Positions 1 to 64,000 of a stretch of DNA of 64,000 nucleotides are shown piece after piece. This DNA is from an uncultured Muribaculaceae bacterium. Its GTDB lineage: Bacteria; Bacteroidota; Bacteroidia; Bacteroidales; Muribaculaceae. The notes beneath the pieces were generated by a model. That model made no database searches and was not told the origin of the DNA. It was given only the letters and a program-made list of their open reading frames with translations. The translations under genes were made by a program, and so were the position numbers. Position 1 is the stretch's first letter. Every line of letters begins with the position of its first letter. Where the stretch lies: NCBI GenBank assembly GCA_944321705.1, contig CALUMG010000001.1:124001-188000 (forward strand), written 5' to 3'.

Positions 1-189
1 GAGCATGAGGAACGTTATCGCAAGTTGCTCAAGAATGTGGAGACAGGAACAGTGTTCTCAAAGGATGGCGACACAATCTGGCAATGCTCCAACTGTGGCC
101 ACATCGTGATAGGCAAGAAAGCTCCGATGATGTGCCCGGTGTGCAAGCATCCGCAAGCATATTTCCAAATCAAGGCCGAGAATTATTAA
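1..189 (+). CDS. rbr: Rubrerythrin, C-terminal fragment
   Basis: Only the last 62 codons lie in the window, with the frame open to base 1. The peptide ends in a rubredoxin-like Fe(SCys)4 domain: WQCSNCG, then MMCPVCKHPQAYF, two CxxC knuckles about 13 residues apart, followed by the short tail FQIKAENY. Rubrerythrins are cytoplasmic diiron peroxidases that reduce hydrogen peroxide in anaerobes, with electrons entering through this rubredoxin site. The diiron four-helix domain must lie upstream of the window. The stop is TAA at 187-189 and a hairpin follows. A rubredoxin-containing relative cannot be excluded, but EEERYRKLL-type helix sequence before the knuckles fits rubrerythrin. Confidence 0.93.
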   Translation, partial: EHEERYRKLLKNVETGTVFSKDGDTIWQCSNCGHIVIGKKAPMMCPVCKHPQAYFQIKAENY

Positions 190-216
190 TCAGGGCTTGA
201 CCGACGACAGTAAAAC

Positions 217-260
217 GAAAGGGTGTGCCGCAATTGCGGTGCATCCTTTCGCATGTTTAT
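217..260. repeat. 44-bp direct repeat with hairpin, copy 1
   Basis: This 44-bp segment is identical to 1961-2004. It holds a long hairpin: bases 216-231 pair with 236-251 around an AATT loop, with three G·U pairs. It lies 27 bp after the rubrerythrin stop and may act as its terminator, although no strong T-run follows on the plus strand. The two copies bracket the HTH-ImmA/PIN gene pair. Confidence 0.9.
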
Positions 261-285
261 GAAATTATATTTATCCTTTTAATTT

Positions 286-324
286 GGTTTGCAAATAGGA
301 GAAAAATAAGTAAATTTGCAAACC
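286..324 (+). promoter_or_regulatory. Promoter with two TTTGCAAA operator-like palindromes
   Basis: A Bacteroidetes promoter is visible: TTTG at 288-291 and TAAATTTG at 311-318, separated by 19 bp, 30 bp before the start at 348. The two boxes sit inside a perfect 11-bp inverted repeat (GGTTTGCAAAT at 286-296, ATTTGCAAACC at 314-324). Each arm contains the self-complementary octamer TTTGCAAA. This placement suggests that the HTH protein encoded downstream represses its own promoter by binding both sites; that is inference. Confidence 0.75.
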
Positions 325-347
325 AGGTGCGTGTGATAAAATAGATT

Positions 348-1394
348 ATGGAAAATATTTTTGGAAAAAGACTTGCCAATGCGCGTAAGATTAAGTGCTT
401 GTCGCAGAGAGAACTTTGTGATAAAATAGGAGGAATTGTGTCAAGCAATGCCATAGCCAAGTATGAAACAGGGAAGATGTTGCCTTCCAGCACAGTCCTT
501 ATAGCTTTGTCAAAGGCTTTAAATATGGAACTTGATTATTTCTTCCGTCCATTCACGTTTCAGATAGATTCCAATAAATTTGAATTTCGCAAGAAATCTT
601 CACTTGGGAAAAAACAAGAAAATGCCTTAAAAGAGACAATAATTGCGCAAATAGAGAAATATCTGGAGATTGAGTCTATCACCAATGACGGGAAGAGGTT
701 TGACATAGATTTCAAGGATACAGTAGTTGCGACAGCAAATGATGCGAGAGCACTTGGCAACAGATTGAGGCAAGAGTTGAATTTAGGTACAGATGGTATT
801 CTCAGTCCTATCGATGTATTGGAAAACAGGGGGGTGAAAATCATAGAGATTGATACAAGCAACAAATTTGACGGAAGCTGCATTTGTGACAATGAGATAC
901 CTGTTATTGTTTTAAATAAAAATTCAGAATCGGAGCGTAAGCGTCTTACTCTTTTTCATGAACTTGCTCATTTGCTTCTTTCTTTCGAAAAAGGAGCAGA
1001 TGTGGAAAAGCTTTGCAGCATCTTTGCCAATGAAGTCCTGTTGCCATCGGCAGTGCTCAAACAAATAGTAGGAGAAAAAAGGAAAAACATATCATTAGTG
1101 GAACTAAAGGATATCCAACGTTTGTATGGAATTTCGGTAGAAGCCATTATGATAAAAGCACTTCAATTGAGCATCATCAATGAAACTCAATATCGAAATT
1201 TTTACATTTCTCTTAATAAATCGGACAGACTAAAAAAAATGGTTAGGGAGTCGATATATATTAAAGAGCATACAACAAGATTTGAACGTATTGTGTATAA
1301 AGCTCTTTCGGATGAACTCATAAGTGTTTCCAAAGCTGCTAACTTGTTGAATGAATCGGTAGACGTTGTATTAGAGCATCTTAATGTGGCATGA
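348..1394 (+). CDS. HTH (XRE) / ImmA-IrrE metallopeptidase regulator
   Basis: The 348-residue protein has an N-terminal XRE helix-turn-helix (about residues 5-65; FGKRLANARKIKCLSQRELC, then SSNAIAKYETGKMLPS). It also has a C-terminal ImmA/IrrE (COG2856) domain at about 155-260 with the zinc motif HELAH inside LTLFHELAHLLLSF. IFANEVLLP follows, as is typical of that family. Such proteins are regulators or antitoxins that can be cut by, or themselves be, zinc peptidases. The gene overlaps the next one by four bases (ATGA), so the two are co-translated. The promoter with paired palindromes upstream fits autoregulation. Family membership is clear; its target is unknown. Confidence 0.9.
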   Translation: MENIFGKRLANARKIKCLSQRELCDKIGGIVSSNAIAKYETGKMLPSSTVLIALSKALNMELDYFFRPFTFQIDSNKFEFRKKSSLGKKQENALKETIIAQIEKYLEIESITNDGKRFDIDFKDTVVATANDARALGNRLRQELNLGTDGILSPIDVLENRGVKIIEIDTSNKFDGSCICDNEIPVIVLNKNSESERKRLTLFHELAHLLLSFEKGADVEKLCSIFANEVLLPSAVLKQIVGEKRKNISLVELKDIQRLYGISVEAIMIKALQLSIINETQYRNFYISLNKSDRLKKMVRESIYIKEHTTRFERIVYKALSDELISVSKAANLLNESVDVVLEHLNVA

Positions 1395-1927
1395 TGGATA
1401 TTGTAGTAAATGATACCAACATTCTGATAGATATGCATACGGCAGGGTTGTTGGATTACATACGCATGTCAAAAGTGAAGTTTCACACCGTTGATCTTGT
1501 AGTTGACGAGTTGCGACGTTCTTCCTATAAACGACCATTGATAGAAGAACTGATAAATGAGGGTATGCTTTATGTATCGAAAGCATCTTCTGAGGAAATG
1601 GCGGAAATATTGGAGTTGTATTCGGTGTATTCGAATAACACAAACTTGTCTTTTGTTGATTGTTCGGTCATGCTATATGCAAAGAAAAATCGTTATAGAC
1701 TATTGACGAGTGACAAGAAATTAAGGAATCATGCGATAGATGAGGGCGTTATTGTGTCTGGACTTCTATGGGTGGTAGACTTGTTTGTGGATGAGGGACT
1801 TGTTACTCCGGTTGACATGATAGAAAGATTGAATAATCTGTTTAGGGCAAATAATAGATTGCCAAAGAAACTCATTGAAGATAAGATAAAACGATTGCAA
1901 GGTATGATTGATGATGCAAAAAAGTAA
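1391..1927 (+). CDS. PIN-domain protein, probable toxin partner
   Basis: This 178-residue protein has the acidic residues of a PIN nuclease in order: Asp in VVNDTNILIDM near the N-terminus, Glu in DLVVDELRRS (about 40), Asp in LSFVDCSVM (about 88) and Asp in LLTSDKKLR (about 108). PIN proteins are Mg-dependent RNases and often serve as toxins. Here the start codon overlaps the stop of the HTH-ImmA gene (ATGA), the usual arrangement of an antitoxin-toxin pair. The first ATG at 1391 is directly followed by a second at 1394, so either could serve. The basic tail, about residues 140-178, is not assigned. The RNA target is unknown. Confidence 0.85.
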   Translation: MMDIVVNDTNILIDMHTAGLLDYIRMSKVKFHTVDLVVDELRRSSYKRPLIEELINEGMLYVSKASSEEMAEILELYSVYSNNTNLSFVDCSVMLYAKKNRYRLLTSDKKLRNHAIDEGVIVSGLLWVVDLFVDEGLVTPVDMIERLNNLFRANNRLPKKLIEDKIKRLQGMIDDAKK

Positions 1928-1960
1928 ATGAAGTTTTTGTAATCACGGGTAATGATATGA

Positions 1961-2004
1961 GAAAGGGTGTGCCGCAATTGCGGTGCATCCTTTCGCATGT
2001 TTAT
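1961..2004. repeat. 44-bp direct repeat with hairpin, copy 2
   Basis: Identical over 44 bases to 217-260, including the internal hairpin, and placed 33 bp after the stop of the PIN gene. The distance from copy 1 to copy 2 is 1,744 bp, exactly one HTH-ImmA/PIN cassette. Sequence outside the repeat differs on both sides, so the duplication is sharply bounded. Confidence 0.9.
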
Positions 2005-2032
2005 AGGCCGATGACGGATTTGAGGCGTAAAA

Positions 2033-2063
2033 TTGTGGAAATCGGAACATTTGGCTAACTTTG
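2033..2063 (+). promoter_or_regulatory. Promoter of the glycosyltransferase pair
   Basis: TTG at 2033-2035 and TAACTTTG at 2056-2063 are spaced 20 bp apart, the standard Bacteroidetes arrangement. Transcription would begin near 2070, before the first glycosyltransferase. Confidence 0.55.
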
Positions 2064-2114
2064 CGGCGAGATTTGAGTGATTACAAGCCTTTTTAGTTGT
2101 CAAAGCAGAATGCA

Positions 2115-2903
2115 ATGGGAATAACCTTATTGATATCAACCTATAATTGGCCCGAGGCTTTGGGAGCGTCGCTTTATTCGTTGTCGTGCCAGACGAAGCA
2201 ACCCGACGAGGTTGTCATAGCCGATGACGGCTCTACCGATGAAACAGCCGAATTGATAAAGCGTTTCTCGCTGCGGCTCCCGGTGCCTGTGAAGCATGTG
2301 TGGCAAGAGGATGAAGGATTCCGCAAGTCGCTGATATTGAACAAGGCCGTGAAAGCCGCGAGCGGCGACTATATCATCCAAATAGATGGAGACATAGTGA
2401 TGGAACGGCATTTTATCGAGGATCATGCGGCAGCGATGGAACACGGACGGTTCATAAGGGGAGGTCGCGTGATGCTTGGCGAGGAAGAGACCGAAGACAG
2501 CTTGTCGCTGTTGGAGCAAGACGACCGGATTGACATTAACGGAATCTCGGGCGACCGGAACCGCATGAATGCCTTAAGGAGCCGATTGTTGTCGCACTTG
2601 ATGAGCAGAATTGGCTCGGTAACCAACGTGAAAGGGTGCAACATGGCTTATTGGAAGGCCGATTTCGTGCATGTAAACGGCTATAACAACGATTTTCAAG
2701 GCTGGGGGCATGAAGATATAGAGCTTGCCATAAGATTGCACAATGCGGGCGTAAAGCTGAAAAGGCTTAAATTTGGCGGCATTGCCTATCACCTGCATCA
2801 TGCTTATTTTTCACGCCATAACGAGAATAAGAATTTCGAGTTGGCTTCAAAGATGCTTGCCGACAAGATAACATTCGCCTCCAACGGATACCTGCAAGCA
2901 TGA
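2115..2903 (+). CDS. Family 2 glycosyltransferase (first of tandem pair)
   Basis: About 262 residues with a GT-A fold. ITLLISTYNWPEALGASL opens the nucleotide-binding half, EVVIADDGSTDETAEL follows, and QIDGDIVMERHFI carries the metal-binding DxD. The C-terminal part, GCNMAYWKADF then GWGHEDIELAIRLHNAG, matches the GT7-like C-terminal domain of galactosyltransferases. These enzymes transfer sugar from a nucleotide donor, usually to lipopolysaccharide or another surface glycan. An in-frame TTG at 2097 would add six residues; ATG at 2115 was preferred because ITLL begins right after it, as in the paralogue. The acceptor and sugar cannot be read from sequence. Confidence 0.88.
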   Translation: MGITLLISTYNWPEALGASLYSLSCQTKQPDEVVIADDGSTDETAELIKRFSLRLPVPVKHVWQEDEGFRKSLILNKAVKAASGDYIIQIDGDIVMERHFIEDHAAAMEHGRFIRGGRVMLGEEETEDSLSLLEQDDRIDINGISGDRNRMNALRSRLLSHLMSRIGSVTNVKGCNMAYWKADFVHVNGYNNDFQGWGHEDIELAIRLHNAGVKLKRLKFGGIAYHLHHAYFSRHNENKNFELASKMLADKITFASNGYLQA

Positions 2904-2925
2904 CAATAACAAATATTGACTTGCA

Positions 2926-3747
2926 ATGACAAGTGACAAACATAAAATCACATTATTAGTATCAACCTATAATTGGCCCGAGGCTCTTGGGCTGGTGTTG
3001 CATTCATTGTCATGGCAGACGATGCTGCCCGACGAGGTTGTCATAGCCGACGACGGCTCGACGGCAGATACTGCCGAATTGATAAAGCGTGTGGCATCAC
3101 AATTGCCGGTGCCTGTGAAGCATGTGTGGCAAGAGGATAAAGGATTCCGCAAGTCGCTGATATTGAACAAGGCCGTAAAAGCCGCGAGCGGCGACTATAT
3201 CATCCAAATAGACGGTGACATAGTGATGGAGCGTCATTTCATCGCCGACCATGCGGCCGTGATGGCGAGGGGACGGTTTGTGAGAGGCAACAGGGCATAT
3301 TTAAGCGAAAGGCTGACTCGTGAATGGACAGAATGTTACAAGAGGGGAGAGCTTGCCACCGTGCATGTCCCACCGCCAAAGGGGGAATATGTCAAATCCA
3401 ATTCTCAACGCAATATGGCATATTACCGCTTATTATATCTTCTTACCGGCGGGCGTGCCAAAGTGTTGCGCGTGAGAGGATGCAACATGGCTTACTGGAA
3501 AGCCGATTTCGTGCGTGTAAACGGCTATAACAACGATTTTGCCGGATGGGGTTGGGAAGATACCGAGTTTGCCATAAGGATGCACAATGCAGGCGTGAAA
3601 ATCAAGAAAATGAAGTTTGTAGGCATTGCCTATCATTTGTATCATTCCATGAATTCAAGGGAAATGGAAGAACGCAACGGCAGGTTGGCACATGATTGCC
3701 TTGAAAGTGGCATTTCGGTGGCTGAGAACGGTTATTATGAAAGCTAA
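2926..3747 (+). CDS. Family 2 glycosyltransferase (second of tandem pair)
   Basis: This 273-residue paralogue of the preceding gene starts 22 bp after its stop and is probably co-transcribed. It has the same motif order: TLLVSTYNWPEALGLVL, EVVIADDGSTADTAELI, QIDGDIVMERHFI, then VRGCNMAYWKADFV and GWGWEDTEFAIRMHNAG. The middle region (about residues 105-165) is longer and unlike the first copy, with RLTREWTECYKRGELA, so acceptor specificity probably differs. A block around 3105-3235 is nearly the same at DNA level as 2280-2410 although the flanks have diverged. This suggests recent duplication or gene conversion. Confidence 0.88.
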   Translation: MTSDKHKITLLVSTYNWPEALGLVLHSLSWQTMLPDEVVIADDGSTADTAELIKRVASQLPVPVKHVWQEDKGFRKSLILNKAVKAASGDYIIQIDGDIVMERHFIADHAAVMARGRFVRGNRAYLSERLTREWTECYKRGELATVHVPPPKGEYVKSNSQRNMAYYRLLYLLTGGRAKVLRVRGCNMAYWKADFVRVNGYNNDFAGWGWEDTEFAIRMHNAGVKIKKMKFVGIAYHLYHSMNSREMEERNGRLAHDCLESGISVAENGYYES

Positions 3748-3765
3748 GCCTTAGAGATGTTCCGG

Positions 3766-4362
3766 TCACGGAGCCTCGGTGTTGAACGGGGTTATTTCAA
3801 AGAAAATTTCGTTGTGGGGATATTCGTGTGTAGGAGTCACGACATATTTGTCGAATGAACGCGTTCCCGACACTATGAGGTGCCTGTCAGTCACATTTTG
3901 CAGTTCAAACATGCTTTTCATGAGCATGAACTCGTCGCGAGTGCTTGTGACAATGAAAGCCGAGAGTATTGAAGTGCCGTCGCCTGTAGAAGCAATGGCT
4001 TTTAAAAGACGAGAAAACCGCCATGCGGCGACTTTCCATATTTCATGTTCTTCGGGAACTATTCTAAGCAGGACATCCAGCGCATCGAGGTTGAAAGGAT
4101 TGTCGCATGATGTGTTCCATGCGAGCCTCAGCGCATTTTCCATGTCGCCGTTTGTCATCATTTGGTCGAGCTGCATCCGGTCAAGCCCCATGTCGCAATA
4201 ACCATCGGCATAGGCATGTCCTATATAGGCTTTTGCTATTTCTTCGAGCGAGAGCGTGCTGTCAAGTTCCTCAAATCTTCGGGCGAGTGCCTTGGCTTCA
4301 TGAGGATTGGCTGCCGTCCATGTTTCTATTTCAAGGCAATCTATTCGGTTTTTGCGTTCCAT
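3766..4362 (-). CDS. Conserved unknown protein, 198 residues
   Basis: Not recognised with confidence. The protein is soluble, with no signal peptide or membrane segment. It is helical in its first 120 residues (EAKALARRFEELDSTLSLEE) and ends with a strand-rich part closing in EIFFEITPF. The central MTNGDMENALRLAWNTSC and NPFNLDALDVLLRI segments resemble a short TPR-like helical hairpin. It may belong to one of the Bacteroidetes DUF families of this size (DUF4919 was considered). It is the last gene of the pdxJ-exbB-exbD-tonB minus-strand run and begins 13 bp after the TonB-like gene. It is therefore probably transcribed with it, but a role in energy transduction is only inferred. Confidence 0.7.
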   Translation of the reverse strand: MERKNRIDCLEIETWTAANPHEAKALARRFEELDSTLSLEEIAKAYIGHAYADGYCDMGLDRMQLDQMMTNGDMENALRLAWNTSCDNPFNLDALDVLLRIVPEEHEIWKVAAWRFSRLLKAIASTGDGTSILSAFIVTSTRDEFMLMKSMFELQNVTDRHLIVSGTRSFDKYVVTPTHEYPHNEIFFEITPFNTEAP

Positions 4363-4375
4363 CGTGACCGTGTTG

Positions 4376-5164
4376 TTATTGGAATATCCAAGTAATGTAT
4401 CCTATTGCCTCGTCTACAGTCCCGATAGGTACTTTGAATGAAGACTGCTTGGCTGCCTGTTCGCAACTGCGTCTCACTTCCATGTTGCTTGCCGCAGTGC
4501 CACTTCCGCTGCTATATCGAGCTTCAACCACGTTGCCACGGGAATTCACTCTCACCCTAATTACGATTTTTCCTTCAACCGGGCTGCTTGGCTTGCCCCA
4601 TCTCTCGAGAGTGTAACCTGCCGATAGTCCAGAGACTCCCGGAGCTCCTGCGCGAGCACCGTCCGAACTGTTGCCATCGGGCGAGCCTTGCTTGCCCTTG
4701 CCGCTGCCACCGGTGTTGCTGAAAGCGTTGCGTACCTTGCTGTCGGTTCGGCGTTCTGCTTCTTGACGGCGTTTTATGCGTTCTTGCTCGGCAATTTCTT
4801 CTTGTGTCGGGCCGGCTTGCTTAGGTTCTTGTTCAACTTGCATGGGAGATTCTTCTTCGGAAGTGACTACCGGGGTAGCCGAAACACCGGCAAGGCCTGT
4901 GTCGTCGATGTCGTCTCCGGTGCTTTCGGGATTGGCGTCGCTTGCAGAAGCCGGAGTCATGTCGCCGTCGGTTGCAAGCTCAGGCGAATCACCAAGCATC
5001 ACATATTCGCCTCCAAAGAATGTAATGTCTTGCGAAGCAAGAGTTTCGTTGGCAGGTATATCCTCATAGTGCAAGCATGACAATACAAGGAGCAACATTA
5101 CCGCCGCATGGAATATCACGGTGGCGACCATTGCTGTCATACTGTTCTTGTCGTGCTTCTTCAT
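4376..5164 (-). CDS. TonB-like energy transducer
   Basis: The 262-residue protein has one N-terminal membrane segment (about 10-29, MVATVIFHAAVMLLLVLSC). A long polar, acid-rich spacer with EEIAEQERIKRRQEAERR follows, then a C-terminal TonB-like domain (about 190-262) with GKIVIRVRVNSRGNVVEA and FKVPIGTVDEAIGYITWIF. TonB proteins carry proton-motive energy from ExbB/ExbD to outer-membrane receptors. The usual Pro-rich spacer is absent; Glu, Ser and Gly predominate, more as in TolA-like proteins. The exbD gene ends 27 bp upstream, which supports complex formation. TolA-like function remains possible. Confidence 0.82.
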   Translation of the reverse strand: MKKHDKNSMTAMVATVIFHAAVMLLLVLSCLHYEDIPANETLASQDITFFGGEYVMLGDSPELATDGDMTPASASDANPESTGDDIDDTGLAGVSATPVVTSEEESPMQVEQEPKQAGPTQEEIAEQERIKRRQEAERRTDSKVRNAFSNTGGSGKGKQGSPDGNSSDGARAGAPGVSGLSAGYTLERWGKPSSPVEGKIVIRVRVNSRGNVVEARYSSGSGTAASNMEVRRSCEQAAKQSSFKVPIGTVDEAIGYITWIFQ

Positions 5165-5191
5165 TTCGTCAAATAGTTTTTGGAATGAAAC

Positions 5192-5641
5192 TTATTGTTT
5201 AGATTCTTCTGTGGCTTTTACCGAATAGTCGGGAGAAGAAGGCGTCGTGGCAAGCACTATTTTCAAGTGGTTGCGTGCTCCTTTGTCGAGAATTTCCACG
5301 ATTTTGCCGTAAGGAACAGAAGAATCGGCATATAGTGCGATGAATTGCTCGGGGTTGTTCTCTTGCGACAACTTGAGGAATGTCATTAGTTGCTCGTCGG
5401 GGAGAATCTTAGGTTCCTCCTCGCCAAATGCCGCATACATGTTCAGATCCTTGTCAATGTATATGCGTGTTCCCGGTTTCAGCGACGTTTGTTGCCCCGA
5501 CTGAGGCAGGTTCACTTCAAGAGCCGATGGAAACACGAATGTCGATGTCACCATGAAGAATATCAGCAACAGGAATATAACGTCGGTCATTGATGCCATG
5601 CTGAACATTGACAGCATGTCGTGTTGTCGTTTCAGAGCCAT
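5192..5641 (-). CDS. exbD: ExbD/TolR family biopolymer transport protein
   Basis: At 149 residues this is the usual ExbD size. A single N-terminal membrane helix holds the conserved aspartate in SMTDVIFLLLIFFMVTSTF, which in this family carries protons between ExbB helices. The rest is a periplasmic domain with VNLPQSG and the late segment FIALYADSSVPYGKIVEILD, both family signatures. It lies between exbB (89 bp upstream) and the TonB-like gene (27 bp downstream) on the minus strand, so a complete ExbBD-TonB motor is encoded together. TolR is the alternative name. Confidence 0.93.
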   Translation of the reverse strand: MALKRQHDMLSMFSMASMTDVIFLLLIFFMVTSTFVFPSALEVNLPQSGQQTSLKPGTRIYIDKDLNMYAAFGEEEPKILPDEQLMTFLKLSQENNPEQFIALYADSSVPYGKIVEILDKGARNHLKIVLATTPSSPDYSVKATEESKQ

Positions 5642-5730
5642 TATGAATAAAAATAATTATGGTCGGAAATAATTGTTTGGACAGCCCGCGCATCGGGTAC
5701 TGTTTGCGAAAAAAAGAATGAGCCGTTGTT

Positions 5731-6468
5731 TTATTTGCCGGCGGGTTCGTTCAACAAGTCCATGAATTCCATCGTTTTGGCTTCGAGCTGGTTCATGACC
5801 TTGTTCAGACGTGAAACGAGGAAGTTATAGGCAAATAGTGCGATAATGCCTACAATCAATCCGGCAACCGTTGTCACGAGAGCTTCGTATATACCGCTGG
5901 CGAGGATTGCGATGTTGGCATTGTTGCCGGCACTTGCCAGCGCGAAGAATGCACGCACCATGCCTGTCACAGTTCCGAGGAATCCGAGCATCGGAGCACC
6001 GGCAGCGGTGGTTGCCAGCCAATTGAGACCTTTCCCGAGAGCCGCAATTTCCATGTTTCCGGTGTTTTCGATGGCTACGAGCACGTCGTTCATTGGTCGT
6101 CCTATGCGAGAAATGCCTTTCATGATAAGTCTCGAATAAGGCGTGTCGGTTTTCTTGCACAGCTTGACGGCACTTTCGATTTCGCCCTCATGGATATAGT
6201 CTTTTATGCGTTTCATGAAGGTTTTGTCTTCTTGAGCCGCAGTGCGGATTGCGAGGAACCTTTCAATGAAAATGTATATGCTTATCAAAGAGAGAATTGC
6301 AAGCGGTATCATGATAATGCCGCCTTTTAGAGTCAAGTCCCACACCGAAAGTTCTTGCGTGGTGTCGGTAGCCACTTGCTGGATTGTCGAAAGCGAATCG
6401 GTGACAGCTTCGGCCATTACCGGTTGTTGCAGCAACAAAGTTGCCAATATGGAATTTAGGATAGCCAT
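5731..6468 (-). CDS. exbB: ExbB/TolQ/MotA family proton-channel protein
   Basis: A 245-residue inner-membrane protein. It begins with a signal-like hydrophobic segment, then has a membrane helix (about 48-70, GGIIMIPLAILSLISIYIFIE) and a cytoplasmic loop. Two C-terminal helices follow, with the family signature GAPMLGFLGTVTGMVRAFFA (about 155-175) and LVTTVAGLIVGIIALFAYNF (about 192-215). It assembles with ExbD to harvest the proton gradient. The gene starts 13 bp after pdxJ, so the two are probably one transcript. TolQ and MotA share the fold; ExbD and TonB next door favour ExbB. Confidence 0.93.
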   Translation of the reverse strand: MAILNSILATLLLQQPVMAEAVTDSLSTIQQVATDTTQELSVWDLTLKGGIIMIPLAILSLISIYIFIERFLAIRTAAQEDKTFMKRIKDYIHEGEIESAVKLCKKTDTPYSRLIMKGISRIGRPMNDVLVAIENTGNMEIAALGKGLNWLATTAAGAPMLGFLGTVTGMVRAFFALASAGNNANIAILASGIYEALVTTVAGLIVGIIALFAYNFLVSRLNKVMNQLEAKTMEFMDLLNEPAGK

Positions 6469-6481
6469 GATTTATTCGGGA

Positions 6482-7195
6482 TTAATGTAAACATTTTTTA
6501 TAAGCGGCAATAGTTTTTTCGAGACCCAGATAAAGTGCGTCGGATATGAGCGAATGACCTATTGAAACTTCGTTCAAGTGGGGTACATTTTCATAGAAGT
6601 AACGCAAATTCTGAAGGTTGAGGTCGTGTCCGGCATTGACTCCGAGACCCACTTTGTGGGCAGCCTCGGCTGCAAGAGCGAATGGAGCCACGGCGGCTTC
6701 GGGATTCTTGACGAAATCCACGGCATAAGGTCCTGTGTACAATTCCACGCGGTCGGCACCTGTCTTGGCTGCCATCTTGATGTTTTCTATGTCTGTTCCC
6801 ACGAATATGCTTGTGCGTATTCCGGCTTCTTTCAATCGGTCGACTACCGATGAGAGGAAGTCGAGGTGTTCAGCCACAATCCATCCAGCCGACGATGTTA
6901 GTGCATCGGGGGCATCGGGCACGAGCGTCGCTTGTTCGGGCTTTACCTTTAGCAACAGGTCAATCAATTCTTCGGACGGGTATCCTTCTATGTTGAATTC
7001 GGTTCTTATGATTGGGCGCAAGGCAAACACGTCGGCGCGGCGTATGTGACGCTCGTCGGGACGCGGATGGACGGTTATGCCGTCGGCACCGAATTTTTCA
7101 CAATCTACAGCCACTTTCTCCACATCGGGAACATTACCGCCTCGGGAGTTTCTCAATGTGGCCACTTTGTTGATGTTAACACTTAGATTTGTCAT
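6482..7195 (-). CDS. pdxJ: Pyridoxine 5'-phosphate synthase
   Basis: A 237-residue TIM-barrel enzyme that condenses 3-amino-2-oxopropyl phosphate with deoxyxylulose phosphate in vitamin B6 synthesis. Family motifs are clear. [17 protein letters not shown] is at the N-terminus, followed by [15 protein letters not shown] with the active-site His and Arg. [17 protein letters not shown] and [18 protein letters not shown] come next, and [15 protein letters not shown] and [17 protein letters not shown] lie near the end. The length is standard. It heads the minus-strand run that continues into exbB. A CAAAATTA box at 7280-7287 (TAATTTTG on the coding strand) may be its -7 element, giving a leader of about 75 bases. 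Confidence 0.97.
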
Positions 7196-7461
7196 TATAT
7201 AGCCTCTACATTTATTGCGTCACCAGTGGTGAACGTGAAATAAAAATATAGTATATTTGCGAATAAGATATAATTGCTGCAAAATTAATATGAATTGGTA
7301 AGAAATTACGAAACCGATATGATTTTTTGCACAAATATTTTTTATTGTAACAATTTGTAACAACGGTTTTGCGCCAAAGGCAAGAAGAATTTTCATCCGA
7401 CATGTAATGCAGGCGCGACATGCTTGATTGAACCAAAAGGCTGATAGATTGTAACAGGATT

Positions 7462-8322
7462 ATGAAGATTTTGATATTCGGAAATGAATACCAGCAACAT
7501 TTTGCTGAATCGATAAGGGAAATGATAGCGGTGCTGCGAGAATATGGCGCGTCGCTCGAAATGGAAGAGAGCTTCTACGCATATCTGTCGCATGAGTTGG
7601 GCATAGGTCTTGACGGTGTGGACTGCCGCAATGTGGACGACATGTGGGGCGATGTGGCGTTGAGCATCGGAGGTGATGGCACATTCCTGCGCACTGCACG
7701 CATGGTAGCCACGAAGGAAATTCCTATTCTCGGCATAAATGCCGGGCATCTCGGTTATCTTGCGGAGGCCCACATGGGTGAGATAAGCCAAGTGGCAAGC
7801 AATCTTTTCAACAAGCAATATAAGATAGGTCGCAGGACAATGCTTGAAATGAGTAACAATTGCGGGATAAGGATGGACAATACGCTTGCCCTTAACGATA
7901 TTGCGGTGATGAGGCAAGACTCATCCACGATGTTGAGCGTGCGAGCTTGGGTCAATGGAGCCGACTTGACGACTTATCGCGGAGACGGCCTTGTGATTTC
8001 TACTCCCACAGGTTCCACGGCATATAATTTGAGCGTTGGGGGGCCTATTCTTGAACCTACATCGCGAAACTGGGTGTTGTCGCCCATTTCGGCTCATTCG
8101 CTCACTTTGCGTCCGCTTGTGTTGCGTGACGATTCGGTGATAGAGCTTGAAACGACTTCGCGAGCTCCACAATATCTTGTCAGTCTCGATGGCAAGGCTC
8201 ATTCGTTTCCAAGTGGGTCAAGTATTACTGTAAAAAAAGCAGGCGTATATGTAAAAGTGATACAACCCCTCAATCATAATTTTGCCGACACGTTGCGCAC
8301 TAAGTTGATGTGGGGGCAATAA
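7462..8322 (+). CDS. nadK: NAD kinase
   Basis: This 286-residue cytoplasmic enzyme phosphorylates NAD to NADP. The diagnostic GGDGTFLRTA is at about residue 72-81, with ILGINAGHLGYLAE, then TYRGDGLVISTPTGSTAYNLSVGGPI. A C-terminal part with ISAHSLTLRPLVLRDDSVIEL matches the family. The ATG at 7462 gives MKILIFGN, the expected first strand. The next gene begins one base after the stop, so translation is probably coupled. It is divergent from pdxJ across a 266-bp spacer; TATATTTG at 7252-7259 is a possible but distant -7 box. Confidence 0.97.
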   Translation: MKILIFGNEYQQHFAESIREMIAVLREYGASLEMEESFYAYLSHELGIGLDGVDCRNVDDMWGDVALSIGGDGTFLRTARMVATKEIPILGINAGHLGYLAEAHMGEISQVASNLFNKQYKIGRRTMLEMSNNCGIRMDNTLALNDIAVMRQDSSTMLSVRAWVNGADLTTYRGDGLVISTPTGSTAYNLSVGGPILEPTSRNWVLSPISAHSLTLRPLVLRDDSVIELETTSRAPQYLVSLDGKAHSFPSGSSITVKKAGVYVKVIQPLNHNFADTLRTKLMWGQ

Positions 8323-8323
8323 C

Positions 8324-9046
8324 ATGGGCAGATATTATATAGAAGATAATGAATTTGGCATCGTGTGGGTGCATACCCGTGTCGGAATGCGGAATTTGAG
8401 AGCCATGGTGAAAGATGGCAATGTGCTGTTGAGGGTGCCTGATGGTGCAAGCAAAAAGTCGGTGCATGAAATGATTGACCAATACAGGTCGGAACTGCGT
8501 GTCTTGTGTTCCAAATATTCCGAGCGGAAACATCTGTATCACGATGGAATGAAGATAAATTGCTTCGGCGGATACTCGATAACCTTAGGTGTGCAACATG
8601 AGCAACCGGGACGAGTGGAATACGGATGCAATGGGCAGGAGTTGTATGTGAATATTCCTTCTGAATCTTCATTTGAAAATGACACGGTAGAGGATATCGT
8701 GTCGAAAGTCATAAAGTTAATGGTGAGGCAACGTGCCGAAAGAGTGCTTGTCCCGTTTGCCGAGAAAATTGCCGCGCAATTGGGATTGAAGGTGAAAAAG
8801 TTCGTAATGGGGCATGGAATGTCCAAATTGGGACATTGCACACGTTCGGGAGAAATTCAGTTGTCTTATTATCTAATGTTTCTGCCCGAGCATCTCATAA
8901 AGCATGTAGTGTGTCATGAGCTTGCGCATCTGACTTATTTTAACCATAGCCATGAATTCCATCTATTGACCGACAAATATGATGATGGTAATGAGCGAGC
9001 CGACATCAAGGAATTGAAAAACTTCAAGTGGCCGGTAAAAAGATAA
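8324..9046 (+). CDS. YgjP/SprT-like zinc metallopeptidase family protein
   Basis: This 240-residue protein of the YgjP-like (DUF45) family has a C-terminal zinc motif HELAHLTYFNHSHEFH, about residues 193-210: HExxH with a third His ten residues later. Just before it, GHGMSKLGHCTRSGEIQLSYYLMF matches the W/GSC...I.L..L.. strand of the family. Bacterial members are cytoplasmic and their substrates are poorly defined. It starts one base after nadK and closes that short operon; a strong hairpin (9050-9079) follows. The first 100 residues are less conserved and unassigned. Confidence 0.85.
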   Translation: MGRYYIEDNEFGIVWVHTRVGMRNLRAMVKDGNVLLRVPDGASKKSVHEMIDQYRSELRVLCSKYSERKHLYHDGMKINCFGGYSITLGVQHEQPGRVEYGCNGQELYVNIPSESSFENDTVEDIVSKVIKLMVRQRAERVLVPFAEKIAAQLGLKVKKFVMGHGMSKLGHCTRSGEIQLSYYLMFLPEHLIKHVVCHELAHLTYFNHSHEFHLLTDKYDDGNERADIKELKNFKWPVKR

Positions 9047-9049
9047 AAT

Positions 9050-9088
9050 GCGACCCGCAGGTTTATGTCCACGGGTCGCGATTGTTTT
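9050..9088. terminator. Bidirectional terminator hairpin
   Basis: GCGACCCG (9050-9057) pairs perfectly with CGGGTCGC (9072-9079) and a T-rich tail follows. It lies between two convergent genes, and the A-rich left flank would give a T-run in the minus direction. Confidence 0.8.
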
Positions 9089-9109
9089 GCTTGATTGACA
9101 AGTATCTTT

Positions 9110-10792
9110 TCAATAATGGAAACTGCTTCCGCCGAGGAATTCACGCAGCAGGCTCGTGCTTGGTATTTGTTTCTCGCTGATGGGCAGGAAGTAGTTGAGG
9201 AATGTGAGCAACCTCACTGCTTCGGCAAATTCGGGCACATTGCGAGGGACTTTCCGCAACAGTGGTTCGGCATATTCTTTCATTACGCCAAGTTCAAACA
9301 GCAATGAAGAGTTGAATGTCGCGTCGGCGTTTTCTTGGAACGGGAAAATCCACTTTTCTTCGCCTTTTCTCACGTTTTGCCACCGGGCAATGGTTTCCAA
9401 AGCATCGACTCCGCGATATTTGTGGTCGCGTATGATTCGACGCAGCAAACGGTTGTCGGTTGTGGGTACCCAGTTGTGGTCGTCGATTGTAAGCGTGGTG
9501 AGAGCCGATACATACACTCTGAATTTTTGCTCTTCGGGAATAAGCGATGTGAGTTCGGGATTAAGGCCATGTATTCCTTCTATCAGCAATATATTATTTT
9601 TGTCAAGTTTCATCTTTTCACCTTTGAAAACACGTTTTCCCGACGCGAAATCGTAGGTTGGCATGTCTACCTCTTCGCCGTTTATGAGTCTTTGCATGTC
9701 GCTATTGAACAATTCAAGGTCGAGAGCGTGCAGTGACTCGTAGTCGTAATCGCCGTTTTCATCCTTTGGGGTGTCTTCGCGGTTCACGAAATAGTTGTCG
9801 AGTGAAATTACTTTAGGAACGATGCGGTTTATCATCAATTGAATTGCAAGGCGTTTGGATGATGTGGTCTTGCCGCTCGATGACGGGCCGGCTATCAACA
9901 CTATCCGTGCATACCCTTTGCGATATCGGGCAGCAATCTTGTCGGCTATTTGTGAGAATTTGGCATTGTGCAAAGTCTCGGCAACGTTGATGAGCATCGA
10001 TGCGTTGTCGTTCAACACGGCATTGTTAAGCTCGGCGACATTGGTTATGCCCACGATCTCGTTGAATTCAAGATAGTCGGTGAAGGCTTCAAACATTTTG
10101 TCTTGCCTGATGGGTGTGCGTGGCTTGCTTGTATCATACTTGTCGGGGCCGAGCAGCAACATGCCGTTGTGATATTTTATCAATTCGAAAACTTTTAGCG
10201 AACCGGTCGATGGCGCGAGGTTGCCATAGTAGCTGTCGGGGGTGTTGCCAAGGGTGTAATATATTGAATAAATATCATCCGAGGTTTTCAGCAATTCAAC
10301 CTTGTCATCAAGCCCGGCAGCCGAGAATATGTCGATTACGTCATTTGTGAGACGTTGCCGACGGATGAAAGGTATATTTTCATCGATTATTTCCTGCATG
10401 CGCTTTTTTATTTCGTTCACTTTCTCGTTGCAAGGTTCTATGTCGTTGTCGTCTTTGCCAGTGAGCTGGGCATAATAACCGTTAGACACGGAATGCCGTA
10501 TTCGTAATCTCATTCCGGGACACACATCGAGCACGGCTTTGTAAAGCACCATGCACAACGAGCGAATGTACACACGTTGGCCCGACGGGGAAGTCTGGTC
10601 GAGATATTCCACCATGTTAGGTTTGTAGACCGGGAAGTGGAGGTCTTCGGTTTTATTGTTGACGTGGGCGCAGATAGGGATGAACCCTATTTTATCTTTA
10701 ATGCGTTCATATATCTCAAGAAGTGTTTCACCTCCTGTCACGGGGATGTATTCATTGGTGTTTTTGCAGAAAATTTGCAGAGAATCAATCAT
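9110..10792 (-). CDS. Nucleoside kinase with ThrRS-like N-terminal domain
   Basis: The 560-residue protein combines an N-terminal TGS/threonyl-tRNA-synthetase-editing-like region with a uridine-kinase-family P-loop domain. The N-terminal part covers about residues 1-200: GETLLEIYERIKDKIGF and IRSLCMVLYKAV. The kinase part has Walker A GPSSSGKTTSSKRLA (about 298), SLDNYFVNREDTPKDE, then LLIEGIHGLN. The architecture is known from anaerobic Firmicutes and Bacteroidetes. It probably phosphorylates uridine or a related nucleoside in the cytoplasm, but the exact substrate cannot be read. The gene is monocistronic or first in line, with the repressor gene upstream in the same direction 43 bp away. 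Confidence 0.88.
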   Translation of the reverse strand: MIDSLQIFCKNTNEYIPVTGGETLLEIYERIKDKIGFIPICAHVNNKTEDLHFPVYKPNMVEYLDQTSPSGQRVYIRSLCMVLYKAVLDVCPGMRLRIRHSVSNGYYAQLTGKDDNDIEPCNEKVNEIKKRMQEIIDENIPFIRRQRLTNDVIDIFSAAGLDDKVELLKTSDDIYSIYYTLGNTPDSYYGNLAPSTGSLKVFELIKYHNGMLLLGPDKYDTSKPRTPIRQDKMFEAFTDYLEFNEIVGITNVAELNNAVLNDNASMLINVAETLHNAKFSQIADKIAARYRKGYARIVLIAGPSSSGKTTSSKRLAIQLMINRIVPKVISLDNYFVNREDTPKDENGDYDYESLHALDLELFNSDMQRLINGEEVDMPTYDFASGKRVFKGEKMKLDKNNILLIEGIHGLNPELTSLIPEEQKFRVYVSALTTLTIDDHNWVPTTDNRLLRRIIRDHKYRGVDALETIARWQNVRKGEEKWIFPFQENADATFNSSLLFELGVMKEYAEPLLRKVPRNVPEFAEAVRLLTFLNYFLPISEKQIPSTSLLREFLGGSSFHY

Positions 10793-10835
10793 ATAGAAAT
10801 GTTTTATTGTGATAATTGTGGTTTAAAAAAGAGAT

Positions 10836-11528
10836 TTACATGCGTGTGTCCACATGCAAGATGTGTTGGACAAACATCATGTCGCGTATTTCGGCGCGTT
10901 CTATTTCCATGTCGTCGTATTTCGGATTTTCACTGCGCAATATTACCTTGTCGGGGTCGCTGTGCCGCCTGACATATTTGACCATGCAGTAATCGTCGAG
11001 GATGACGACATATATTTGTCCCCAAAAAATCTGTTTTATATTGGTCAACTCGCGCACGGCAATCATGTCGCCATTACGAATCACCGGGCTCATGCTGTCG
11101 CCACTGACTTTTACTATGCGGCAATCAGACGGGATGCCGGGCAGTTTTATGGAACCGATGATATTCTCATTGGCAAACATTCGGGCGCGTGGCATTATTC
11201 CTGCCGTCACGTCAATGTCGTATACAGGAGTTCCGTTGGCGTGAATATTCTCCAGTTTTATCGAGCCGTTGAACGAGGACTGTGGTATGTTGTCGGCCGA
11301 TTCTTTGGCAAAAGGCAAGTCGTTGCCGGTCATGAGCCATTTTTTTGATAAGCCGAGATTTATTACGATGCGGTTGATCAACGATTCGTTTATCGAAAGT
11401 TTACCTTTAAGATATTTCGACAGGTTGGATGAGTCGATACCTATCCTTGATGCAAATCCATTCTGTGTCAATCCGAGTTCATCGATTATGTACCTTAGCC
11501 GTTTTATTATGTCATCGTTGTTGTCCAT
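10836..11528 (-). CDS. HTH-S24 (LexA/cI-like) repressor
   Basis: About 230 residues. An XRE-type helix-turn-helix is at about 5-60 (LGLTQNGFASRIGIDSSNLS, KYLKGK) and an S24 peptidase domain at the C-terminus. The catalytic Ser is in SGDSMSPVIRNGDMIAV, the Lys in DDYCMVKYVRR, and a candidate self-cleavage Ala-Gly bond lies in DVTAGIMP. Such proteins are phage cI-type or stress repressors that inactivate themselves when RecA filaments form. ATG at 11528 was chosen over an upstream TTG at 11549. A palindrome just upstream (11551-11569) is a likely operator. No prophage lies adjacent, so a chromosomal role is probable. Confidence 0.88.
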   Translation of the reverse strand: MDNNDDIIKRLRYIIDELGLTQNGFASRIGIDSSNLSKYLKGKLSINESLINRIVINLGLSKKWLMTGNDLPFAKESADNIPQSSFNGSIKLENIHANGTPVYDIDVTAGIMPRARMFANENIIGSIKLPGIPSDCRIVKVSGDSMSPVIRNGDMIAVRELTNIKQIFWGQIYVVILDDYCMVKYVRRHSDPDKVILRSENPKYDDMEIERAEIRDMMFVQHILHVDTRM

Positions 11529-11550
11529 GCGTTGTCGTTTTGTTTGCAAT

Positions 11551-11569
11551 TTACCACAATTGCTGGTAA
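11551..11569. promoter_or_regulatory. Palindromic operator candidate of the S24 repressor
   Basis: TTACCA and TGGTAA form a perfect 6-bp inverted repeat with a 7-bp spacer, beginning 22 bp upstream of the repressor start codon. cI/LexA-type repressors usually bind such dyads in front of their own gene. AT-rich sequence with further partial repeats (AATATTG, TTGCAATAATTAGCA) runs on to about 11612. Confidence 0.5.
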
Positions 11570-11706
11570 TATGCCAATATTGTAAAGGTGTTTTTGCAAT
11601 AATTAGCAGAAAAAAGGAAGTTTACGCCAGTGTGGTTAAAAAAAGACAATGATTTAAACCTAATGGCTTCAATCCTGTCAAAGAAACAAATACAAATATT
11701 TGCAAG

Positions 11707-12414
11707 ATGAAAATAAGAATGTTTTTATTGTCGGCATTGGCAATATTTGCTTTTACCACAGCATGGGCTGCCGGCGACATGGAAGCGACCGACAAATATA
11801 TTGAAGTGACCGGGGTGTCGGAGACTGAAATAATTCCCGATGAAATACATTTTGTGATAGAATTGAAAGAATTCTGGACCGAAGAATTTGAAGGGAAAGA
11901 ACCTAAAGATTTCAAGAACAAGGTGTCGATGACCGAAATAGAAGCCGAATTGCGTTCGCAACTATCGGGCTTGGGTATTTCCGACAGTGCTGTCAGGGTG
12001 GAGGAAATTGGAAACTATGGGCGTGATGAAGGCCGATTGTTTGGTGTTTCAAAGCAGTTTGACATAACATTGAATGATTTCAGTCTTATTGACAAGATAA
12101 GCGATGTGGTCGACAAGCGGGCCGTAGTTTATATGCGCATAGGCGAGTTGAAGAACAACAATATGGATGAATATCGCAAAGCCGGCAAGATTGCGGCGTT
12201 GAAGGCGGCACGCGATAAGGCCGCATACATGGCCGAAGCACTTGGTGTAAAAGTTGGCGATGTGCTGCGCATAATTGAGCCCGGTGACGGTGTAGGCATT
12301 GAAATGCTGAGAAGCCCTATGGCGAATGTCATTAGCAATAATGCAGGTGGATATGATAATTTCCGAACCATAAGGTTGCAGTGTTCCATGAAAGTAAGAT
12401 TTGCAATCGAGTGA
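11707..12414 (+). CDS. SIMPL (DUF541) domain protein, exported
   Basis: The 235-residue protein has an N-terminal signal peptide (MKIRMFLLSALAIFAF, cleavage expected after AWA). A SIMPL/DUF541 domain follows: YIEVTGVSETEIIPDEIHF opens it, ARDKAAYMAEALGVKVGDVL lies near residue 165-185, and MKVRFAIE ends it. These periplasmic proteins oligomerise and are linked to stress resistance; no reaction is established. The gene stands alone, with a terminator hairpin at 12454. Confidence 0.85.
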   Translation: MKIRMFLLSALAIFAFTTAWAAGDMEATDKYIEVTGVSETEIIPDEIHFVIELKEFWTEEFEGKEPKDFKNKVSMTEIEAELRSQLSGLGISDSAVRVEEIGNYGRDEGRLFGVSKQFDITLNDFSLIDKISDVVDKRAVVYMRIGELKNNNMDEYRKAGKIAALKAARDKAAYMAEALGVKVGDVLRIIEPGDGVGIEMLRSPMANVISNNAGGYDNFRTIRLQCSMKVRFAIE

Positions 12415-12453
12415 CATGACAGAATAGGTTGTTTTCATAATTATATTGATTTG

Positions 12454-12490
12454 CCTCCGCCGGGACAGCCCGAAGCGGAGGTTGTTTTTG
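12454..12490 (+). terminator. Terminator after the SIMPL gene
   Basis: CCTCCGC (12454-12460) pairs with GCGGAGG (12475-12481), followed by TTGTTTTTG. It lies 40 bp after the SIMPL stop. Confidence 0.8.
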
Positions 12491-12591
12491 TAATTGCAAA
12501 TTCCAAATGGCAAGACAATGGAATAGTATTGGCTTATGCCTGCAAGTGAATTATTTTCCTTATTTTTGCAAGAGATTAATCCCGGTTGATT

Positions 12592-14028
12592 ATGTACAGG
12601 TCCATTGTTGCCATGGCTTTGATTGCAATGATTGCGTCGTATTTTAGAATACAGGCTGCTTCGGTCGCGTGTGAAGCCGGAGAACTGTCGACATGCGTGG
12701 AAGATTTGGACATTACCGAGCTGTCGGTCTCGGGAACGATAGACGTTAGAGATTTCAAATTCATAAATGAAGAATTACATAATCTCGTGTCAATAAATCT
12801 TGGAAATGCATTTGTTGCAGGTTATGAATGTTCAGCTGATGAATGCTATTTTGGCAAGTCGGGGGAATTCCCGGCAGGAGAATTGCCCGGGATGTGTTTT
12901 TTCGGTAAGAGATATTCTTCGGTTGTCTTGCCCGAAGGTTTGAAATCGATAGGCGAATATTCGATGGCTGGTTGTGACAAGTTACATTCGATAATCATTC
13001 CGTCAACAGTAACAGAGATAAATGAACATGCCTTCAACGGCAGCGGTATTGAGGAATTGCACTTGTCAGGAAATTTGGAAATGATTGGCAAAGGAGCTTT
13101 TGCCGGATGCCGATCATTGCAGGTTGTTGATATTGGTGAGACTACCGATTGCGTGATAGAGGATGATGCTTTTGCACGTTGCGTCGCGCTGGAACAAGTG
13201 ACGATGGGTGGCAACGTTGTTTCGATAGGCAATGGCGCATTCAAAGGGTGTAACTCCTTGAAGACTCTGAAAGTGGAAGATGGCAGTGGGCTTGCCATGA
13301 TTGGCGACGAGGCTTTCATGGATACACAATTGACAGAAACTCCTTTTGCAGGTTGTTCTCAATTGTTGCGTGTCGGCAGTTGGGCTTTTGCAAATGCTTC
13401 ATTGAATGAATTGTCGTTGCCGTCATGCATGAGCAATGTTCCTGAAGGGGTGTTCTTTGGAAACAATGAGTCAAGTACAATGATAATTCCCGATAATGCA
13501 ACCAACATAGATAAATTTGCATTCTATGGATGTAGTGCCATAAATAGTTTCTCTATTCCAAATGGCATGTCGTGCATAGGAGATAATGCATTTGAAAGCA
13601 TGTCGGGACTTGACAAGATAGTTTCTTATGCCAAAACTGTACCTGAGCTTGGCTCAGACGTGTTTTACGGAATAAATCAACCGGCAGTAAGACTTTATGT
13701 GAACGATGGTCTTGTGAATGATTACAATTTGGCCGAGCAATGGAACTTGTTTGAAATAATGGGATTGTCAAATGTAAGCATGACAAGTGCCGATGTCGTC
13801 GCATGTGACGTGAGAGCTTATTTTGACGGGGACATGCTTGAAATTACGGCCGATACTGAAATGATTCGGGTGACGGTTGTTGATATTTCGGGTATTGTTG
13901 TTGCAGATGTGCATTTGTTTGATTGTCAGGCAAATGTCGTGGTACCGAATCGGAATCCAAGCATATTCGCAGCAAGAATAGAGCTTTCAAATGGAGTCTC
14001 ACACACGATGAAGTTGATTAAACGATAA
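12592..14028 (+). CDS. BspA-like leucine-rich-repeat (LRR_5) surface protein
   Basis: About 478 residues. A signal peptide (MYRSIVAMALIAMIASYF) is followed by LRR_5 repeats. The recurring pattern is I..GAF.GC.SL..V.I, for example MIGKGAFAGCRSLQVVDIG, SIGNGAFKGCNSLKTLKV and NIDKFAFYGCSAINSFSIP, spanning about residues 75-365. The last 60 residues (IRVTVVDISGIVVADVHLF, then MKLIKR) resemble a type IX secretion sorting domain, which would place the protein at the cell surface. BspA-type proteins bind host or matrix proteins. The ATG at 12592 was used because the in-frame codon at 12586 is TTG. Confidence 0.88.
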   Translation: MYRSIVAMALIAMIASYFRIQAASVACEAGELSTCVEDLDITELSVSGTIDVRDFKFINEELHNLVSINLGNAFVAGYECSADECYFGKSGEFPAGELPGMCFFGKRYSSVVLPEGLKSIGEYSMAGCDKLHSIIIPSTVTEINEHAFNGSGIEELHLSGNLEMIGKGAFAGCRSLQVVDIGETTDCVIEDDAFARCVALEQVTMGGNVVSIGNGAFKGCNSLKTLKVEDGSGLAMIGDEAFMDTQLTETPFAGCSQLLRVGSWAFANASLNELSLPSCMSNVPEGVFFGNNESSTMIIPDNATNIDKFAFYGCSAINSFSIPNGMSCIGDNAFESMSGLDKIVSYAKTVPELGSDVFYGINQPAVRLYVNDGLVNDYNLAEQWNLFEIMGLSNVSMTSADVVACDVRAYFDGDMLEITADTEMIRVTVVDISGIVVADVHLFDCQANVVVPNRNPSIFAARIELSNGVSHTMKLIKR

Positions 14029-14068
14029 AAATAAGGTCAAACTTATAATAATTCCTAATTGATACAGA

Positions 14069-14848
14069 ATGGGAAAAAACAAGTTGAAAAAATTTGACGA
14101 GATGAATCGTCTGGAAAATGTATTCCAATATCCTTTTGCAGTGTTGAAAACCGAAGGTTTCCCATTGAAAGGCAAATGGAACAGCGATTATTTTAAAAAT
14201 GACAATCCTATTGTGCTTGAGCTTGGATGCGGCAAGGGAGAATATGCCGTAGGGCTTGCTCGCCGGTTTGGCAATCGCAATTACATAGGAGTTGACATAA
14301 AAGGAGCAAGGATGTGGACCGGAGCTACGGAAGCTGCTGCCGAGGGTATTGACAATGTGGCCTTTTTGCGAACAAACATAGAATTGATAGAACATTTTTT
14401 TGCTCAGGGCGAAGTGAGTGAGATATGGATAACTTTTCCTGATCCGCAAATGAAAAAGGTGAGGAAACGTCTTACGTCCACTCGTTTCCTTGAATTATAC
14501 AGGAAAATACTTGTCCCCAATGGGATAATTCACCTTAAAACCGACAGCCCGTTCCTTTATGCTTATACCGATGCTCTTGTAAAGTTGAACATGCTTGATG
14601 TGGATGTCAACACTTCCGACTTGTATCACTCGGGGATTGAAGATGACATTCTTGGCATAAAAACTTTTTATGAACAACAATGGCTGGAGCGTGGATTGAC
14701 TATAAAATACATCAAGTTCCATCTTGACAAAGAAACTGTGTTGCAGGAACCCGACATTGAGATTGAAGAAGATACTTACCGTAGCTTTTCGCGCGGATAT
14801 GTGCAAAAGATGATCGACCCGGAAGAGGATGCGTCGGGCAGAATGTAG
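14069..14848 (+). CDS. trmB: tRNA (guanine-N7-)-methyltransferase
   Basis: The 259-residue SAM-dependent enzyme makes m7G46 in tRNA. SAM-binding [19 protein letters not shown] is at about 50-68, [16 protein letters not shown] follows, and the family signature is [19 protein letters not shown] (about 133-152). The C-terminal T/D motif appears in [19 protein letters not shown]. It starts 40 bp after the LRR gene and 33 bp before the Mrp-like gene, and is probably co-transcribed with the latter. Confidence 0.96.
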
Positions 14849-14881
14849 AAGAAAATAAATTGAAGCAATATATAAACTATT

Positions 14882-15991
14882 ATGGAAAAGCGATTATATC
14901 CAAATTTAATTCTCGAAGCTTTGCGTAACGTTCGTTATCCGGGCTCGGGAAAAGATATAGTTTCGGCCGGAATGGTTGAAGACGACATTCGTATTGACGG
15001 GATGAAAGTGTCGTTTTCTCTTATATTTGACAAGCCTACCGACCCATTCATAAAATCGGTGGTGAAGTCGGCTGAGACAGCTATAAAGACTTATATTGGC
15101 GATGATGTTGACATAGCCGGCAACATAGGAGTAAAGACGCGCATGGCAATGCCATCCCATCCTGTTAATCCGCTTCCGGGTGTCAAGAACATAATTGGGG
15201 TGTCGTCGGGCAAGGGCGGCGTGGGTAAATCAACTATTGCCGTTAATCTCGCAGTATCTCTTGCGCAGCTCGGATATAAAGTTGGTCTGCTTGATGCCGA
15301 CATATTCGGCCCGTCGGCTCCGAAGATGTTTGGTCTTGAGGATGCTCCGGTCTATATGACAGAAAAAGATGGGCGCAGTCTTATCCTTCCACTTGAAAAA
15401 TACGGTGTAAAATTGTTGTCGATTGGTTTTTTAGTGGACAAGGAACAGGCCGTGTTGTGGCGTGGCGGCATGGCAAGCAACGCGCTTAAGCAATTGATTT
15501 CTGAAGCCGACTGGGGCGAACTTGACTATTTTATCATAGACATGCCTCCAGGAACCAGCGACATTCATTTGACACTTGTGCAGACGTTGGCCATTACAGG
15601 TGCTATTGTCGTATCCACACCTCAGGAAGTAGCTCTTGCTGATGCTCGCAAGGGTGTAAGCATGTTCATGAGCGACAAGGTGAATGTGCCAATACTCGGA
15701 CTCGTGGAAAATATGTCGTGGTTTACTCCGGCAGCACATCCCGATGAGAAGTATTACATTTTTGGAAAAGATGGAGGAAAGTTGCTTGCCGAGAAGTTGA
15801 ATGTGGAATTACTTGGGCAGATTCCTTTGGTAGCGAGCATTTGCAAGGGTGGTGACGACGGTATGCCTGTGACATTGCAGAATAGCATTTCGGGCGCTGC
15901 TTTCATTGAACTTGCACGCAGGGTAGTCGATGCTGTCGACAAGCGCAACAGTCAATTGCCACCATCGCATAAAGTTGAATTGAAGAAATGA
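14882..15991 (+). CDS. apbC: Mrp/ApbC-family iron-sulfur carrier ATPase
   Basis: A 369-residue protein with an N-terminal DUF59/MIP18-like domain (about 1-90). A P-loop NTPase of the Mrp/NBP35 family follows: the deviant Walker A is GVSSGKGGVGKSTIAVNLAV (about 103-122), then GLLDADIFGPSAPKMFG. DYFIIDMPPGTSDIHLTL is at about 218. Such proteins deliver Fe-S clusters to target enzymes in the cytoplasm. The paired Cys (CxxC) often seen near the C-terminus is not present; VENMSWFTP stands where CP-containing sequence can occur. Cluster binding may therefore differ. Confidence 0.93.
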   Translation: MEKRLYPNLILEALRNVRYPGSGKDIVSAGMVEDDIRIDGMKVSFSLIFDKPTDPFIKSVVKSAETAIKTYIGDDVDIAGNIGVKTRMAMPSHPVNPLPGVKNIIGVSSGKGGVGKSTIAVNLAVSLAQLGYKVGLLDADIFGPSAPKMFGLEDAPVYMTEKDGRSLILPLEKYGVKLLSIGFLVDKEQAVLWRGGMASNALKQLISEADWGELDYFIIDMPPGTSDIHLTLVQTLAITGAIVVSTPQEVALADARKGVSMFMSDKVNVPILGLVENMSWFTPAAHPDEKYYIFGKDGGKLLAEKLNVELLGQIPLVASICKGGDDGMPVTLQNSISGAAFIELARRVVDAVDKRNSQLPPSHKVELKK

Positions 15992-16052
15992 TAAAACTTG
16001 CCGCATCGGGAATGCAGGCAATAGTAGCAAAATAGCAAAGGTCATGGTTTTG

Positions 16053-16080
16053 CGGCAAGAAACTTGATGTTTTCTTGTCG
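16053..16080 (+). terminator. Probable terminator after apbC
   Basis: CGGCAAGAAA (16053-16062) pairs with TTTCTTGTCG (16071-16080) with one G·U, followed by CAAAATTTG. A longer, looser pairing of CTTGCCGCA at 15997 with TGCGGCAAG at 16051 is also possible. Confidence 0.5.
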
Positions 16081-16161
16081 CAAAATTTGTTATGGCATAT
16101 TCCTTTTTGAATAATTGAAGCCTATGATTGTCGGCAGTTTCATAAAATCGAGTAAAAATTG

Positions 16162-16169
16162 TAATTTTG
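16162..16169 (+). promoter_or_regulatory. mutS: -7 element of mutS
   Basis: TAATTTTG at 16162-16169 matches the Bacteroidetes -7 consensus; TTTC about 20 bp upstream is a weak -33. Transcription would begin near 16175, which rules against the TTG at 16174 as start and favours GTG at 16192. Confidence 0.5.
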
Positions 16170-16191
16170 AAAGTTGAAAAGAAATAATCAA

Positions 16192-18807
16192 GTGGCTAAG
16201 AATGTAGTTGAGACCCCGTTGATGAAGCAATATTTCGAGATGAAGTCAAAGCATCCCGATGCGATATTGTTGTTTAGGGTGGGCGATTTTTATGAGACAT
16301 TTTCCGATGACGCTATTGCTGCCTCCGAAATTTTAGGAATCGTATTGACACGTCGTGCCAACGGTTCGGCGCAATATGTGGAGCTTGCAGGATTCCCTCA
16401 TCATGCGCTCGATACATATTTGCCCAAATTGGTGAGGGCGGGAAAGCGTGTGGCCATCTGCGAGCAATTGGAAGACCCTAAATTGACAAAAAAACTGGTC
16501 AAGCGCGGAATTACGGAACTTGTCACTCCGGGTGTGTCGATGAACGACAATATTCTCGACAACAAGGAGAATAATTTCCTTGCCGCAGTGCATTTCGGTA
16601 AAAAGGCATGTGGTATAGCGTTTCTTGACATAAGTACCGGTGAGTTTCTCACGGCCGAGGGGTCTGCCGATTACATAGACAAGCTGCTTGGAAATTTCTC
16701 TCCGAAGGAAGTTCTTGTGGAGCGAAGCAATCGCAAACGTTTCTCTGAGACATTCTCGGCAAAGTATCTTACGTTCGAGTTGGATGATTGGATATTTACT
16801 GAAGAAGCAGCTACCGACAGATTGTTGAAACATTTTGAAACGAAGAATCTCAAAGGATTCGGTGTTGACGGAATGCATAATGCCATAGTGGCCTCAGGTG
16901 CCATATTATGCTATCTCGACATTACACAGCACACTCACATAAGCCACATAACGACATTGTCGCGCATAGAAGAGGAACGTTTCGTGAGGCTTGACAAGTT
17001 CACGGTGCGCAATCTCGAACTTATAGACTCCATGTGTGAAGACGGGCGAAGTTTGTTGTCGGTAATCGACCGCACGAACACTCCCATGGGCGCGAGGTTG
17101 TTGAGGCGATGGATTTTATTCCCGTTAAAGGATATAAGACAAATTACCAATCGTCTTGACATAGTGGAGTATTTTTTCAAGGACACTGTCGGACGTGAGA
17201 CTTTGAAACGGCAATTGGAAATGGTGGGAGACCTTGAACGTCTCATTTCGAAAGTTGCCGTCAGGCGCATAACGCCTCGCGAACTTGTGCAGTTGAAAAA
17301 TGCCTTGTCGGCAATAGTCCCCATTAAGGAATTATGCATGAATGCCGACAATGACGTGTTGCGTCATCTTGGAGAGCAATTGAATCCTTGCTTGTCGATT
17401 CGCGACAGGATTGAGAAGGAGATAAATCCCGACGCGTCGAATGCAGCCAATCGTGGCAACATCATAAGAAACGGTGTTAATGCCGAGCTTGACGAACTAC
17501 GGTCAATATCATTCTCGGGAAAGGATTATCTTGTGAAAATGCAGCAGGCCGAGAGCGAGCGCACCGGTATTCCGAGTTTGAAGATTAGTTATAACAATGT
17601 CTTTGGTTATTATATAGAAGTGCGCAATACTCATAAGGACAAAGTGCCTCAAGAATGGGTGCGCAAGCAGACTCTCGCTAATGCCGAGAGATATGTAACG
17701 CAGGAATTGAAAGAATATGAAGAAAAAATTCTTGGTGCCGAAGAAAAAATCCTTGAAATAGAATTACGCCTGTTCAATGAGCTTGTGGCCGCAGTGGGAG
17801 ATTTTATCCCGGCAGTTCAATTGGATTCAAGTCTTATAGCACGCCTTGACTGCCTTTTGTCATTTACAAAGGTCGCAGTTGAAAATCATTACAACCGTCC
17901 GGTACCGGATGACTCATTAGATATAGACATAAAGGAAGGCCGGCATCCTGTGATTGAATGTCAGTTGCCATTAGGAGAGCGTTATGTTTCGAATAGTGTG
18001 AATTTGAGCAACGATGACAAGCAAATAATGATGATTACCGGACCTAACATGGCCGGGAAATCGGCATTGTTGCGACAAACGGCATTGATAGTGTTGTTGG
18101 CCCAGATAGGCAGTTTTGTTCCGGCCGACAGTGCCAGGATAGGCATCGTCGACAAGATATTCACTCGTGTGGGAGCGAGTGACAATATTTCGCTCGGGGA
18201 ATCCACTTTCATGGTGGAAATGACCGAGGCGGCATCGATATTGAACAACATAAGCGAGCGCAGCTTGATTCTTTTTGATGAATTGGGTAGAGGAACGAGC
18301 ACTTATGATGGAATATCAATTGCGTGGTCGATAGTGGAATATTTGCACGAAAATGGCAAGGCGCATCCGAAGACTTTATTTGCTACACATTACCATGAGT
18401 TGAACGAGATGGAACGCACTTATAAACGCATTGTGAATTACAATGTGTCGGTGAAGGAGATTGACGGCAAGGTGGTATTTGTGAGAAAACTGGTCAAGGG
18501 TGGCAGTGAGCATAGTTTCGGAATACATGTGGCTAAGTTGGCCGGAATGCCGGCATCGATAGTGAATCGAGCCAATGAAGTGCTGAAACAACTTGAAGCA
18601 AATAATACTGGCGACAAGTTGCCCGAGAGCATCCACGAGAAGTGTAATGCCACAGAGGGAATGCAATTGTCGTTCTTCCAGCTCGACGACCCTGTGCTGT
18701 GTCAAGTTCGCGATGAAATATTAAATGTGGACATTGATAATTTGACTCCTGTGCAGGCATTGAACAAGTTGAATGAAATAAAGAAGATAATAACGGGAAA
18801 AGATTGA
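16192..18807 (+). CDS. mutS: DNA mismatch repair protein MutS
   Basis: The 871-residue protein recognises mismatches and starts methyl-independent repair. The mismatch-contacting Phe-x-Glu lies in [10 protein letters not shown] (residues about 28-37). The connector, lever and clamp domains follow, and the C-terminal ATPase has Walker [18 protein letters not shown] (about 614) and [20 protein letters not shown] (about 692). [13 protein letters not shown] comes after it. A TTG at 16174 would add six residues; the GTG start giving [14 protein letters not shown] fits family N-termini and the promoter. The following TonB-receptor gene starts nine bases after the stop. Confidence 0.97.
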
Positions 18808-18816
18808 GATTCTGTT

Positions 18817-21201
18817 ATGACGAAGTTTTCGTTGCGGCATATAAGTTTTTTGTTGTGTTTTTTCATTGGTGTCATGGCAATGGCTGCCGACAGGAAATCG
18901 GGGCAGGTGGTCGGGAAGATTATTGATGCAGAGCAAAACGTTCCCGTGGCCGGGGCTTTGGTGCAGATTATAGGGGACAGTTCGCTTGCATGTAAGTCTG
19001 ATAGTCTTGGACATTACATCATCGAAAATGTGGATGTAGGATATAACATTCTGCAAGTAGAAGCCGACGGATATGAATTTGCCACAACCGAGTCTTTCGC
19101 CGTGTCAACGGCAGCTCCGGCGGTTGTCGATATAAGGCTGCGTGCCATTACCGGCAAGGAATTGTCGGAAATTACAGTTACGGCATCGCCTTACAGGGTA
19201 GGCGTTGAGGCACCTGTGTCGATGATGCGCATAGGGATGCAAGAGACCGACCTCACTCCAGGTGCAAACCGCGACATCTCGAAGGTGTTGCAGTCGATGC
19301 CGGGTGTGCTTGCTGTGAGCAATTCCAATCGAAATGATTTGTTGGTGAGAGGCGGTGGCGCGAATGAAAACAAATACTACATAGACGGAATCGAAATCCC
19401 CGTGTTGAACCACTTTGCCGTCCAAGGTGGTTCGGGAGGAAATGCATCGCTTGTCAATACCGAGTTGCTGCGCTCAACCGATTTCTACATATCGGCATTT
19501 CCGGTGTATCATGCTTCAGGTTTGAGTTCGGTAATGGAAATGACGATGCTTGAAGGAAATAGGGAGCATTTCCACGGCAAAGTCATAGTGGGGTTCACCG
19601 ATGCCGGCGTGCATGTTAATACGCCTGTGAGTAGGAACGGAAATACGACTCTTACAGCATCATGGAGGACAAGCTATCTTAATATGCTTTTCAGCATGCT
19701 TAAATTGCCTTTCCTCCCCACATATAATGACTATCAGTTTAAATTGACCACCGACTTGTCGCCCGATGACAAACTTTATTTCATCGGACTCGGTTCCATT
19801 GACAATAACAAGCTGAACACCGGAGAGGAGAATCTTGAACCTGACCGCGAGTACATACTCGGATATTTACCGAACAATGACCAGACGAGTTTTGTTTTTG
19901 GTGCCGGTTATATACATCAGTTTGATGGAGGCCGGTTGAGGGCTACCGCGAGCGTGGATTACTTGAAAAACAGGTTGTACAAGTATGAAAACAACAATGA
20001 ATCGGCAGGGTTGTTGTTTGACATAAATGACCGCGAAATGAATTATCGCGCAGGATTGGATGTCGAATGGTTTGATGTGGGAGGATTCAGATTGCGAGCC
20101 GGAGCCTCGGGTGGAGTAGGAACAAGCCTTAACAATAGTTTTGGCCGATATGCTATTTATGCATCGGCAAGTAGGATTATGTTCGGCGGACGATTGTCGG
20201 CCAATGTGTCGTTGCGTTTCGACGGCATGAGCTATTCTTCATTGGTAAACAATCCTTTCAAGCAGGCTTCACCAAGGTTGAATTTAGCATGGAACATATC
20301 CGATAAAGTTTCGTTGACGGGGAGCATGGCTCGATATTATCAAGAGCCGTCGATGACAATGCTCGATTACGACGGAATTTCGGAAGATGGGACATTGCAG
20401 TTGGAACGATTGAAATATGCTGCCGTTAACCATTATGTGTTGGGCGTGAATTATAATCCGTCGGCAATGCAGGTGTTGAAGGCCGAAGGTTTTTATAAGA
20501 AATATTCTCAGTTGCCCGTGTCGCTTCTCGACGGAATGCCGGTATCGACTTCCGATTTCAGTGATTACATAGTGGGCGACGTGCCTGCCGCATCGGTCGG
20601 CGAGGGCCGTGCTTACGGGTTTGAGTTGTCTTGGCGGCATAGAGACCTGTGGAATACGGTTGTAAATGCGTCCTATACGTTTGTTCGCTCCCAGCTTGCA
20701 TGTACCGATAACGAGCTGAACCGCATACCAGGCAGGTGGTGGAGTTCGGCATGGGATGTTCGCAATATCGTAACCATATCGGCCATACACAATCTTGGTC
20801 GCCATTGGACGATCGGAGCCAAATGGCAGTTCTCCGGTGGATTGCCATTTACACCATACGATGAAGAAAAATCGTCGCTTATCGAGGCATGGGATGAACG
20901 GCATAGACCTTATGCCGATAATTCTAAATACAATAGCGGACGGAATCCGGCTTACCACCAACTTGACATAAGGGTCGACAAGATATGGTATTTTTCAAGT
21001 TGGCGCATAGGGTTTTACATAGATATTCAGAACATATATGATTTCAGTGCCAAGGGACAGGATATTTTGGCTCCCGTGAAGGATGAGAATGGTGCTTATG
21101 TCGTCGATGCGTCGCGTCCCGGTCATTATGTCATGGAACACATAAGTCATGACATAGGAGGTACAATATTGCCCACCGTAGGCATCACATTTGAATTCTA
21201 A
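18817..21201 (+). CDS. TonB-dependent outer-membrane receptor
   Basis: The 794-residue protein has a signal peptide (to about residue 24, MAMAADRKSG) and a carboxypeptidase-regulatory-like domain (about 28-105; GQVVGKIIDAEQNVPVAGAL). A plug follows (about 115-235; ISKVLQSMPGVLAVS, NDLLVRGGGANENKYYIDGI), then a beta-barrel ending in Phe (GITFEF). Such receptors import siderophores, vitamins or glycans using TonB energy. There is no SusD gene next to it, so it is not a SusC pair. Substrate is unknown. It begins only nine bases after mutS, so readthrough from mutS is likely. Confidence 0.92.
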   Translation: MTKFSLRHISFLLCFFIGVMAMAADRKSGQVVGKIIDAEQNVPVAGALVQIIGDSSLACKSDSLGHYIIENVDVGYNILQVEADGYEFATTESFAVSTAAPAVVDIRLRAITGKELSEITVTASPYRVGVEAPVSMMRIGMQETDLTPGANRDISKVLQSMPGVLAVSNSNRNDLLVRGGGANENKYYIDGIEIPVLNHFAVQGGSGGNASLVNTELLRSTDFYISAFPVYHASGLSSVMEMTMLEGNREHFHGKVIVGFTDAGVHVNTPVSRNGNTTLTASWRTSYLNMLFSMLKLPFLPTYNDYQFKLTTDLSPDDKLYFIGLGSIDNNKLNTGEENLEPDREYILGYLPNNDQTSFVFGAGYIHQFDGGRLRATASVDYLKNRLYKYENNNESAGLLFDINDREMNYRAGLDVEWFDVGGFRLRAGASGGVGTSLNNSFGRYAIYASASRIMFGGRLSANVSLRFDGMSYSSLVNNPFKQASPRLNLAWNISDKVSLTGSMARYYQEPSMTMLDYDGISEDGTLQLERLKYAAVNHYVLGVNYNPSAMQVLKAEGFYKKYSQLPVSLLDGMPVSTSDFSDYIVGDVPAASVGEGRAYGFELSWRHRDLWNTVVNASYTFVRSQLACTDNELNRIPGRWWSSAWDVRNIVTISAIHNLGRHWTIGAKWQFSGGLPFTPYDEEKSSLIEAWDERHRPYADNSKYNSGRNPAYHQLDIRVDKIWYFSSWRIGFYIDIQNIYDFSAKGQDILAPVKDENGAYVVDASRPGHYVMEHISHDIGGTILPTVGITFEF

Positions 21202-21215
21202 AATGACATACATAA

Positions 21216-21250
21216 TTGCCCGATATGTCCAAATGTCGCATATCGGGCAA
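21216..21250. terminator. Bidirectional terminator
   Basis: TTGCCCGATATG (21216-21227) pairs perfectly over 12 bp with CATATCGGGCAA (21239-21250), between the convergent TonB-receptor and copper-ATPase genes. Confidence 0.85.
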
Positions 21251-21293
21251 TACTTTAGTCTTATTTGGTTACTGATTGTTTATCGAAGGCTGA

Positions 21294-21506
21294 TTATTTT
21301 TCGGAGATTGTGTAGCCGCCTGCTTCTTCGAGGGCTTTTTGCAGCGTTTCGAGGGCTACGGGTTCATCGTTAAATTCCACAGTGGCTACCGGTGGCTCTA
21401 GTGTCACTGTTGCCGATTTCACGCCTTCGGTTTGATTCAATGCTTTTTCAACATGCATGCGGCAATGATTGCACATCATGCCTCCGATTTGATATTCTTT
21501 TTTCAT
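21294..21506 (-). other. Embedded copper-chaperone (CopZ-like) unit
   Basis: The last 70 codons of the copper ATPase frame form a complete HMA domain starting at an in-frame ATG (21504-21506). MKKEYQIGG opens it, the metal site is MMCNHC, and it ends in GGYTISEK. The preceding Asn/Ile-rich linker is AT-rich and reads like former intergenic DNA, with a TAA in another frame. It could be translated alone as a small chaperone, or only as part of the ATPase. Confidence 0.5.
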
Positions 21507-23777
21507 AATTTTGATGTTATTATTGATAATTACGTTGTTGTCGGTTACACAAGAAATGCGTTTCCCTTTCAATCGCAAACTGTTGGAAACTACGCTCACG
21601 CTGCTCATGGCCATTGCGAGTCCTGCAATCATCGGGTTTAGCAGGAATCCTGTGGCAGGATAAAGCGCACCTGCGGCAATAGGGATTCCGATAGTATTGT
21701 ATATGAATGCCCAAAAGAGGTTTTGCTTGATTGTCCGTACCGTGAGTTTTGACAAACGGATGGTTTCGGGCAGTTTCATCAAGTCGGACGAAAGTATGGT
21801 TACTTTGGCTACATCCATTGCAATGTCGCTTCCTTGTCCCATTGCGATGCTCAAGTCGGCCTGTGCAAGAGCTGCACTATCGTTGATGCCGTCCCCCACC
21901 ATCGCGACATGATGGCCTTCTTGCTGTAATTGTTTCACAAAAGCAGCTTTGTCGCCCGGGAGCATCCCGGCTTTGAAATGGATAATGCCTGCTTGTCGGG
22001 CCATGTTGGCTGCTGAAGCTTCATTGTCGCCCGTAAGCATGTAAACCTCGATTCCTTCTTCTCGCAGTTGCTTGATGGCTTGAGCCGATGATGCTTTTAT
22101 GCTGTCGGTCACGGCAGCCACGGCAATAACATGGGTGGCGGAGGCGAAGTAGACAATGGTTTTTGCCTCAGATTCCCATTGTGCCGCAATGCCGGCAAGA
22201 GGCTTGTCGCAGGCTATATTGTTGCGATTCATCAGTTGCATATTTCCTGCAAAATACGGTTCTCCGTTTATTGTTCCTTTTATGCCGGCACCGGTAATGC
22301 TTTCAAATTTGGTTACTTCGACCGTTGTAGTGTTATTGTTTTGCTGTAGGAAGTCGGTCACGGCATCGGCAAGCGGATGTTCCGACAATTTTTCCAATGC
22401 GAGGAATATGTTTGAACTGCTGTCATTGTTGTCGAGCCATTTTATATTGGTCACACGAGGTTTCCCTTCGCTTACGGTTCCTGTTTTGTCAAGAACGACG
22501 GAGTCTATTTTGCAAGCCACTTCAAGGCTTTCGGCATCTTTAATCAGTATTCCATTTTCAGCACCTTTGCCGATGCCTACCATTATGGCTGTCGGTGTGG
22601 CCAGCCCGAGTGCACAAGGGCATGCTATAATCAATACTGTCACGAGCGCGAGCAAGCCATGGGAGAAACCGTCGGACGGGTCAAATATCATCCAAATGAT
22701 GAACGATAGAACGGCAAGAGACATTACCGTAGGCACAAATATCGCTGCTATGCGGTCGACTAATTTTTGAACATGTGCCTTGCTGCCTTGGGCTTCTTGC
22801 ACCATGCGTATGATTTGAGCCAAAACGGTATCTGCTCCAACTTTTGCTGCCAAGAATCGGAAACTGCCTTTGAGATTGATAGTTCCTGCATAAACCTTTG
22901 AGTCTTTTTTCTTTTCCACAGGAATAGGTTCGCCCGAAAGCATGCTTTCGTCAATTGATGAGAAGCCATCGATGACAGTTCCGTCTACGGCAATTTTTTC
23001 TCCCGGCCTGACGAGCAATGTGTCTCCCGGCACGATTTCATCGATGTTTACCTGCACGGCATTGCCGTCGGCATCGATGCGTGTAACGGTTTTTGGTTGC
23101 AAGCCCATGAGTTTTTTTATTGCAGAGGATGTTTGGCCTTTGGCACGTTCCTCAAGCAATCTACCCAGTAGGATGAAGGCTATGATTACGCTTGAGGCTT
23201 CGAAATATACATGCGGTGTAATTCCCCGTTCTGTCCAAAATTCAGGGAAGGACATGTTAAACATGCTGAACAGGTAGGCTATGCCGGTACTGTTTGCGAC
23301 AAGAGTGTCCATGTTGGCCGAGCGATGCTTGAGCTGTTTCCAAGCGTTAACGAAGAAGTCGCTGCCTAATCCGAATACAACGGGTGTGGCAAGTATCCAC
23401 ATTATCCAGTTGGCTCCCGGCATGTCGTGGAAGAACATGCCTATGGTTGCCACCGGGATTGACAAAGCTATTGCCCAGATGGTGCGCCGGCGCAATCGTT
23501 CAAGACGCTTTTGTTGGGCTTTGTCGGCTTCATCGGCCATATCCTTGCCTGTATCTGTAATCATGCCGTATCCCTCGTTTTTGAGAGCCTGTTTCATCGA
23601 TTCGGGCGAAACCTGTGCAGGGTCATATTCAACTGTCACCGTGGCTGCGGCAAAGTTGACGGCGGCATCCTTTACGCCTGGCAGTGACGCTATGGTTTTC
23701 TCGACGCGAGTCGCGCAAGCTGCACAACTCATTTCGAGCACAGGAAACGTCTGTTTGTTGAAATTGCTGTTCATCAT
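21294..23777 (-). CDS. copA: Copper-exporting P1B-type ATPase with C-terminal chaperone-like HMA domain
   Basis: The 827-residue inner-membrane pump expels Cu(I). One N-terminal heavy-metal domain carries [12 protein letters not shown]. The P-type core has [13 protein letters not shown] (TGES equivalent), the membrane motif [19 protein letters not shown], the phosphorylated Asp in [13 protein letters not shown] and [16 protein letters not shown]. After the last helix and LKGKRISC comes a 15-residue Asn/Ile-rich linker and a second HMA domain with [18 protein letters not shown]. This unit starts at an internal ATG (21506) and looks like a separate copper chaperone read in frame. A dyad and -7 box lie upstream. 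Confidence 0.95.
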
Positions 23778-23803
23778 TTTTGAACATTTGTCATTGTATG
23801 TCG

Positions 23804-23835
23804 CAAAATTAATGCCTGTAAGTCATGCAGGCATT
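23804..23835 (-). promoter_or_regulatory. copA: copA promoter with overlapping dyad
   Basis: On the minus strand TAATTTTG (23811-23804) is a -7 box 27 bp from the ATPase start. Directly upstream and touching it, AATGCCTG (23811-23818) and CAGGCATT (23828-23835) form a perfect 8-bp inverted repeat with a 9-bp spacer. The dyad occupies the space between the -7 and -33 positions, the usual place for metalloregulator control. Binding by the AraC-type regulator next door is inference. Confidence 0.55.
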
Positions 23836-23894
23836 ACAAAATTATGTATAAAGATTATATTATTCTGTGAAATTAAACATTTGTGTCGCAAGTA

Positions 23895-24494
23895 TTACAC
23901 CTTGTCGAGAGGTTTCCTTGACGGGTTGTGCATAGAGCGGAATGTAGATGGAGTCATTCCTGTAATGCTTTTGAATTGCGAACTGAGATGTGCACTGCTT
24001 GAGTAGCCAAGACGATAGGCTATTTCGGCCAATGACAATTCTCCGTAGGTGAGCAGCTCTTTTACGCGTTCGATTTTCAAAGAAATGAAATAACGCTCTA
24101 TCGTCGTTCCATTTACTTCCGAAAACAATTTGCTCAACATGCCGTAATCATGGTTGAGGTGGCTTGACAGAAATTCGGATATGTTTACTCGTGTAATCGT
24201 TTCTTCGTCGGCAGTCAATTCAACAAGCAGGTTGCGAATTTGTTCCACCAATTGCGATTTCTTGTCGTCAAGCAATTCAAAACCTACCGATTCGAGAGTT
24301 TTGCGTACCTCTTCAATGCGATTATCGTCCAATTGTTCTTTTATTACTGCTTTCCCGAGGCTGATTTCAATCGGAGAGAGCTGTAATGACAATAATTGTT
24401 GCTTCACAACCATGATGCAACGCGCACACACCATGTTTTTTATGTAGAGGGTGGTGTAGCCGGAGTCAAGAGTGTTTTTGTTGGTGTTATTCAT
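23895..24494 (-). CDS. AraC-family regulator with N-terminal HMA-like metal domain
   Basis: The 199-residue protein starts with a heavy-metal-associated-like fold: TLYIKNMVCARCIMVVKQQL has a CxxC, and the helix-strand pattern ends at about residue 75 with VRKTLESVGFELLDD. A C-terminal AraC DNA-binding domain follows (about 100-195), with LSLAEIAYRLGYSSSAHLSS and FKSITGMTPSTFRSM. Both parts are directly visible. The gene lies just upstream of copA on the same strand, 117 bp apart, so it probably senses copper and controls export. The metal and the direction of control are not shown. Confidence 0.88.
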   Translation of the reverse strand: MNNTNKNTLDSGYTTLYIKNMVCARCIMVVKQQLLSLQLSPIEISLGKAVIKEQLDDNRIEEVRKTLESVGFELLDDKKSQLVEQIRNLLVELTADEETITRVNISEFLSSHLNHDYGMLSKLFSEVNGTTIERYFISLKIERVKELLTYGELSLAEIAYRLGYSSSAHLSSQFKSITGMTPSTFRSMHNPSRKPLDKV

Positions 24495-24506
24495 AAAAAG
24501 AGCGAG

Positions 24507-24536
24507 CGGCGTGTTGAATTGTCTCCAAACACGCCG
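24507..24536 (-). terminator. Terminator after the nitroreductase gene
   Basis: CGGCGTGTT (24507-24515) pairs with AACACGCCG (24528-24536); on the minus strand CTCTTTTT follows. The AraC-type gene starts 12 bp beyond it, so part of its expression could come from readthrough. Confidence 0.75.
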
Positions 24537-24556
24537 TTCCGATTGTATGTTTTTTC

Positions 24557-25216
24557 TTAGTCGATGAATTTTATCTTTGATGCGTCACGAGGCTTGGCAG
24601 CAGGAGTTTCGTCGGGATAACCGAATGCAATGCAGTAAAGTAACGAGTATCCTTCGGGGATGTCAAGTTGTTTCAAGTATTCGGCGGCTTCGGGAGTTTC
24701 GGTCATGAATCTTGTAGGACTGCCGAGACAGCATGAACCTATCCCCATTGATTGTGCGGCGAGAATCATGTTTTCACCGAGAAGTCCGCAGTCGATTTGC
24801 GACATGTCGTAGGATGTGTCATTTGCAATGAATACGACGGTGGGAGCATTACGGAACATGTTCTTGAAGCTCGGAGATTTTTTTGCTGCCGGATTTTTCT
24901 CTTTGAAGACTTCAGTGATTCCGTTTATGAATTCAGGATTGTCTACCACGCGGATTGCCCATGATTGCTTGTTCTGTCCATTGGGTGCGTTGATGCCGCA
25001 ATTCAAGATTATTTGCATCGTGTCGCGATTTACCGGTTGTGGCTTGTACTGGCGTATGCTTCGGCGAGCCATGATGTTTTCGATGACGATTTTGCTCGTG
25101 TCAACAGCCACTGTGGCATTTGTTTGTTCTGTCGTCGGAGTGTTGCAACTTGCAAGCAATGATGCCACGCATAGGCTGGCACCGATGAGTTTTGATATTG
25201 ATTTACTGATAATCAT
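24557..25216 (-). CDS. Nitroreductase-family lipoprotein
   Basis: About 219 residues starting MIISKSISKLIGASLCV. The lipobox is LLASC, with Cys near residue 23, so the protein should be lipid-anchored in the envelope, unusual for this FMN-binding oxidoreductase family. Family features include MARRSIRQYKPQPVNRD, NAPNGQNKQSWAI and MGIGSCCLGSPTRF. These enzymes reduce nitro compounds, quinones or flavins with NAD(P)H. The ATG at 25216 was chosen over 25249 because it gives a clean lipoprotein signal. How a cofactor-bound enzyme would be reduced outside the cytoplasm is open. Confidence 0.88.
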   Translation of the reverse strand: MIISKSISKLIGASLCVASLLASCNTPTTEQTNATVAVDTSKIVIENIMARRSIRQYKPQPVNRDTMQIILNCGINAPNGQNKQSWAIRVVDNPEFINGITEVFKEKNPAAKKSPSFKNMFRNAPTVVFIANDTSYDMSQIDCGLLGENMILAAQSMGIGSCCLGSPTRFMTETPEAAEYLKQLDIPEGYSLLYCIAFGYPDETPAAKPRDASKIKFID

Positions 25217-25398
25217 AAATGTAACTTGTTTTACATGTGTACATGGCAAATATACGATTAATTTGCATGTTTAGGTCGGTGTTAGTGCTAAAATATAAGA
25301 ATTATAAAGTGAAAATAATTAAAATTATCGTTTGGGGATAAAATAGAATAATAGGGCACTGCCCCGGTGCAGATGCATAATCTTTGGGGATAAAGCAC

Positions 25399-25406
25399 TA
25401 TCTTTG
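25399..25406 (+). promoter_or_regulatory. -7 element of the U32 gene
   Basis: TATCTTTG matches the Bacteroidetes -7 consensus 21 bp before the start at 25427. No good -33 is seen at 20 bp; instead a 12-bp repeat (25383-25394) overlaps the upstream side. Confidence 0.5.
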
Positions 25407-25426
25407 CAATTAGTTTTAAGGAGATT

Positions 25427-26692
25427 ATGAAAAGGAAAGATTTTGAGATAATGGCTCCGGTTGGTTCCTACGAGTCGCTCGTGGCAGCCGTGCAAGGGGG
25501 AGCCGATGCTGTTTACTTCGGAATAGAAGGGCTCAACATGCGTGCCAAGTCGTCCAATAATTTCACGGTAGATGATTTGCACAAGATTGCGAAATATTGC
25601 CAAGAGAACGGATTGAAAAGTTATTTGACGGTAAACACTGTGGTGTATGACGAGGATATAAAGCTAATGCATGAGATTGTCAACGCCGCCCGTGATGCCG
25701 GGATTTCGGCAATAATAGCATCCGACATGGCTGCCATTCTGTATGCTCGTTCGATAGGTGTGGAAGTGCATATTTCCACACAGGTGAACGTGTCAAACAG
25801 CGAGGCTGTCAAGTTTTATTCGCAATTTGCCGACGTGATGGTGCTTGCACGTGAATTGAACCTCGGGCAGGTGAAAGGGATTTATGATACTATTGTCAAT
25901 GAAAACATCTGTGGCCCTCATGGCAAGCAAGTGCGTATAGAAATGTTCTGTCACGGGGCGTTGTGCATGGCTGTTTCGGGAAAATGCTATTTGAGTCTGC
26001 ATGAAACAGGGGCATCGGCCAATCGTGGCGCGTGCCGGCAGATATGCCGCCGCAGTTACACCGTCAGGGACAAGGAAACCGGTGACGAACTCGACATTGA
26101 AAACCAATACATAATGTCGCCGAAGGACTTGAAGACGATACATTTCATGAACAAGATGATTGATGCCGGTGTGCGCGTATTCAAGATTGAAGGCCGTGCC
26201 CGTGGCCCTGAGTATGTGAGAGAGGCTGTGAGCTGCTATAATGAAGCGATAAATGCCTGCATCGACGGCACATTTGACGAGGAGAAAATTGCAGCATGGG
26301 ACATGCGGCTCGAAAAGATTTTCAATCGTGGTTTTTGGAACGGATATTATTTGGGACAACGTCTTGGCGAGTGGACATCGAAGTATGGATCTTCGGCAAC
26401 TCGCGTGAAGGTATATGTAGCCAAGGGGGTGAGGTATTTTTCCAATATACAGGTTGCCGAATTCCTTATGGAAGCCGGTGAGTTGAAAGTAGGTGACGAA
26501 GTTATAATAATCGGGCCTACCACAGGTGCCATACCTATGACTGTTGAGGAGATTCGTGTCGACTTGAAGCCTGTGCCTAAGGCCGTGAAAGGAGACAGGT
26601 TCTCGATAAAGATCGATGAAAAAATTCGACCGAGCGACAAGATGTACTTGTGGCAGGATGTGGAGGAATACAAAGCGTCCAAGCAGAAATAG
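25427..26692 (+). CDS. U32-family protein, TrhP/YegQ type (tRNA hydroxylation)
   Basis: A 421-residue protein of the U32 'peptidase' family. EIMAPVGSYESLVAAVQGGADAVYFG, read as two overlapping pieces, opens the TIM-barrel-like domain. The conserved Cys cluster is in EMFCHGALCMAVSGKCYLS and ANRGACRQICRRSY, then FKIEGRARGPEYV. The Cys set fits the TrhP/RlhA subgroup, which binds Fe-S and takes part in 5-hydroxyuridine formation in tRNA; genuine protease activity is unlikely. The C-terminal barrel (about 330-421) includes VGDEVIIIGPTTGAI. Which RNA is modified here is not certain. Confidence 0.85.
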   Translation: MKRKDFEIMAPVGSYESLVAAVQGGADAVYFGIEGLNMRAKSSNNFTVDDLHKIAKYCQENGLKSYLTVNTVVYDEDIKLMHEIVNAARDAGISAIIASDMAAILYARSIGVEVHISTQVNVSNSEAVKFYSQFADVMVLARELNLGQVKGIYDTIVNENICGPHGKQVRIEMFCHGALCMAVSGKCYLSLHETGASANRGACRQICRRSYTVRDKETGDELDIENQYIMSPKDLKTIHFMNKMIDAGVRVFKIEGRARGPEYVREAVSCYNEAINACIDGTFDEEKIAAWDMRLEKIFNRGFWNGYYLGQRLGEWTSKYGSSATRVKVYVAKGVRYFSNIQVAEFLMEAGELKVGDEVIIIGPTTGAIPMTVEEIRVDLKPVPKAVKGDRFSIKIDEKIRPSDKMYLWQDVEEYKASKQK

Positions 26693-26725
26693 CGAAGCAA
26701 GAATCTGCCGAGGACGAGAAGATAG

Positions 26726-26763
26726 TGGCATAGGCCGGACATAGCAGTGTTCAACCTATGCCA
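26726..26763. terminator. Terminator between convergent genes
   Basis: TGGCATAGG (26726-26734) pairs with CCTATGCCA (26755-26763), followed by TTCTTTATAATATT. Confidence 0.7.
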
Positions 26764-26775
26764 TTCTTTATAATA

Positions 26776-27201
26776 TTATTCTGGTAAAATAGGCATTATC
26801 ATGTGTTTATCAGGTTCAAAACCCCATTGAACTTGCCATACACGTCCATCCATTTGGTCGAGTAGAATGTAATTGTATAGGTTTTTTGTAGGGTATAGGG
26901 AGAATCTTCCCGGGATTTTCTCATTTGGGTTGGTTGTTACGATGAGAGGGCGGTCATTTAATACTGTTTCAAGACTTGGATGGTCATCACTGAGAGTGTA
27001 TTGCACTTGCCAAATTTCTCCTGTCGTGGTGTTGAGCTTGATGAAAGTCCACATGTTTTGGGTTTCGTAAAGCTCGAATGTGTCGGTAGTGCAAATTCCT
27101 GTCAAAGTTTGATTCTTTGGCTTTTGTTCTGTTTGAGAATTGCCTGTACAGGAAATCATCAGGCCGAAAATGGCTAAGTAAGCGATAATGATTTTTTTCA
27201 T
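26776..27201 (-). CDS. Small lipoprotein of unknown function
   Basis: Not recognised. The 141-residue protein has a lipoprotein signal (MKKIIIAYLAIFGLMISC, Cys 18) and two related strand segments: TFIKLNTTTGEIWQVQYTL and NYILLDQMDGRVWQVQWGF, about 60 residues apart. Both halves thus repeat a Gly-x-[IV]-Trp-Gln-Val-Gln motif and may form a two-bladed beta structure. It is followed by another small membrane protein gene upstream on the same strand, 40 bp away; both start codons follow the same AACGTCATG context. Expected in the outer membrane or periplasm. Confidence 0.75.
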   Translation of the reverse strand: MKKIIIAYLAIFGLMISCTGNSQTEQKPKNQTLTGICTTDTFELYETQNMWTFIKLNTTTGEIWQVQYTLSDDHPSLETVLNDRPLIVTTNPNEKIPGRFSLYPTKNLYNYILLDQMDGRVWQVQWGFEPDKHMIMPILPE

Positions 27202-27241
27202 GACGTTGATATTTTAAAGGTTAAGTGATTATAGTTAATGT

Positions 27242-27946
27242 CTATAGCTCATCGAGCATGTCGCTGGCTGCAATTTTGGAGTTTTCCTTGTCTTGATATA
27301 CGAGTGCTACACCTTCATCGAAGTCTTCTTTTGCGATGGAAAGTATAATCGTTCCTTTATTTGTTTTAAATGTTGTGACATAGTTGCATTCGCCAAATGA
27401 CAAATTGTAATATTTTTCAGAATTGCTTTGGGGTTGTAAATAACTGGTGAATCTTTCGACGCATTTGGCCGGTTTGCCGTATTTTTTTGTTAAGGCCGTT
27501 TTTAGCGTCTTGTAATTATCCTCAATGGGTTGCCAATCATTAGGTCCCTCCATAAAGGCTTTAACGGCACATACGGTACCCGATGAAGTCGATTCTATTG
27601 TTACTCTGCAATCATATCCTGCAAAATCTCCTTTAAAATAGATATCATTATCATGAGTCCTTATAGATTCAAATCCGTTTCTTTTCAATTTTGATGCGAA
27701 ATCCTCGATGGAACCGTCGATTGGGATGCCTTTGAATTCCAAATGGCTTGATGTTGCAGTTGTGGTTTCAACAATTTGTTTAGTTTCGTTTTTTTGCTCG
27801 TCTATAACATAATCCTCAGATTTCGGTTGTTCTATGGCGAAAGTTTCGGTTTCTTGCTGTTCTATGACATCTGCTTCAGTGTCGTAGATGTGGTAGACAA
27901 GCATTCCTATAACGATCAGCAATATTGCAATGATTATATTTTTCAT
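27242..27946 (-). CDS. Membrane-anchored protein of unknown function
   Basis: Not recognised. About 234 residues starting MKNIIIAILLIVIGMLVYHI: one N-terminal membrane helix, then a Glu/Gln-rich linker (about 25-65, EQQETETFAIEQ). A beta-rich domain of about 160 residues follows, with LEFKGIPIDGSIEDFASKL and VTIESTSSGTVCAVKAF. GIPIDGS...F...L..KGF is reminiscent of small secreted Bacteroides proteins that scale effects by a 'level' test, but no family is assigned. The start at 27946 was chosen because it directly precedes the helix; the frame runs 16 codons further up. Confidence 0.75.
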   Translation of the reverse strand: MKNIIIAILLIVIGMLVYHIYDTEADVIEQQETETFAIEQPKSEDYVIDEQKNETKQIVETTTATSSHLEFKGIPIDGSIEDFASKLKRNGFESIRTHDNDIYFKGDFAGYDCRVTIESTSSGTVCAVKAFMEGPNDWQPIEDNYKTLKTALTKKYGKPAKCVERFTSYLQPQSNSEKYYNLSFGECNYVTTFKTNKGTIILSIAKEDFDEGVALVYQDKENSKIAASDMLDEL

Positions 27947-28084
27947 GACGTTTAGGGTTTTGTTGGAAGTTGATGAAAATAATATGTAATTCAAATATAG
28001 CGAATAAAATATTAAATTGAAAGAACGAACTGATTATTTGCAGGAACATGTAAATAATAATTGGGTGAAATCGGATGTTTTGTG

Positions 28085-28092
28085 TAAGTTTG
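28085..28092 (+). promoter_or_regulatory. -7 element of mnmD
   Basis: TAAGTTTG at 28085-28092, with TTGG about 20 bp upstream, is a plausible promoter 21 bp before ATG 28114. It lies downstream of the earlier in-frame ATG at 28075, supporting the shorter protein. Confidence 0.5.
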
Positions 28093-28113
28093 CATCGGAT
28101 TTATCGTGGTTTT

Positions 28114-28782
28114 ATGGAAGATATAAGCATTGAAAAGACTGCCGACGGGTGGGACACGCTGTATGTACCGTCGCTCGATGAGCATTACCATTCGATAAAA
28201 GGAGCATTAGCCGAAAGCAGGCACATATTTATCGATTGCGCTTTGCGGTTTCATGAGGCCGACAAGGTCAAGGTGCTTGAAGTGGGTTTCGGTACAGGAT
28301 TGAATGCCTTGCTGACGGCACTTGACACGTCGAAGCGGCATGTGGACTATTGCACACTTGAATTGTATCCGCTTCGGCTGGAGGATGCAATGAAGTTGAA
28401 CTATGGGAACATGCTTGGCGATGATAATGCGAAGCAATTGTTTCATGACCTTCATGCGGCCATATGGAATGAAGCCGTTGACTTGTCGCCACGTTTCACC
28501 TTGCATAAAATGCTCGTCGATTTCATGAATCCAGAAGTAAATTTGCCGGCCGATGTGGATGTGTGCTATATGGATGCTTTTGCTCCCGAGAAACAGCCGG
28601 GTATGTGGGGCGAAACGGCATTGAAGCGGCTGTATGATTGCATGGCGCAAGGAGGAGTGTTGACCACTTATTGCGCTAAAGGGGAGATTCGTCGTCGGTT
28701 GCAGGCGATAGGATTTAAAGTGGAGCGATTGCCGGGGCCTCCCGGAGGGAAGCGCGAGATATTGCGAGCCGTCAAGGATTAA
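28114..28782 (+). CDS. mnmD: tRNA mnm5U methyltransferase MnmD (MnmC methylase-like)
   Basis: About 222 residues, matching only the methyltransferase half of MnmC. The SAM-binding VLEVGFGTGLNALLTALD is near residue 50. The signature VCYMDAFAPEKQPGMWGE lies at about 148, and TTYCAKGEIRRRLQAIGF precedes the C-terminal PPGGKREILRA. In organisms without the MnmC oxidase domain, this stand-alone enzyme finishes mnm5U at the tRNA wobble position. ATG at 28114 (MEDISIEKTADG) was selected because the promoter lies between it and the upstream ATG. It ends against the convergent GT11-like gene with no gap. Confidence 0.88.
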   Translation: MEDISIEKTADGWDTLYVPSLDEHYHSIKGALAESRHIFIDCALRFHEADKVKVLEVGFGTGLNALLTALDTSKRHVDYCTLELYPLRLEDAMKLNYGNMLGDDNAKQLFHDLHAAIWNEAVDLSPRFTLHKMLVDFMNPEVNLPADVDVCYMDAFAPEKQPGMWGETALKRLYDCMAQGGVLTTYCAKGEIRRRLQAIGFKVERLPGPPGGKREILRAVKD

Positions 28783-29568
28783 TCATGTCACAGGGATACT
28801 TGTCCAATGCAAGGGTATTATGTCGCTATCGGGAATGGATCGGTTCCATGGCTTCGGGGCTATGACTATTTTGTTCTCGTTGTTGTTCAGGTAAGCTCCC
28901 CACCAAGACAAGGGAGAGTTGGACATTATCACATGCTGTGTCGATGACATTGCTTGCAGAAGCATACTTTCTGATATTTTTGTTGTCGGGACTATAGTAG
29001 GCGAGTTGCATCCCACAAGGTATTGTCTTGCCCATTTTTCATCATCGGTGAATATGATGAAGCGAGGATTAGTGACAAATGTGTTGATATTAGCTATGGC
29101 CCAATTGTAGTAGTCGGGAGTGCAAGTGCTGTCTTTGCTCTTAATTTTGCTTATGTGAATAGCCACCGATTCACTCCCATCTATGGATTTGGTGGATATT
29201 TTAATATTTGATGGAATAGGGTTGCGAAATGAAAATTCCTCGATTAAATCGGCCTCAATGTTTTCAAAATAGCGGAGTGATTGCCACTTCCCATTGAATG
29301 TTGCGCCATGCAAGTCAAGTAAAGCCTTGTCGTAACAGTTGTTGGCAGGATCGGTCACTTTCTTGTTTTTGCCGGGGAACAGGCTTGAAATTAATGAGCG
29401 TTGGGGCAATAAGCGGGTTTTATCGCAATGCTTGAGGTTGAATGTTTCGACAAGGCTGGAAATGTCGCCTTGTAATTTGGTGTCGTCGCAATGCTTGCGC
29501 AAAGCCAAGTAGAATGCGTATTGAAACATTTGTTCTCCGAGTGAACCGTGAATTTTGACCAAGTTCAT
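28783..29568 (-). CDS. GT11-like fucosyltransferase with degenerate donor motif
   Basis: The 261-residue protein aligns with bacterial alpha-1,2-fucosyltransferases: KIHGSLGEQMFQYAFYLAL at the N-terminus (usually G-GLGNQMFQYA), FTDDEKWARQYL, and near the end STQHVIMSNSPLSWWGAYL. In contrast, the GDP-fucose-binding HxRRGDY motif reads VAIHISKIKSKDS, lacking both arginines and the Gly-Asp. The enzyme may therefore be inactive or use another donor. It lies alone, not in a polysaccharide cluster. The start gives MNLVKIHG, as expected. Confidence 0.8.
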   Translation of the reverse strand: MNLVKIHGSLGEQMFQYAFYLALRKHCDDTKLQGDISSLVETFNLKHCDKTRLLPQRSLISSLFPGKNKKVTDPANNCYDKALLDLHGATFNGKWQSLRYFENIEADLIEEFSFRNPIPSNIKISTKSIDGSESVAIHISKIKSKDSTCTPDYYNWAIANINTFVTNPRFIIFTDDEKWARQYLVGCNSPTIVPTTKISESMLLQAMSSTQHVIMSNSPLSWWGAYLNNNENKIVIAPKPWNRSIPDSDIIPLHWTSIPVT

Positions 29569-29602
29569 GTGAAAATGTGTTGAAAGCAGCCTGTTTTATA
29601 TT

Positions 29603-29610
29603 TACATTTG
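29603..29610 (+). promoter_or_regulatory. -7 element of the 59-residue ORF
   Basis: TACATTTG at 29603-29610 fits the -7 consensus and lies 24 bp before ATG 29634. It supports the small ORF as a real gene. Confidence 0.45.
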
Positions 29611-29633
29611 CAGGCAAGTTATAAAAATAAGTT

Positions 29634-29813
29634 ATGGCAGACAATTATCTTGAAAAGCAATATGACGCTTATCTCCTGCACAAGGAGGCTAAAGAGAAAG
29701 AACGCAGGCTGCGTTTCCAGAAACAATTGAAAGCCTACAAGGCGCGATTGGAAAAAGAGAAACAGGCCGCCAAAGAGGCTGCTGCCGGTGAGCATGATGC
29801 TCAAGAATCATGA
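29634..29813 (+). CDS. Small charged coiled-coil protein, 59 residues
   Basis: Codons 29634-29813 encode MADNYLEKQYDAYLLHKEA, then a continuous lysine/arginine/glutamate-rich helix (RRLRFQKQLKAYKARLEKEK) and an Ala-rich end. The pattern is a single charged alpha-helix or coiled coil. Evidence for reality: its own -7 box, an ATG 21 bp behind a plausible transcription start, and Bacteroidetes-typical opening 'MADNYLEK'. Its last codons overlap the end of the convergent folK by six bases. Function unknown; a ribosome-, nucleoid- or envelope-associated small protein is possible but not shown. Confidence 0.65.
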   Translation: MADNYLEKQYDAYLLHKEAKEKERRLRFQKQLKAYKARLEKEKQAAKEAAAGEHDAQES

Positions 29814-30281
29814 TTGCGACTGCAAGCGGTCGAGCATTTCACCCGGGGTCATCCTCGATTGCGGATGCACCCACGACGGAGCCAGTTCGCGCATAGGGAT
29901 GATGTAGAAATCGCGTTCGGGCAAGTGCGGATGTGGGACTTTAAGTGAAGGCGTGTCGATAGTCATGTCGTCGATTGCAACAATGTCAATGTCGATGACA
30001 CGGTCGGAGTAGGAGCCATCGGCATTGCGATGCGGCTTGTCGCTGATGAGGCGTTCCACTTGTTGAAGTCTTGCAAGCACCTCGGTCGGCTTCACGTCGG
30101 TATGCAGGATGGCACCTTCGTTAACAAAAACGTTTTTCGATTCAAACCCCCAAGGAGAACTTGTCACGGGAGCACTTATTTTTATGTTGGTGTTGAATGT
30201 GCGGCTTATCAGGCGTATGGCACGCGCAATGTTGCGAGTGCGGTTGCCCATGTTCGACCCAATGTTCAAGTAATAATTCAT
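29808..30281 (-). CDS. folK: Hydroxymethyldihydropteridine pyrophosphokinase
   Basis: This 157-residue enzyme transfers pyrophosphate from ATP to 6-hydroxymethyl-dihydropterin in folate synthesis. Its motifs are YLNIGSNMGNRTRNIARAI at the N-terminus, TSSPWGFESKNVFVNEGAI in the pterin site and SDRVIDIDIVAIDD with the Mg-binding Asp pair. The pyrophosphokinase signature is HPHLPERDFYIIPMRELAP. The length is standard. It ends six bases into the 3' end of the small plus-strand gene, tail to tail, and infB lies upstream on the same strand 87 bp away. Confidence 0.95.
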   Translation of the reverse strand: MNYYLNIGSNMGNRTRNIARAIRLISRTFNTNIKISAPVTSSPWGFESKNVFVNEGAILHTDVKPTEVLARLQQVERLISDKPHRNADGSYSDRVIDIDIVAIDDMTIDTPSLKVPHPHLPERDFYIIPMRELAPSWVHPQSRMTPGEMLDRLQSQS

Positions 30282-30368
30282 TTGCTATAAAAATTATCAA
30301 GAGGCGGAACTCTCATCCTGTCGGTCGAGTTCCGTCTCTTTCATTTTTAATTCAAAGATTGCTGATGA

Positions 30369-33248
30369 TTACAGAGTCTTTTTGACTTGTACTTCTTCAT
30401 AAGATTCGATGAAGTCGCCTTCTTTTATGTCGTTGTACCCGGCAATGCTAAGACCGCAATCAAATCCTGATGTAACTTCCTTCACGTCGTCCTTGAAACG
30501 CTTGAGCGAACCGAGGTCGCCGGTATATATTACGATTCCATCGCGGATTACGCGCACCTTGCAGTTGCGTTTGACTTTTCCTTCGCGAACGATTGCGCCT
30601 GCAATGGTTCCCACCTTCGAAATGTGGTAGGTCTGCAATACTTCGGCCGAACCGATGATTTCTTCCTTGATTTCGGGCGACAGCATGCCTTCCATTGCGC
30701 TCTTGACTTCCTCGATTGCTTTGTAGATGACCGAGTATAGTCGGATGTCCACACCATCGTGTTCGGCAAGTCGGCGTGCAGCCTGAGACGGGCGCACTTG
30801 GAAGCCTATGATGAATGCATCGGAAGCTGCAGCCAGTGTCACATCGCTTTCGGATATCGCGCCGACAGCCTTGTGAATTACATTCACTTGGACTTCGGGC
30901 GTAGACAATTTGATGAGTGAGTCGCTCAAAGCTTCGATTGAACCGTCCACGTCTCCCTTGACGATTATGTTAAGCTCGTTGAAGCTGCCGAGAGCTTTGC
31001 GGCGGCTTATGTCCTCGAGAGTTACGCGCTTTTGCGTGCGTAGCCCGAGTTCTCGTTGCAATTGCTCGCGCTTGCTTGCAATTTCGCGCGCTTCTTGGTC
31101 GGAGTCCATCACGTTGAACTTGTCACCGGCAGTCGGAGCACCGTTCAATCCGAGCACGAGAGCCGGCTCCGACGGACCTGCCTCGGTTATGCGCTGGTTG
31201 CGCTCGTTGAACATCGCTTTAATTTTGCCATAGTGAGTTCCGGCAAGCAAGATGTCGCCCACATGTAGCGTTCCGTTTTGAACGAGTACCGTAGCCACAT
31301 ATCCGCGTCCCTTGTCGAGCGAAGATTCTATGATGGAACCTGTTGCACGACGTTTTGGATTGGCTTTTAATTCGAGCATTTCGGCCTCAAGCAATACCTT
31401 GTCGAGCAATTCGGTCACGCCGATGCCTTTTTTTGCCGAGATGTCTTGCGATTGATATTTACCTCCCCAGTCTTCCACGAGGTAGTTCATGTTGGCAAGT
31501 TCTTCCTTAATCTTGTCGGGATTTGCGGTAGGCTTGTCAATCTTGTTTATTGCAAATATGATTGGCACTCCTGCTGCCGAAGCGTGGTTGATGGCTTCAA
31601 CCGTTTGCGGCATGACGTTGTCGTCGGCAGCAACGATAATGATAACGATGTCGGTGACTTTTGCTCCACGCGCACGCATTGCAGTAAATGCTTCGTGGCC
31701 CGGAGTGTCTAGGAATGTTATGTGCTGTCCGTTTTTCAATTTCACGTTGTAGGCACCGATGTGCTGCGTTATGCCACCGGCTTCACCTGCGATGACATTG
31801 GCATTTCGTATGTAGTCGAGCAGAGAAGTCTTACCGTGGTCGACATGTCCCATCACGGTTACTACCGGAGGTCTTGGCACCAAATCTTCTTCATTGTCCT
31901 CTTCTTCATCATGGTGGATGGCTTCAACGACTTCGGCGCTGACAAATTCGGTCTTGAATCCGAATTCATCGGCAACAATGTTGATTGTGTCGGCATCGAG
32001 ACGTTGGTTTATGGAAACCATGACGCCAAGGCTCATGCATGTAGCGATAACCTTGTTGACCGGCACGTTCATCATTATGGCCAGGTCGTTTGCGGTTACG
32101 AATTCTGTGAGCTTGAGTGTCTTTCCTTCTGCTGCTTCGAGTTCTGCTGCTTCACGTTCGCGTTCTTCGACGGCTTCGCGTTTTTCTTTACGCCATTTTG
32201 CCGCTTTCTTGGGGACTTTTGCGGTTAGACGGGCAAGGGTCTCTTTTACTTGCTTTTGAACATCTTCCTCGCTGATTTCGGCCTTGAACGGACGTTTGTT
32301 CTTGTTGCGGTTATTGCGTTGCTTTTTGCCTTGCATGTCGCTGCTTTGAGCTCCGTTGCTTGGCTGGCTTGGTTTTGGCTGCGATGTGATTTGGCTTGCA
32401 CTCTTTTCTATGTCGATTTTTTCTTTCCCGATGCGCTTGCGTTTCTTGCGGTCGCTGTTTTCACCGCCGGCAGTCATTGCGTGGGGAACTTCTTGGCGAG
32501 CTTTTTCTTGTCTCTCCTTACGTTTTTCTTCTTTTGATTTTTTCTTTGGGCGCGTTTGCGGATTTATAGTCGACAAGTCGATTTTTCCGATTACTTTCGG
32601 CTTATTTTTCAAAGTCGGCGTGCCCAATGAGAAGATTTCCGCATCGTTGTCGCGGTTTTGATCTTCAGAATCTTTAATGCCGTTGTCCATAGGAATGGTT
32701 TGTTCTTCGTTTTTCGTTAGTTCAACTTCGGCCTTTTCATCAACCGTTTCGGTTTGGGGCGTTGTTGCTTTTTCAACATCTACTACTTCTTCTATTTCTT
32801 TTTGTACCGGTTGATTTTGTTGCTCGTCGTTTTTCTCAACGGCATCAACATGTTTTGTTGTTTCGGGTTCGGTACCGGTTGTTGTCAGTCCAGGTTTTTT
32901 GCCAGATTTGGCATGTTGCGACAGGTCGATTTTACCCACGATTTTAGGAGCATGGATTGTTTCTACAGTAGTTTTTATTTCTTCGGCCTTGTTCTCGAAT
33001 TTCTTCGGTGGCTTGTTGGTTTGTGCCGGTTTAGCCTTTTCCTGGCGACGCTCGCTGCTGAAGTTGTCCGACTTGATGCGCTGGTCTTTGTCGGTCTTGA
33101 ACTCGTCGAGGAGCATTTTGTATTGCTCGTCGGTTATACGGGCGTTAGGATTAGATTCTACCGTTATGTTCTTTTTGCTGAGGAACTCGATTAATGTCTG
33201 GGTTCCTACATTCAAATCTTTTGCTACTTTGCTAATCTTTACGGGCAT
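30369..33248 (-). CDS. infB: Translation initiation factor IF-2
   Basis: A 959-residue GTPase that brings fMet-tRNA to the 30S subunit. It starts with an IF2_N domain ([20 protein letters not shown]) and a long charged, poorly conserved stretch to about residue 380. A second IF2_N ([20 protein letters not shown]) and the G domain follow: [19 protein letters not shown] at about 462-480, [18 protein letters not shown] and FAINKIDKP. The beta-barrel and C1/C2 domains end it. It is the third gene of rimP-nusA-infB; the 114-bp gap to nusA holds a hairpin that may tune its level. Confidence 0.97.
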
Positions 33249-33314
33249 ATATTAATTTTAACTTGTTTTTGTGGATAAAGTGCTGAAATGTAAACCTGGA
33301 TTCAATATCATAAT

Positions 33315-33352
33315 CGGCAACGGGGCATGCCCGAGGCTTGCACCCGTTACCG
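33315..33352 (-). promoter_or_regulatory. Hairpin between nusA and infB
   Basis: CGGCAACGGG (33315-33324) pairs with CCCGTTACCG (33343-33352) with one wobble, with GGGCATGCCC in the loop. No T-run follows in the minus direction. It could be a processing site or a partial attenuator; a terminator is not supported. Confidence 0.4.
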
Positions 33353-33362
33353 TAGGGCATGG

Positions 33363-34625
33363 TCAATTTTCAAATTCGGCCTTTAACACTTTTATCACGT
33401 TGTCGACGGTATCCTCTTCGAGGTCGGCTTTCTCGATGAGTTCTTCTCGTGGAGTGCTAAGGACGGCTTTTGCAGTAGCGCAACCCATATCTTTCAAGGC
33501 TTCTATCACCCAAGAGTCTATTTCATCTTTGAACTCGTCGAGATAGATATCTTCTTCATTGTCTTCGAGGTCGCGGTATACATCAATTTCATAGCCTGTC
33601 AACATGGTTGCGAGACGTATGTTCAAGCCACCTTTACCGATGGCGAGAGAAACTTCTTCGGGCTTCAAGAATACTTCGGCATGCTTGTTTTCCTCGTCTA
33701 TTCTTATTGACGATATTTTTGCCGGGCTTAATGCGCGCTGGATGAACAATTGAGGATTTGACGTGTAGTTGATTACGTCGATGTTTTCATTGCGCAATTC
33801 CCTGACGATGCCATGGATGCGTGCACCTTTCACTCCGACGCATGCTCCGACCGGGTCGATGCGGTCATCATAGGATTCGACGGCAATCTTTGCGCGTTCT
33901 CCCGGGATGCGTGCCACGGCACGTATGACGATGAGTCCATCGTGTATTTCGGGCACTTCAAGTTCAAACAACCTGCGCAAGAATGTGTCGCTGGTTCTTG
34001 ACACGGTTATCTTTGGGTTGTTGTTCTTGTTGTCAACATTGTATATTACAGCCCTCACGGTATCACCCTTGCGGTAGAAATCGGTAGGGATTTGTTGGTC
34101 TTTCGGCAGAAGCAATTCGTTCTTGTCGTCGTCGAGCAATAGTATTTCCTTTTTCCAAAGTTGATATACTTCTCCGGTGACGAGTTCGCCTTCCATTTCT
34201 TTGAACTTGGAATATATCGCGTCTTTCTGCAAATCAAGAATCTTGCTTGCGAGAGTCTGACGCAGGTTCAAGATAGCACGGCGGCCAAACTTGGCAAAGT
34301 CGATTTTCTTTGTATGTTCTTCACCTATTTCGCAATCAGGGTCAGGGTTGTCGGCATCGTTTCGAGCATCGGTAAGGCTGATTTGCTTTGCAGGATCTTC
34401 CACTTTGCCGTCGGGAACGATTTCGAGATTTTGGTATATTTCACAGTCGCCTTTGTCAGGGTTCATGATTACGTCAAAGTTTTCATCGCTGCCGAACATC
34501 TTTGCGATGACGCTGCGGAATGACTCTTCCAAGACGCTAATCATTGTGGTTTTGTCGATATTCCTCAGTTCTTTGAATTCCGAGAATCGGTCGACCATGT
34601 CGATGGGTTCCTCTTTCTTTGCCAT
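33363..34625 (-). CDS. nusA: Transcription termination/antitermination factor NusA
   Basis: A 420-residue RNA polymerase-binding protein. The N-terminal domain (MVDRFSEFKELRNIDKTTM) is followed by an S1 RNA-binding domain (about 150-215; GELVTGEVYQLWKKEILLL) and two KH domains (about 235-360). SPAKISSIRIDEENKHAEVF and KPEEVSLAIGKGGLNIRLAT lie in the KH region. The acidic repeat region of E. coli NusA is reduced to a short tail, TPREELIEKADLEEDTVD, as is usual in Bacteroidetes. It sits between rimP (nine bases upstream) and infB, and is probably autoregulated through the leader hairpin. Confidence 0.97.
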   Translation of the reverse strand: MAKKEEPIDMVDRFSEFKELRNIDKTTMISVLEESFRSVIAKMFGSDENFDVIMNPDKGDCEIYQNLEIVPDGKVEDPAKQISLTDARNDADNPDPDCEIGEEHTKKIDFAKFGRRAILNLRQTLASKILDLQKDAIYSKFKEMEGELVTGEVYQLWKKEILLLDDDKNELLLPKDQQIPTDFYRKGDTVRAVIYNVDNKNNNPKITVSRTSDTFLRRLFELEVPEIHDGLIVIRAVARIPGERAKIAVESYDDRIDPVGACVGVKGARIHGIVRELRNENIDVINYTSNPQLFIQRALSPAKISSIRIDEENKHAEVFLKPEEVSLAIGKGGLNIRLATMLTGYEIDVYRDLEDNEEDIYLDEFKDEIDSWVIEALKDMGCATAKAVLSTPREELIEKADLEEDTVDNVIKVLKAEFEN

Positions 34626-34634
34626 GTTTGTGCT

Positions 34635-35096
34635 TTAGTCTATAATGTTTTTTGTGTATTTTGTTTCGTTGTAATTTATAACAATGTCTTCTTCCACCAT
34701 TATCGGGCGTTTGGCTCCTTCAGGTTTCACCTTGGTTGTCGTGGTGATTGTGAAAGAATCGTCATTTGCTTCTTTCAAGTCGCCTTTTAATTTGCGTCCG
34801 TCGGTTGTTAGCACTTCCACCGGGTTGCCGACATTCTTGATGTATTGAGCCTTTATCTTGAAAGGAGCGGTCAAGCCTGCCGAGCCTACTTCAAGTTCGT
34901 AATCTTCTATGTCCCGGTCGAAATTGGCTTCTATGGCATTGTTGATTTTCACGCAATCGTCGATGCCGATGCTTGTCATGCTGTCGATTTCAACCACTAT
35001 TCGATTATCGGGTGATATTTCGATGTCCACAAGGAAAATGTCACTTCCTTCTATGGTCTCGTTTACCACTTTCTCCAAGGCTGTCTTGTCTATCAT
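34635..35096 (-). CDS. rimP: Ribosome maturation factor RimP
   Basis: The 153-residue protein assists 30S subunit assembly. The start at 35096 gives MIDKTALEKVVNETIEGSDIF and was selected because the reading frame upstream (to 35234) runs through the promoter and leader and has no RimP-like sequence. Features of the family: LVDIEISPDNRIVVEIDS, DRDIEDYELEVGSAGLTAPF with the central D-Y-x-L-E-V-S-S/G-G-like motif, and a C-terminal beta-barrel. It heads the rimP-nusA-infB operon. Confidence 0.93.
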   Translation of the reverse strand: MIDKTALEKVVNETIEGSDIFLVDIEISPDNRIVVEIDSMTSIGIDDCVKINNAIEANFDRDIEDYELEVGSAGLTAPFKIKAQYIKNVGNPVEVLTTDGRKLKGDLKEANDDSFTITTTTKVKPEGAKRPIMVEEDIVINYNETKYTKNIID

Positions 35097-35156
35097 CTGC
35101 TTGTGTCGGTTTCGTTGTGTTTTTAATGAGTAACGGCGTGATAGTGGCGATATTTG

Positions 35157-35187
35157 TAAAAAAATGAGGGAGCTGCCTGCCCCCTCC
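35157..35187 (-). terminator. Leader terminator-like hairpin upstream of rimP (attenuator candidate)
   Basis: Read on the minus strand, GAGGGGGC (35186-35179) pairs with GCTCCCTC (35173-35166) with one wobble over a 5-base loop, directly followed by ATTTTTTT. That is a canonical intrinsic terminator. It lies between the promoter (-7 at 35219-35212) and the rimP start at 35096, inside the leader of the NusA operon; nothing ends upstream of it on this strand. Confidence 0.75.
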
Positions 35188-35211
35188 ACTAATCCCGCTG
35201 ATTTTCTACTG

Positions 35212-35242
35212 CAAATATACTGTATAAGTGTCACTTTCGCAA
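35212..35242 (-). promoter_or_regulatory. Promoter of rimP-nusA-infB
   Basis: On the minus strand TTG (35242-35240) and TATATTTG (35219-35212) are 20 bp apart, matching the Bacteroidetes form. Transcription would begin near 35205, giving a leader of about 110 bases that contains the terminator-like hairpin. Confidence 0.65.
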
Positions 35243-35405
35243 GATTCGTATCATTAATGAGTAAATAACGGACAAATTATATGATTATTTATGAAATATT
35301 AACTCTTTTTACAAAAGTCGAAACCTATGTCTCAACCAAAAGTGGATACCTTTACAATTAAAAATCATTTTTTACGTTATAAATTAAATTTTATATCCAT
35401 TTACT
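35243..35405. other. AT-rich intergenic spacer before the lipoprotein gene
   Basis: With the rimP leader this forms a gap of 309 bp without a gene. Beyond the minus-strand promoter the DNA is AT-rich. The only plus-strand signal seen is TACCTTTA at about 35349-35356, a weak -7 match 50 bp before the lipoprotein start. No ORF or RNA gene is supported. Confidence 0.6.
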
Positions 35406-36071
35406 ATGATGATTAAGGAACGGTTTAAATTATTGTTGCTTGTTTTGGCAGTTACCGTCATGTCGGTTTCATGCGGTAATGATGATGACACGGAATATTA
35501 TTTCATGAGGGCTGCCGATGGCAAGTTGTTGAGAGTGTCGTCGCTGTCGGTGACTCAATATAACAGTGAAAGCGCGTTTATCAGTGCAGTTGGCGATGTT
35601 AATCCGTATCCCGATGCAAATGGCGACAACTACATGCGTTCTTCATCGGTCGAGCTTGTCCGTGACACAGTATATGGCAGCAACCGTACATACGACTTGC
35701 GTGACGTGTGGCAGCAAGTGAGGTTCGGTGAATGGGCTCGTGCCTATGGCTTGTCAACCGACAGGACTTATCTTGTGAACTACCAGCGTGTGACCAAATA
35801 CCTGCCGTGCGCTTATGATGAAAATATCTTGGCGATACCTTACGATACAGATGATCGCAGTTTCATGGGTATCATAAATGGAAGCGTAGGTTATGAGCTT
35901 GCCGATGACAATATCAATGATGGAGGTAAACTCGATGCTTATACCGTAGTGGCCTACATCGGTTATGATTCGGAGGGTGCAGTCGTTGATAGGTATTATC
36001 CTTGTCGTCCTGAAGACATGTTGTGGGATTTCGGAATATTGAAGATTGGAGATGATTTTTGGAATCAATAA
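35406..36071 (+). CDS. Lipoprotein of unknown function, 221 residues
   Basis: Not recognised. A signal with lipobox VMSVSC (Cys about 23) is followed by acidic GNDDDTEYYF and a folded domain with WQQVRFGEWARAYGLSTDRT and PYDTDDRSFMGIINGSVGYE. It ends in CRPEDMLWDFGILKIGDDF. The protein should be lipid-anchored in the outer membrane or periplasm. It stands alone, with a very strong terminator after it. Aromatic-rich beta structure is likely; no catalytic motif is visible. Confidence 0.8.
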   Translation: MMIKERFKLLLLVLAVTVMSVSCGNDDDTEYYFMRAADGKLLRVSSLSVTQYNSESAFISAVGDVNPYPDANGDNYMRSSSVELVRDTVYGSNRTYDLRDVWQQVRFGEWARAYGLSTDRTYLVNYQRVTKYLPCAYDENILAIPYDTDDRSFMGIINGSVGYELADDNINDGGKLDAYTVVAYIGYDSEGAVVDRYYPCRPEDMLWDFGILKIGDDFWNQ

Positions 36072-36090
36072 AGCATGCTTTATAAATAAC

Positions 36091-36140
36091 AAACAGGAGG
36101 GTCATGGCGTTCAATTGAGCGTGCATGACCCTCCTGTTTT
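36091..36140. terminator. Strong bidirectional terminator
   Basis: AAACAGGAGGGTCATG (36091-36106) pairs perfectly with CATGACCCTCCTGTTT (36124-36139), with A- and T-runs outside. It serves the plus lipoprotein gene and the minus ECF operon. Confidence 0.9.
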
Positions 36141-36154
36141 ATGTGCAGTGTCGG

Positions 36155-37045
36155 TCAGTAGAACAATGTTATTCCTGCTGATAAATGATTGAATTCGGGG
36201 CCAAAGTAAGTATCGAGTATGTTGCAAGGAGAATACTTTATGTAGCATCCTATGGCCCTGTAGTTGAGTTGCGCCATGAGGTCTACTGTAACTTTTTGCT
36301 GCCTGATGTGGTCGTCGGAGTAGGTGCGTTCTTCACCATCAAATGTGTATTTGGTTTTCATGCTTCCATGCAAGTTGAAGTTCACGACGGCTCCGGCATT
36401 GAATGTGAAATGCTTGCCGAGGTCTTGTGAGAACATTACCGGGACTGTGAGACTGAATATTTTCAACCTTGAGAAGCTCGGGTCAGAACCATCCGCATAA
36501 GGAGCCAATATAAGCTTGTTGTCGTCTTTGACGAATCGGGCACCTCCTGTCATACGGTAGTTTTTCCAGTCAATGCCTATGCCCATGAAGAAGGAAGAGC
36601 CGTTGTTCCAAGGCCGGCATCTTACAGCTATTATGTGGTCGAAGAATATTTCATATGAACTAGCCATTTTCACATTCATTGCCGAAGGGGCGTTGATTGC
36701 ATTTACAAATCCGAAACCCACTCCACCCGATTCGATTGAAAAGGTGGATTTCTTTGATTCCTTGCGTCGGCTCTCAGCGAAAATCGGCAAGTTGAATTCC
36801 CAGTCGCTTTCCTTTATTTGTTCGTTGTCGGACGAAGCAGTCGTTCGCTCATACGAATAATAGTAGTCGGGATTCTCCTCAGAACCAAATACTTCAATCT
36901 TCATGGAGTTGTCGTCGTGATTTATCAGAACCGAATCGGGATGAGAAAACTTGTAGATTGAATCTGTTACCATGTTTTCGGTTGCCGTGGCAGTGATTGC
37001 CATGTTCAGTAACATTGTAATAAATAGGATAAAAGGGCATTTCAT
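36155..37045 (-). CDS. Outer-membrane beta-barrel protein (PorT-like)
   Basis: The 296-residue protein has a signal peptide (MKCPFILFITMLLNMAITATA). After an acidic region to about residue 115 it becomes a small barrel with alternating strands: FAESRRKESKKSTFSIES, GIGIDWKNYRMTGGARFV, FTFNAGAVVNFNLHGSMK and INHLSAGITLFY-like end. The final aromatic residue is typical of Bam substrates. It is the fourth gene of the ECF sigma operon, 24 bp behind the small exported protein. Role unknown; envelope stress or surface maintenance is inferred from the operon. Confidence 0.8.
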   Translation of the reverse strand: MKCPFILFITMLLNMAITATATENMVTDSIYKFSHPDSVLINHDDNSMKIEVFGSEENPDYYYSYERTTASSDNEQIKESDWEFNLPIFAESRRKESKKSTFSIESGGVGFGFVNAINAPSAMNVKMASSYEIFFDHIIAVRCRPWNNGSSFFMGIGIDWKNYRMTGGARFVKDDNKLILAPYADGSDPSFSRLKIFSLTVPVMFSQDLGKHFTFNAGAVVNFNLHGSMKTKYTFDGEERTYSDDHIRQQKVTVDLMAQLNYRAIGCYIKYSPCNILDTYFGPEFNHLSAGITLFY

Positions 37046-37069
37046 AATCGTAGCTTTATTTTTAATGAT

Positions 37070-37522
37070 TTATTTATGTCGGATGAATATTTTCTTCAAA
37101 TTTTCGAGGGTAGCATCTCCTTCCATGTAAATTATCGCTGCTTCAGGTTTGGAACCTTTTTGCAACATGCCATTGCGGAAGAATATGTACCTGTGAGTGT
37201 CTTCTTCGTTGAAGGCGAGAAATGCGTAGTAAATGCGGCCACCTTTCGTGCCAATCTCCTTGTCGGAGGCTTTACGGGCATCGATTGCTACCAGTTGCTC
37301 CATTTGCGTGGCTATGGCCGAGTCGTTTGCAACTGTCATGCTACGAAATAGCGAAAGGTCATATATCTGTAATACTTTTCCTTCCATGTACACTTCGGTT
37401 ACGTTATCCTTGTCGCGGTATTTGTTTTCAAATAATTGGGCCACGGCAAGACCGTCTTGGGCATTCAGCATTTTAACTGTTGCTGCCAGGAATATCATTG
37501 TTGTGAGAATAAACCGTTTCAT
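37070..37522 (-). CDS. Small exported protein of the ECF operon (DUF6108-like)
   Basis: This 150-residue protein has a signal peptide (MKRFILTTMIFLAATVKMLNA). The body has DGLAVAQLFENKYRDKDNVT and VYMEGKVLQIYDLSLFRSM at the start, and EGDATLENLKKIFI at the end. It resembles a Bacteroidetes family of similar size (probably DUF6108) found behind ECF regulators, but no function is established. The gene begins 11 bp after the anti-sigma gene and 24 bp before the barrel gene. Confidence 0.75.
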   Translation of the reverse strand: MKRFILTTMIFLAATVKMLNAQDGLAVAQLFENKYRDKDNVTEVYMEGKVLQIYDLSLFRSMTVANDSAIATQMEQLVAIDARKASDKEIGTKGGRIYYAFLAFNEEDTHRYIFFRNGMLQKGSKPEAAIIYMEGDATLENLKKIFIRHK

Positions 37523-37533
37523 AGCCGTTTGTC

Positions 37534-37983
37534 TTATTCGTTATTCATCATGTTGAACATTTCAGATAGTTGCGCGTCGGTCGTCATTTGGTCGCGTGCA
37601 TCACTCATGCTTTGCAACGCATCGTGCATTTGAGCCAAAGCCGTTTCATCATCGGTATATTTGACACCGCCTATGTAAGTTACGCACATGTTGTCGCGGT
37701 TTTTCAATATAGGAATAGATATACCAAGAAGCAATATGGCGACAGCTGCCACGGCTGTCATTCGTGAGATTAGCCGGCGTTTGGCTTTTTGTCGGTACAT
37801 GGCGCGTCCGGCAACGGCAAATCCCATTACGGCTTTTACTTCCTCCCATTCCCGGCCATCGGCTTTGTCCGAAGCAAGGAATTGTCGTAACGCACGTTCT
37901 TCCTCTTCGCTGGCAGCCGCATTGAAATAATCTTCGGCGAGCTTGTGCCAGTATTTCGTATCATAGCCTTCTTGTCGTTTCAT
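37534..37983 (-). CDS. Single-pass anti-sigma factor
   Basis: The 149-residue protein has a cytoplasmic N-terminal helical region (about 1-70, YWHKLAEDYFNAAASEEEER), a membrane segment (about 72-90, MTAVAAVAILLLGISIPIL) and a short periplasmic tail of about 58 residues. The tail is rich in Met (QMHDALQSMSDARDQM, then MFNMMNNE). No zinc motif of ZAS type is visible. Its start overlaps the stop of the sigma gene (ATGA), the standard layout of an ECF sigma/anti-sigma pair. What it senses is unknown. Confidence 0.8.
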   Translation of the reverse strand: MKRQEGYDTKYWHKLAEDYFNAAASEEEERALRQFLASDKADGREWEEVKAVMGFAVAGRAMYRQKAKRRLISRMTAVAAVAILLLGISIPILKNRDNMCVTYIGGVKYTDDETALAQMHDALQSMSDARDQMTTDAQLSEMFNMMNNE

Positions 37984-38480
37984 AATTGCTTATTGTAAAA
38001 TTCTCTTATTGATTTTCTTGCTCTTGACAGTTGCATTCTCACGGCAGGTTCCTGCATGTTGAGTTCCTTTGCTATTTGTGAGAAACTGTATCCTTTGAAT
38101 TCCTTCATCATGAATATTTCGCGCTGATTGTCGGTGAGCTGTGCCATGATGATGCGTTCAATGGCTTTGAATCGTTCTTCTTGATTTTCATCGCCGCCAT
38201 CAATTTCCTCGGTGGTAATATCGATGTCGGGATTTAATGAAACCATCGGTAATGTATTGCGTCGCCGGTAGGCATCAATCCCCATGTTTCTGACGGTTGT
38301 TTTCATTAAAGCCTCTGCCTCCGAAGTCGAGTCGATGCTGTCCCGGCGAGTCCACAATCGGCAAAAAGCCTCTTGCAGGGCATCGTCGGCATCCTCTTCC
38401 CTTGGAAAGAAACGAGTTGCGAATCGAAGAGTCTTCTTTCGCAATTCGACGAAAACGGATGTCAGAGCTTTTTCGTTCAT
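37980..38480 (-). CDS. ECF RNA polymerase sigma factor
   Basis: The 166-residue sigma factor has region 2 (about 15-80, with FATRFFPREEDADDALQEAFCR as two pieces) and region 4 (about 110-160, MAQLTDNQREIFMMKEFKG, FSQIAKELNMQEPAVRMQLS). It directs polymerase to an alternative promoter set. The start at 38480 (MNEKALTSVFVEL) was preferred to the longer frame reaching 38534, whose extra 18 residues look unrelated. It leads a four-gene operon with an anti-sigma factor, a small exported protein and a barrel, so an envelope-stress response is likely. Confidence 0.93.
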   Translation of the reverse strand: MNEKALTSVFVELRKKTLRFATRFFPREEDADDALQEAFCRLWTRRDSIDSTSEAEALMKTTVRNMGIDAYRRRNTLPMVSLNPDIDITTEEIDGGDENQEERFKAIERIIMAQLTDNQREIFMMKEFKGYSFSQIAKELNMQEPAVRMQLSRARKSIREFYNKQL

Positions 38481-38577
38481 TTGTAAATTTATCGTTACAA
38501 CAAAGAAAACGCGGCAAGCAGGATTTTGTAACATGTCAGGGCAAAAAAATTTTTATGTTTAGGCTGAATATGGAAAA

Positions 38578-38598
38578 TCCCTCCCGGATGAGGAGGGA
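38578..38598 (-). terminator. Terminator after the capsid-like gene
   Basis: TCCCTCC (38578-38584) pairs with GGAGGGA (38592-38598); on the minus strand TTTTCC follows. It closes the two-gene capsid-like unit, 21 bp after its stop, and separates it from the sigma operon. Confidence 0.7.
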
Positions 38599-38618
38599 CT
38601 GGGTAGGGGCTGAATGGG

Positions 38619-40058
38619 TTATTCTGCCACGATGCGCATGTGGGCTTTAGGATAGCGCAAAACGAGACAACTGGCTTCGGTGAGCACGAGCGCGTCGGTG
38701 TTGCGCAAACCTGCCGTTTTAAGGTCAAGGGCTTCGGTTCCGAATGGCAGGTGGTTGTACTTTTGCAAGTATGCAGGGTCTATTATCATGCCGTCGTCGG
38801 GCATGCCGCAATCGTCAAATACCTCGGAGAGAAGAACATACAAACGACCGAATTTAGAATTTATTTCGCTGAAGTCGATTCCCCATTTGGTTACAGTTTC
38901 TCGGGCATTTACAACTTTTGTGTAATCTATTTTGTTGATGGCTTCTATAAGACCAGAGCCACCTATAAGCACTTTTCGTTTCGACCCGGCATTTCCTGTG
39001 AATGCTTCGCGCATCATCTCGATTAATGTGTCTTGGTTGAGCGAAGATTTGTCATAGGAAAATTCTTTTCCGGCTTGGAACCAAATTCCACCGGTAAACA
39101 TGACGGTTTCTTTCTTGCGATAGTCATATAAGCTTCGTTTGACACCGAAAAGAAAATTCTTTTCCATTCCGAGCCTCATGTCGTAGATTGCCGCCTCTTC
39201 TTGGTCGGAAAGATTCCAATTAACTTCCTTGTCGGCTATTTTCTGCAACGTACTTTGCTCGATTTGCATTTTGAAAATCTGGCAATAGTTTTGGGCTTTT
39301 TGCGGAAGCGATTCAAATTGTGCCGTTTGCACGTCAAGTTCGGATGCCGCTCGTCCCATTCGTATTAACGTAGTGAGCGACGGGATGGAAGGAACACAAT
39401 TTTCTACTGAACCTATTTTTGCTCCGTTTACGGCCATTACTGTCAATCCAGTGTCGTCTTTTGCCACGACATATAGTACAAGGCTTCCTGATGAGGCGGT
39501 GACTCCGTCGGCTTCAAAGCCGTTTATTGATTTGATCAAGATAGTGTCGGAAACAGCAAATATATCGTCGTTGCTGGTTTTCAACAATGCTTTTTGCGCA
39601 GCCGATGTCACCGAACTTGAACTTGGTGCAGTGTATTCGGCAGTCATGATTGCCGTAGTCGGCTTTGTGTCGACGGTGTAATAATCTACAACCATGCTTC
39701 CTGCGCGTTTGGCTCCTGCACACCTCGACAATTGGTCGACAGGCGTGGCCATGGGACGTATTTTCACGATTCGCTTGTCTATCTCGTTGAGGAGGAAGTC
39801 GCTTGAAGAGTTCTTGACTGTCTCGGTAGTCAAAGGCCCGTCCACTACATGTTGTCCGCCTTCGGTTCCTGCTATTATCGTGGCAAAGGCCATTGTCACT
39901 CCACTGTCGTCGTTGCATCCCGATAATAGCATTACGATTGCAGCGACTATTAAGACAATCAACATGATTAAGCCGCTATTTTCCTTTATGATGTTGCCGA
40001 TTTGCTTCATCGATGAGATCGTTTTAGTGGCTTTCGAGCATTTTAGAGTTTTTTTCAT
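38619..40058 (-). CDS. Phage major-capsid-like protein with membrane/lipoprotein N-terminus
   Basis: The 479-residue protein has, from about residue 56, features of SU10/DUF5309-type major capsid proteins. They are MAFATIIAGTEGGQHVVDG, LLNEIDKRIVKIRPMATPVD, GSMVVDYYTVDTKP, and close to the end ALVLTEASCLVLRYPKAHMR. Before this comes a Lys-rich start, a strongly hydrophobic stretch (about 29-45, SGLIMLIVLIVAAIVMLL) and a lipobox-like LLSGC. An internal ATG at 39893 with GGAG six bases upstream could start the capsid part alone. It is preceded by a small acidic gene where phages carry the scaffold. No other phage gene is near, so a domesticated or membrane-tethered capsid is possible; a prophage remnant is the alternative. 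Confidence 0.65.
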   Translation of the reverse strand: MKKTLKCSKATKTISSMKQIGNIIKENSGLIMLIVLIVAAIVMLLSGCNDDSGVTMAFATIIAGTEGGQHVVDGPLTTETVKNSSSDFLLNEIDKRIVKIRPMATPVDQLSRCAGAKRAGSMVVDYYTVDTKPTTAIMTAEYTAPSSSSVTSAAQKALLKTSNDDIFAVSDTILIKSINGFEADGVTASSGSLVLYVVAKDDTGLTVMAVNGAKIGSVENCVPSIPSLTTLIRMGRAASELDVQTAQFESLPQKAQNYCQIFKMQIEQSTLQKIADKEVNWNLSDQEEAAIYDMRLGMEKNFLFGVKRSLYDYRKKETVMFTGGIWFQAGKEFSYDKSSLNQDTLIEMMREAFTGNAGSKRKVLIGGSGLIEAINKIDYTKVVNARETVTKWGIDFSEINSKFGRLYVLLSEVFDDCGMPDDGMIIDPAYLQKYNHLPFGTEALDLKTAGLRNTDALVLTEASCLVLRYPKAHMRIVAE

Positions 40059-40128
40059 GATGTAGTTAATTTGAGGTTATAATTTATTACTTGAATTTCA
40101 TGAGGGAGGGTAGTACATAGACTAAAGT

Positions 40129-40608
40129 TTATGTGTTGTCGACATGAGCCTTGAACATGCGTCGGTGACGTTTCAGGTCGATTGCTTCATTGCGACCGCG
40201 TATGTAACCATCGCTTTCGGCCTCTTTCACATGCTTGTCGTGGTTAACGGCTTTGAGCAGGATTTCCACGGCATTGTCGCTCCAGTCCCCCGACATGACC
40301 GAAAGGCCGGCTTTGCCTACGGCTGTAGCAGTTTCAGCGTCCATTCCGAATTTATCGGCAATTGAAGCCGGCATTTCGGCCGGTTCCTGTGGGAAATTAC
40401 GTTTAGCCGATAACTCAGCGTTTTGTCCCGACAAAAGGTCGGCTATGAACCGGCATAATCGAGGGTCGGCAAGAGCGATTGATATAAGTGGATTTTTCAT
40501 CCATTCGGCAAATTGTGTTGCAATGTTGTTGTGCTCAGGTTTCTCGTGGTTGTAGTCGCAGAGAGATTCCTGTTGTGTTACTGTTGTGTCTTGTTGGTCA
40601 TTTTCCAT
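40129..40608 (-). CDS. Small acidic protein, scaffold-like, upstream of capsid-like gene
   Basis: The 159-residue protein has no signal peptide. The N-terminal Gln/Asp/Glu-rich part (MENDQQDTTVTQQESLCDY) leads into helical segments: LADPRLCRFIADLLSGQNAE, FGMDAETATAVGKAG, and ESDGYIRGRNEAIDLKRHR near the end. This resembles small phage proteins encoded just before the capsid gene, which act in shell assembly, but similarity is by composition and position only. The capsid-like gene follows after a 70-bp gap. A TATCTTTG box upstream suggests it is transcribed from a host-type promoter. Confidence 0.6.
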   Translation of the reverse strand: MENDQQDTTVTQQESLCDYNHEKPEHNNIATQFAEWMKNPLISIALADPRLCRFIADLLSGQNAELSAKRNFPQEPAEMPASIADKFGMDAETATAVGKAGLSVMSGDWSDNAVEILLKAVNHDKHVKEAESDGYIRGRNEAIDLKRHRRMFKAHVDNT

Positions 40609-40631
40609 GGCATTTGTTTGTTGGTGTGTTG

Positions 40632-40639
40632 CAAAGATA
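40632..40639 (-). promoter_or_regulatory. -7 element of the scaffold/capsid-like pair
   Basis: On the minus strand TATCTTTG (40639-40632) fits the Bacteroidetes -7 consensus, 24 bp before ATG 40608. No TTTG is seen at the ideal 20-bp distance; CTTTTGATGA lies about 27 bp upstream. Confidence 0.45.
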
Positions 40640-40716
40640 AACGTAGATATGCCGGTTTTGTATCATCAAAAGTGATATCGTGCGTTTGTCCGTTGACCTG
40701 TATTTTACGGCTATTA

Positions 40717-40748
40717 TTTGCTTGATGCTTCCGAAATGATTAATTTTG
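40717..40748 (+). promoter_or_regulatory. Promoter of the M28 gene
   Basis: TTTG at 40717-40720 and TAATTTTG at 40741-40748 are spaced 20 bp apart, 27 bp before ATG 40776. One of the cleanest promoters in the window. Confidence 0.7.
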
Positions 40749-40775
40749 AAGCAATAAAAAGATTGGTTTGGAAAA

Positions 40776-41756
40776 ATGAAATCAGTTTATCTGTTATTCC
40801 TTTTTGTAGGAGTTCTTGTGGGATGTTCATCTTCGGGTAATAAGCAATCGAGCAGCGAAGCAGCAATCGTCAATGCTGTCGATTCGATATCGGCAGTGGC
40901 CGCATTCAATGCCGATTCGGCATACGCTTTTATTACAGCCCAGTGCGATTTTGGCCCGCGTGTCCCGGGAGCTGAAGCTCATAGGCTTGCAGGTGATTAT
41001 CTTGCAGGCAAATTGCGTGGATATGGGGCTGTCGTAACGGAGCAAAGAATGGAATTGACGACGTTTGACGGTACGGGGATAGATGCTCGTAACATAATAG
41101 GCGAGTTCAACCCATCGGCAAGCAGGCGAATATTATTGCTTGCTCATTGGGACTGTCGTCCGTGGGCCGACAATGATCCGAAAGTTGAGAATCGTAAACG
41201 TCCTGTGCCGGGAGCTAATGACGGAGCCAGCGGAGTAGGAGTCTTGCTTGAAGTGGCACGGCAGATGTCGCTCAAACAACCATCGGTGGGTATTGACATA
41301 TTATTTGTCGATGCCGAGGACTGGGGAGACAGTGGCGGTGGAGAGGAGACTTGGGCATTGGGGACACAATATTGGACAAAGAACCCGCATAAGCTCGGTT
41401 ATAGGCCTATGTTTGGGATATTGCTCGACATGGTTGGAGCCGAGGATGCGCGTTTCGCTCGGGAGTATTTCTCGATGCAATATGCTCGCGGCATAGTCGA
41501 CGAAGTGTGGAAAATAGCTCAAGAATCGGGATATGGCAACTATTTCAGCAATGAATATGGCGGAGCAGTAACTGATGATCATGTATTTGTAAACCGAGCC
41601 GGCATTCCATGTATCGACATCATAGACCAGAACAATTCAACGGGAACAGGATTCTTTGAAGAATGGCACACCATAAGCGACACTCCTGCCGTAATATCAA
41701 AGGAGTCGCTTGACGCTGTCGGACAGACATTGTTGAACTTGATTTATAGTTATTGA
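40776..41756 (+). CDS. M28 glutaminyl-peptide cyclotransferase-like lipoprotein
   Basis: This 326-residue zinc-dependent enzyme of the M28 family has a lipobox (LFVGVLVGC, Cys 17). Metal-site segments are LLAHWDCRPWADNDP, PGANDGASGVGVLLEVARQM and FVDAEDWGDSGGG, and a late conserved GIPCIDIIDQNNSTGTGFF. Glutaminyl cyclases turn N-terminal Gln into pyroglutamate, a modification common on exported Bacteroidetes proteins after signal-peptide cleavage. That makes this periplasmic lipoprotein a likely general N-terminal modifier; aminopeptidase activity is the alternative. Confidence 0.85.
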   Translation: MKSVYLLFLFVGVLVGCSSSGNKQSSSEAAIVNAVDSISAVAAFNADSAYAFITAQCDFGPRVPGAEAHRLAGDYLAGKLRGYGAVVTEQRMELTTFDGTGIDARNIIGEFNPSASRRILLLAHWDCRPWADNDPKVENRKRPVPGANDGASGVGVLLEVARQMSLKQPSVGIDILFVDAEDWGDSGGGEETWALGTQYWTKNPHKLGYRPMFGILLDMVGAEDARFAREYFSMQYARGIVDEVWKIAQESGYGNYFSNEYGGAVTDDHVFVNRAGIPCIDIIDQNNSTGTGFFEEWHTISDTPAVISKESLDAVGQTLLNLIYSY

Positions 41757-41809
41757 GGTCTTCGAAGGTTTGATATTTCACATAAAACAAATAAATAAAA
41801 AACGTATTT

Positions 41810-43936
41810 ATGAAGCATTTAAGTTATTTTGTCATGGGCTCGGTCATAGCTACAAGCTGCTCCATGGGCGGCAAAATCGACTATCCGGTTGCAATGAAGG
41901 ATACGACTGTGGTTGAAGACTATTTCGGAACGAAAGTGCATGACCCTTATCGTTGGTTGGAAAATGACACTTCCGAGGCTACTGCAAAGTGGGTTGCGGC
42001 TGAAAATGCCGTCACCAATGCCTATCTTGAAAAGATTCCGTTCCGTAAGGCTTTGCACGACCGCATTGCCGAATTGTATAATTATGAAAAGCGCGGAGTC
42101 CCGTTCAGCAAGAATGGCAAGTATTATTCGTTCAGGAACTCGGGCTTGCAGAACCAAAGCGTGCTTTATGTGCAAGATGCCATTGGTGAAGAGGCTCGTG
42201 TAGTACTTGATCCAAATACGCTTTCGGAAGATGGAACTGTGGCACTCGATGAAGTAAGTTTCTCGGATAACGGGAAGTATATGGCATATTCTGTTTCTCG
42301 TAGCGGAAGTGACTGGCGCGAAATATATGTCATGGATCTTGCAACAGGCAAGCTGCTTGACGACCACATCATGTGGGCCAAGTTCACTGGCATAGAATGG
42401 AGCGGTGATGGTTTCTATTATAGTGGATATGATGCGCCCGAGAACGAAGAAACTGCATATTCACAGAAGAATGAATACCATAAAGTATTTTATCATAAGC
42501 TCGGTACTCCACAATCGTCCGACCGTCTTGAATTTAGCGATGACAAGCATCCGTTGCGTTTTTATAGCACATCGGTGGAAGGACGTTACGCGTTTGTGTA
42601 TGAGTCGGAAGGCATGGGCAATAGCATTGCAATGAGGGATACCAAGGTTGCAAACGGGAAGTACCGCACAATTGTCGACGACTTGAGTGTCGTATGTTAT
42701 GTTGTCGGTGTTGACGAGGCTCGCAACCGCATCTATGTATATACGAATGAAGATGCTCCTATGGGAAAATTGGTTGCTTATGATCTCAAGACATTGAAAC
42801 CGGTGAAGGAAATTTTGCCTGAAAAGGACGTCATCCTGACGGGTGTGTTGCGCTCGGGTAAAGACAACCTCATTGCCATGTATGAAGAAGATGCGTGCAG
42901 CCATGCTTATTTGTATGATTGTGACGGAAAGATGATTAATGAGATTGAGCTGCCTTCATCGGGGACTGCTGCGTTCAGCGCAAGTTCAAAGAACGATGAT
43001 GTGTTCTATTCGTTCTATTCGTTTACAAATCCAGGTACATTGTATATCTATGACAAGAAAGCAGGCAAGTCGGTTGAGATATGGAAGCCCGACATGGATA
43101 TAGATCTTGAAGAATTTGTCACCGAACAGGTGGAATTCCCGAGCAAGGACGGTACAACCATTCGCATGTTCTTGACTTACAAGAAAGGACTTGAACGCAA
43201 TGGCAACAATCCAGTGTTGCTATACGGATACGGAGGTTTTAACATAAGCCTTACTCCCGACTTTAAGCCTCAACGTCTGCCATTCTTGGAAAATGGAGGT
43301 ATTTATGCTTCGGTCAACTTGCGTGGCGGTTCGGAGTATGGTGAGGAATGGCATCAAGCCGGAGTGAAGATGAACAAGCAGAATGTATTTGATGATTTCA
43401 TTGCCGCTGCCGAGTACCTTATCAAGGAAAATTACACTACTCCGGCGAAATTGGCATGTAACGGAGGTTCAAATGGAGGTTTGCTTATCGGTGCAGTCGT
43501 GAATCAACGTCCTGACTTGTTTGCAGCAGCAGTTCCGCAAGTCGGTGTCATGGATATGTTGCGTTACCATTTGTTTACAATAGGTTGGAACTGGGCATCG
43601 GATTACGGACGCAGCGATGACAGCAAAGAAATGTTTGAATATTTGTACAAGTATTCTCCATTGCACAATATAAAGAACGATGGCACGCCTTATCCGGCAA
43701 TACTTGTTACGACTGCCGATCATGACGACCGTGTCGTTCCGGCACATTCATTCAAATATGCTGCAACATTGCAGGCTTCCGACACAGGCGACAAGCCTAA
43801 GTTGATAAGAATAGACAGTAAAGCCGGACATGGCGCCGGAAAGCCGGTATCGAAAATAATCGATGAACAGGCCGATATTTATGGATTTATTCTTTATAAC
43901 ATGGGAGAAGAATATGTTGCTCCACAAGGTAAGTAA
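41810..43936 (+). CDS. Prolyl oligopeptidase family (S9A) serine peptidase
   Basis: The 708-residue enzyme is exported: MKHLSYFVMGSVIATSC has a lipobox-like end, then MGGKIDYPVAMKDTT. The N-terminal half is a beta-propeller (about 70-420; KWVAAENAVTNAYL, YRWLEND at about 45). The C-terminal catalytic half contains the Ser in LACNGGSNGGLLIGAV (about 560), the Asp in TTADHDDRVVPAHS and the His in DSKAGHGAGKP. It cleaves short proline-containing peptides, here probably in the periplasm. It follows the M28 gene by 53 bp and may share its promoter. Confidence 0.93.
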   Translation: MKHLSYFVMGSVIATSCSMGGKIDYPVAMKDTTVVEDYFGTKVHDPYRWLENDTSEATAKWVAAENAVTNAYLEKIPFRKALHDRIAELYNYEKRGVPFSKNGKYYSFRNSGLQNQSVLYVQDAIGEEARVVLDPNTLSEDGTVALDEVSFSDNGKYMAYSVSRSGSDWREIYVMDLATGKLLDDHIMWAKFTGIEWSGDGFYYSGYDAPENEETAYSQKNEYHKVFYHKLGTPQSSDRLEFSDDKHPLRFYSTSVEGRYAFVYESEGMGNSIAMRDTKVANGKYRTIVDDLSVVCYVVGVDEARNRIYVYTNEDAPMGKLVAYDLKTLKPVKEILPEKDVILTGVLRSGKDNLIAMYEEDACSHAYLYDCDGKMINEIELPSSGTAAFSASSKNDDVFYSFYSFTNPGTLYIYDKKAGKSVEIWKPDMDIDLEEFVTEQVEFPSKDGTTIRMFLTYKKGLERNGNNPVLLYGYGGFNISLTPDFKPQRLPFLENGGIYASVNLRGGSEYGEEWHQAGVKMNKQNVFDDFIAAAEYLIKENYTTPAKLACNGGSNGGLLIGAVVNQRPDLFAAAVPQVGVMDMLRYHLFTIGWNWASDYGRSDDSKEMFEYLYKYSPLHNIKNDGTPYPAILVTTADHDDRVVPAHSFKYAATLQASDTGDKPKLIRIDSKAGHGAGKPVSKIIDEQADIYGFILYNMGEEYVAPQGK

Positions 43937-43960
43937 AACAATGAGCGCATAAGATGATAA

Positions 43961-43995
43961 AATCCATGCACCTCGATGAGCGTGCATGGATTTTT
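43961..43995. terminator. Bidirectional terminator
   Basis: AATCCATGCAC (43961-43971) pairs with GTGCATGGATT (43982-43992), followed by TTTT; the left A-rich flank serves the convergent minus-strand gene. Confidence 0.85.
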
Positions 43996-44060
43996 CATAT
44001 TGGAAAGCGGCATGCGAAATAGAATTTGGGATCTTCGTGTGTCGCTTTTAATTTTTTGGA

Positions 44061-45161
44061 TTATTCGTGATTCAGCAGGTTGTTGAAGTAGAATTGAAGA
44101 ACTTCATGTGCGGCTGTAAACGAACTTTGCCTGTTGGCAAGTACGCGACGTTGCTTGTCTTGCAACATGTCCTCGATTATCGGATTGTTGTAGAAATGTT
44201 CTTTCAATTGGTCATTGATGGTTTCATACATCCAGTATTTTTCCTGCTGCCGACGTTTGGTGTAGAAATATCCGTTCTTTTTTACGAAATCGAAGTATCG
44301 GTATATCATGTCCCACACTTTGTCGATGCCAATCTCGTAGTATCCCGAGTAGGTCATCACTTCGGGAGTCCATCCGCTTGGAGGTGTCGGGAACAGATGG
44401 AGCGCGTTCCTGAATTGCGCGGCAGCAAGATTGGCGCGGTCAATATTGTCGCCATCGGCTTTGTTTATTACGATTCCATCGGCCATTTCCATGATGCCAC
44501 GTTTTATTCCCTGCAATTCATCGCCTGTTCCGGCAAGTTGTATCAACAGGAAAAAATCAACCATTGAGTGCACGGCCGTTTCGCTTTGTCCCACACCGAC
44601 TGTTTCTACAAAAATCTTGTCGAATCCGGCAGCTTCGCACAGCACTATTGTTTCACGAGTCTTGCGAGCCACGCCGCCCAGAGATCCGGCCGAGGGGCTG
44701 GGGCGGATAAACGCGTTGGGATGTACCGACAATTTTTCCATGCGCGTCTTGTCGCCAAGGATGCTGCCTTTCGAGCGTTCGCTGCTCGGGTCGATTGCAA
44801 GTACGGCAAGCTTGCCTCCGTCTTTGAGCACATGAAGGCCAAAGACGTCGATGCTCGTGCTTTTCCCGGCTCCGGGCACGCCTGTGATGCCTATGCGAAT
44901 CGATTTGCCTGAATATGGCAGACATTTTTCGATTACTTCCTGTGCTATTTTTTCATGCTCTGGATTTTGGCTTTCGACGAGGGTGACAGCCTGACTTAGT
45001 ATGCTTATGTTGCTTTTGAGGATGCCCTCTACATATTCTGCGGCACTGAGCATCCTTCGACGTTGGCGGCGTTTCATGTAGGGGTTGACCGTTGGCGGTT
45101 GCTCGATGCCTTTATTTACGGTCAGTCCGGCAAACTGTTTGTCATTTTCGGGATGTTCCAT
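44061..45161 (-). CDS. meaB: Methylmalonyl-CoA mutase-associated GTPase MeaB
   Basis: The 366-residue G protein protects and reloads cobalamin in methylmalonyl-CoA mutase, part of propionate formation in these bacteria. Motifs: IRIGITGVPGAGKSTSID (P-loop, about 90-107), AIDPSSERSKGSILGDKTRM, FVETVGVGQSETAVHSMVDF and VINKADGDN. The length is standard. The mutase subunit genes, usually next to it, are not in this window. The DUF1573 genes lie upstream on the same strand, five bases away, so co-transcription is possible. Confidence 0.95.
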   Translation of the reverse strand: MEHPENDKQFAGLTVNKGIEQPPTVNPYMKRRQRRRMLSAAEYVEGILKSNISILSQAVTLVESQNPEHEKIAQEVIEKCLPYSGKSIRIGITGVPGAGKSTSIDVFGLHVLKDGGKLAVLAIDPSSERSKGSILGDKTRMEKLSVHPNAFIRPSPSAGSLGGVARKTRETIVLCEAAGFDKIFVETVGVGQSETAVHSMVDFFLLIQLAGTGDELQGIKRGIMEMADGIVINKADGDNIDRANLAAAQFRNALHLFPTPPSGWTPEVMTYSGYYEIGIDKVWDMIYRYFDFVKKNGYFYTKRRQQEKYWMYETINDQLKEHFYNNPIIEDMLQDKQRRVLANRQSSFTAAHEVLQFYFNNLLNHE

Positions 45162-45166
45162 AGTGT

Positions 45167-46264
45167 TTACTTTTGTTTTTTCATTCCCACGACTCGAAGC
45201 ATTGTTTTAGGTTGTTCGGGGTCGTTGGAATATATTATTATGTTAGAATTTATTATATTTTCGGGTATTTTATGCGGAATCACCGAAATTTCCACAACCA
45301 ATGTTTCATTGGGCTTGATATTGCTTTTATCTTGCTTGACTGTTATGAAATTGTCGGTTGGATTTATGTCGTATATCTTGAGAGTGCTTTTGCCATAGTT
45401 TGTTATTGAGAATTTTTCTACGACTGCCGAATGGCAAGTGCCGTCGATGTCATCAAAAATCACTCGGTCGCTGTCAATCTTTATGACAGGAGCGTTTGCT
45501 TTCTCTCGCTTGCTCCATTTTTCGAAATCCTCATATACTATGGCTGTAGCTTCTATTGTCGTTATGCCGGCCACGGCCGAAGAGTTTGGTTCCTCAGGTT
45601 CGGCAAGCATTATGAATTGGCAATCGTTGAATCCGTATTTTCGGGTTTTGTCAGTATTTATTTTCACTTTTATGGTGTATCGGCTTTTTGGCGGGATTAT
45701 TCCCTTGTCGGGAGTAAGGCTTATGGAAGCCGGGACATCTTCGGCATAGAATTTAACCGGGTCATTGCTGTCGTTGAAAGCCTCGATTGTGGCAATGCGT
45801 GTGTCGCCCCGGGTCAATTTTCCAAAAGGAATAATTGACGTGTCAAGTCGCATGGAGCCTACCGTTACAGGATATTGGTTGCTCACCGTGGATTCTTCGG
45901 GTATGACTAAGCCTGTTATCGACAGGGATGTACGTCTTGGCCGGGAATTTGTCAAGACAGTGAAAAACATTTCAAATTCTCCGGGTCTGCCTGCCGGATT
46001 GAAAGTTGCTGTTATCGATGCCGTGTCGCCCGGGGCTATTGGGCGAGTGGGGCCTTTGGTCGCGGTGCATCCGCATGTCGACCTAACGTCTTTTATCACC
46101 ACGTCTTCATCTCCGGTGTTGACGAATATGAAGTTGTGCGACACTTTCCCATCTTTCTCGGCAATAGTGCCAAAGTCATGACTTGTTTCAAGCCATGAAA
46201 TGTTCCCCACGGCTTTTAATGCCAACGGAAGTAACAATATTGTCAATAATGTCGCCAAACGCAT
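45167..46264 (-). CDS. DUF1573 repeat protein, exported, 365 residues
   Basis: This protein has a signal peptide (MRLATLLTILLLPLALKAVG) and three DUF1573/Ig-like segments. The first shows WLETSHDFGTIAEKDGKVSH and DVRSTCGCTATKGPT, a CxC motif. The other two are about 120 residues each, with PGRPGEFEMFFTVLTNS-type strands and a final domain ending in ILRVVGMKK-like sequence. Function of the family is unknown; it is common at Bacteroidetes cell surfaces. A second, single-domain DUF1573 gene lies 15 bp upstream. Confidence 0.87.
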   Translation of the reverse strand: MRLATLLTILLLPLALKAVGNISWLETSHDFGTIAEKDGKVSHNFIFVNTGDEDVVIKDVRSTCGCTATKGPTRPIAPGDTASITATFNPAGRPGEFEMFFTVLTNSRPRRTSLSITGLVIPEESTVSNQYPVTVGSMRLDTSIIPFGKLTRGDTRIATIEAFNDSNDPVKFYAEDVPASISLTPDKGIIPPKSRYTIKVKINTDKTRKYGFNDCQFIMLAEPEEPNSSAVAGITTIEATAIVYEDFEKWSKREKANAPVIKIDSDRVIFDDIDGTCHSAVVEKFSITNYGKSTLKIYDINPTDNFITVKQDKSNIKPNETLVVEISVIPHKIPENIINSNIIIYSNDPEQPKTMLRVVGMKKQK

Positions 46265-46279
46265 GATGCTTGTCGTTTA

Positions 46280-46687
46280 TTAGTGGGCCGGTTTCTTGTC
46301 GGGAATGATAGAGCCTTCAAGGTATAAGTCGGTTTTCTTTTCCCGGCCGTTTGTCACAATTGTCACTTTTTTCAAGAATCCTCCTCCCGGTTGTCCGTTA
46401 GGGTTGAATAATACGGTTATACGGTCTTTTTTCCCGGGCATTATGGGTTTCTTTGGATAGTCGGGCCTTGCACATCCGCAAGACACATGTGTTTCTAAAA
46501 TCAATAGTGGAGCAGTGCCTGTGTTGATAAACTCAAATTCACATTTTACCACGCCGTCCGATTCTTTTATGTATCCGAAGTCGTAAGATTTCTTTGGGAA
46601 AGTGGCTTGTGCATATTTATTGTTTTTGGCCGCCAAAGAAGCTGTTGCCAACAGCAAAGTCATAAATATGATGGTGAATTGTTTCAT
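46280..46687 (-). CDS. DUF1573 single-domain exported protein
   Basis: The 135-residue protein has a signal peptide (MKQFTIIFMTLLLATASLAA) and one DUF1573 domain, with SYDFGYIKESDGVVKCEFEF, the CxC segment ETHVSCGCARPDYPKKPI and GKKDRITVLFNPNGQPG. It is the short partner of the three-domain gene just downstream and is transcribed first, from a promoter at about 46715-46743. No function is known. Confidence 0.9.
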   Translation of the reverse strand: MKQFTIIFMTLLLATASLAAKNNKYAQATFPKKSYDFGYIKESDGVVKCEFEFINTGTAPLLILETHVSCGCARPDYPKKPIMPGKKDRITVLFNPNGQPGGGFLKKVTIVTNGREKKTDLYLEGSIIPDKKPAH

Positions 46688-46714
46688 TGGAATAGCTTGA
46701 ATTGTATGTTCTAC

Positions 46715-46743
46715 AAATTTAGCAATTTAATATCCAATGGCAA
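46715..46743 (-). promoter_or_regulatory. Promoter of the DUF1573 genes
   Basis: On the minus strand TTG (46743-46741) and TAAATTTG (46722-46715) are about 18 bp apart, 28 bp before the start at 46687. Confidence 0.55.
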
Positions 46744-47025
46744 GAAAGGCATGATTAAATTTTATTATTGTCCGTTAAAGTTTGGCATGTAAAATGCTGG
46801 AAATATTGAAATTGGGATGCAAATGATTGCATTTGATGGTGAGTAGTTGGCCAATTTCATGCATGCAGTCGAGGTAAATTACGATTCTGCAATCGTGTAA
46901 TACATGTTGAATGCCGTCGTTGCGTTATTTGCGTGTGTTTCAGTGTCTTTGGTTGGTTTCCTTTTTGCGTCGTCCTGTAAGATTTCGATAAAATTGGATT
47001 TTTTTGAAAAAAAACGATGAAAAGC
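46744..47025. other. Intergenic region without a gene
   Basis: This AT-rich stretch, part of a 406-bp gap between DUF1573 and tRNA-Gln, has only frames with no start context or coding character. Apart from the promoters at its two ends no hairpin, repeat or RNA gene was found. Confidence 0.7.
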
Positions 47026-47056
47026 TTGCATAATATCGATAATAGCATTAACTTTG
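47026..47056 (+). promoter_or_regulatory. Promoter of tRNA-Gln
   Basis: TTG at 47026-47028 and TAACTTTG at 47049-47056, 20 bp apart, 38 bp before the tRNA 5' end. Confidence 0.65.
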
Positions 47057-47093
47057 CACCGCAATTAGGACGATGAGTCTTGGTTGAGAGGAT

Positions 47094-47164
47094 TGTCTTA
47101 TGGTGTAATGGTAGCACTGCAGTTTTTGGTTCTGCCTGTCGAGGTTCGAATCCTCGTAAGACAA
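47094..47164 (+). tRNA. tRNA-Gln (anticodon UUG)
   Basis: A complete 71-base cloverleaf folds. The acceptor stem is TGTCTTA/TAAGACA, and the D-arm GTG-TAATGGTAG-CAC runs from 47103 to 47117. The anticodon arm is 47119-47135 with TTG at 47126-47128. The T-arm CGAGG-TTCGAAT-CCTCG runs from 47140 to 47156, and A is the discriminator. CCA is not encoded. The top pair of the anticodon stem (31-39) is T·T, a mismatch. The gene has its own promoter and terminator and is not part of an rRNA operon. Confidence 0.95.
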
Positions 47165-47169
47165 CTCAA

Positions 47170-47202
47170 CAAAATAGGCTGGAAATTTTCCAGCCTATTT
47201 TG
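47170..47202 (+). terminator. Terminator of tRNA-Gln
   Basis: CAAAATAGGCTGGAAA pairs with TTTCCAGCCTATTTTG in one nearly continuous 15-bp stem six bases after the tRNA, followed by TTTG. Confidence 0.9.
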
Positions 47203-47277
47203 TTTGTTCATAGTTCGAGGTAGCCCGATATTATCGATTAGCCGACAAAAGTTTGAATAATGAGAGAAAGCAATATT

Positions 47278-47316
47278 AAAAACAGCTTCCAAGGCAAAAT
47301 TTTTGGAAGCTGTTTT
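47278..47316 (-). terminator. Terminator of upp
   Basis: AAAACAGCTTCC pairs with GGAAGCTGTTTT; read on the minus strand the stem is followed by TTTTAATATT. It is 24 bp after the upp stop. Confidence 0.85.
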
Positions 47317-47339
47317 CAATATTGTTTGATATTTGTCAG

Positions 47340-47996
47340 TTATTCTTTATCACCGAATGCGAGGTCTCCGGCATCTCCCAATCCTGGTACTATGTAGGAA
47401 TGGGCGTTTAGGTCAGGATCCACGGCTCCAACCCAAATGGTAGTTTTTTCTTCCGGGAAATGCGATTTGACGAAATCTATCGCTTGTTGAGAAGCTATGG
47501 CCGATGCCACATGAATGTGGGCCGGTTTGCCTTTGGTGAGCAGTGCTTGGTAGGACAGTTCCATCGAAGAGCCTGTAGCAAGCATAGGGTCGGCAATGAT
47601 AATTGTTTTCCCAGTTATGCGAGGACATGCGATGTATTCGATGTGAATGTCAAATCGGTCGCTTGATTGGCGGTATTTTCTGTATGCGCTTACAAAGGCA
47701 TTTTGAGCTTTGTCGAAATAATTCAAGAATCCATTGTGGAAAGGCAGGCCTGCTCTTAGTATTGTGGCCAATACTATGTCATCGGCAATTGTATGACATT
47801 TTGCCGTGCCAAGAGGCGTGGTGACGTCGGTCAATTCGTAGTTCACGCGTTTTGATATTTCGTAGGCCATTATTTCTCCTATGCGTTCGAGATTGCGTCT
47901 GAATCGCATTCTGTCCTGTTGTATGGAGGTATCGCGCAATTCGGCCATGTATTGGCTCACAAGCGATTTTTCTTTTGAGAAATCTATTATTTCCAT
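47340..47996 (-). CDS. upp: Uracil phosphoribosyltransferase
   Basis: The 218-residue salvage enzyme makes UMP from uracil and PRPP. The PRPP loop is in KTIIIADPMLATGSSMELSY (about 128-147). Other conserved parts are ATILRAGLPFHNGFLNYFD and, at the C-terminus, WVGAVDPDLNAHSYIVPGLGD as overlapping pieces. YRKYRQSSDRFDIHIEYIACP fits a Bacteroidetes variant of the usual sequence. Length is typical. ribF lies 25 bp upstream on the same strand. Confidence 0.95.
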   Translation of the reverse strand: MEIIDFSKEKSLVSQYMAELRDTSIQQDRMRFRRNLERIGEIMAYEISKRVNYELTDVTTPLGTAKCHTIADDIVLATILRAGLPFHNGFLNYFDKAQNAFVSAYRKYRQSSDRFDIHIEYIACPRITGKTIIIADPMLATGSSMELSYQALLTKGKPAHIHVASAIASQQAIDFVKSHFPEEKTTIWVGAVDPDLNAHSYIVPGLGDAGDLAFGDKE

Positions 47997-48021
47997 TATG
48001 GGGTCTTATCAAGGTTGTTTT

Positions 48022-48948
48022 TTACATTCCGAGTATTTGCTTGGACCTAATGCGGTCTTCTTCAAGTTGCTGCTTTAATTCCTCGATTGAATTCATTTTT
48101 GTTTCTGTGCGGAGGAATTTTACAAATTCGACTGTTATCCGTTGCCCGTATATATTGTCATCAAAGTCGAAAATGTGCACTTCGATGCTTTGTTTCGAGC
48201 CGTTGTCCATTGTCGGGCGGGTGCCTATGTTGGCCATTCCGCCAAGTGTTCGTCCATCTTCTATTGATACCCTTACCGCGTATGCACCACGATGCGGTAT
48301 TACGAGCATGGGGTTGATGTTGCCTACATTGGCGGTCGGGAATCCTATTGAATGGCCTATTTCAAAACCATGCTCCACGGTTCCGTCAAGCTTGAAATTG
48401 CGCCCGAGGCAGTTGGCTGCGTCGTCTACCTTTCCCGCCATTATGAGTTTGCGTATTATTGACGAGCTTACAGGACTATATATTCCATGATATTCATCGG
48501 CTTGTATCAATTCCACGCCAAGTTTGGCCCCGTGCTGCTTATAGTCGTTGAAATCTTCGGCACGATTATGCCCGAAGCGGTGGTTGAAGCCTGTGATGAG
48601 GACTGATACGCCATAATGGTCGCGGATGAATTTTATGTAGTTGGCCGAACTGAGGGTTGACAGCCTTATGTCGAAATCCATAAGCACTATGTAGTCGGCT
48701 CCAAGTTGTTTTATCGCGTCAAGCCTCTCGTCGAGAGTCATCAGCATTTTAATTCCACTGTTTGGATATAGTACTTGTTGTGGATGTTCCTTGAATGTTA
48801 TTACCGCCGACTTCAGTTTGCGCTTGCGAGCAGTTTCGTTTAGGAAGTTGATGAGCATGGCATGGCCTCGATGCACACCGTCAAACATTCCTATTGTTGC
48901 TACCGTTGTGCCGGGAGCTATAATGTCCGGTTGGGTAATGACTTCCAT
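48022..48948 (-). CDS. ribF: Bifunctional riboflavin kinase/FAD synthetase
   Basis: A 308-residue enzyme turning riboflavin into FMN and FAD. The N-terminal adenylyltransferase has ATIGMFDGVHRGHAMLINFL and the phosphate-site FNHRFGHNRAEDF. YSPVSSSIIRKLIMAGKVDD and the C-terminal kinase domain follow, with GTVEHGFEIGHSIGFPTAN and GAYAVRVSIEDGRTLGGMAN, IEVHIFDFDDNIYG. Length matches the family. Located between upp and the HAD-phosphatase gene on the minus strand. Confidence 0.96.
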   Translation of the reverse strand: MEVITQPDIIAPGTTVATIGMFDGVHRGHAMLINFLNETARKRKLKSAVITFKEHPQQVLYPNSGIKMLMTLDERLDAIKQLGADYIVLMDFDIRLSTLSSANYIKFIRDHYGVSVLITGFNHRFGHNRAEDFNDYKQHGAKLGVELIQADEYHGIYSPVSSSIIRKLIMAGKVDDAANCLGRNFKLDGTVEHGFEIGHSIGFPTANVGNINPMLVIPHRGAYAVRVSIEDGRTLGGMANIGTRPTMDNGSKQSIEVHIFDFDDNIYGQRITVEFVKFLRTETKMNSIEELKQQLEEDRIRSKQILGM

Positions 48949-48979
48949 ATACAGTAATTTTCTTGTGAGTGCCTTTTGT

Positions 48980-49612
48980 TCAGAAAAGGCCTTTTGTTTT
49001 TAATATGTCTGCAAACTCGGTTCCGGGAGCGACAAGAGCTGTTTTAAATCCGAGAATTTGCGCTGTATCGAGATTCTTTTGTGAATCATCGAGAAACAAT
49101 GTTTCGCAGGGAGCGATTCCAAGATTTTTTATGGCGTATTCAAATATCTCGCGTCCCGGCTTGGAACATTTGGCGATGAACGAAGCCACTTGTCCGTCAA
49201 AATAATCACACATTTCAAAACCTTCGGCTCTGAAAGATTCTGCGATTTTTGAATAGAACATTATTGGGTTGGTATTGGATAACAGGTATATCCTGTATTT
49301 CTGACGCAACTCACGCAATGACTTCAGCCGGTGCGCAGGTATTCCTAATAGGAATTGATTGAGAGCCGAGTCTATTTCTTCATCGCTTATGGTGCGATTG
49401 GTTTTAATTCGGCTTCTGATTGCATCCCTGAATTGTTCCGGGCTTAATTTACCGTCTTCCAATTGCATGAACTCTCCCGATTGTACATATAATCCCAGCA
49501 TCTCTTCAGCTCCTTCCATGCCCAAGGCGGTCAGTGCTTTGACGCACCTGTCGCGATTAATGTCCATGATGACGCCGCCAAGGTCAAAGAGCAGGTTCTT
49601 AATGATGTTCAT
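48980..49612 (-). CDS. HAD-superfamily phosphatase
   Basis: About 210 residues starting MNIIKNLLFDLGGVIMDIN, where the Asp of FDLGGVIMD is the nucleophile. SNTNPIMF is motif II and LFLDDSQKNLDTAQILGF the acid motif. This is subfamily I with a helical cap (about 18-85), typical of alpha-D-glucose-1-phosphate or other small-phosphate phosphatases, but the substrate cannot be told. The start at 49612 is used because a -7 box (49646-49639) lies between it and the earlier ATG at 49651. Confidence 0.88.
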   Translation of the reverse strand: MNIIKNLLFDLGGVIMDINRDRCVKALTALGMEGAEEMLGLYVQSGEFMQLEDGKLSPEQFRDAIRSRIKTNRTISDEEIDSALNQFLLGIPAHRLKSLRELRQKYRIYLLSNTNPIMFYSKIAESFRAEGFEMCDYFDGQVASFIAKCSKPGREIFEYAIKNLGIAPCETLFLDDSQKNLDTAQILGFKTALVAPGTEFADILKTKGLF

Positions 49613-49638
49613 GTATAGTGTGTTCTGATTATTTTTTG

Positions 49639-49646
49639 CAAAATTA
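49639..49646 (-). promoter_or_regulatory. -7 element of the HAD gene
   Basis: On the minus strand TAATTTTG (49646-49639) is 27 bp from the start codon at 49612 and supports that start. Confidence 0.5.
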
Positions 49647-49787
49647 GTCATAAATATTGAAAAAACGCGGAAGTAGACTATGGTTTAACATGCTCTCAAC
49701 AAGCATGTGTAGAAGAAAATAATCGGTTAGTTTTTGGATGGAAATAAAATTTCACCTTATTTTGCAAAATGGATTCTAATTAATAGT

Positions 49788-50765
49788 ATGGGTGTGAATG
49801 TTAACATCAAGGCGTTTAAATTCATTCCTTATTTTAAAACTGTGCTATGGGGAGGTGATAGAATCGCTTCTTATAAAGGGGTAGAGACAGTTCCGAGCAA
49901 CGTAGGTGAAAGTTGGGAAATATCGGGAATGGAAAGTCATGAATCGGTTGTCGCCGAAGGTGAAGACAAGGGCATGAAATTGTCGGATTTGATAAGAAAA
50001 TACAAAGGCAAGCTTGTCGGAGAATCGGTTTATGCCCGATTTGGCGACAGGTTCCCGTTGCTTGTTAAAATAATTGATGCCCGATGTGATTTGTCTTTGC
50101 AGGTACATCCTGATGATGAACTTGCCAGAATCCGTCATAATGGAATTGGCAAGACGGAAATGTGGTATATCATTGATGCTGATAAAGGTGCGTTGATTTA
50201 TGCCGGATTGACGAAGCCTATTACTCGCGAGGATTATAAACGGATGGTTGCCGAGAATACAATCATGGATGTCGTGGCAAGGCATGAGTCGCATCCAGGC
50301 GACTTGTTCTATTTGCCATCAGGAAGGTTGCACACCATCGGTGCCGGTAACTTTTTGGTAGAAATCCAGCAAACATCCGACATAACTTATCGAGTGTATG
50401 ACTTTGACCGTGTCGATGTCGATGGCAAGCCACGAGAGTTACATACTCAGCTGGCAATGGACGCGATAGACTATACGGTATATGACAATTACAAGTTGGA
50501 TTATGAGCATAAGGTGGAAGGCGACGCGCAACTTGTAAAGTGTGATTATTTCGATGTGCATAAAGTCAATGTGGTGAAATCATGTGAGATGAAGGCATCG
50601 CAGGATTCTTTCAAAATAGTGGTGTGCCTTGAAGGCGAGGTAAAAATATTGGACAATTTCGGGAACGAGACCGAAATGCACCAAGGAGAAACGGTACTCG
50701 TGCCGGCGATAGCCTCTTCGTTGCACATAACCGGATATGCCACATTGTTGACGGCTTCAATGTAA
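49788..50765 (+). CDS. manA: Mannose-6-phosphate isomerase, class I
   Basis: About 325 residues. It interconverts mannose-6-P and fructose-6-P, feeding GDP-mannose and GDP-fucose. Zinc-site sequence: LSLQVHPDDELARIRHNG, GKTEMWYIIDADKGALIY, and LPSGRLHTIGAGNFLVEIQQ further on; FKFIPYFKTVLWGGDRIASY begins the fold. ATG at 49788 was preferred over the TTG at 49734, which would add 18 poorly conserved residues. The gene stands alone between the HAD gene (divergent) and the esterase. Confidence 0.94.
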   Translation: MGVNVNIKAFKFIPYFKTVLWGGDRIASYKGVETVPSNVGESWEISGMESHESVVAEGEDKGMKLSDLIRKYKGKLVGESVYARFGDRFPLLVKIIDARCDLSLQVHPDDELARIRHNGIGKTEMWYIIDADKGALIYAGLTKPITREDYKRMVAENTIMDVVARHESHPGDLFYLPSGRLHTIGAGNFLVEIQQTSDITYRVYDFDRVDVDGKPRELHTQLAMDAIDYTVYDNYKLDYEHKVEGDAQLVKCDYFDVHKVNVVKSCEMKASQDSFKIVVCLEGEVKILDNFGNETEMHQGETVLVPAIASSLHITGYATLLTASM

Positions 50766-50840
50766 AATCATTTTGTTCCATTTTGTTTTGAATGTCGGTT
50801 TTGTTACTTTTGTATAGCAAGTAATTTAAAATCGATTTAT

Positions 50841-51620
50841 ATGAAACGCTTATTTATGGCGGTCGCGATGCTGGTCGTGGCTGTTGCGGTGCTGATGGCG
50901 CAAGATTCCTATAACAGGCGAGTTTACAAAGTGGGAAATGATTCATTGCCTTATCGCGAACTTGTGCCTCAAAAAATGTCGCAAGATGTGGATTATCCGT
51001 TAATCATATTCCTTCATGGAGCAGGAGAGCGGGGAATTGACAATGAGAAACAGTTGACTCATGGCGCGCAAATGTTTTTGAACCCCATCAACAGGGATAA
51101 GTACAAGGCTTATGTCTTATTCCCACAATGTCCTGAAGATGGTTATTGGGCTTATGACAGCCGTCCTCAATCATTTGTCCCCGACTCGATGCCTATTCAA
51201 GAAGAACCGACAACACAGGTCAAATTGCTTAGAGGGCTCATCCTTAATTATGTGAAAAATTATAATGTTGACCCTAATCGAGTATATGTAATGGGGTTGT
51301 CGATGGGCGGAATGGCCGTGTATGACATTGTGGCACGTTATCCGCAATTGTTCGCGGCTGCCGTACCTATTTGCGGAACGGTAAATCCCGAAAGGTTGAA
51401 AGACGTGCGAGGCGTGAAATTCCGTATTTATCATGGAGATGCCGACAATGTGGTCACTGTGGAAGGATCGCGTAGGGCATATCTTGAGTTAAAAGAGCAT
51501 CATGTGAATGTCAATTATTTTGAATTTCCCGGAATAACTCATGGTAGCTGGGTTCAAGCATTCAATGACCCGGATTTGTTGAAATGGATGTTCAAGTGCA
51601 TCCGTTCCGACAGGGATTGA
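50841..51620 (+). CDS. Secreted alpha/beta-hydrolase (feruloyl-esterase/carboxylesterase-like)
   Basis: The 259-residue hydrolase has a signal peptide (MKRLFMAVAMLVVAVAVLMAQ). Catalytic residues are visible: oxyanion/nucleophile elbow GLSMGGMAVYDIVARYP (Ser about 157), Asp in YHGDADNVVTVEGS, His in FPGITHGSWVQAF. The N-terminal signature IFLHGAGERGIDNEKQLTHG fits the poly-hydroxybutyrate depolymerase/esterase-like LPQ family. The substrate may be a plant-cell-wall ester or a lipid; not decidable. A terminator hairpin follows. Confidence 0.87.
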   Translation: MKRLFMAVAMLVVAVAVLMAQDSYNRRVYKVGNDSLPYRELVPQKMSQDVDYPLIIFLHGAGERGIDNEKQLTHGAQMFLNPINRDKYKAYVLFPQCPEDGYWAYDSRPQSFVPDSMPIQEEPTTQVKLLRGLILNYVKNYNVDPNRVYVMGLSMGGMAVYDIVARYPQLFAAAVPICGTVNPERLKDVRGVKFRIYHGDADNVVTVEGSRRAYLELKEHHVNVNYFEFPGITHGSWVQAFNDPDLLKWMFKCIRSDRD

Positions 51621-51649
51621 TTGGTATTGATACGAAATGTTAGGAAACA

Positions 51650-51696
51650 GGCATCTTTTCACATTGGGGAATCCAAGAGGCAAGATGCCGTTTTTT
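51650..51696 (+). terminator. Terminator after the esterase gene
   Basis: GGCATCTT (51650-51657) pairs with AAGATGCC (51682-51689) and GTTTTTTATTT follows. On the minus strand it stands just beyond the end of the TerB-like gene. Confidence 0.85.
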
Positions 51697-52066
51697 ATTT
51701 ATGCCTTAGGGTTTCGAGGACGTTTTCGACCACTGCATAGATTTTCTCTGTCGGGAATCCGAGCATTTTTGCTGCTTGGTGGCACAATGCAATTTCACTA
51801 TCGGCATAGTCGGAGTCGGCCATCATGAGTACGATCATGTCGGTGAGGTATAATTGCTTTATCGAGTCGTCTGTGGGAGGTGCGAGCTCGATGCTTTCGG
51901 GCGCGTGAAGGCAGCGATTGTAATCTTCATGAGTTAATCCTTCACGTTCCATCACGATTTTTATCATTTCATGCTCTGACAAATCTATCCTGCTGTCGGC
52001 ACATGCTAATGCTATGAGGGCTTTCAAGTGGCTCAATTTTTCTTTCTGGAGTTGAGTCGTGTCCAT
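51695..52066 (-). CDS. TerB-like small helical protein
   Basis: The 123-residue cytoplasmic protein is wholly helical. KLSHLKALIALACADSRIDL and the acid-rich end of the first helices match the TerB fold (tellurite resistance protein B-like), with LSEHEMIKIVMEREGLTHED and MIVLMMADSDYADSEIAL repeated in both halves as metal-binding-like turns. TerB proteins act in stress and phage-defence loci; here it is alone and its role is unknown. frr lies upstream. Confidence 0.75.
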   Translation of the reverse strand: MDTTQLQKEKLSHLKALIALACADSRIDLSEHEMIKIVMEREGLTHEDYNRCLHAPESIELAPPTDDSIKQLYLTDMIVLMMADSDYADSEIALCHQAAKMLGFPTEKIYAVVENVLETLRHK

Positions 52067-52158
52067 TATGCTTGTTTCGCTTTATATTGGTTGTCTTTGA
52101 TAAGAAGGGATTAGGGCTTGTGGTCGTTTCAATGAATTGCAGGGAATATCGAAAAAAT

Positions 52159-52209
52159 CAAGTCGGCCACATGGAGGTTTTGCAAGCATTTTTCCATTGT
52201 GCCGACTTG
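52159..52209 (-). terminator. Terminator of frr
   Basis: CAAGTCGGC... and ...GCCGACTTG form a long stem (52159-52175 with 52193-52209). On the minus strand ATTTTTTCG follows. It lies 26 bp after the frr stop. Confidence 0.85.
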
Positions 52210-52234
52210 TTATTTTTGTCTCTGACAGAGGTTG

Positions 52235-52795
52235 TTATACGGTAAGAATTTCTTTTTCTTTAGCCGCAAATATCTCATCGATTTTCTTCATGTATTTGTC
52301 GTGAGTTTTCTGCATTTTCTCTTCGGCATCTTTTTCGACATCTTCGGGCATTCCATCCTTTACGGCTTTCTTCAACCCATCGATTGCGTCGCGACGTGCG
52401 TTGCGCACCGAGATTTTTGCTTGTTCAGCTTCGGCTTTTGACTGTTTAACGAGCGATTTGCGTCGTTCTTCGGTCAAAGGAGGAATTGACAATCTTATGA
52501 CTTCTCCGTTATTGTCGGGAGTTATTCCGAGGTCGGAGTTGATAATGGCTTTTTCGATTACTTTGAACATTGATTTCTCCCATGGAGTTATGGCAATTGT
52601 TCTTGCATCGGGCACTGTGATGTTGGCAACATTGCTTATTGGAGCTTGGCTGCCGTAATAGTCAACGCGTATGCCGTCGAGAATCTTCGGATTGGCTTTC
52701 CCTGCGCGTATGTGAGCAAGAGTCTCTTCGAGATAAGCCACCGCGAGTTCCATTTTTTCTTCGGCCGGTTTCAAATAATGATTTACGTCATTCAT
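52235..52795 (-). CDS. frr: Ribosome recycling factor
   Basis: The 186-residue protein splits post-termination ribosomes with EF-G. Recognised by [73 protein letters not shown] and the long C-terminal helix ending [10 protein letters not shown]. pyrH lies upstream by 40 bp on the same strand, the usual pyrH-frr order, so both are probably one operon. Confidence 0.97.
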
Positions 52796-52835
52796 AAGAA
52801 AATAATATGTAAAGTGTTTTTAAGTGTTGTCATGA

Positions 52836-53546
52836 TTAATATACCAAAGTGCCTATCGGTTCTCCGTCGAGCACTTTTTCAAGGTTGCCTTTTGTGTCCA
52901 TGTCAAACACAATGATTGGCAATTTGTTTTCCTTGCATAGGGTGGTTGCCGTGAGGTCCATCACTTTCAGCCCCCGGGTGTATATCTCGTCATAGCTTAT
53001 TTCGGTGAATTTAGTTGCCGACGGGTCTTTTTCAGGGTCGGCAGTGTATATCCCGTCCACACGAGTTCCTTTTAGCATCACGTTGGCTTCGATTTCTATT
53101 CCTCTCAATGCAGCACCGGTGTCGGTGGTGAAGAACGGATTGCCAGTGCCTCCTGCTATTATTGCCACTTTCCCGTTACTCATGGCTTCTATTGCTTTCC
53201 ACTTGCTGTAATGTTCGCCTATCGGGAACATGTTGACAGCCGTGAACACTTGAGCTGGTTGTCCTATGCTTTCGAGAGCCGAACTCAAGGCCAAGGAATT
53301 TATCACAGTGGCGAGCATTCCCATTTGGTCGCCTTTTACGCGGTCAACGCCTTTGGCTGCGCCGGCAAGCCCGCGGAATATGTTCCCACCGCCTATTACT
53401 ATCGACACTTCGACGCCGTTGCCGGCTATGGCCTTTATTTGTTCTGCATAATCGTTCACACGGTTTGCGTCTATTCCGTAACCTTGTTTACCCATGAGCG
53501 ATTCACCGCTCAGTTTCAACAGAATCCTTTTGTATTTGGGTCTCAT
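52836..53546 (-). CDS. pyrH: UMP kinase
   Basis: About 236 residues. Phosphorylates UMP to UDP. RILLKLSGESLMGKQGYGID, VIGGGNIFRGLAGAAKG, GDQMGMLATVINSLALSSAL and AIIAGGTGNPFFTTDTGAAL are all family signatures; VDGIYTADPEKDPSATKF follows. The ATG at 53546 (MRPKYKRILL) was used; the frame continues four codons to a TTG at 53558. A clear promoter lies upstream. Confidence 0.97.
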   Translation of the reverse strand: MRPKYKRILLKLSGESLMGKQGYGIDANRVNDYAEQIKAIAGNGVEVSIVIGGGNIFRGLAGAAKGVDRVKGDQMGMLATVINSLALSSALESIGQPAQVFTAVNMFPIGEHYSKWKAIEAMSNGKVAIIAGGTGNPFFTTDTGAALRGIEIEANVMLKGTRVDGIYTADPEKDPSATKFTEISYDEIYTRGLKVMDLTATTLCKENKLPIIVFDMDTKGNLEKVLDGEPIGTLVY

Positions 53547-53579
53547 GACTTTGTTCAAATATTAAAAATTCATCTTTTA

Positions 53580-53611
53580 CAAATTTAGTCACATTGGCTG
53601 TAGTGTCCAAA
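53580..53611 (-). promoter_or_regulatory. Promoter of pyrH
   Basis: On the minus strand TTTG (53611-53608) and TAAATTTG (53587-53580) are exactly 20 bp apart, 34 bp before ATG 53546. Confidence 0.65.
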
Positions 53612-53719
53612 AAAACAGATGCTTTTTTTCTTTATTGCGGTGTGGCCGGCTTGCTGTTGGCCGGAGAAGACGTTTATGCTGCACTTTGGCGGTGTCAGAA
53701 AATTGAACTTGTTCAAGTT

Positions 53720-53751
53720 TTTGTCATTGCACCCGACTTTCACTATCTTTG
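53720..53751 (+). promoter_or_regulatory. Promoter of obg
   Basis: TTTG at 53720-53723 and TATCTTTG at 53744-53751, 20 bp apart, 26 bp before ATG 53777. This position rules out a start further upstream. Confidence 0.7.
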
Positions 53752-53776
53752 CAAATTATTGGCAATAAAAGCTATC

Positions 53777-54976
53777 ATGGCAGGTTCAAATTTTATCGAT
53801 TATGTGAAAATTTTTTGCCGCTCAGGTAAGGGCGGCGCCGGTTCTTTGCACTTTTTCAGGGCAAAATATATTCCCAAAGGCGGTCCCGACGGAGGTGACG
53901 GTGGCCGTGGAGGGCATGTGATATTGCGTGGGAACAGAAACTTGTGGACTTTGCTTCACTTGAAGTACAAGCGACATGTCTTTGCTACTAACGGAGAGGC
54001 CGGCAGCGCAAACCGCAGTTCGGGAAAGGATGGCGTTGACCAAGTTATAGAGGTGCCTTGTGGCACAGCCGTGTATGATGCCGATACCGGTCAATTCTTG
54101 TGCGACGTGACCGAAGATGGAGAAGAAGTAAAACTCCTCAAAGGTGGCCGTGGCGGGCTTGGGAACTGGCATTTCAAGAGCGCGACAAATCGCACACCAC
54201 GATATGCGCAACCCGGAGAACCGGGCATAGAAAAAAGCATAATCCTTGAGTTGAAACTTCTTGCCGATGTGGGGCTTGTGGGATTCCCTAATGCCGGGAA
54301 ATCGACACTCCTTGCTGCAATTTCGGCTGCAAAACCTAAGATTGCCAATTATCCGTTTACCACTTTGGAGCCAAATCTCGGTATCGTTAGCTATCGCGAC
54401 CGTCAATCGTTTGTAATGGCCGACATCCCAGGAATTATTGAAGGTGCAAGCGAAGGTAAAGGATTGGGATTGCGCTTCTTGCGTCATATAGAGCGCAATG
54501 CCGTTTTATTGTTCATGATTCCTGCCGATGCAGGCGATATAAAGCGCGAGTATGAAATCCTGTGCAAAGAGTTGCAAACATTCAATCCCGACCTTGCCGA
54601 TAAGCCGCGAGTGCTGGCGATAACTAAGTGTGACTTGCTCGATGACGAGTTGATGGACGAGATGCGTGGAGAATTACCCGAAGGTGTTAAGTCTTTGTTC
54701 ATTTCGGCTGTGGCAGGACAAGGCTTGACCGAGCTCAAGGACTTGCTATGGAGGGAAATAAACGATGAAAATAATCGCATACCGACTCGTATTACTCATC
54801 GCGACCTTGATGAGCGTCATCGTGTCAAGGAAGAAGACGAGTTCATATATTCGCTCCCTGAAGATGAAAACTATGATGAATGGGACGAAGAGCCGTCGGC
54901 CGGTGGCCACATGACCGATGAGCAACAGTGGGATGATGAGTATTGGCCGGAAAAGTACAAGGATTATGACGATTGA
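53777..54976 (+). CDS. obg: GTPase Obg/CgtA
   Basis: The 399-residue protein is an essential ribosome-associated GTPase. The glycine-rich Obg domain starts [20 protein letters not shown]; the frame above it (to 53594) lies before the promoter. [20 protein letters not shown] and the G domain follow: [18 protein letters not shown] (about 173), [18 protein letters not shown] and [10 protein letters not shown]. The tail is acidic ([25 protein letters not shown]). The last 11 bases overlap the next gene, pgeF. Confidence 0.95.
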
Positions 54977-55754
54977 GCGCGGATGGCTCGATGAGGAAGC
55001 TGGTGCTGAGTGGTTTACTTTGTTGAGAGGGGCAAGCAGCATCGATGAGCCTTATCTCGGCGATTCGGTGTGCGGCTATACAGGAGATGATGTTGTGCAC
55101 TACATGGAATGCCGCAAGAATCTTGCCTTGATACTTGGAGTAGATGTAAGCGACTTGATTCAAACGAGGCAATCCCATACATCCAACGTGGTTTTTCTTG
55201 ATGACAGTTTTTTTGTTAAAGATGTTGGTTCTCGTTGCGGCTGCTTGCAAGATGTGGATGGAATCGTCACTTGTCATCGCAAAGTGGCGATAGGAGTCAA
55301 CACAGCCGATTGCGTGCCTGTGTTGTTATGTGCTGCCGGTAATGTGCCGATGATAGCTGCAATCCATGCGGGATGGCGCGGTACTGTTGCCGGAATAGTG
55401 GTAAAAGCTGTGGATTGCATGGTGGAGCATGGTGCTAAAATTGAAGAAATGACAGCCTACATAGGCGTTTCAATATGCGGGAAGTGCTATGAAGTTGGAG
55501 ATGAGGTTGCCGATATGTTTGCCAAAGCAGGACTTGGCGAAAGTGATGTAATATCGCGCAATGATGTTACCGGCAAGGCTCATGTAAACCTTAAGGAAGC
55601 TAATCGCAAATTGCTTGTCAAAGTCGGTTTGGACTATCATAAAATCACCGTGAACGGAGATTGTTCGTTTGAGTCGCCCGATAAATATTATTCGGCACGT
55701 CGCATGGGGGTCAACTCCGGCAGGACTTTCACAGGAATAGTATTGCATAAGTAA
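54966..55754 (+). CDS. pgeF: Peptidoglycan editing factor PgeF (laccase-domain, YfiH)
   Basis: The 262-residue multicopper-oxidase-like protein removes mis-inserted residues from peptidoglycan precursors. Family residues: [35 protein letters not shown] and [19 protein letters not shown], with His and Cys for zinc. [18 protein letters not shown]-like sequence follows; [18 protein letters not shown] is at the end. The start at 54966 (MTIERGW) overlaps the end of obg by 11 bp, so translation is coupled. Older annotations as 'polyphenol oxidase' are not supported. Confidence 0.92.
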
Positions 55755-55779
55755 CAAGGAGCAATCTGCCGGGAAAATG

Positions 55780-55809
55780 TTGGCCGTTTGGTTTTATTAT
55801 GTAATTTTG
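55780..55809 (+). promoter_or_regulatory. Promoter of the first porin gene
   Basis: TTG at 55780-55782 and TAATTTTG at 55802-55809, 19 bp apart, 28 bp before ATG 55838. Confidence 0.55.
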
Positions 55810-55837
55810 CAATTTATTAAATGACAACACAATTATT

Positions 55838-57100
55838 ATGAATATCCGGTTCCTTGTGATGGCTTGTGCCTTCATGATTTTGACGAATGCGCAATTTGAC
55901 GCAGCAGCCCAGAAGAAAAATTTCAGTTATAATTTTTATGGACAGGTGCGAGCCGATTTGTTCTATAACAGTCGCTCCAATTCGGAAACGGTCGACGGAT
56001 TGTTTTACATGTATCCACATGATAGCGAATACGACTCTTACGGCAACGACCTGAATGCAAAGCCCGATGGGAATTTCTATACAATGTATTCTCGATTGGG
56101 TGTGACTGTGACCGGGCCGAAACTTGGCGAGAACATTTCCACGGCAGGCTGCTTGGAAGTGGATTTTCGTGGAGGAGGAACAAATTATAACATGGTGCGC
56201 ATACGTCAAGCCTATTTCTCTCTTGGATTTGGACAATCGCAATTGCTTGTAGGCCAGACATGGCACCCTTTCTATGGAGATGTGGCGCCCGATATTCTTA
56301 ACCTTAACATGGGAGCTCCTTACCAGCCATTCAGTCGTGCTCCGCAGTTGCGATATCGTTTTACCGACAAGGCATTTCGAATGACAGCCACGTTATTGTG
56401 GCAATCCCAGTATCTGTCGGTGGGTCCGGCTTCCAATGAAACAGGGGAAACATCTACTACAAAGAGTCAAAGTTTCATTAAGAACAGTTGTGTCCCGGAA
56501 ATAGCATTGAATCTCGATTATGCACCGAAAGGCGGAAATTGGCTTGTCGGAGCAGGGGTTGACATGACATCGATTGTCCCTCGTACACAGGCTGAATATC
56601 AAGGCCGAGTGTCGAAAGTAGACGAGCGCATAACGTCGGTTTCGGCCGAGGCTCATTTCAAATATGTCAAAGGATTGTGGCTCGTTGCCGGAAAGACAGT
56701 ATTAGGTTCTAATTTTACTCAAGCGAGCGGAGTTGGCGGTTATGCAATTACCGGTTATGACCAAGTGACAGGAGAACAAGAGTATTCTCCTGTGAAAGTG
56801 TCATCGACCTGGCTTAATATAGCTTATGGCGATAAATGGCGTCCTGCTTTGTTTTTTGGCTATTTGAAGGATCTTGATTCCGGAGATCAGGTTCAGTCGG
56901 TACTTGGTACGGGCATAAGCGACGGATTGCAACAACTTGTCACGGCTTCGGCCGAAATAACATATCGTCCGGCTGCACATTGGAAGTTTGGAGTTGAATA
57001 TATGTTGTGCAACGCATGGTATGGTACGAGGACTGGTGTCATAGAGACAAATTCGGTCATGAACCATCGTGTGGTAGCTACTGCAATATTTCAATTCTGA
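55838..57100 (+). CDS. Outer-membrane porin-like barrel, 420 residues
   Basis: This protein has a signal peptide (MNIRFLVMACAFMILTNA) and a beta-barrel body with alternating aromatic strands. NFSYNFYGQVRADLFYNSRS and MYSRLGVTVTGPKLGENIST begin it, VDFRGGGTNYNMVRIRQAYF lies near residue 100-120, and the end is HRVVATAIFQF with terminal Phe. It resembles DcaP-like trimeric porins, with the YGQVRADLFY opening. Substrate unknown. A terminator lies before the following sugar-porin gene. Confidence 0.82.
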   Translation: MNIRFLVMACAFMILTNAQFDAAAQKKNFSYNFYGQVRADLFYNSRSNSETVDGLFYMYPHDSEYDSYGNDLNAKPDGNFYTMYSRLGVTVTGPKLGENISTAGCLEVDFRGGGTNYNMVRIRQAYFSLGFGQSQLLVGQTWHPFYGDVAPDILNLNMGAPYQPFSRAPQLRYRFTDKAFRMTATLLWQSQYLSVGPASNETGETSTTKSQSFIKNSCVPEIALNLDYAPKGGNWLVGAGVDMTSIVPRTQAEYQGRVSKVDERITSVSAEAHFKYVKGLWLVAGKTVLGSNFTQASGVGGYAITGYDQVTGEQEYSPVKVSSTWLNIAYGDKWRPALFFGYLKDLDSGDQVQSVLGTGISDGLQQLVTASAEITYRPAAHWKFGVEYMLCNAWYGTRTGVIETNSVMNHRVVATAIFQF

Positions 57101-57120
57101 AACAGTCGGCAATTTTATTT

Positions 57121-57144
57121 TTCCGGGCAATTGCCGGAAATTTT
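57121..57144 (+). terminator. Terminator between the porin genes
   Basis: TTCCGG (57121-57126) pairs with CCGGAA (57134-57139), followed by ATTTTG. It lies 20 bp after the first barrel's stop. Confidence 0.6.
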
Positions 57145-57168
57145 GTAAAAGAACCATAAGGAATAAAT

Positions 57169-58257
57169 ATGTCTATTTGTAAGTGTATGGCGCTAAGGCA
57201 TCTTGGAGCCACGATTATTTCGTTAATGCCGTTATCGGCATATTCTGATGACTTTCGTTTTACATGGAATGTCGCTTTGGATACCGAAGGGTTGTATAAT
57301 ATTTCTGATAACAGGGCGGGATGGAATAATTTGTTGACAGCAGGCGTGAGGGCTTGCTTGTGGAAGGGAGCATCTTTGGATATCGAAGCGTTGTCGAGTT
57401 ACGGGTTGAATGTGCCGGTTGTTGAAGACTTTCAGGGATTTACCAATATAGATGCCGGTGAGAATCGTGCTTTTCGTTTTAGAAAAATAAGTTACACTCA
57501 GGAGTTTGGCGATAATTGGAAAATTTCAGCCGGATTGCGTAATGTTGACGATGATTATTTTACGTCATCAATGACATCGTTCTTTACAGGTTCTTCTTAT
57601 GGGAATTTTCCAACATTGTCGATGAATTTCCCTCTGCCCACTTTTCCGTTGTCGGCACTTGGCGTGCATGTTGAATATTCTCCTGTCGAAGAGGTAGTGA
57701 TAAAGGAAAGCTTGTATAATGGAGTCGCTTCCGACCGTGTTGGCGAGCAATTTAGGGTTTCCCCTCGTTCCGACGGCTTTTTTAATATTGGCAGTGTGGA
57801 GTATTCTTGCGAAATTTTTGACAATGATTGCGAAATTTCGACAGCATCTTATTCATTGGGTTACGTCGTTGGAAATCCTTTGCCTGCCGATGGTTCCGAT
57901 CGGCGACTCATTTCGGCAATGTGGTGCAATGTGGAGCAACCTTTGGCAAGCATGGATGAAAATTGCTTTGGAATGCTTGTGCAAGGCTCTTGGAGTCCTA
58001 ACCCGGCTATTGAGGGCTGTGACGGATATTTGTCATTTGCCTTGTTGTGGGAAAAAGAGGATTTCGCAACAGCCGGAGTGGGAGTAAACCATGCATTCTT
58101 AGACAAAACAGGAGAAACGGATGTCGAACTTTTGTTCGGATATTCGTTCCTTGAATATTTTACTATTTCTCCCGGGGTTCATTTCATATTTGAAGATGGA
58201 GGACGAACAAACGTGGCCGGATTACTCAGGCTTTCGTTTGAAATGGGAAATATGTGA
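57169..58257 (+). CDS. OprB-type carbohydrate porin
   Basis: The 362-residue protein has an N-terminal signal (LGATIISLMPLSAYS, cleavage near residue 26) and a barrel of the OprB carbohydrate-selective family. FRFTWNVALDTEGLYNISDN opens it, ESLYNGVASDRVGEQFRVSP matches the family's YNG...R......P, and SDGFFNIGSVEYSCEIF follows. It ends in LLRLSFEMGNM rather than Phe. It likely admits sugars. Convergent with lrgB, six bp apart. Confidence 0.8.
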   Translation: MSICKCMALRHLGATIISLMPLSAYSDDFRFTWNVALDTEGLYNISDNRAGWNNLLTAGVRACLWKGASLDIEALSSYGLNVPVVEDFQGFTNIDAGENRAFRFRKISYTQEFGDNWKISAGLRNVDDDYFTSSMTSFFTGSSYGNFPTLSMNFPLPTFPLSALGVHVEYSPVEEVVIKESLYNGVASDRVGEQFRVSPRSDGFFNIGSVEYSCEIFDNDCEISTASYSLGYVVGNPLPADGSDRRLISAMWCNVEQPLASMDENCFGMLVQGSWSPNPAIEGCDGYLSFALLWEKEDFATAGVGVNHAFLDKTGETDVELLFGYSFLEYFTISPGVHFIFEDGGRTNVAGLLRLSFEMGNM

Positions 58258-58263
58258 TACGCG

Positions 58264-58959
58264 TTATATTACACCCATTATTTCGAGAATGGTAGGTGTG
58301 AGCAATGCTGTGAAAATGCCGTTTATCGTCAACCCGAGACTGGCAAATGCTCCATATTTGTCACTCACGTCCATGGCTCTTGAAGTCCCCATCGCATGAG
58401 CAGCTGTGCCGAGAGATATTCCTTGGGCGATGGGGCTGCCTATGTGCGTGAGACGCATTACTTTAAATCCGGTCATTCCTCCGAATATGCCGACGCATAT
58501 CACGACTGCTGCCGTTAACGACGGTATTCCGCCTACGGCTTTGGTCACTTCCATTGCAATCGGTGTCGTTACCGATTTAGCCGCCAGCGACAATACGACC
58601 TCTTTTGAGGCTCCGAGCAATTGCGCAACGAGTACGACCGAGATTATGCCTACGATGCATCCGGCAAGTTCCGAGACGATGAGAGGTATGAATTGTTTCT
58701 TTATTGCCGATAATTCCTTGTATAGAGGGACTCCCAGCGCCACTACGGCAGGTTTCAACCAAAATTCTATGTATTTGCCACCTTCGTTATAAGTCTCTAT
58801 GCCTATGCCGGTAAATTTTAAGAAGATAATGATGAAAATTGCCGATACAAGGATAGGATTGAGAATAGTCCATCCTGTGCGAGATTGGATGATTTGGCTT
58901 GCTGCATAAACGATGAATGTGAGTGCAAGCAGGAAATACATGTTGCTAAGATATTCCAT
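58264..58959 (-). CDS. lrgB: LrgB/CidB family membrane protein
   Basis: The 231-residue multi-pass protein has seven to eight helices. GWTILNPILVSAIFIIIFLK starts, ALGVPLYKELSAIKKQFIPL is the conserved loop, LAAKSVTTPIAMEVTKAVGG the signature (about 127-147), and IGSPIAQGISLGTAAHAMGT lies near 185. LrgAB and CidAB control murein hydrolase activity or carry pyruvate and glycolate. It lies 22 bp after lrgA on the same strand. Confidence 0.93.
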   Translation of the reverse strand: MEYLSNMYFLLALTFIVYAASQIIQSRTGWTILNPILVSAIFIIIFLKFTGIGIETYNEGGKYIEFWLKPAVVALGVPLYKELSAIKKQFIPLIVSELAGCIVGIISVVLVAQLLGASKEVVLSLAAKSVTTPIAMEVTKAVGGIPSLTAAVVICVGIFGGMTGFKVMRLTHIGSPIAQGISLGTAAHAMGTSRAMDVSDKYGAFASLGLTINGIFTALLTPTILEIMGVI

Positions 58960-58981
58960 GATTCAAGTGTTTCTCAAGTTT

Positions 58982-59317
58982 TTATAATTTACGCATGAGC
59001 TGGTGTATCCATCCTGTAACCACTATCACGAGCATGGTGCTCAGAGTGGCGGCAAGCAATATAGGCAGCCATTGCGCCTTGATTATGTCAAAGAACAGCA
59101 TGAGCGACACGGCGGCCGGCACGAAGAAGAATCCAAGGTTTTTTACAAGAAAATTTGCCATTCCTTCGACATGTTTCAGCTTGATGACTTTTGTTGATAA
59201 TAACGTAGTGAGCAGGAGCATGCCTATCATGCTGGATGGCAGCTTGATGCCGGTGAGCCACACGATTAATTCCCCGAGCGCAAGGCACCCGAAGATTATT
59301 GCACATTGTATAACCAT
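58982..59317 (-). CDS. lrgA: LrgA/CidA family holin-like protein
   Basis: The 111-residue protein has four helices. MVIQCAIIFGCLALGELIVW opens it, TGIKLPSSMIGMLLLTTLLS is the conserved core, MANFLVKNLGFFFVPAAVSL the third helix, and ILLAATLSTMLVIVVTGWIH the last. It is holin-like and works with LrgB, encoded directly after it. A -7 box (TAACTTTG, 59350-59343 on the minus strand) lies 26 bp upstream. Confidence 0.92.
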   Translation of the reverse strand: MVIQCAIIFGCLALGELIVWLTGIKLPSSMIGMLLLTTLLSTKVIKLKHVEGMANFLVKNLGFFFVPAAVSLMLFFDIIKAQWLPILLAATLSTMLVIVVTGWIHQLMRKL

Positions 59318-59545
59318 AAAACATACCTTTTTTAATCGGGCGCAAAGTTAAATAGTTTTTTGCAAAATAGGTCGTGTAAGGTTCAAATTTTATTTGCTTG
59401 ACCGATTGCATGTTTGCACGAAAATCTATGACATTATTGTTTACTGAGATTGATTTGTTTTGCTGAGCGTTGTTTTGCATCTTTTTCATAACTTTGTGTT
59501 GTTAACTCACGGCAATGAGAAGCTGTGGATTCAGTTGCATAAATT

Positions 59546-60559
59546 ATGTCAGGACGAAAATTATATTATTTGCTCAATAGCGGAAAGAATTCCAAGTTTA
59601 AATATTTTTTCAAGAATTACATGCGCCTTCTTTGTCCCAAGGCAATATGCAGGATAAGACGTGAGCACATTATCAATAATTTGTCGCGTCGGAGTGACAT
59701 GGATTATGTGATGCACAGGGTGAATTACTATAATAAGTTGTCTCGTCACGACAGTCTTGCGAGCAAATGGCATGAGTCGATGATAGGCTTGTCGCAACAA
59801 GAAATGTGCAAGGAGGGGAAAGTATATTTTTTTGATTCATATGAATATTCCCGATTTTTCAAGCAGGATCTGCGTTGGAAGTTGCTTGCAGGCGACATTG
59901 TTGATGTCCCGTCGGTTCCTTCAATAGTAAAAAGCAGGCCACTTGTGGACGATAATGAGTGTTCTGTCCTGCTTAACATGGACAAGGTGCGGCATTTCAT
60001 TTTTGTTAATGACAAGAAATCATTTGAACAGAAGAAGAATATGGCTGTGTTTCGTGGCAAGATAGGTGTCCCGGGAAGTCCCATGTTCAAAGAAAACCGT
60101 TATCGTTTCATGAAGCAGTTCATGGGAAACCCGTTGTGTGATCTTGGAGAGATAAAGAGCCGTTATTGCACGCCTGAGTGGGTGGTGGATAAAATGACCA
60201 TCGGGGAGCATCTTGATTTTAAGTTTATCCTTGCGTTGGAAGGTAACGACGTGGCGAGTAACTTGAAATGGGTGATGTCGTCCAATTCGCTTGCCGTGAT
60301 GCCGCGCCCGACGTGTGAGACATGGTTCATGGAAGGGAAGCTCGTCGGGGGAGTGCATTATGTTGAAATAAGGCCCGATTTCTCCGACCTTGAAGAAAAG
60401 ATGCAATATTATATCGACAATCCGTCGGAGGCACAGAAGATAATAGAGAACGCCCACAGATATGTCGCTCAGTTTCGTGACAAAAAGCGTGAGCGTCTCA
60501 TTTCGCTGCTTGTCATGAAAAAATACCTTTCCGTCGTCAATCCCGGGGTTGAGTTATGA
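59546..60559 (+). CDS. Family 90 (LpsA/CAP10-like) glycosyltransferase
   Basis: The 337-residue protein of GT90/CAP10 type has KKNMAVFRGKIGVPGSPMFK at about 170, DLGEIKSRYCTPEWVVDKMT and FKFILALEGNDVASNLKWVM with SNSLAVMPRPTCETWFMEGK. The C-terminal helices end KYLSVVNPGVEL. These enzymes transfer glucose, xylose or similar sugars, in bacteria usually to lipopolysaccharide. It is alone on the plus strand; its 3' end overlaps the convergent beta-lactamase by 23 bp. A -7-like TAACTTTG lies at 59489-59496, 50 bp upstream. Confidence 0.87.
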   Translation: MSGRKLYYLLNSGKNSKFKYFFKNYMRLLCPKAICRIRREHIINNLSRRSDMDYVMHRVNYYNKLSRHDSLASKWHESMIGLSQQEMCKEGKVYFFDSYEYSRFFKQDLRWKLLAGDIVDVPSVPSIVKSRPLVDDNECSVLLNMDKVRHFIFVNDKKSFEQKKNMAVFRGKIGVPGSPMFKENRYRFMKQFMGNPLCDLGEIKSRYCTPEWVVDKMTIGEHLDFKFILALEGNDVASNLKWVMSSNSLAVMPRPTCETWFMEGKLVGGVHYVEIRPDFSDLEEKMQYYIDNPSEAQKIIENAHRYVAQFRDKKRERLISLLVMKKYLSVVNPGVEL

Positions 60560-61448
60560 GGTATTGGTATACGGTCGAGGATATTTCGGCGATTATGGCT
60601 TCGTTGGTCTCCGGTGTTTCAAATGAGTCCTTGACGAATACAGCCAAGGAATAATGAGAGCCGTCGGGCAGCATTATGTAAGCCACATCGTTGGTCCCTA
60701 TCCATCTATCCTGGCTGTTACGGTCGCCTGTTCCTGTCTTGTGCGCTATTTTCGCATCGGCTCCGATTCCTTTTGGGATTCGTGCCAATCCTGTGTTGCA
60801 ATCTAGCATTGTCTGTCTGATGAATTGGATATTGCGATTTGTGTCGTCGGTCTTGGTGAATAAGTCATTTATTAGCGATGCTGCCGAAAGCGGAGTAGAA
60901 TGATTGGCGTATGATTGGGAAATGTCACGGTGCATGTCGTCTTCGGTTGCTGTGATTAAGAAGTCGGTCATGCCGATGCTGCGGATGCAGCTGTCGGTGG
61001 CATGCGGGCCGCCTGTCAACTTGAATAGAATGTCGCATGCGTTGTTGTCGCTCAATTTCAACGTATATTCAAGTAAGTGTTTTACTGTCAATTTGATGTT
61101 GCCATTTGGAAAGCTGTCGCGCAACGGGCTGTAAGTGTCGGGTTTCAAGTCTTCGGGAGGGATGTTCACCATGTGGTAAATGTCGAGGTCGTGTTCTTGC
61201 AACCATTTTGCCACATGTATTGCTTGGTGCATTTTCATCACGCTCATCAAAGGGTACTCGATGTCGTTGTTAATGCTCAAAGTGTCAGTGTCGTTGGCTA
61301 TCAGAGCTATTCCTATGGTGGCATCTTTGCCATCGATAATGGTTTGTAATTCTTGTTGCAGCTGTGATGATGTTTCGTTTTTGCTGCATGAATATAAAAA
61401 TGCCGCAACAAGCAGCAATGATATTTTTAAGAGATTATTGATGTGCAT
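60537..61448 (-). CDS. Class A beta-lactamase (subclass A2-like), lipoprotein
   Basis: About 303 residues starting MHINNLLKISLLLVAAFLYSC, with a lipobox at LYSC. Serine hydrolase motifs: SVMK in PLMSVMKMHQAIHVAKW (Ser70-xx-Lys73), SDN in LKLSDNNACDIL, ITATEDDMHRD in the omega-loop region and KTGTG in IAHKTGTGDRNSQDRW. These fit the CfxA/CepA-type enzymes of Bacteroidetes, which inactivate cephalosporins. Start 61448 was preferred to 61505 because a -7 box (61474-61467) lies between them. Convergent with and overlapping the GT90 gene's 3' end. It could also be a penicillin-binding relative. Confidence 0.9.
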   Translation of the reverse strand: MHINNLLKISLLLVAAFLYSCSKNETSSQLQQELQTIIDGKDATIGIALIANDTDTLSINNDIEYPLMSVMKMHQAIHVAKWLQEHDLDIYHMVNIPPEDLKPDTYSPLRDSFPNGNIKLTVKHLLEYTLKLSDNNACDILFKLTGGPHATDSCIRSIGMTDFLITATEDDMHRDISQSYANHSTPLSAASLINDLFTKTDDTNRNIQFIRQTMLDCNTGLARIPKGIGADAKIAHKTGTGDRNSQDRWIGTNDVAYIMLPDGSHYSLAVFVKDSFETPETNEAIIAEISSTVYQYLITQPRD

Positions 61449-61466
61449 GTTACAAGAAATTTCCAG

Positions 61467-61474
61467 CAAATTTA
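61467..61474 (-). promoter_or_regulatory. -7 element of the beta-lactamase gene
   Basis: On the minus strand TAAATTTG (61474-61467) lies 19 bp before ATG 61448, implying a very short leader. No -33 box is found at 20 bp. Confidence 0.45.
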
Positions 61475-61580
61475 TAGTAAAATTGGTAATTCCTCGCTTG
61501 TGCAAGGCTGTATTTGTTTCCTGTCAGAGGTTTTTACTTTAAAAAACGGATATAAATTTTTTTATTTTATTGGAAACTAT

Positions 61581-61588
61581 TACTTTTG
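61581..61588 (+). promoter_or_regulatory. -7 element of the first TPR gene
   Basis: TACTTTTG matches the Bacteroidetes -7 consensus, 48 bp before ATG 61636, in very AT-rich DNA; no clear -33. Confidence 0.5.
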
Positions 61589-61635
61589 CAAATCAAAAAA
61601 TTAGAATAAAATAAAAAATTACATAGTTACGCAAA

Positions 61636-62310
61636 ATGGCTAAGAAAGAAACTACGCGCACCTCTATCGATGAATTGAATGAATCATTGTCATCAATAGA
61701 GCAAAGAGTCGAAAACAACAAGAAATCAATTTATTGGGTTGTGGGTGCCATCATAGTAGTGGCAGCAGTGATAATGGGTTATGTATATGGAATACACAAT
61801 CCTAACATGAATGAAGCAAGAACCGAAATAGCAAAGGCCGACATGGAAGTCTCTTTGGGTAATGACTCGCTTGCTCTTGCTCAATACAAGTCGGTTGCCG
61901 ATAATTTCAGCAACAGTGCTGCAAATCGTGCCAATCTTGATGCTGCAATCTTGTTGTATGAAGATGGAAAATATGAAGAAGCTGCTGCTTATATCAACAA
62001 GTTTGATGCCGAAGGAGTAATCGTAGGACCTGCATCGCAATCTCTTTTAGGTGACTGCTATGTTAACTTGAAGAAATATGACGAGGCTTTGGGAGCTTAT
62101 GACAAGGCAATTTCATTGTCAAATGACAATTCGCTCTACACTCCGTTGTTCATGATTAAGAAAGCTACTGTTTACAGAGAGTTGAAAAACTATGCAGCTG
62201 AAGCCGATGTTTTCCAAACCATAAAGGACAAATATCCTACGTTCACTCAAAGTTACAATTTCGACCTTGACAAGTATCTTGATCGTGCCAAGGCTCTTGC
62301 TGGTAAATAA
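61636..62310 (+). CDS. Membrane-anchored TPR protein, 224 residues
   Basis: The protein has a polar N-terminus (about 1-32, IDELNESLSSIEQRVENNKK, coiled coil) and one membrane helix (about 34-54, SIYWVVGAIIVVAAVIMGYV). A periplasmic or cytoplasmic TPR domain follows, with LALAQYKSVADNFSNSAANR, KYEEAAAYINKFDAEGV and KKYDEALGAYDKAISLSND. It resembles YfgM/CcmH-like proteins of the secretion or envelope folding system in Bacteroidetes. Monocistronic, with a promoter and terminator of its own. Confidence 0.87.
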   Translation: MAKKETTRTSIDELNESLSSIEQRVENNKKSIYWVVGAIIVVAAVIMGYVYGIHNPNMNEARTEIAKADMEVSLGNDSLALAQYKSVADNFSNSAANRANLDAAILLYEDGKYEEAAAYINKFDAEGVIVGPASQSLLGDCYVNLKKYDEALGAYDKAISLSNDNSLYTPLFMIKKATVYRELKNYAAEADVFQTIKDKYPTFTQSYNFDLDKYLDRAKALAGK

Positions 62311-62338
62311 TAAAGCATAGAAATAGAAAAAATAAGAA

Positions 62339-62373
62339 CGGGACGTGCCATGAGACACGTCTCGTTTGTTTTT
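62339..62373 (+). terminator. Terminator after the TPR gene
   Basis: CGGGACGTG (62339-62347) pairs with CACGTCTCG (62356-62364) with one G·U and TTTGTTTTT follows. Confidence 0.85.
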
Positions 62374-62439
62374 AATGACCATGAGGGAATCCTATGGGTA
62401 AGGTTATTGCATAATTTGACTACCTGTAATGAAAGATTT

Positions 62440-62470
62440 TTTGAAGTTTCAATGCTTATCTTTAATTTTG
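62440..62470 (+). promoter_or_regulatory. Promoter of the second TPR gene
   Basis: TTTG at 62440-62443 and TAATTTTG at 62463-62470, 19 bp apart, 31 bp before ATG 62502. Confidence 0.6.
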
Positions 62471-62501
62471 ACGTTGGCAAGTAATAGAATGTAAGTCGAG
62501 C

Positions 62502-63284
62502 ATGAAACAATTGGTATTAATATTGTTTGTTTTTATCGGATTTGCGGTTTCCGGACGTGAACCGGCCGATTATGACGTGCTTTCGGAGAGAGCCGAGCGG
62601 TATTTCAAGTATAAGGAATGGGGAAGCGCATTGGCCATTTATCAAATGATGATTGTTGATCGACCCGAAGCTGTCGAGCCTTATTACAAGGCAATTGCCG
62701 CTGGTGCGATGTTGGGCGACGGAGAAGTGCAGATGGACATGTTTGAGCGCACGCAGCAGCATGGAGTTTCGCTTGACTCTCTTTTCAATGGTGTACGCAA
62801 AGTTTCATTTACAATGGGAACCGCCAAGGCATATGAAGAATTTTTGTTGCTCGTGAAAGATCGTCAGCCATGGCTTAGTCGCAATGTGTGCATATATCTT
62901 CTTGATTATTATATGTATAGGAACGATTCTCAGAATGTAAAGGAAATCACTCAAGAATTATTGGAACATACTCCCGACAATGTAGAATATTTGAAGTGCT
63001 TTGCCAATGCTTGCATGCAGCTTGGTGATTTTGAAAACATGGAGATATATTTTAAGCGAGTGCTTGAGATTGACAATCATGACGAGGATGCGCTTGTTGC
63101 ACTTGGGAATTATTATGCAGGCATGCTGCTTGGGCAGATTGAGCCTGATTCTATAAAATACAATCGGGAACAACTTGCAAGATTATCGCTTGAGACTCTT
63201 TCCAAGGCTTGCAACATGAATGCCAGTCCATACCTGACTTCGCTCATGGCGCGTGTCAATGCGGCCATCGCGTCACAACCGTAA
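62502..63284 (+). CDS. Exported TPR protein, 260 residues
   Basis: The protein has a signal peptide (MKQLVLILFVFIGFAVSG). TPR-like helical hairpins follow: YDVLSERAERYFKYKEWGSA, AIYQMMIVDRPEAVEPYYKA, ITQELLEHTPDNVEYLKCFA and MEIYFKRVLEIDNHDEDALV. Its role is not known; such proteins act as scaffolds in envelope complexes. Its 3' end overlaps the convergent MATE gene by 12 bp. It follows the other TPR gene but has its own promoter. Confidence 0.85.
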   Translation: MKQLVLILFVFIGFAVSGREPADYDVLSERAERYFKYKEWGSALAIYQMMIVDRPEAVEPYYKAIAAGAMLGDGEVQMDMFERTQQHGVSLDSLFNGVRKVSFTMGTAKAYEEFLLLVKDRQPWLSRNVCIYLLDYYMYRNDSQNVKEITQELLEHTPDNVEYLKCFANACMQLGDFENMEIYFKRVLEIDNHDEDALVALGNYYAGMLLGQIEPDSIKYNREQLARLSLETLSKACNMNASPYLTSLMARVNAAIASQP

Positions 63285-64000
63285 TATGCGTGGCAGCAAG
63301 TGGTAACGATAAACAAATGTTTGTGAAATGCCTCGCATGGCGAGATAGCTGATGAATGCAAGCCATAATTTGTTGTTTCCCATGGAGTCGGGCATAAGGT
63401 AAAACACGGCGAAGAACAATGCGCATGATACTGCAATAGTATATAACATCTGTCGAGTGGCGGTCAAGCCTATGTATACCCCGTCCCAAATGAAACCTGC
63501 AGCTCCTGCCAGTGGGATGGCTACGCTCCACAAGTGGTATTCGTGGGCAGCGGCAATGACAGTTTTGTTGTCGGTGATTATGCCGAACATCGCATCTGCC
63601 CCAAAAAGGTATATTGTCGTGAATGCGGCAGCTACTATGCCTCCCCAGCACAGTAGCCTGTTGGTGCAACGGTGAAGCATTGGCAAGTCCTTTGCTCCGG
63701 CATATCGACCCACAAGGGCTTCGCCTGCGTAAGCAAATCCGTCCATGAAATAGGAGAACAGCGTGAATAATTGCATTATCAATGCATTTACGGCAAGAGT
63801 GATGTCGCCACTGCGTGCTCCTGCCGATACAAAGAATAATGTCACTATCATTAGGCAGGTGCTGCGTAAAAATATGTCGCTGTTTACTTTGAAAAATTTT
63901 CTCATGCCTGCGGCCTTTAGAGTATTTTTCCATTTGAAAGACCGGAAATCAGAGCCGTGTTTGCGCCTTATAAGTAATATGGCATATGCGAGGCCGGAAT
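63273..64000 (-). CDS. MATE-family efflux transporter, C-terminal part (cut by window edge)
   Basis: The frame is open to the window edge, so only about 242 residues of the C-terminal half are present. At least six helices are visible: LAYAILLIRRKH at the edge, STCLMIVTLFFVSAGARSGD, NALIMQLFTLFSYFMDGFAY, GGIVAAAFTTIYLFGADAMF, SVAIPLAGAAGFIWDGVYIG and LYTIAVSCALFFAVFYLMPD. The EALVGRYAGAKD loop is typical of DinF-type MATE proteins, which expel drugs or metabolites with Na+ or H+. An internal ATG at 63905 exists, but the upstream reading frame continues the same family sequence. Substrate unknown. Confidence 0.88.
   Translation of the reverse strand, partial: SGLAYAILLIRRKHGSDFRSFKWKNTLKAAGMRKFFKVNSDIFLRSTCLMIVTLFFVSAGARSGDITLAVNALIMQLFTLFSYFMDGFAYAGEALVGRYAGAKDLPMLHRCTNRLLCWGGIVAAAFTTIYLFGADAMFGIITDNKTVIAAAHEYHLWSVAIPLAGAAGFIWDGVYIGLTATRQMLYTIAVSCALFFAVFYLMPDSMGNNKLWLAFISYLAMRGISQTFVYRYHLLPRILRL

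Follow-up and report, generated by a model that had tools for sequence, protein, structure and literature searches.

Muribaculaceae are a dominant family of the mammalian gut, and the genome studied here carries a phage-type major capsid protein (MCP) gene, preceded by a small partner gene, among host genes. What is such a pair doing there? A first-pass annotation of the window (the whole 64-kb stretch of DNA analysed) had taken the MCP gene for an orphan, most simply a leftover of a decayed prophage and possibly an encapsulin-like compartment or surface lattice.

The capsid gene and its upstream partner

Both reading frames of the pair are present where they had been annotated, on the minus strand (Table 1). 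As had been proposed, the longer one encodes a member of the SU10-type HK97-fold MCPs (PF17236) by both profile and fold. Residues 83-476 match Pfam PF17236 SU10_MCP with E=3.4e-52 and 178 bits against a curated cut-off of 24.1, and PHROG 26635 matches with E=2.9e-98, while a search of NCBIfam gave no useful match. The AlphaFold2 model (69 sequences; mean pLDDT 80.5) best matches, by Foldseek and VIA-align, the structures of phage VP1 (Foldseek E=1e-19; Z 19.3), crAss001, SU10, HK97 and encapsulins.

The 159-aa partner has a weak match to PHROG 22323 (1.2e-5). By BLAST it falls into one family with gp10, the scaffold-position gene of phage BS-TP4, with homology over the C-terminal part, which upholds the earlier view of it as a scaffold-position gene. 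In most loci compared (71) it immediately precedes the MCP on the same strand, and this gene position points to a scaffold role. Both genes are present in a single copy in their own genome.

The flanking signals of the first-pass annotation hold in part. A -7-like element, TATCTTTG, precedes the pair, but the pattern search found no TTTG element 19-22 nt before it; a weak hairpin with a T-run follows the MCP gene, but the hairpin count of the region around it is no better than in shuffled sequences.

At window positions 37534-38534, just downstream of the MCP gene and on the same strand, lie a Pfam ECF sigma factor gene and, after it, a 149-aa gene, possibly the partner of the sigma factor. 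The sigma gene does not recur beside the MCP in the other loci compared.

Table 1. Features of the window and particle genes at other loci of the same genome (window positions unless a contig is named)
Feature	Location	Strand	Basis
SU10-type HK97-fold MCP gene, 479 aa	38619..40058	-	Pfam, AF2 model, PDB matches
Hydrophobic segment, MCP residues 29-48, ending LSGC (39915-39926)	39915..39974	-	Sequence
Internal ATG (Met56), putative second start	39891..39893	-	Sequence
159-aa scaffold-position gene, shortened homologue of phage gp10	40129..40608	-	Position and homology
Possible Bacteroidetes -7 element TATCTTTG	40632..40639	-	Sequence, 24 nt before scaffold start
Weak terminator-like hairpin with T-run after MCP	38579..38594	-	Hairpin search
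Host infB-nusA-rimP block	30369..35234	-	IF-2 and NusA by Pfam, rimP by similarity to the gene following nusA in G224; syntenic anchor shared with G224
Scaffold and MCP	Contig C1 (window)		
Portal	C25:20090-21457		
Terminase large subunit	C3:46601-48424		
Nozzle-like gene, homologue of phage gp26	C3:50838-53309		
Adaptor	C3:82461-82988		
gp9 family gene	C12:5391-5789		

Particle genes at other loci of the genome

No portal, terminase, adaptor or nozzle-like homologue was found within the 64-kb window, in agreement with the first-pass annotation. The MCP gene is nevertheless not an orphan, since profile searches outside the window located portal, terminase, adaptor and nozzle-like genes at other loci of the same genome. 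Together with the window pair, the particle genes are spread over contigs C1, C3 (two places), C12 and C25.

In a comparison of 40 loci, the scaffold-MCP pair is followed in many genera by a gene of ~180 aa and then by one of ~460 aa. The latter encodes a P22-type portal (PF16510, 5e-11; PHROG portal, 3e-25), and the former, in the adaptor position, is homologous to phage gp13. The terminase family matches T4 gp17, and its Walker A and acidic nuclease motifs are intact. The nozzle-like protein (~825 aa) is homologous to the structural phage protein gp26 (~900 aa) and is so named only for its size and phage context. The gp9 family yields a confident, all-helical model (pLDDT 94), which gave no informative match when tested by structure as a small terminase; that function is guessed at from where the gene lies. 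The adaptor, nozzle-like and gp9 profiles were also run against the PDB, with no usable result.

The window and the other particle loci lie among host genes, not in a prophage. On C3, a pyrE-like phosphoribosyltransferase gene and one other gene separate the terminase from the nozzle-like gene, and Pfam identifies tyrS, LD-carboxypeptidase, ribD, short-chain dehydrogenase, glycosyl hydrolase, radical SAM, flavin reductase and beta-eliminating lyase genes near the loci outside the window. None of the flanking genes tested by Pfam is an integrase or phage replication gene. The portal of this genome has an in-frame TAG at codon 426, near the C-terminus; the frame still resembles its relatives past this codon, so the protein is probably shortened in this strain.

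Occurrence, selection and inheritance in Muribaculaceae

Profile searches of 198 Muribaculaceae genomes detected the MCP (PF17236) in 175, of which 173 pass the curated cut-off; 29 of 30 genera are represented, and most genomes have a single match. Portal and terminase large subunit genes occur in 186 and 181 genomes, tallies that include a few true prophages, while the nozzle-like, adaptor and gp9 families were found in 177, 174 and 170, respectively. The particle genes are mostly single-copy across these genomes; a few additional copies of portal and terminase, such as those on contig C56 of genome G044, are full-length and belong to prophages. Among the 141 high-quality genomes (at least 90% complete and at most 5% contaminated), the MCP is present in 128, portal in 135, terminase in 134, nozzle-like in 133, adaptor in 127 and gp9 family in 123. 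Losses of one or all loci occur in some lineages, among them much of genus g26 and single genomes such as G005, G104 and G038.

The genes are also widely separated in genomes where distances can be read directly. In the single-contig genome G172 the MCP lies at 1.89, the adaptor at 1.54, the portal at 1.36 and the terminase at 0.94 Mb, with 0.35-1 Mb between particle loci. With loci hundreds of kilobases apart, a particle could not package the complete set of genes that encodes it.

Purifying selection acts on the capsid, portal and terminase genes, with median dN/dS values of 0.094 for the MCP (103 pairs), 0.114 for the portal (34 pairs) and 0.091 for the terminase (7 pairs), in line with the retention by selection that the first-pass annotation had raised. 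Protein distances are correlated between MCP and portal, which are linked in many genera (r 0.90, 22 genomes), between portal and terminase (r 0.81, 18 genomes) and between MCP and terminase (r 0.71, 17 genomes), and none of 5000 permutations reached the observed value in any of the three comparisons. The nearest neighbour belongs to the same genus for 46 of 53 MCPs, 22 of 23 portals and 21 of 23 terminases. Genus labels and mutual distance correlation together suggest congruence with the species tree. Portals of the family loci measure 425-532 aa, two contig-cut fragments aside, in comparison with 624-675 aa in phages.

Two kinds of neighbouring genes recur in parts of the family. Peptidase M15 endolysin-like genes adjoin the MCP or portal in some genera (L098:8991-9413, L114:10931-11362, L199:11362-11808 and relatives) and are possible lysis genes of the particle. 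About 11 related loci (L141, L155, L157 and relatives) have a histidine-kinase/LytTR-regulator-like pair on the opposite strand, upstream of the MCP, a recurrence that may reflect no more than shared chromosomal context.

Sister families and related phages

In an order-wide sample, 23 of 295 genomes have the MCP, concentrated in a few families in which most or all sampled members are positive. In the MCP-bearing sister-family genomes tested, portal and terminase are likewise present, and the portal frames span 620-720 aa. In three of them (G453, G224 and G284), the particle loci occupy about 40-50 kb and are interspersed with host genes, including tRNA synthetase, infB and nusA. The one-contig genome G486 has its portal at 1.15 Mb, its MCP at 1.40 Mb and its terminase at 1.43 Mb. 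The sister families additionally carry gp12-like, fibre-like and internal-virion-like genes that were not found in the Muribaculaceae loci. A profile of two sister-family internal-virion sequences has matches in 2 of 19 Muribaculaceae genomes: the one in G042 is weak, and the one in G044 lies inside a ~6000-aa frame that looks like a prophage gene. The infB-nusA-rimP block of the window, nadK and exbB/exbD recur beside particle genes in G224, and this shared neighbourhood argues for one old insertion there, probably followed by dispersal and reduction of the particle genes.

Among the free phages in the collection searched, the nearest relatives are BS-TP4, BKO1-TP3 and BF1-TP2 (PQ571277, PQ571269 and PQ571263), all temperate phages of Bacteroides, and it was their annotated genomes that led to the terminase (gp7) and gp26 homologues. 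Their scaffold, MCP (~40% identity), adaptor, portal, terminase, gp26-like and gp9 genes are homologous to the host genes. The phage genomes are contiguous, 64-68 kb long, and include integrase, replication, giant virion protein and rhomboid genes, whereas the host genes are scattered, with a portal ~180 aa shorter and a shortened scaffold. Five IMG/VR loci filed as viral (L206-L210) encode MCPs 48-59% identical to the window protein and have no rhomboid gene; these are probably bacterial particle loci mis-called viral.

Hydrophobic N-terminus of the capsid protein

The N-terminal features listed in the first-pass annotation are all present in the sequence: a Lys-rich segment is followed by hydrophobic residues 29-45 and LSGC at 45-48, and GGAG sits 5 nt before the internal ATG at codon 56, where Met is kept in seven of the eight capsid genes compared within the genus. 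As the first-pass annotation proposed, this putative second start might yield a free product beside the tethered one. We compared 188 unique MCPs, 129 from host loci and 59 from phages. A strongly hydrophobic N-terminal stretch is found in 96 of the host-locus and 55 of the phage proteins, and several host genera lack it, their MCPs beginning at the conserved body. A membrane or lipoprotein N-terminus as a mark of domestication is therefore rejected in part, since free phages share the hydrophobic segment, which is probably a trait taken over from the phage ancestor. The lipobox-like ending alone, a putative lipobox seen as LSGC in the window MCP, is host-specific: it occurs in 49 of the 96 host proteins with a hydrophobic stretch and in none of the 55 from phages.

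In the phage MCPs, a small-residue motif (GASSGVMMA-like) often precedes A-x-A, and a rhomboid-family gene lies ~1.1-1.9 kb upstream of the MCP on the opposite strand in 69 phage loci from IMG/VR (among L211-L285), with further examples at L072:22426-22944 and L074:24634-25101. This suggests that the phage MCP is a membrane-anchored precursor freed by the phage rhomboid; in the host loci that we examined, no rhomboid-family gene was found near the MCP. At some point the MCP precursor is probably anchored to the inner membrane by its hydrophobic N-terminus. The charges flanking the segment suggest an N-in/C-out topology, which is hard to square with DNA packaging in the cytoplasm.

Interpretation and alternative explanations

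We consider it probable that the window pair forms the head locus of a dispersed gene transfer agent (GTA)-like system that is ancient, inherited vertically and related to BS-TP4-type phages. This reading is the most economical because the dispersed genes exclude self-packaging, yet the packaging genes are under selection. The host genome contains head, packaging and tail genes of phage origin, and genus labels, correlated distances and synteny point to their vertical descent. The stop codon in the portal of this genome and the lineages with lost loci count against this reading. In such a system, the MCP would assemble around the portal into a prohead, with the small upstream protein as scaffold, the terminase large subunit would package cellular DNA, perhaps helped by the gp9-family protein, the adaptor and nozzle-like protein would close the head with a short tail, and host lysis would set the particle free. 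We infer that particles form, that they deliver DNA and that this DNA is the host's rather than their own, because no particle could hold loci so far apart. Delivery in Muribaculaceae is uncertain since fibre-like and internal-virion proteins are known only from the sister families. A version in which this Bacteroidota GTA belongs to the core genome of Muribaculaceae and sister families, with single-gene loci and a membrane- or lipid-anchored capsid precursor whose heads assemble on the inner membrane, is possible but doubtful; it adds that the rhomboid intramembrane protease encoded nearby in the related phages could free the precursor.

The main rival is a PBSX-like particle, filled with host DNA, that either works as a toxin against relatives or delivers no DNA, because no fibres or internal ejection proteins are recognised in Muribaculaceae. 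PBSX of Bacillus subtilis, a defective phage-like element packaging evenly dispersed host DNA fragments, is itself a precedent (PMC12946183). We regard this explanation as unlikely: no contractile tail gene was found in the Muribaculaceae set, and the nozzle-like and adaptor genes imply a short tail. PBSX itself differs in that its genes lie in one prophage-like region and its particles act as tailocins. A domesticated compartment or membrane-tethered shell made of MCP and scaffold alone would fit the fold match to encapsulins, which are likewise chromosome-encoded HK97-fold shell proteins, and the hydrophobic N-terminus with its lipobox-like end in half of the host MCPs that have it. Encapsulins, though, have no portal or terminase partners, and they share the fold alone with the window MCP, which in sequence matches phage MCPs. 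The genomes that have the MCP have also kept portal and terminase, whose divergence parallels that of the MCP, no cargo-like neighbour is conserved beside the MCP in the loci compared, and free phages have the hydrophobic N-terminus too. We thus reject an encapsulin or surface lattice as the main reading and hold a shell of this kind to be quite improbable.

The genes are phage-derived, scattered and reduced, with portal and scaffold shortened and a stop codon in the portal of this genome, as expected of fossils of one or several prophages that happen to remain. Against this origin of the capsid gene, which the first-pass annotation had thought the simpler, stand dN/dS values of ~0.1, its presence in about nine tenths of the family and a neighbourhood conserved across families; we reject it on selection and prevalence, and little credence is left for it. 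Least probable of all is a satellite-like set of parts that depends on a helper, either a prophage or a phage from the same lineage. Close intact phages do infect related hosts, and full-length prophage portal and terminase pairs exist in some family genomes, such as that of G044 mentioned above, but no satellite-type island, integrase or replication gene was found at the sampled loci, and the genes track the host genus.

Comparison with known systems

Podovirus-like GTA-like systems exist in gut bacteria. FpGTA of Faecalibacterium is near-ubiquitous in its genus, with particle production shown, and its genes form operons of 10.5 and 5.5 kb in a Gram-positive host (PMC12946183). Compared by description, FpGTA and the putative Bacteroidota system have in common a GTA-like nature, near-ubiquity, parts at separate loci and gut bacteria as hosts; the latter differs in the dispersal of its single genes and in its presence in several families of Bacteroidota. 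Alphaproteobacterial GTAs (RcGTA, Caulobacter and Bartonella) consist of host-kept phage-derived genes at more than one locus, without replication genes (PMC12946183; for RcGTA packaging, PMC7947584). The Bacteroidota set resembles them in its host-kept phage-derived genes and multiple loci, and differs from RcGTA in its SU10-type capsid and P22-type portal. Most structural genes of RcGTA are in one cluster, whereas the Bacteroidota genes lie singly.

Significance

Our literature search turned up no GTA of Bacteroidota, and searches combining rhomboid with phage capsid and Bacteroides, and GTA with Barnesiella or Bacteroidales, returned no report of this system. PMC12946183 describes lateral transduction rather than GTAs in Bacteroides, and Muribaculaceae are not named in its text. 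An inherited gene-transfer particle in these bacteria thus seems not to have been described previously. Free phages, sister families with a fuller set of loosely grouped or dispersed genes, and Muribaculaceae with a reduced set form a graded series of phage domestication, on which one can test directly how a virus turns into a particle owned by its host; Barnesiella (loci L188 and L196) offers cultured relatives. If functional, the system would let members of a major gut phylum exchange genes by an inherited route that several families have kept.
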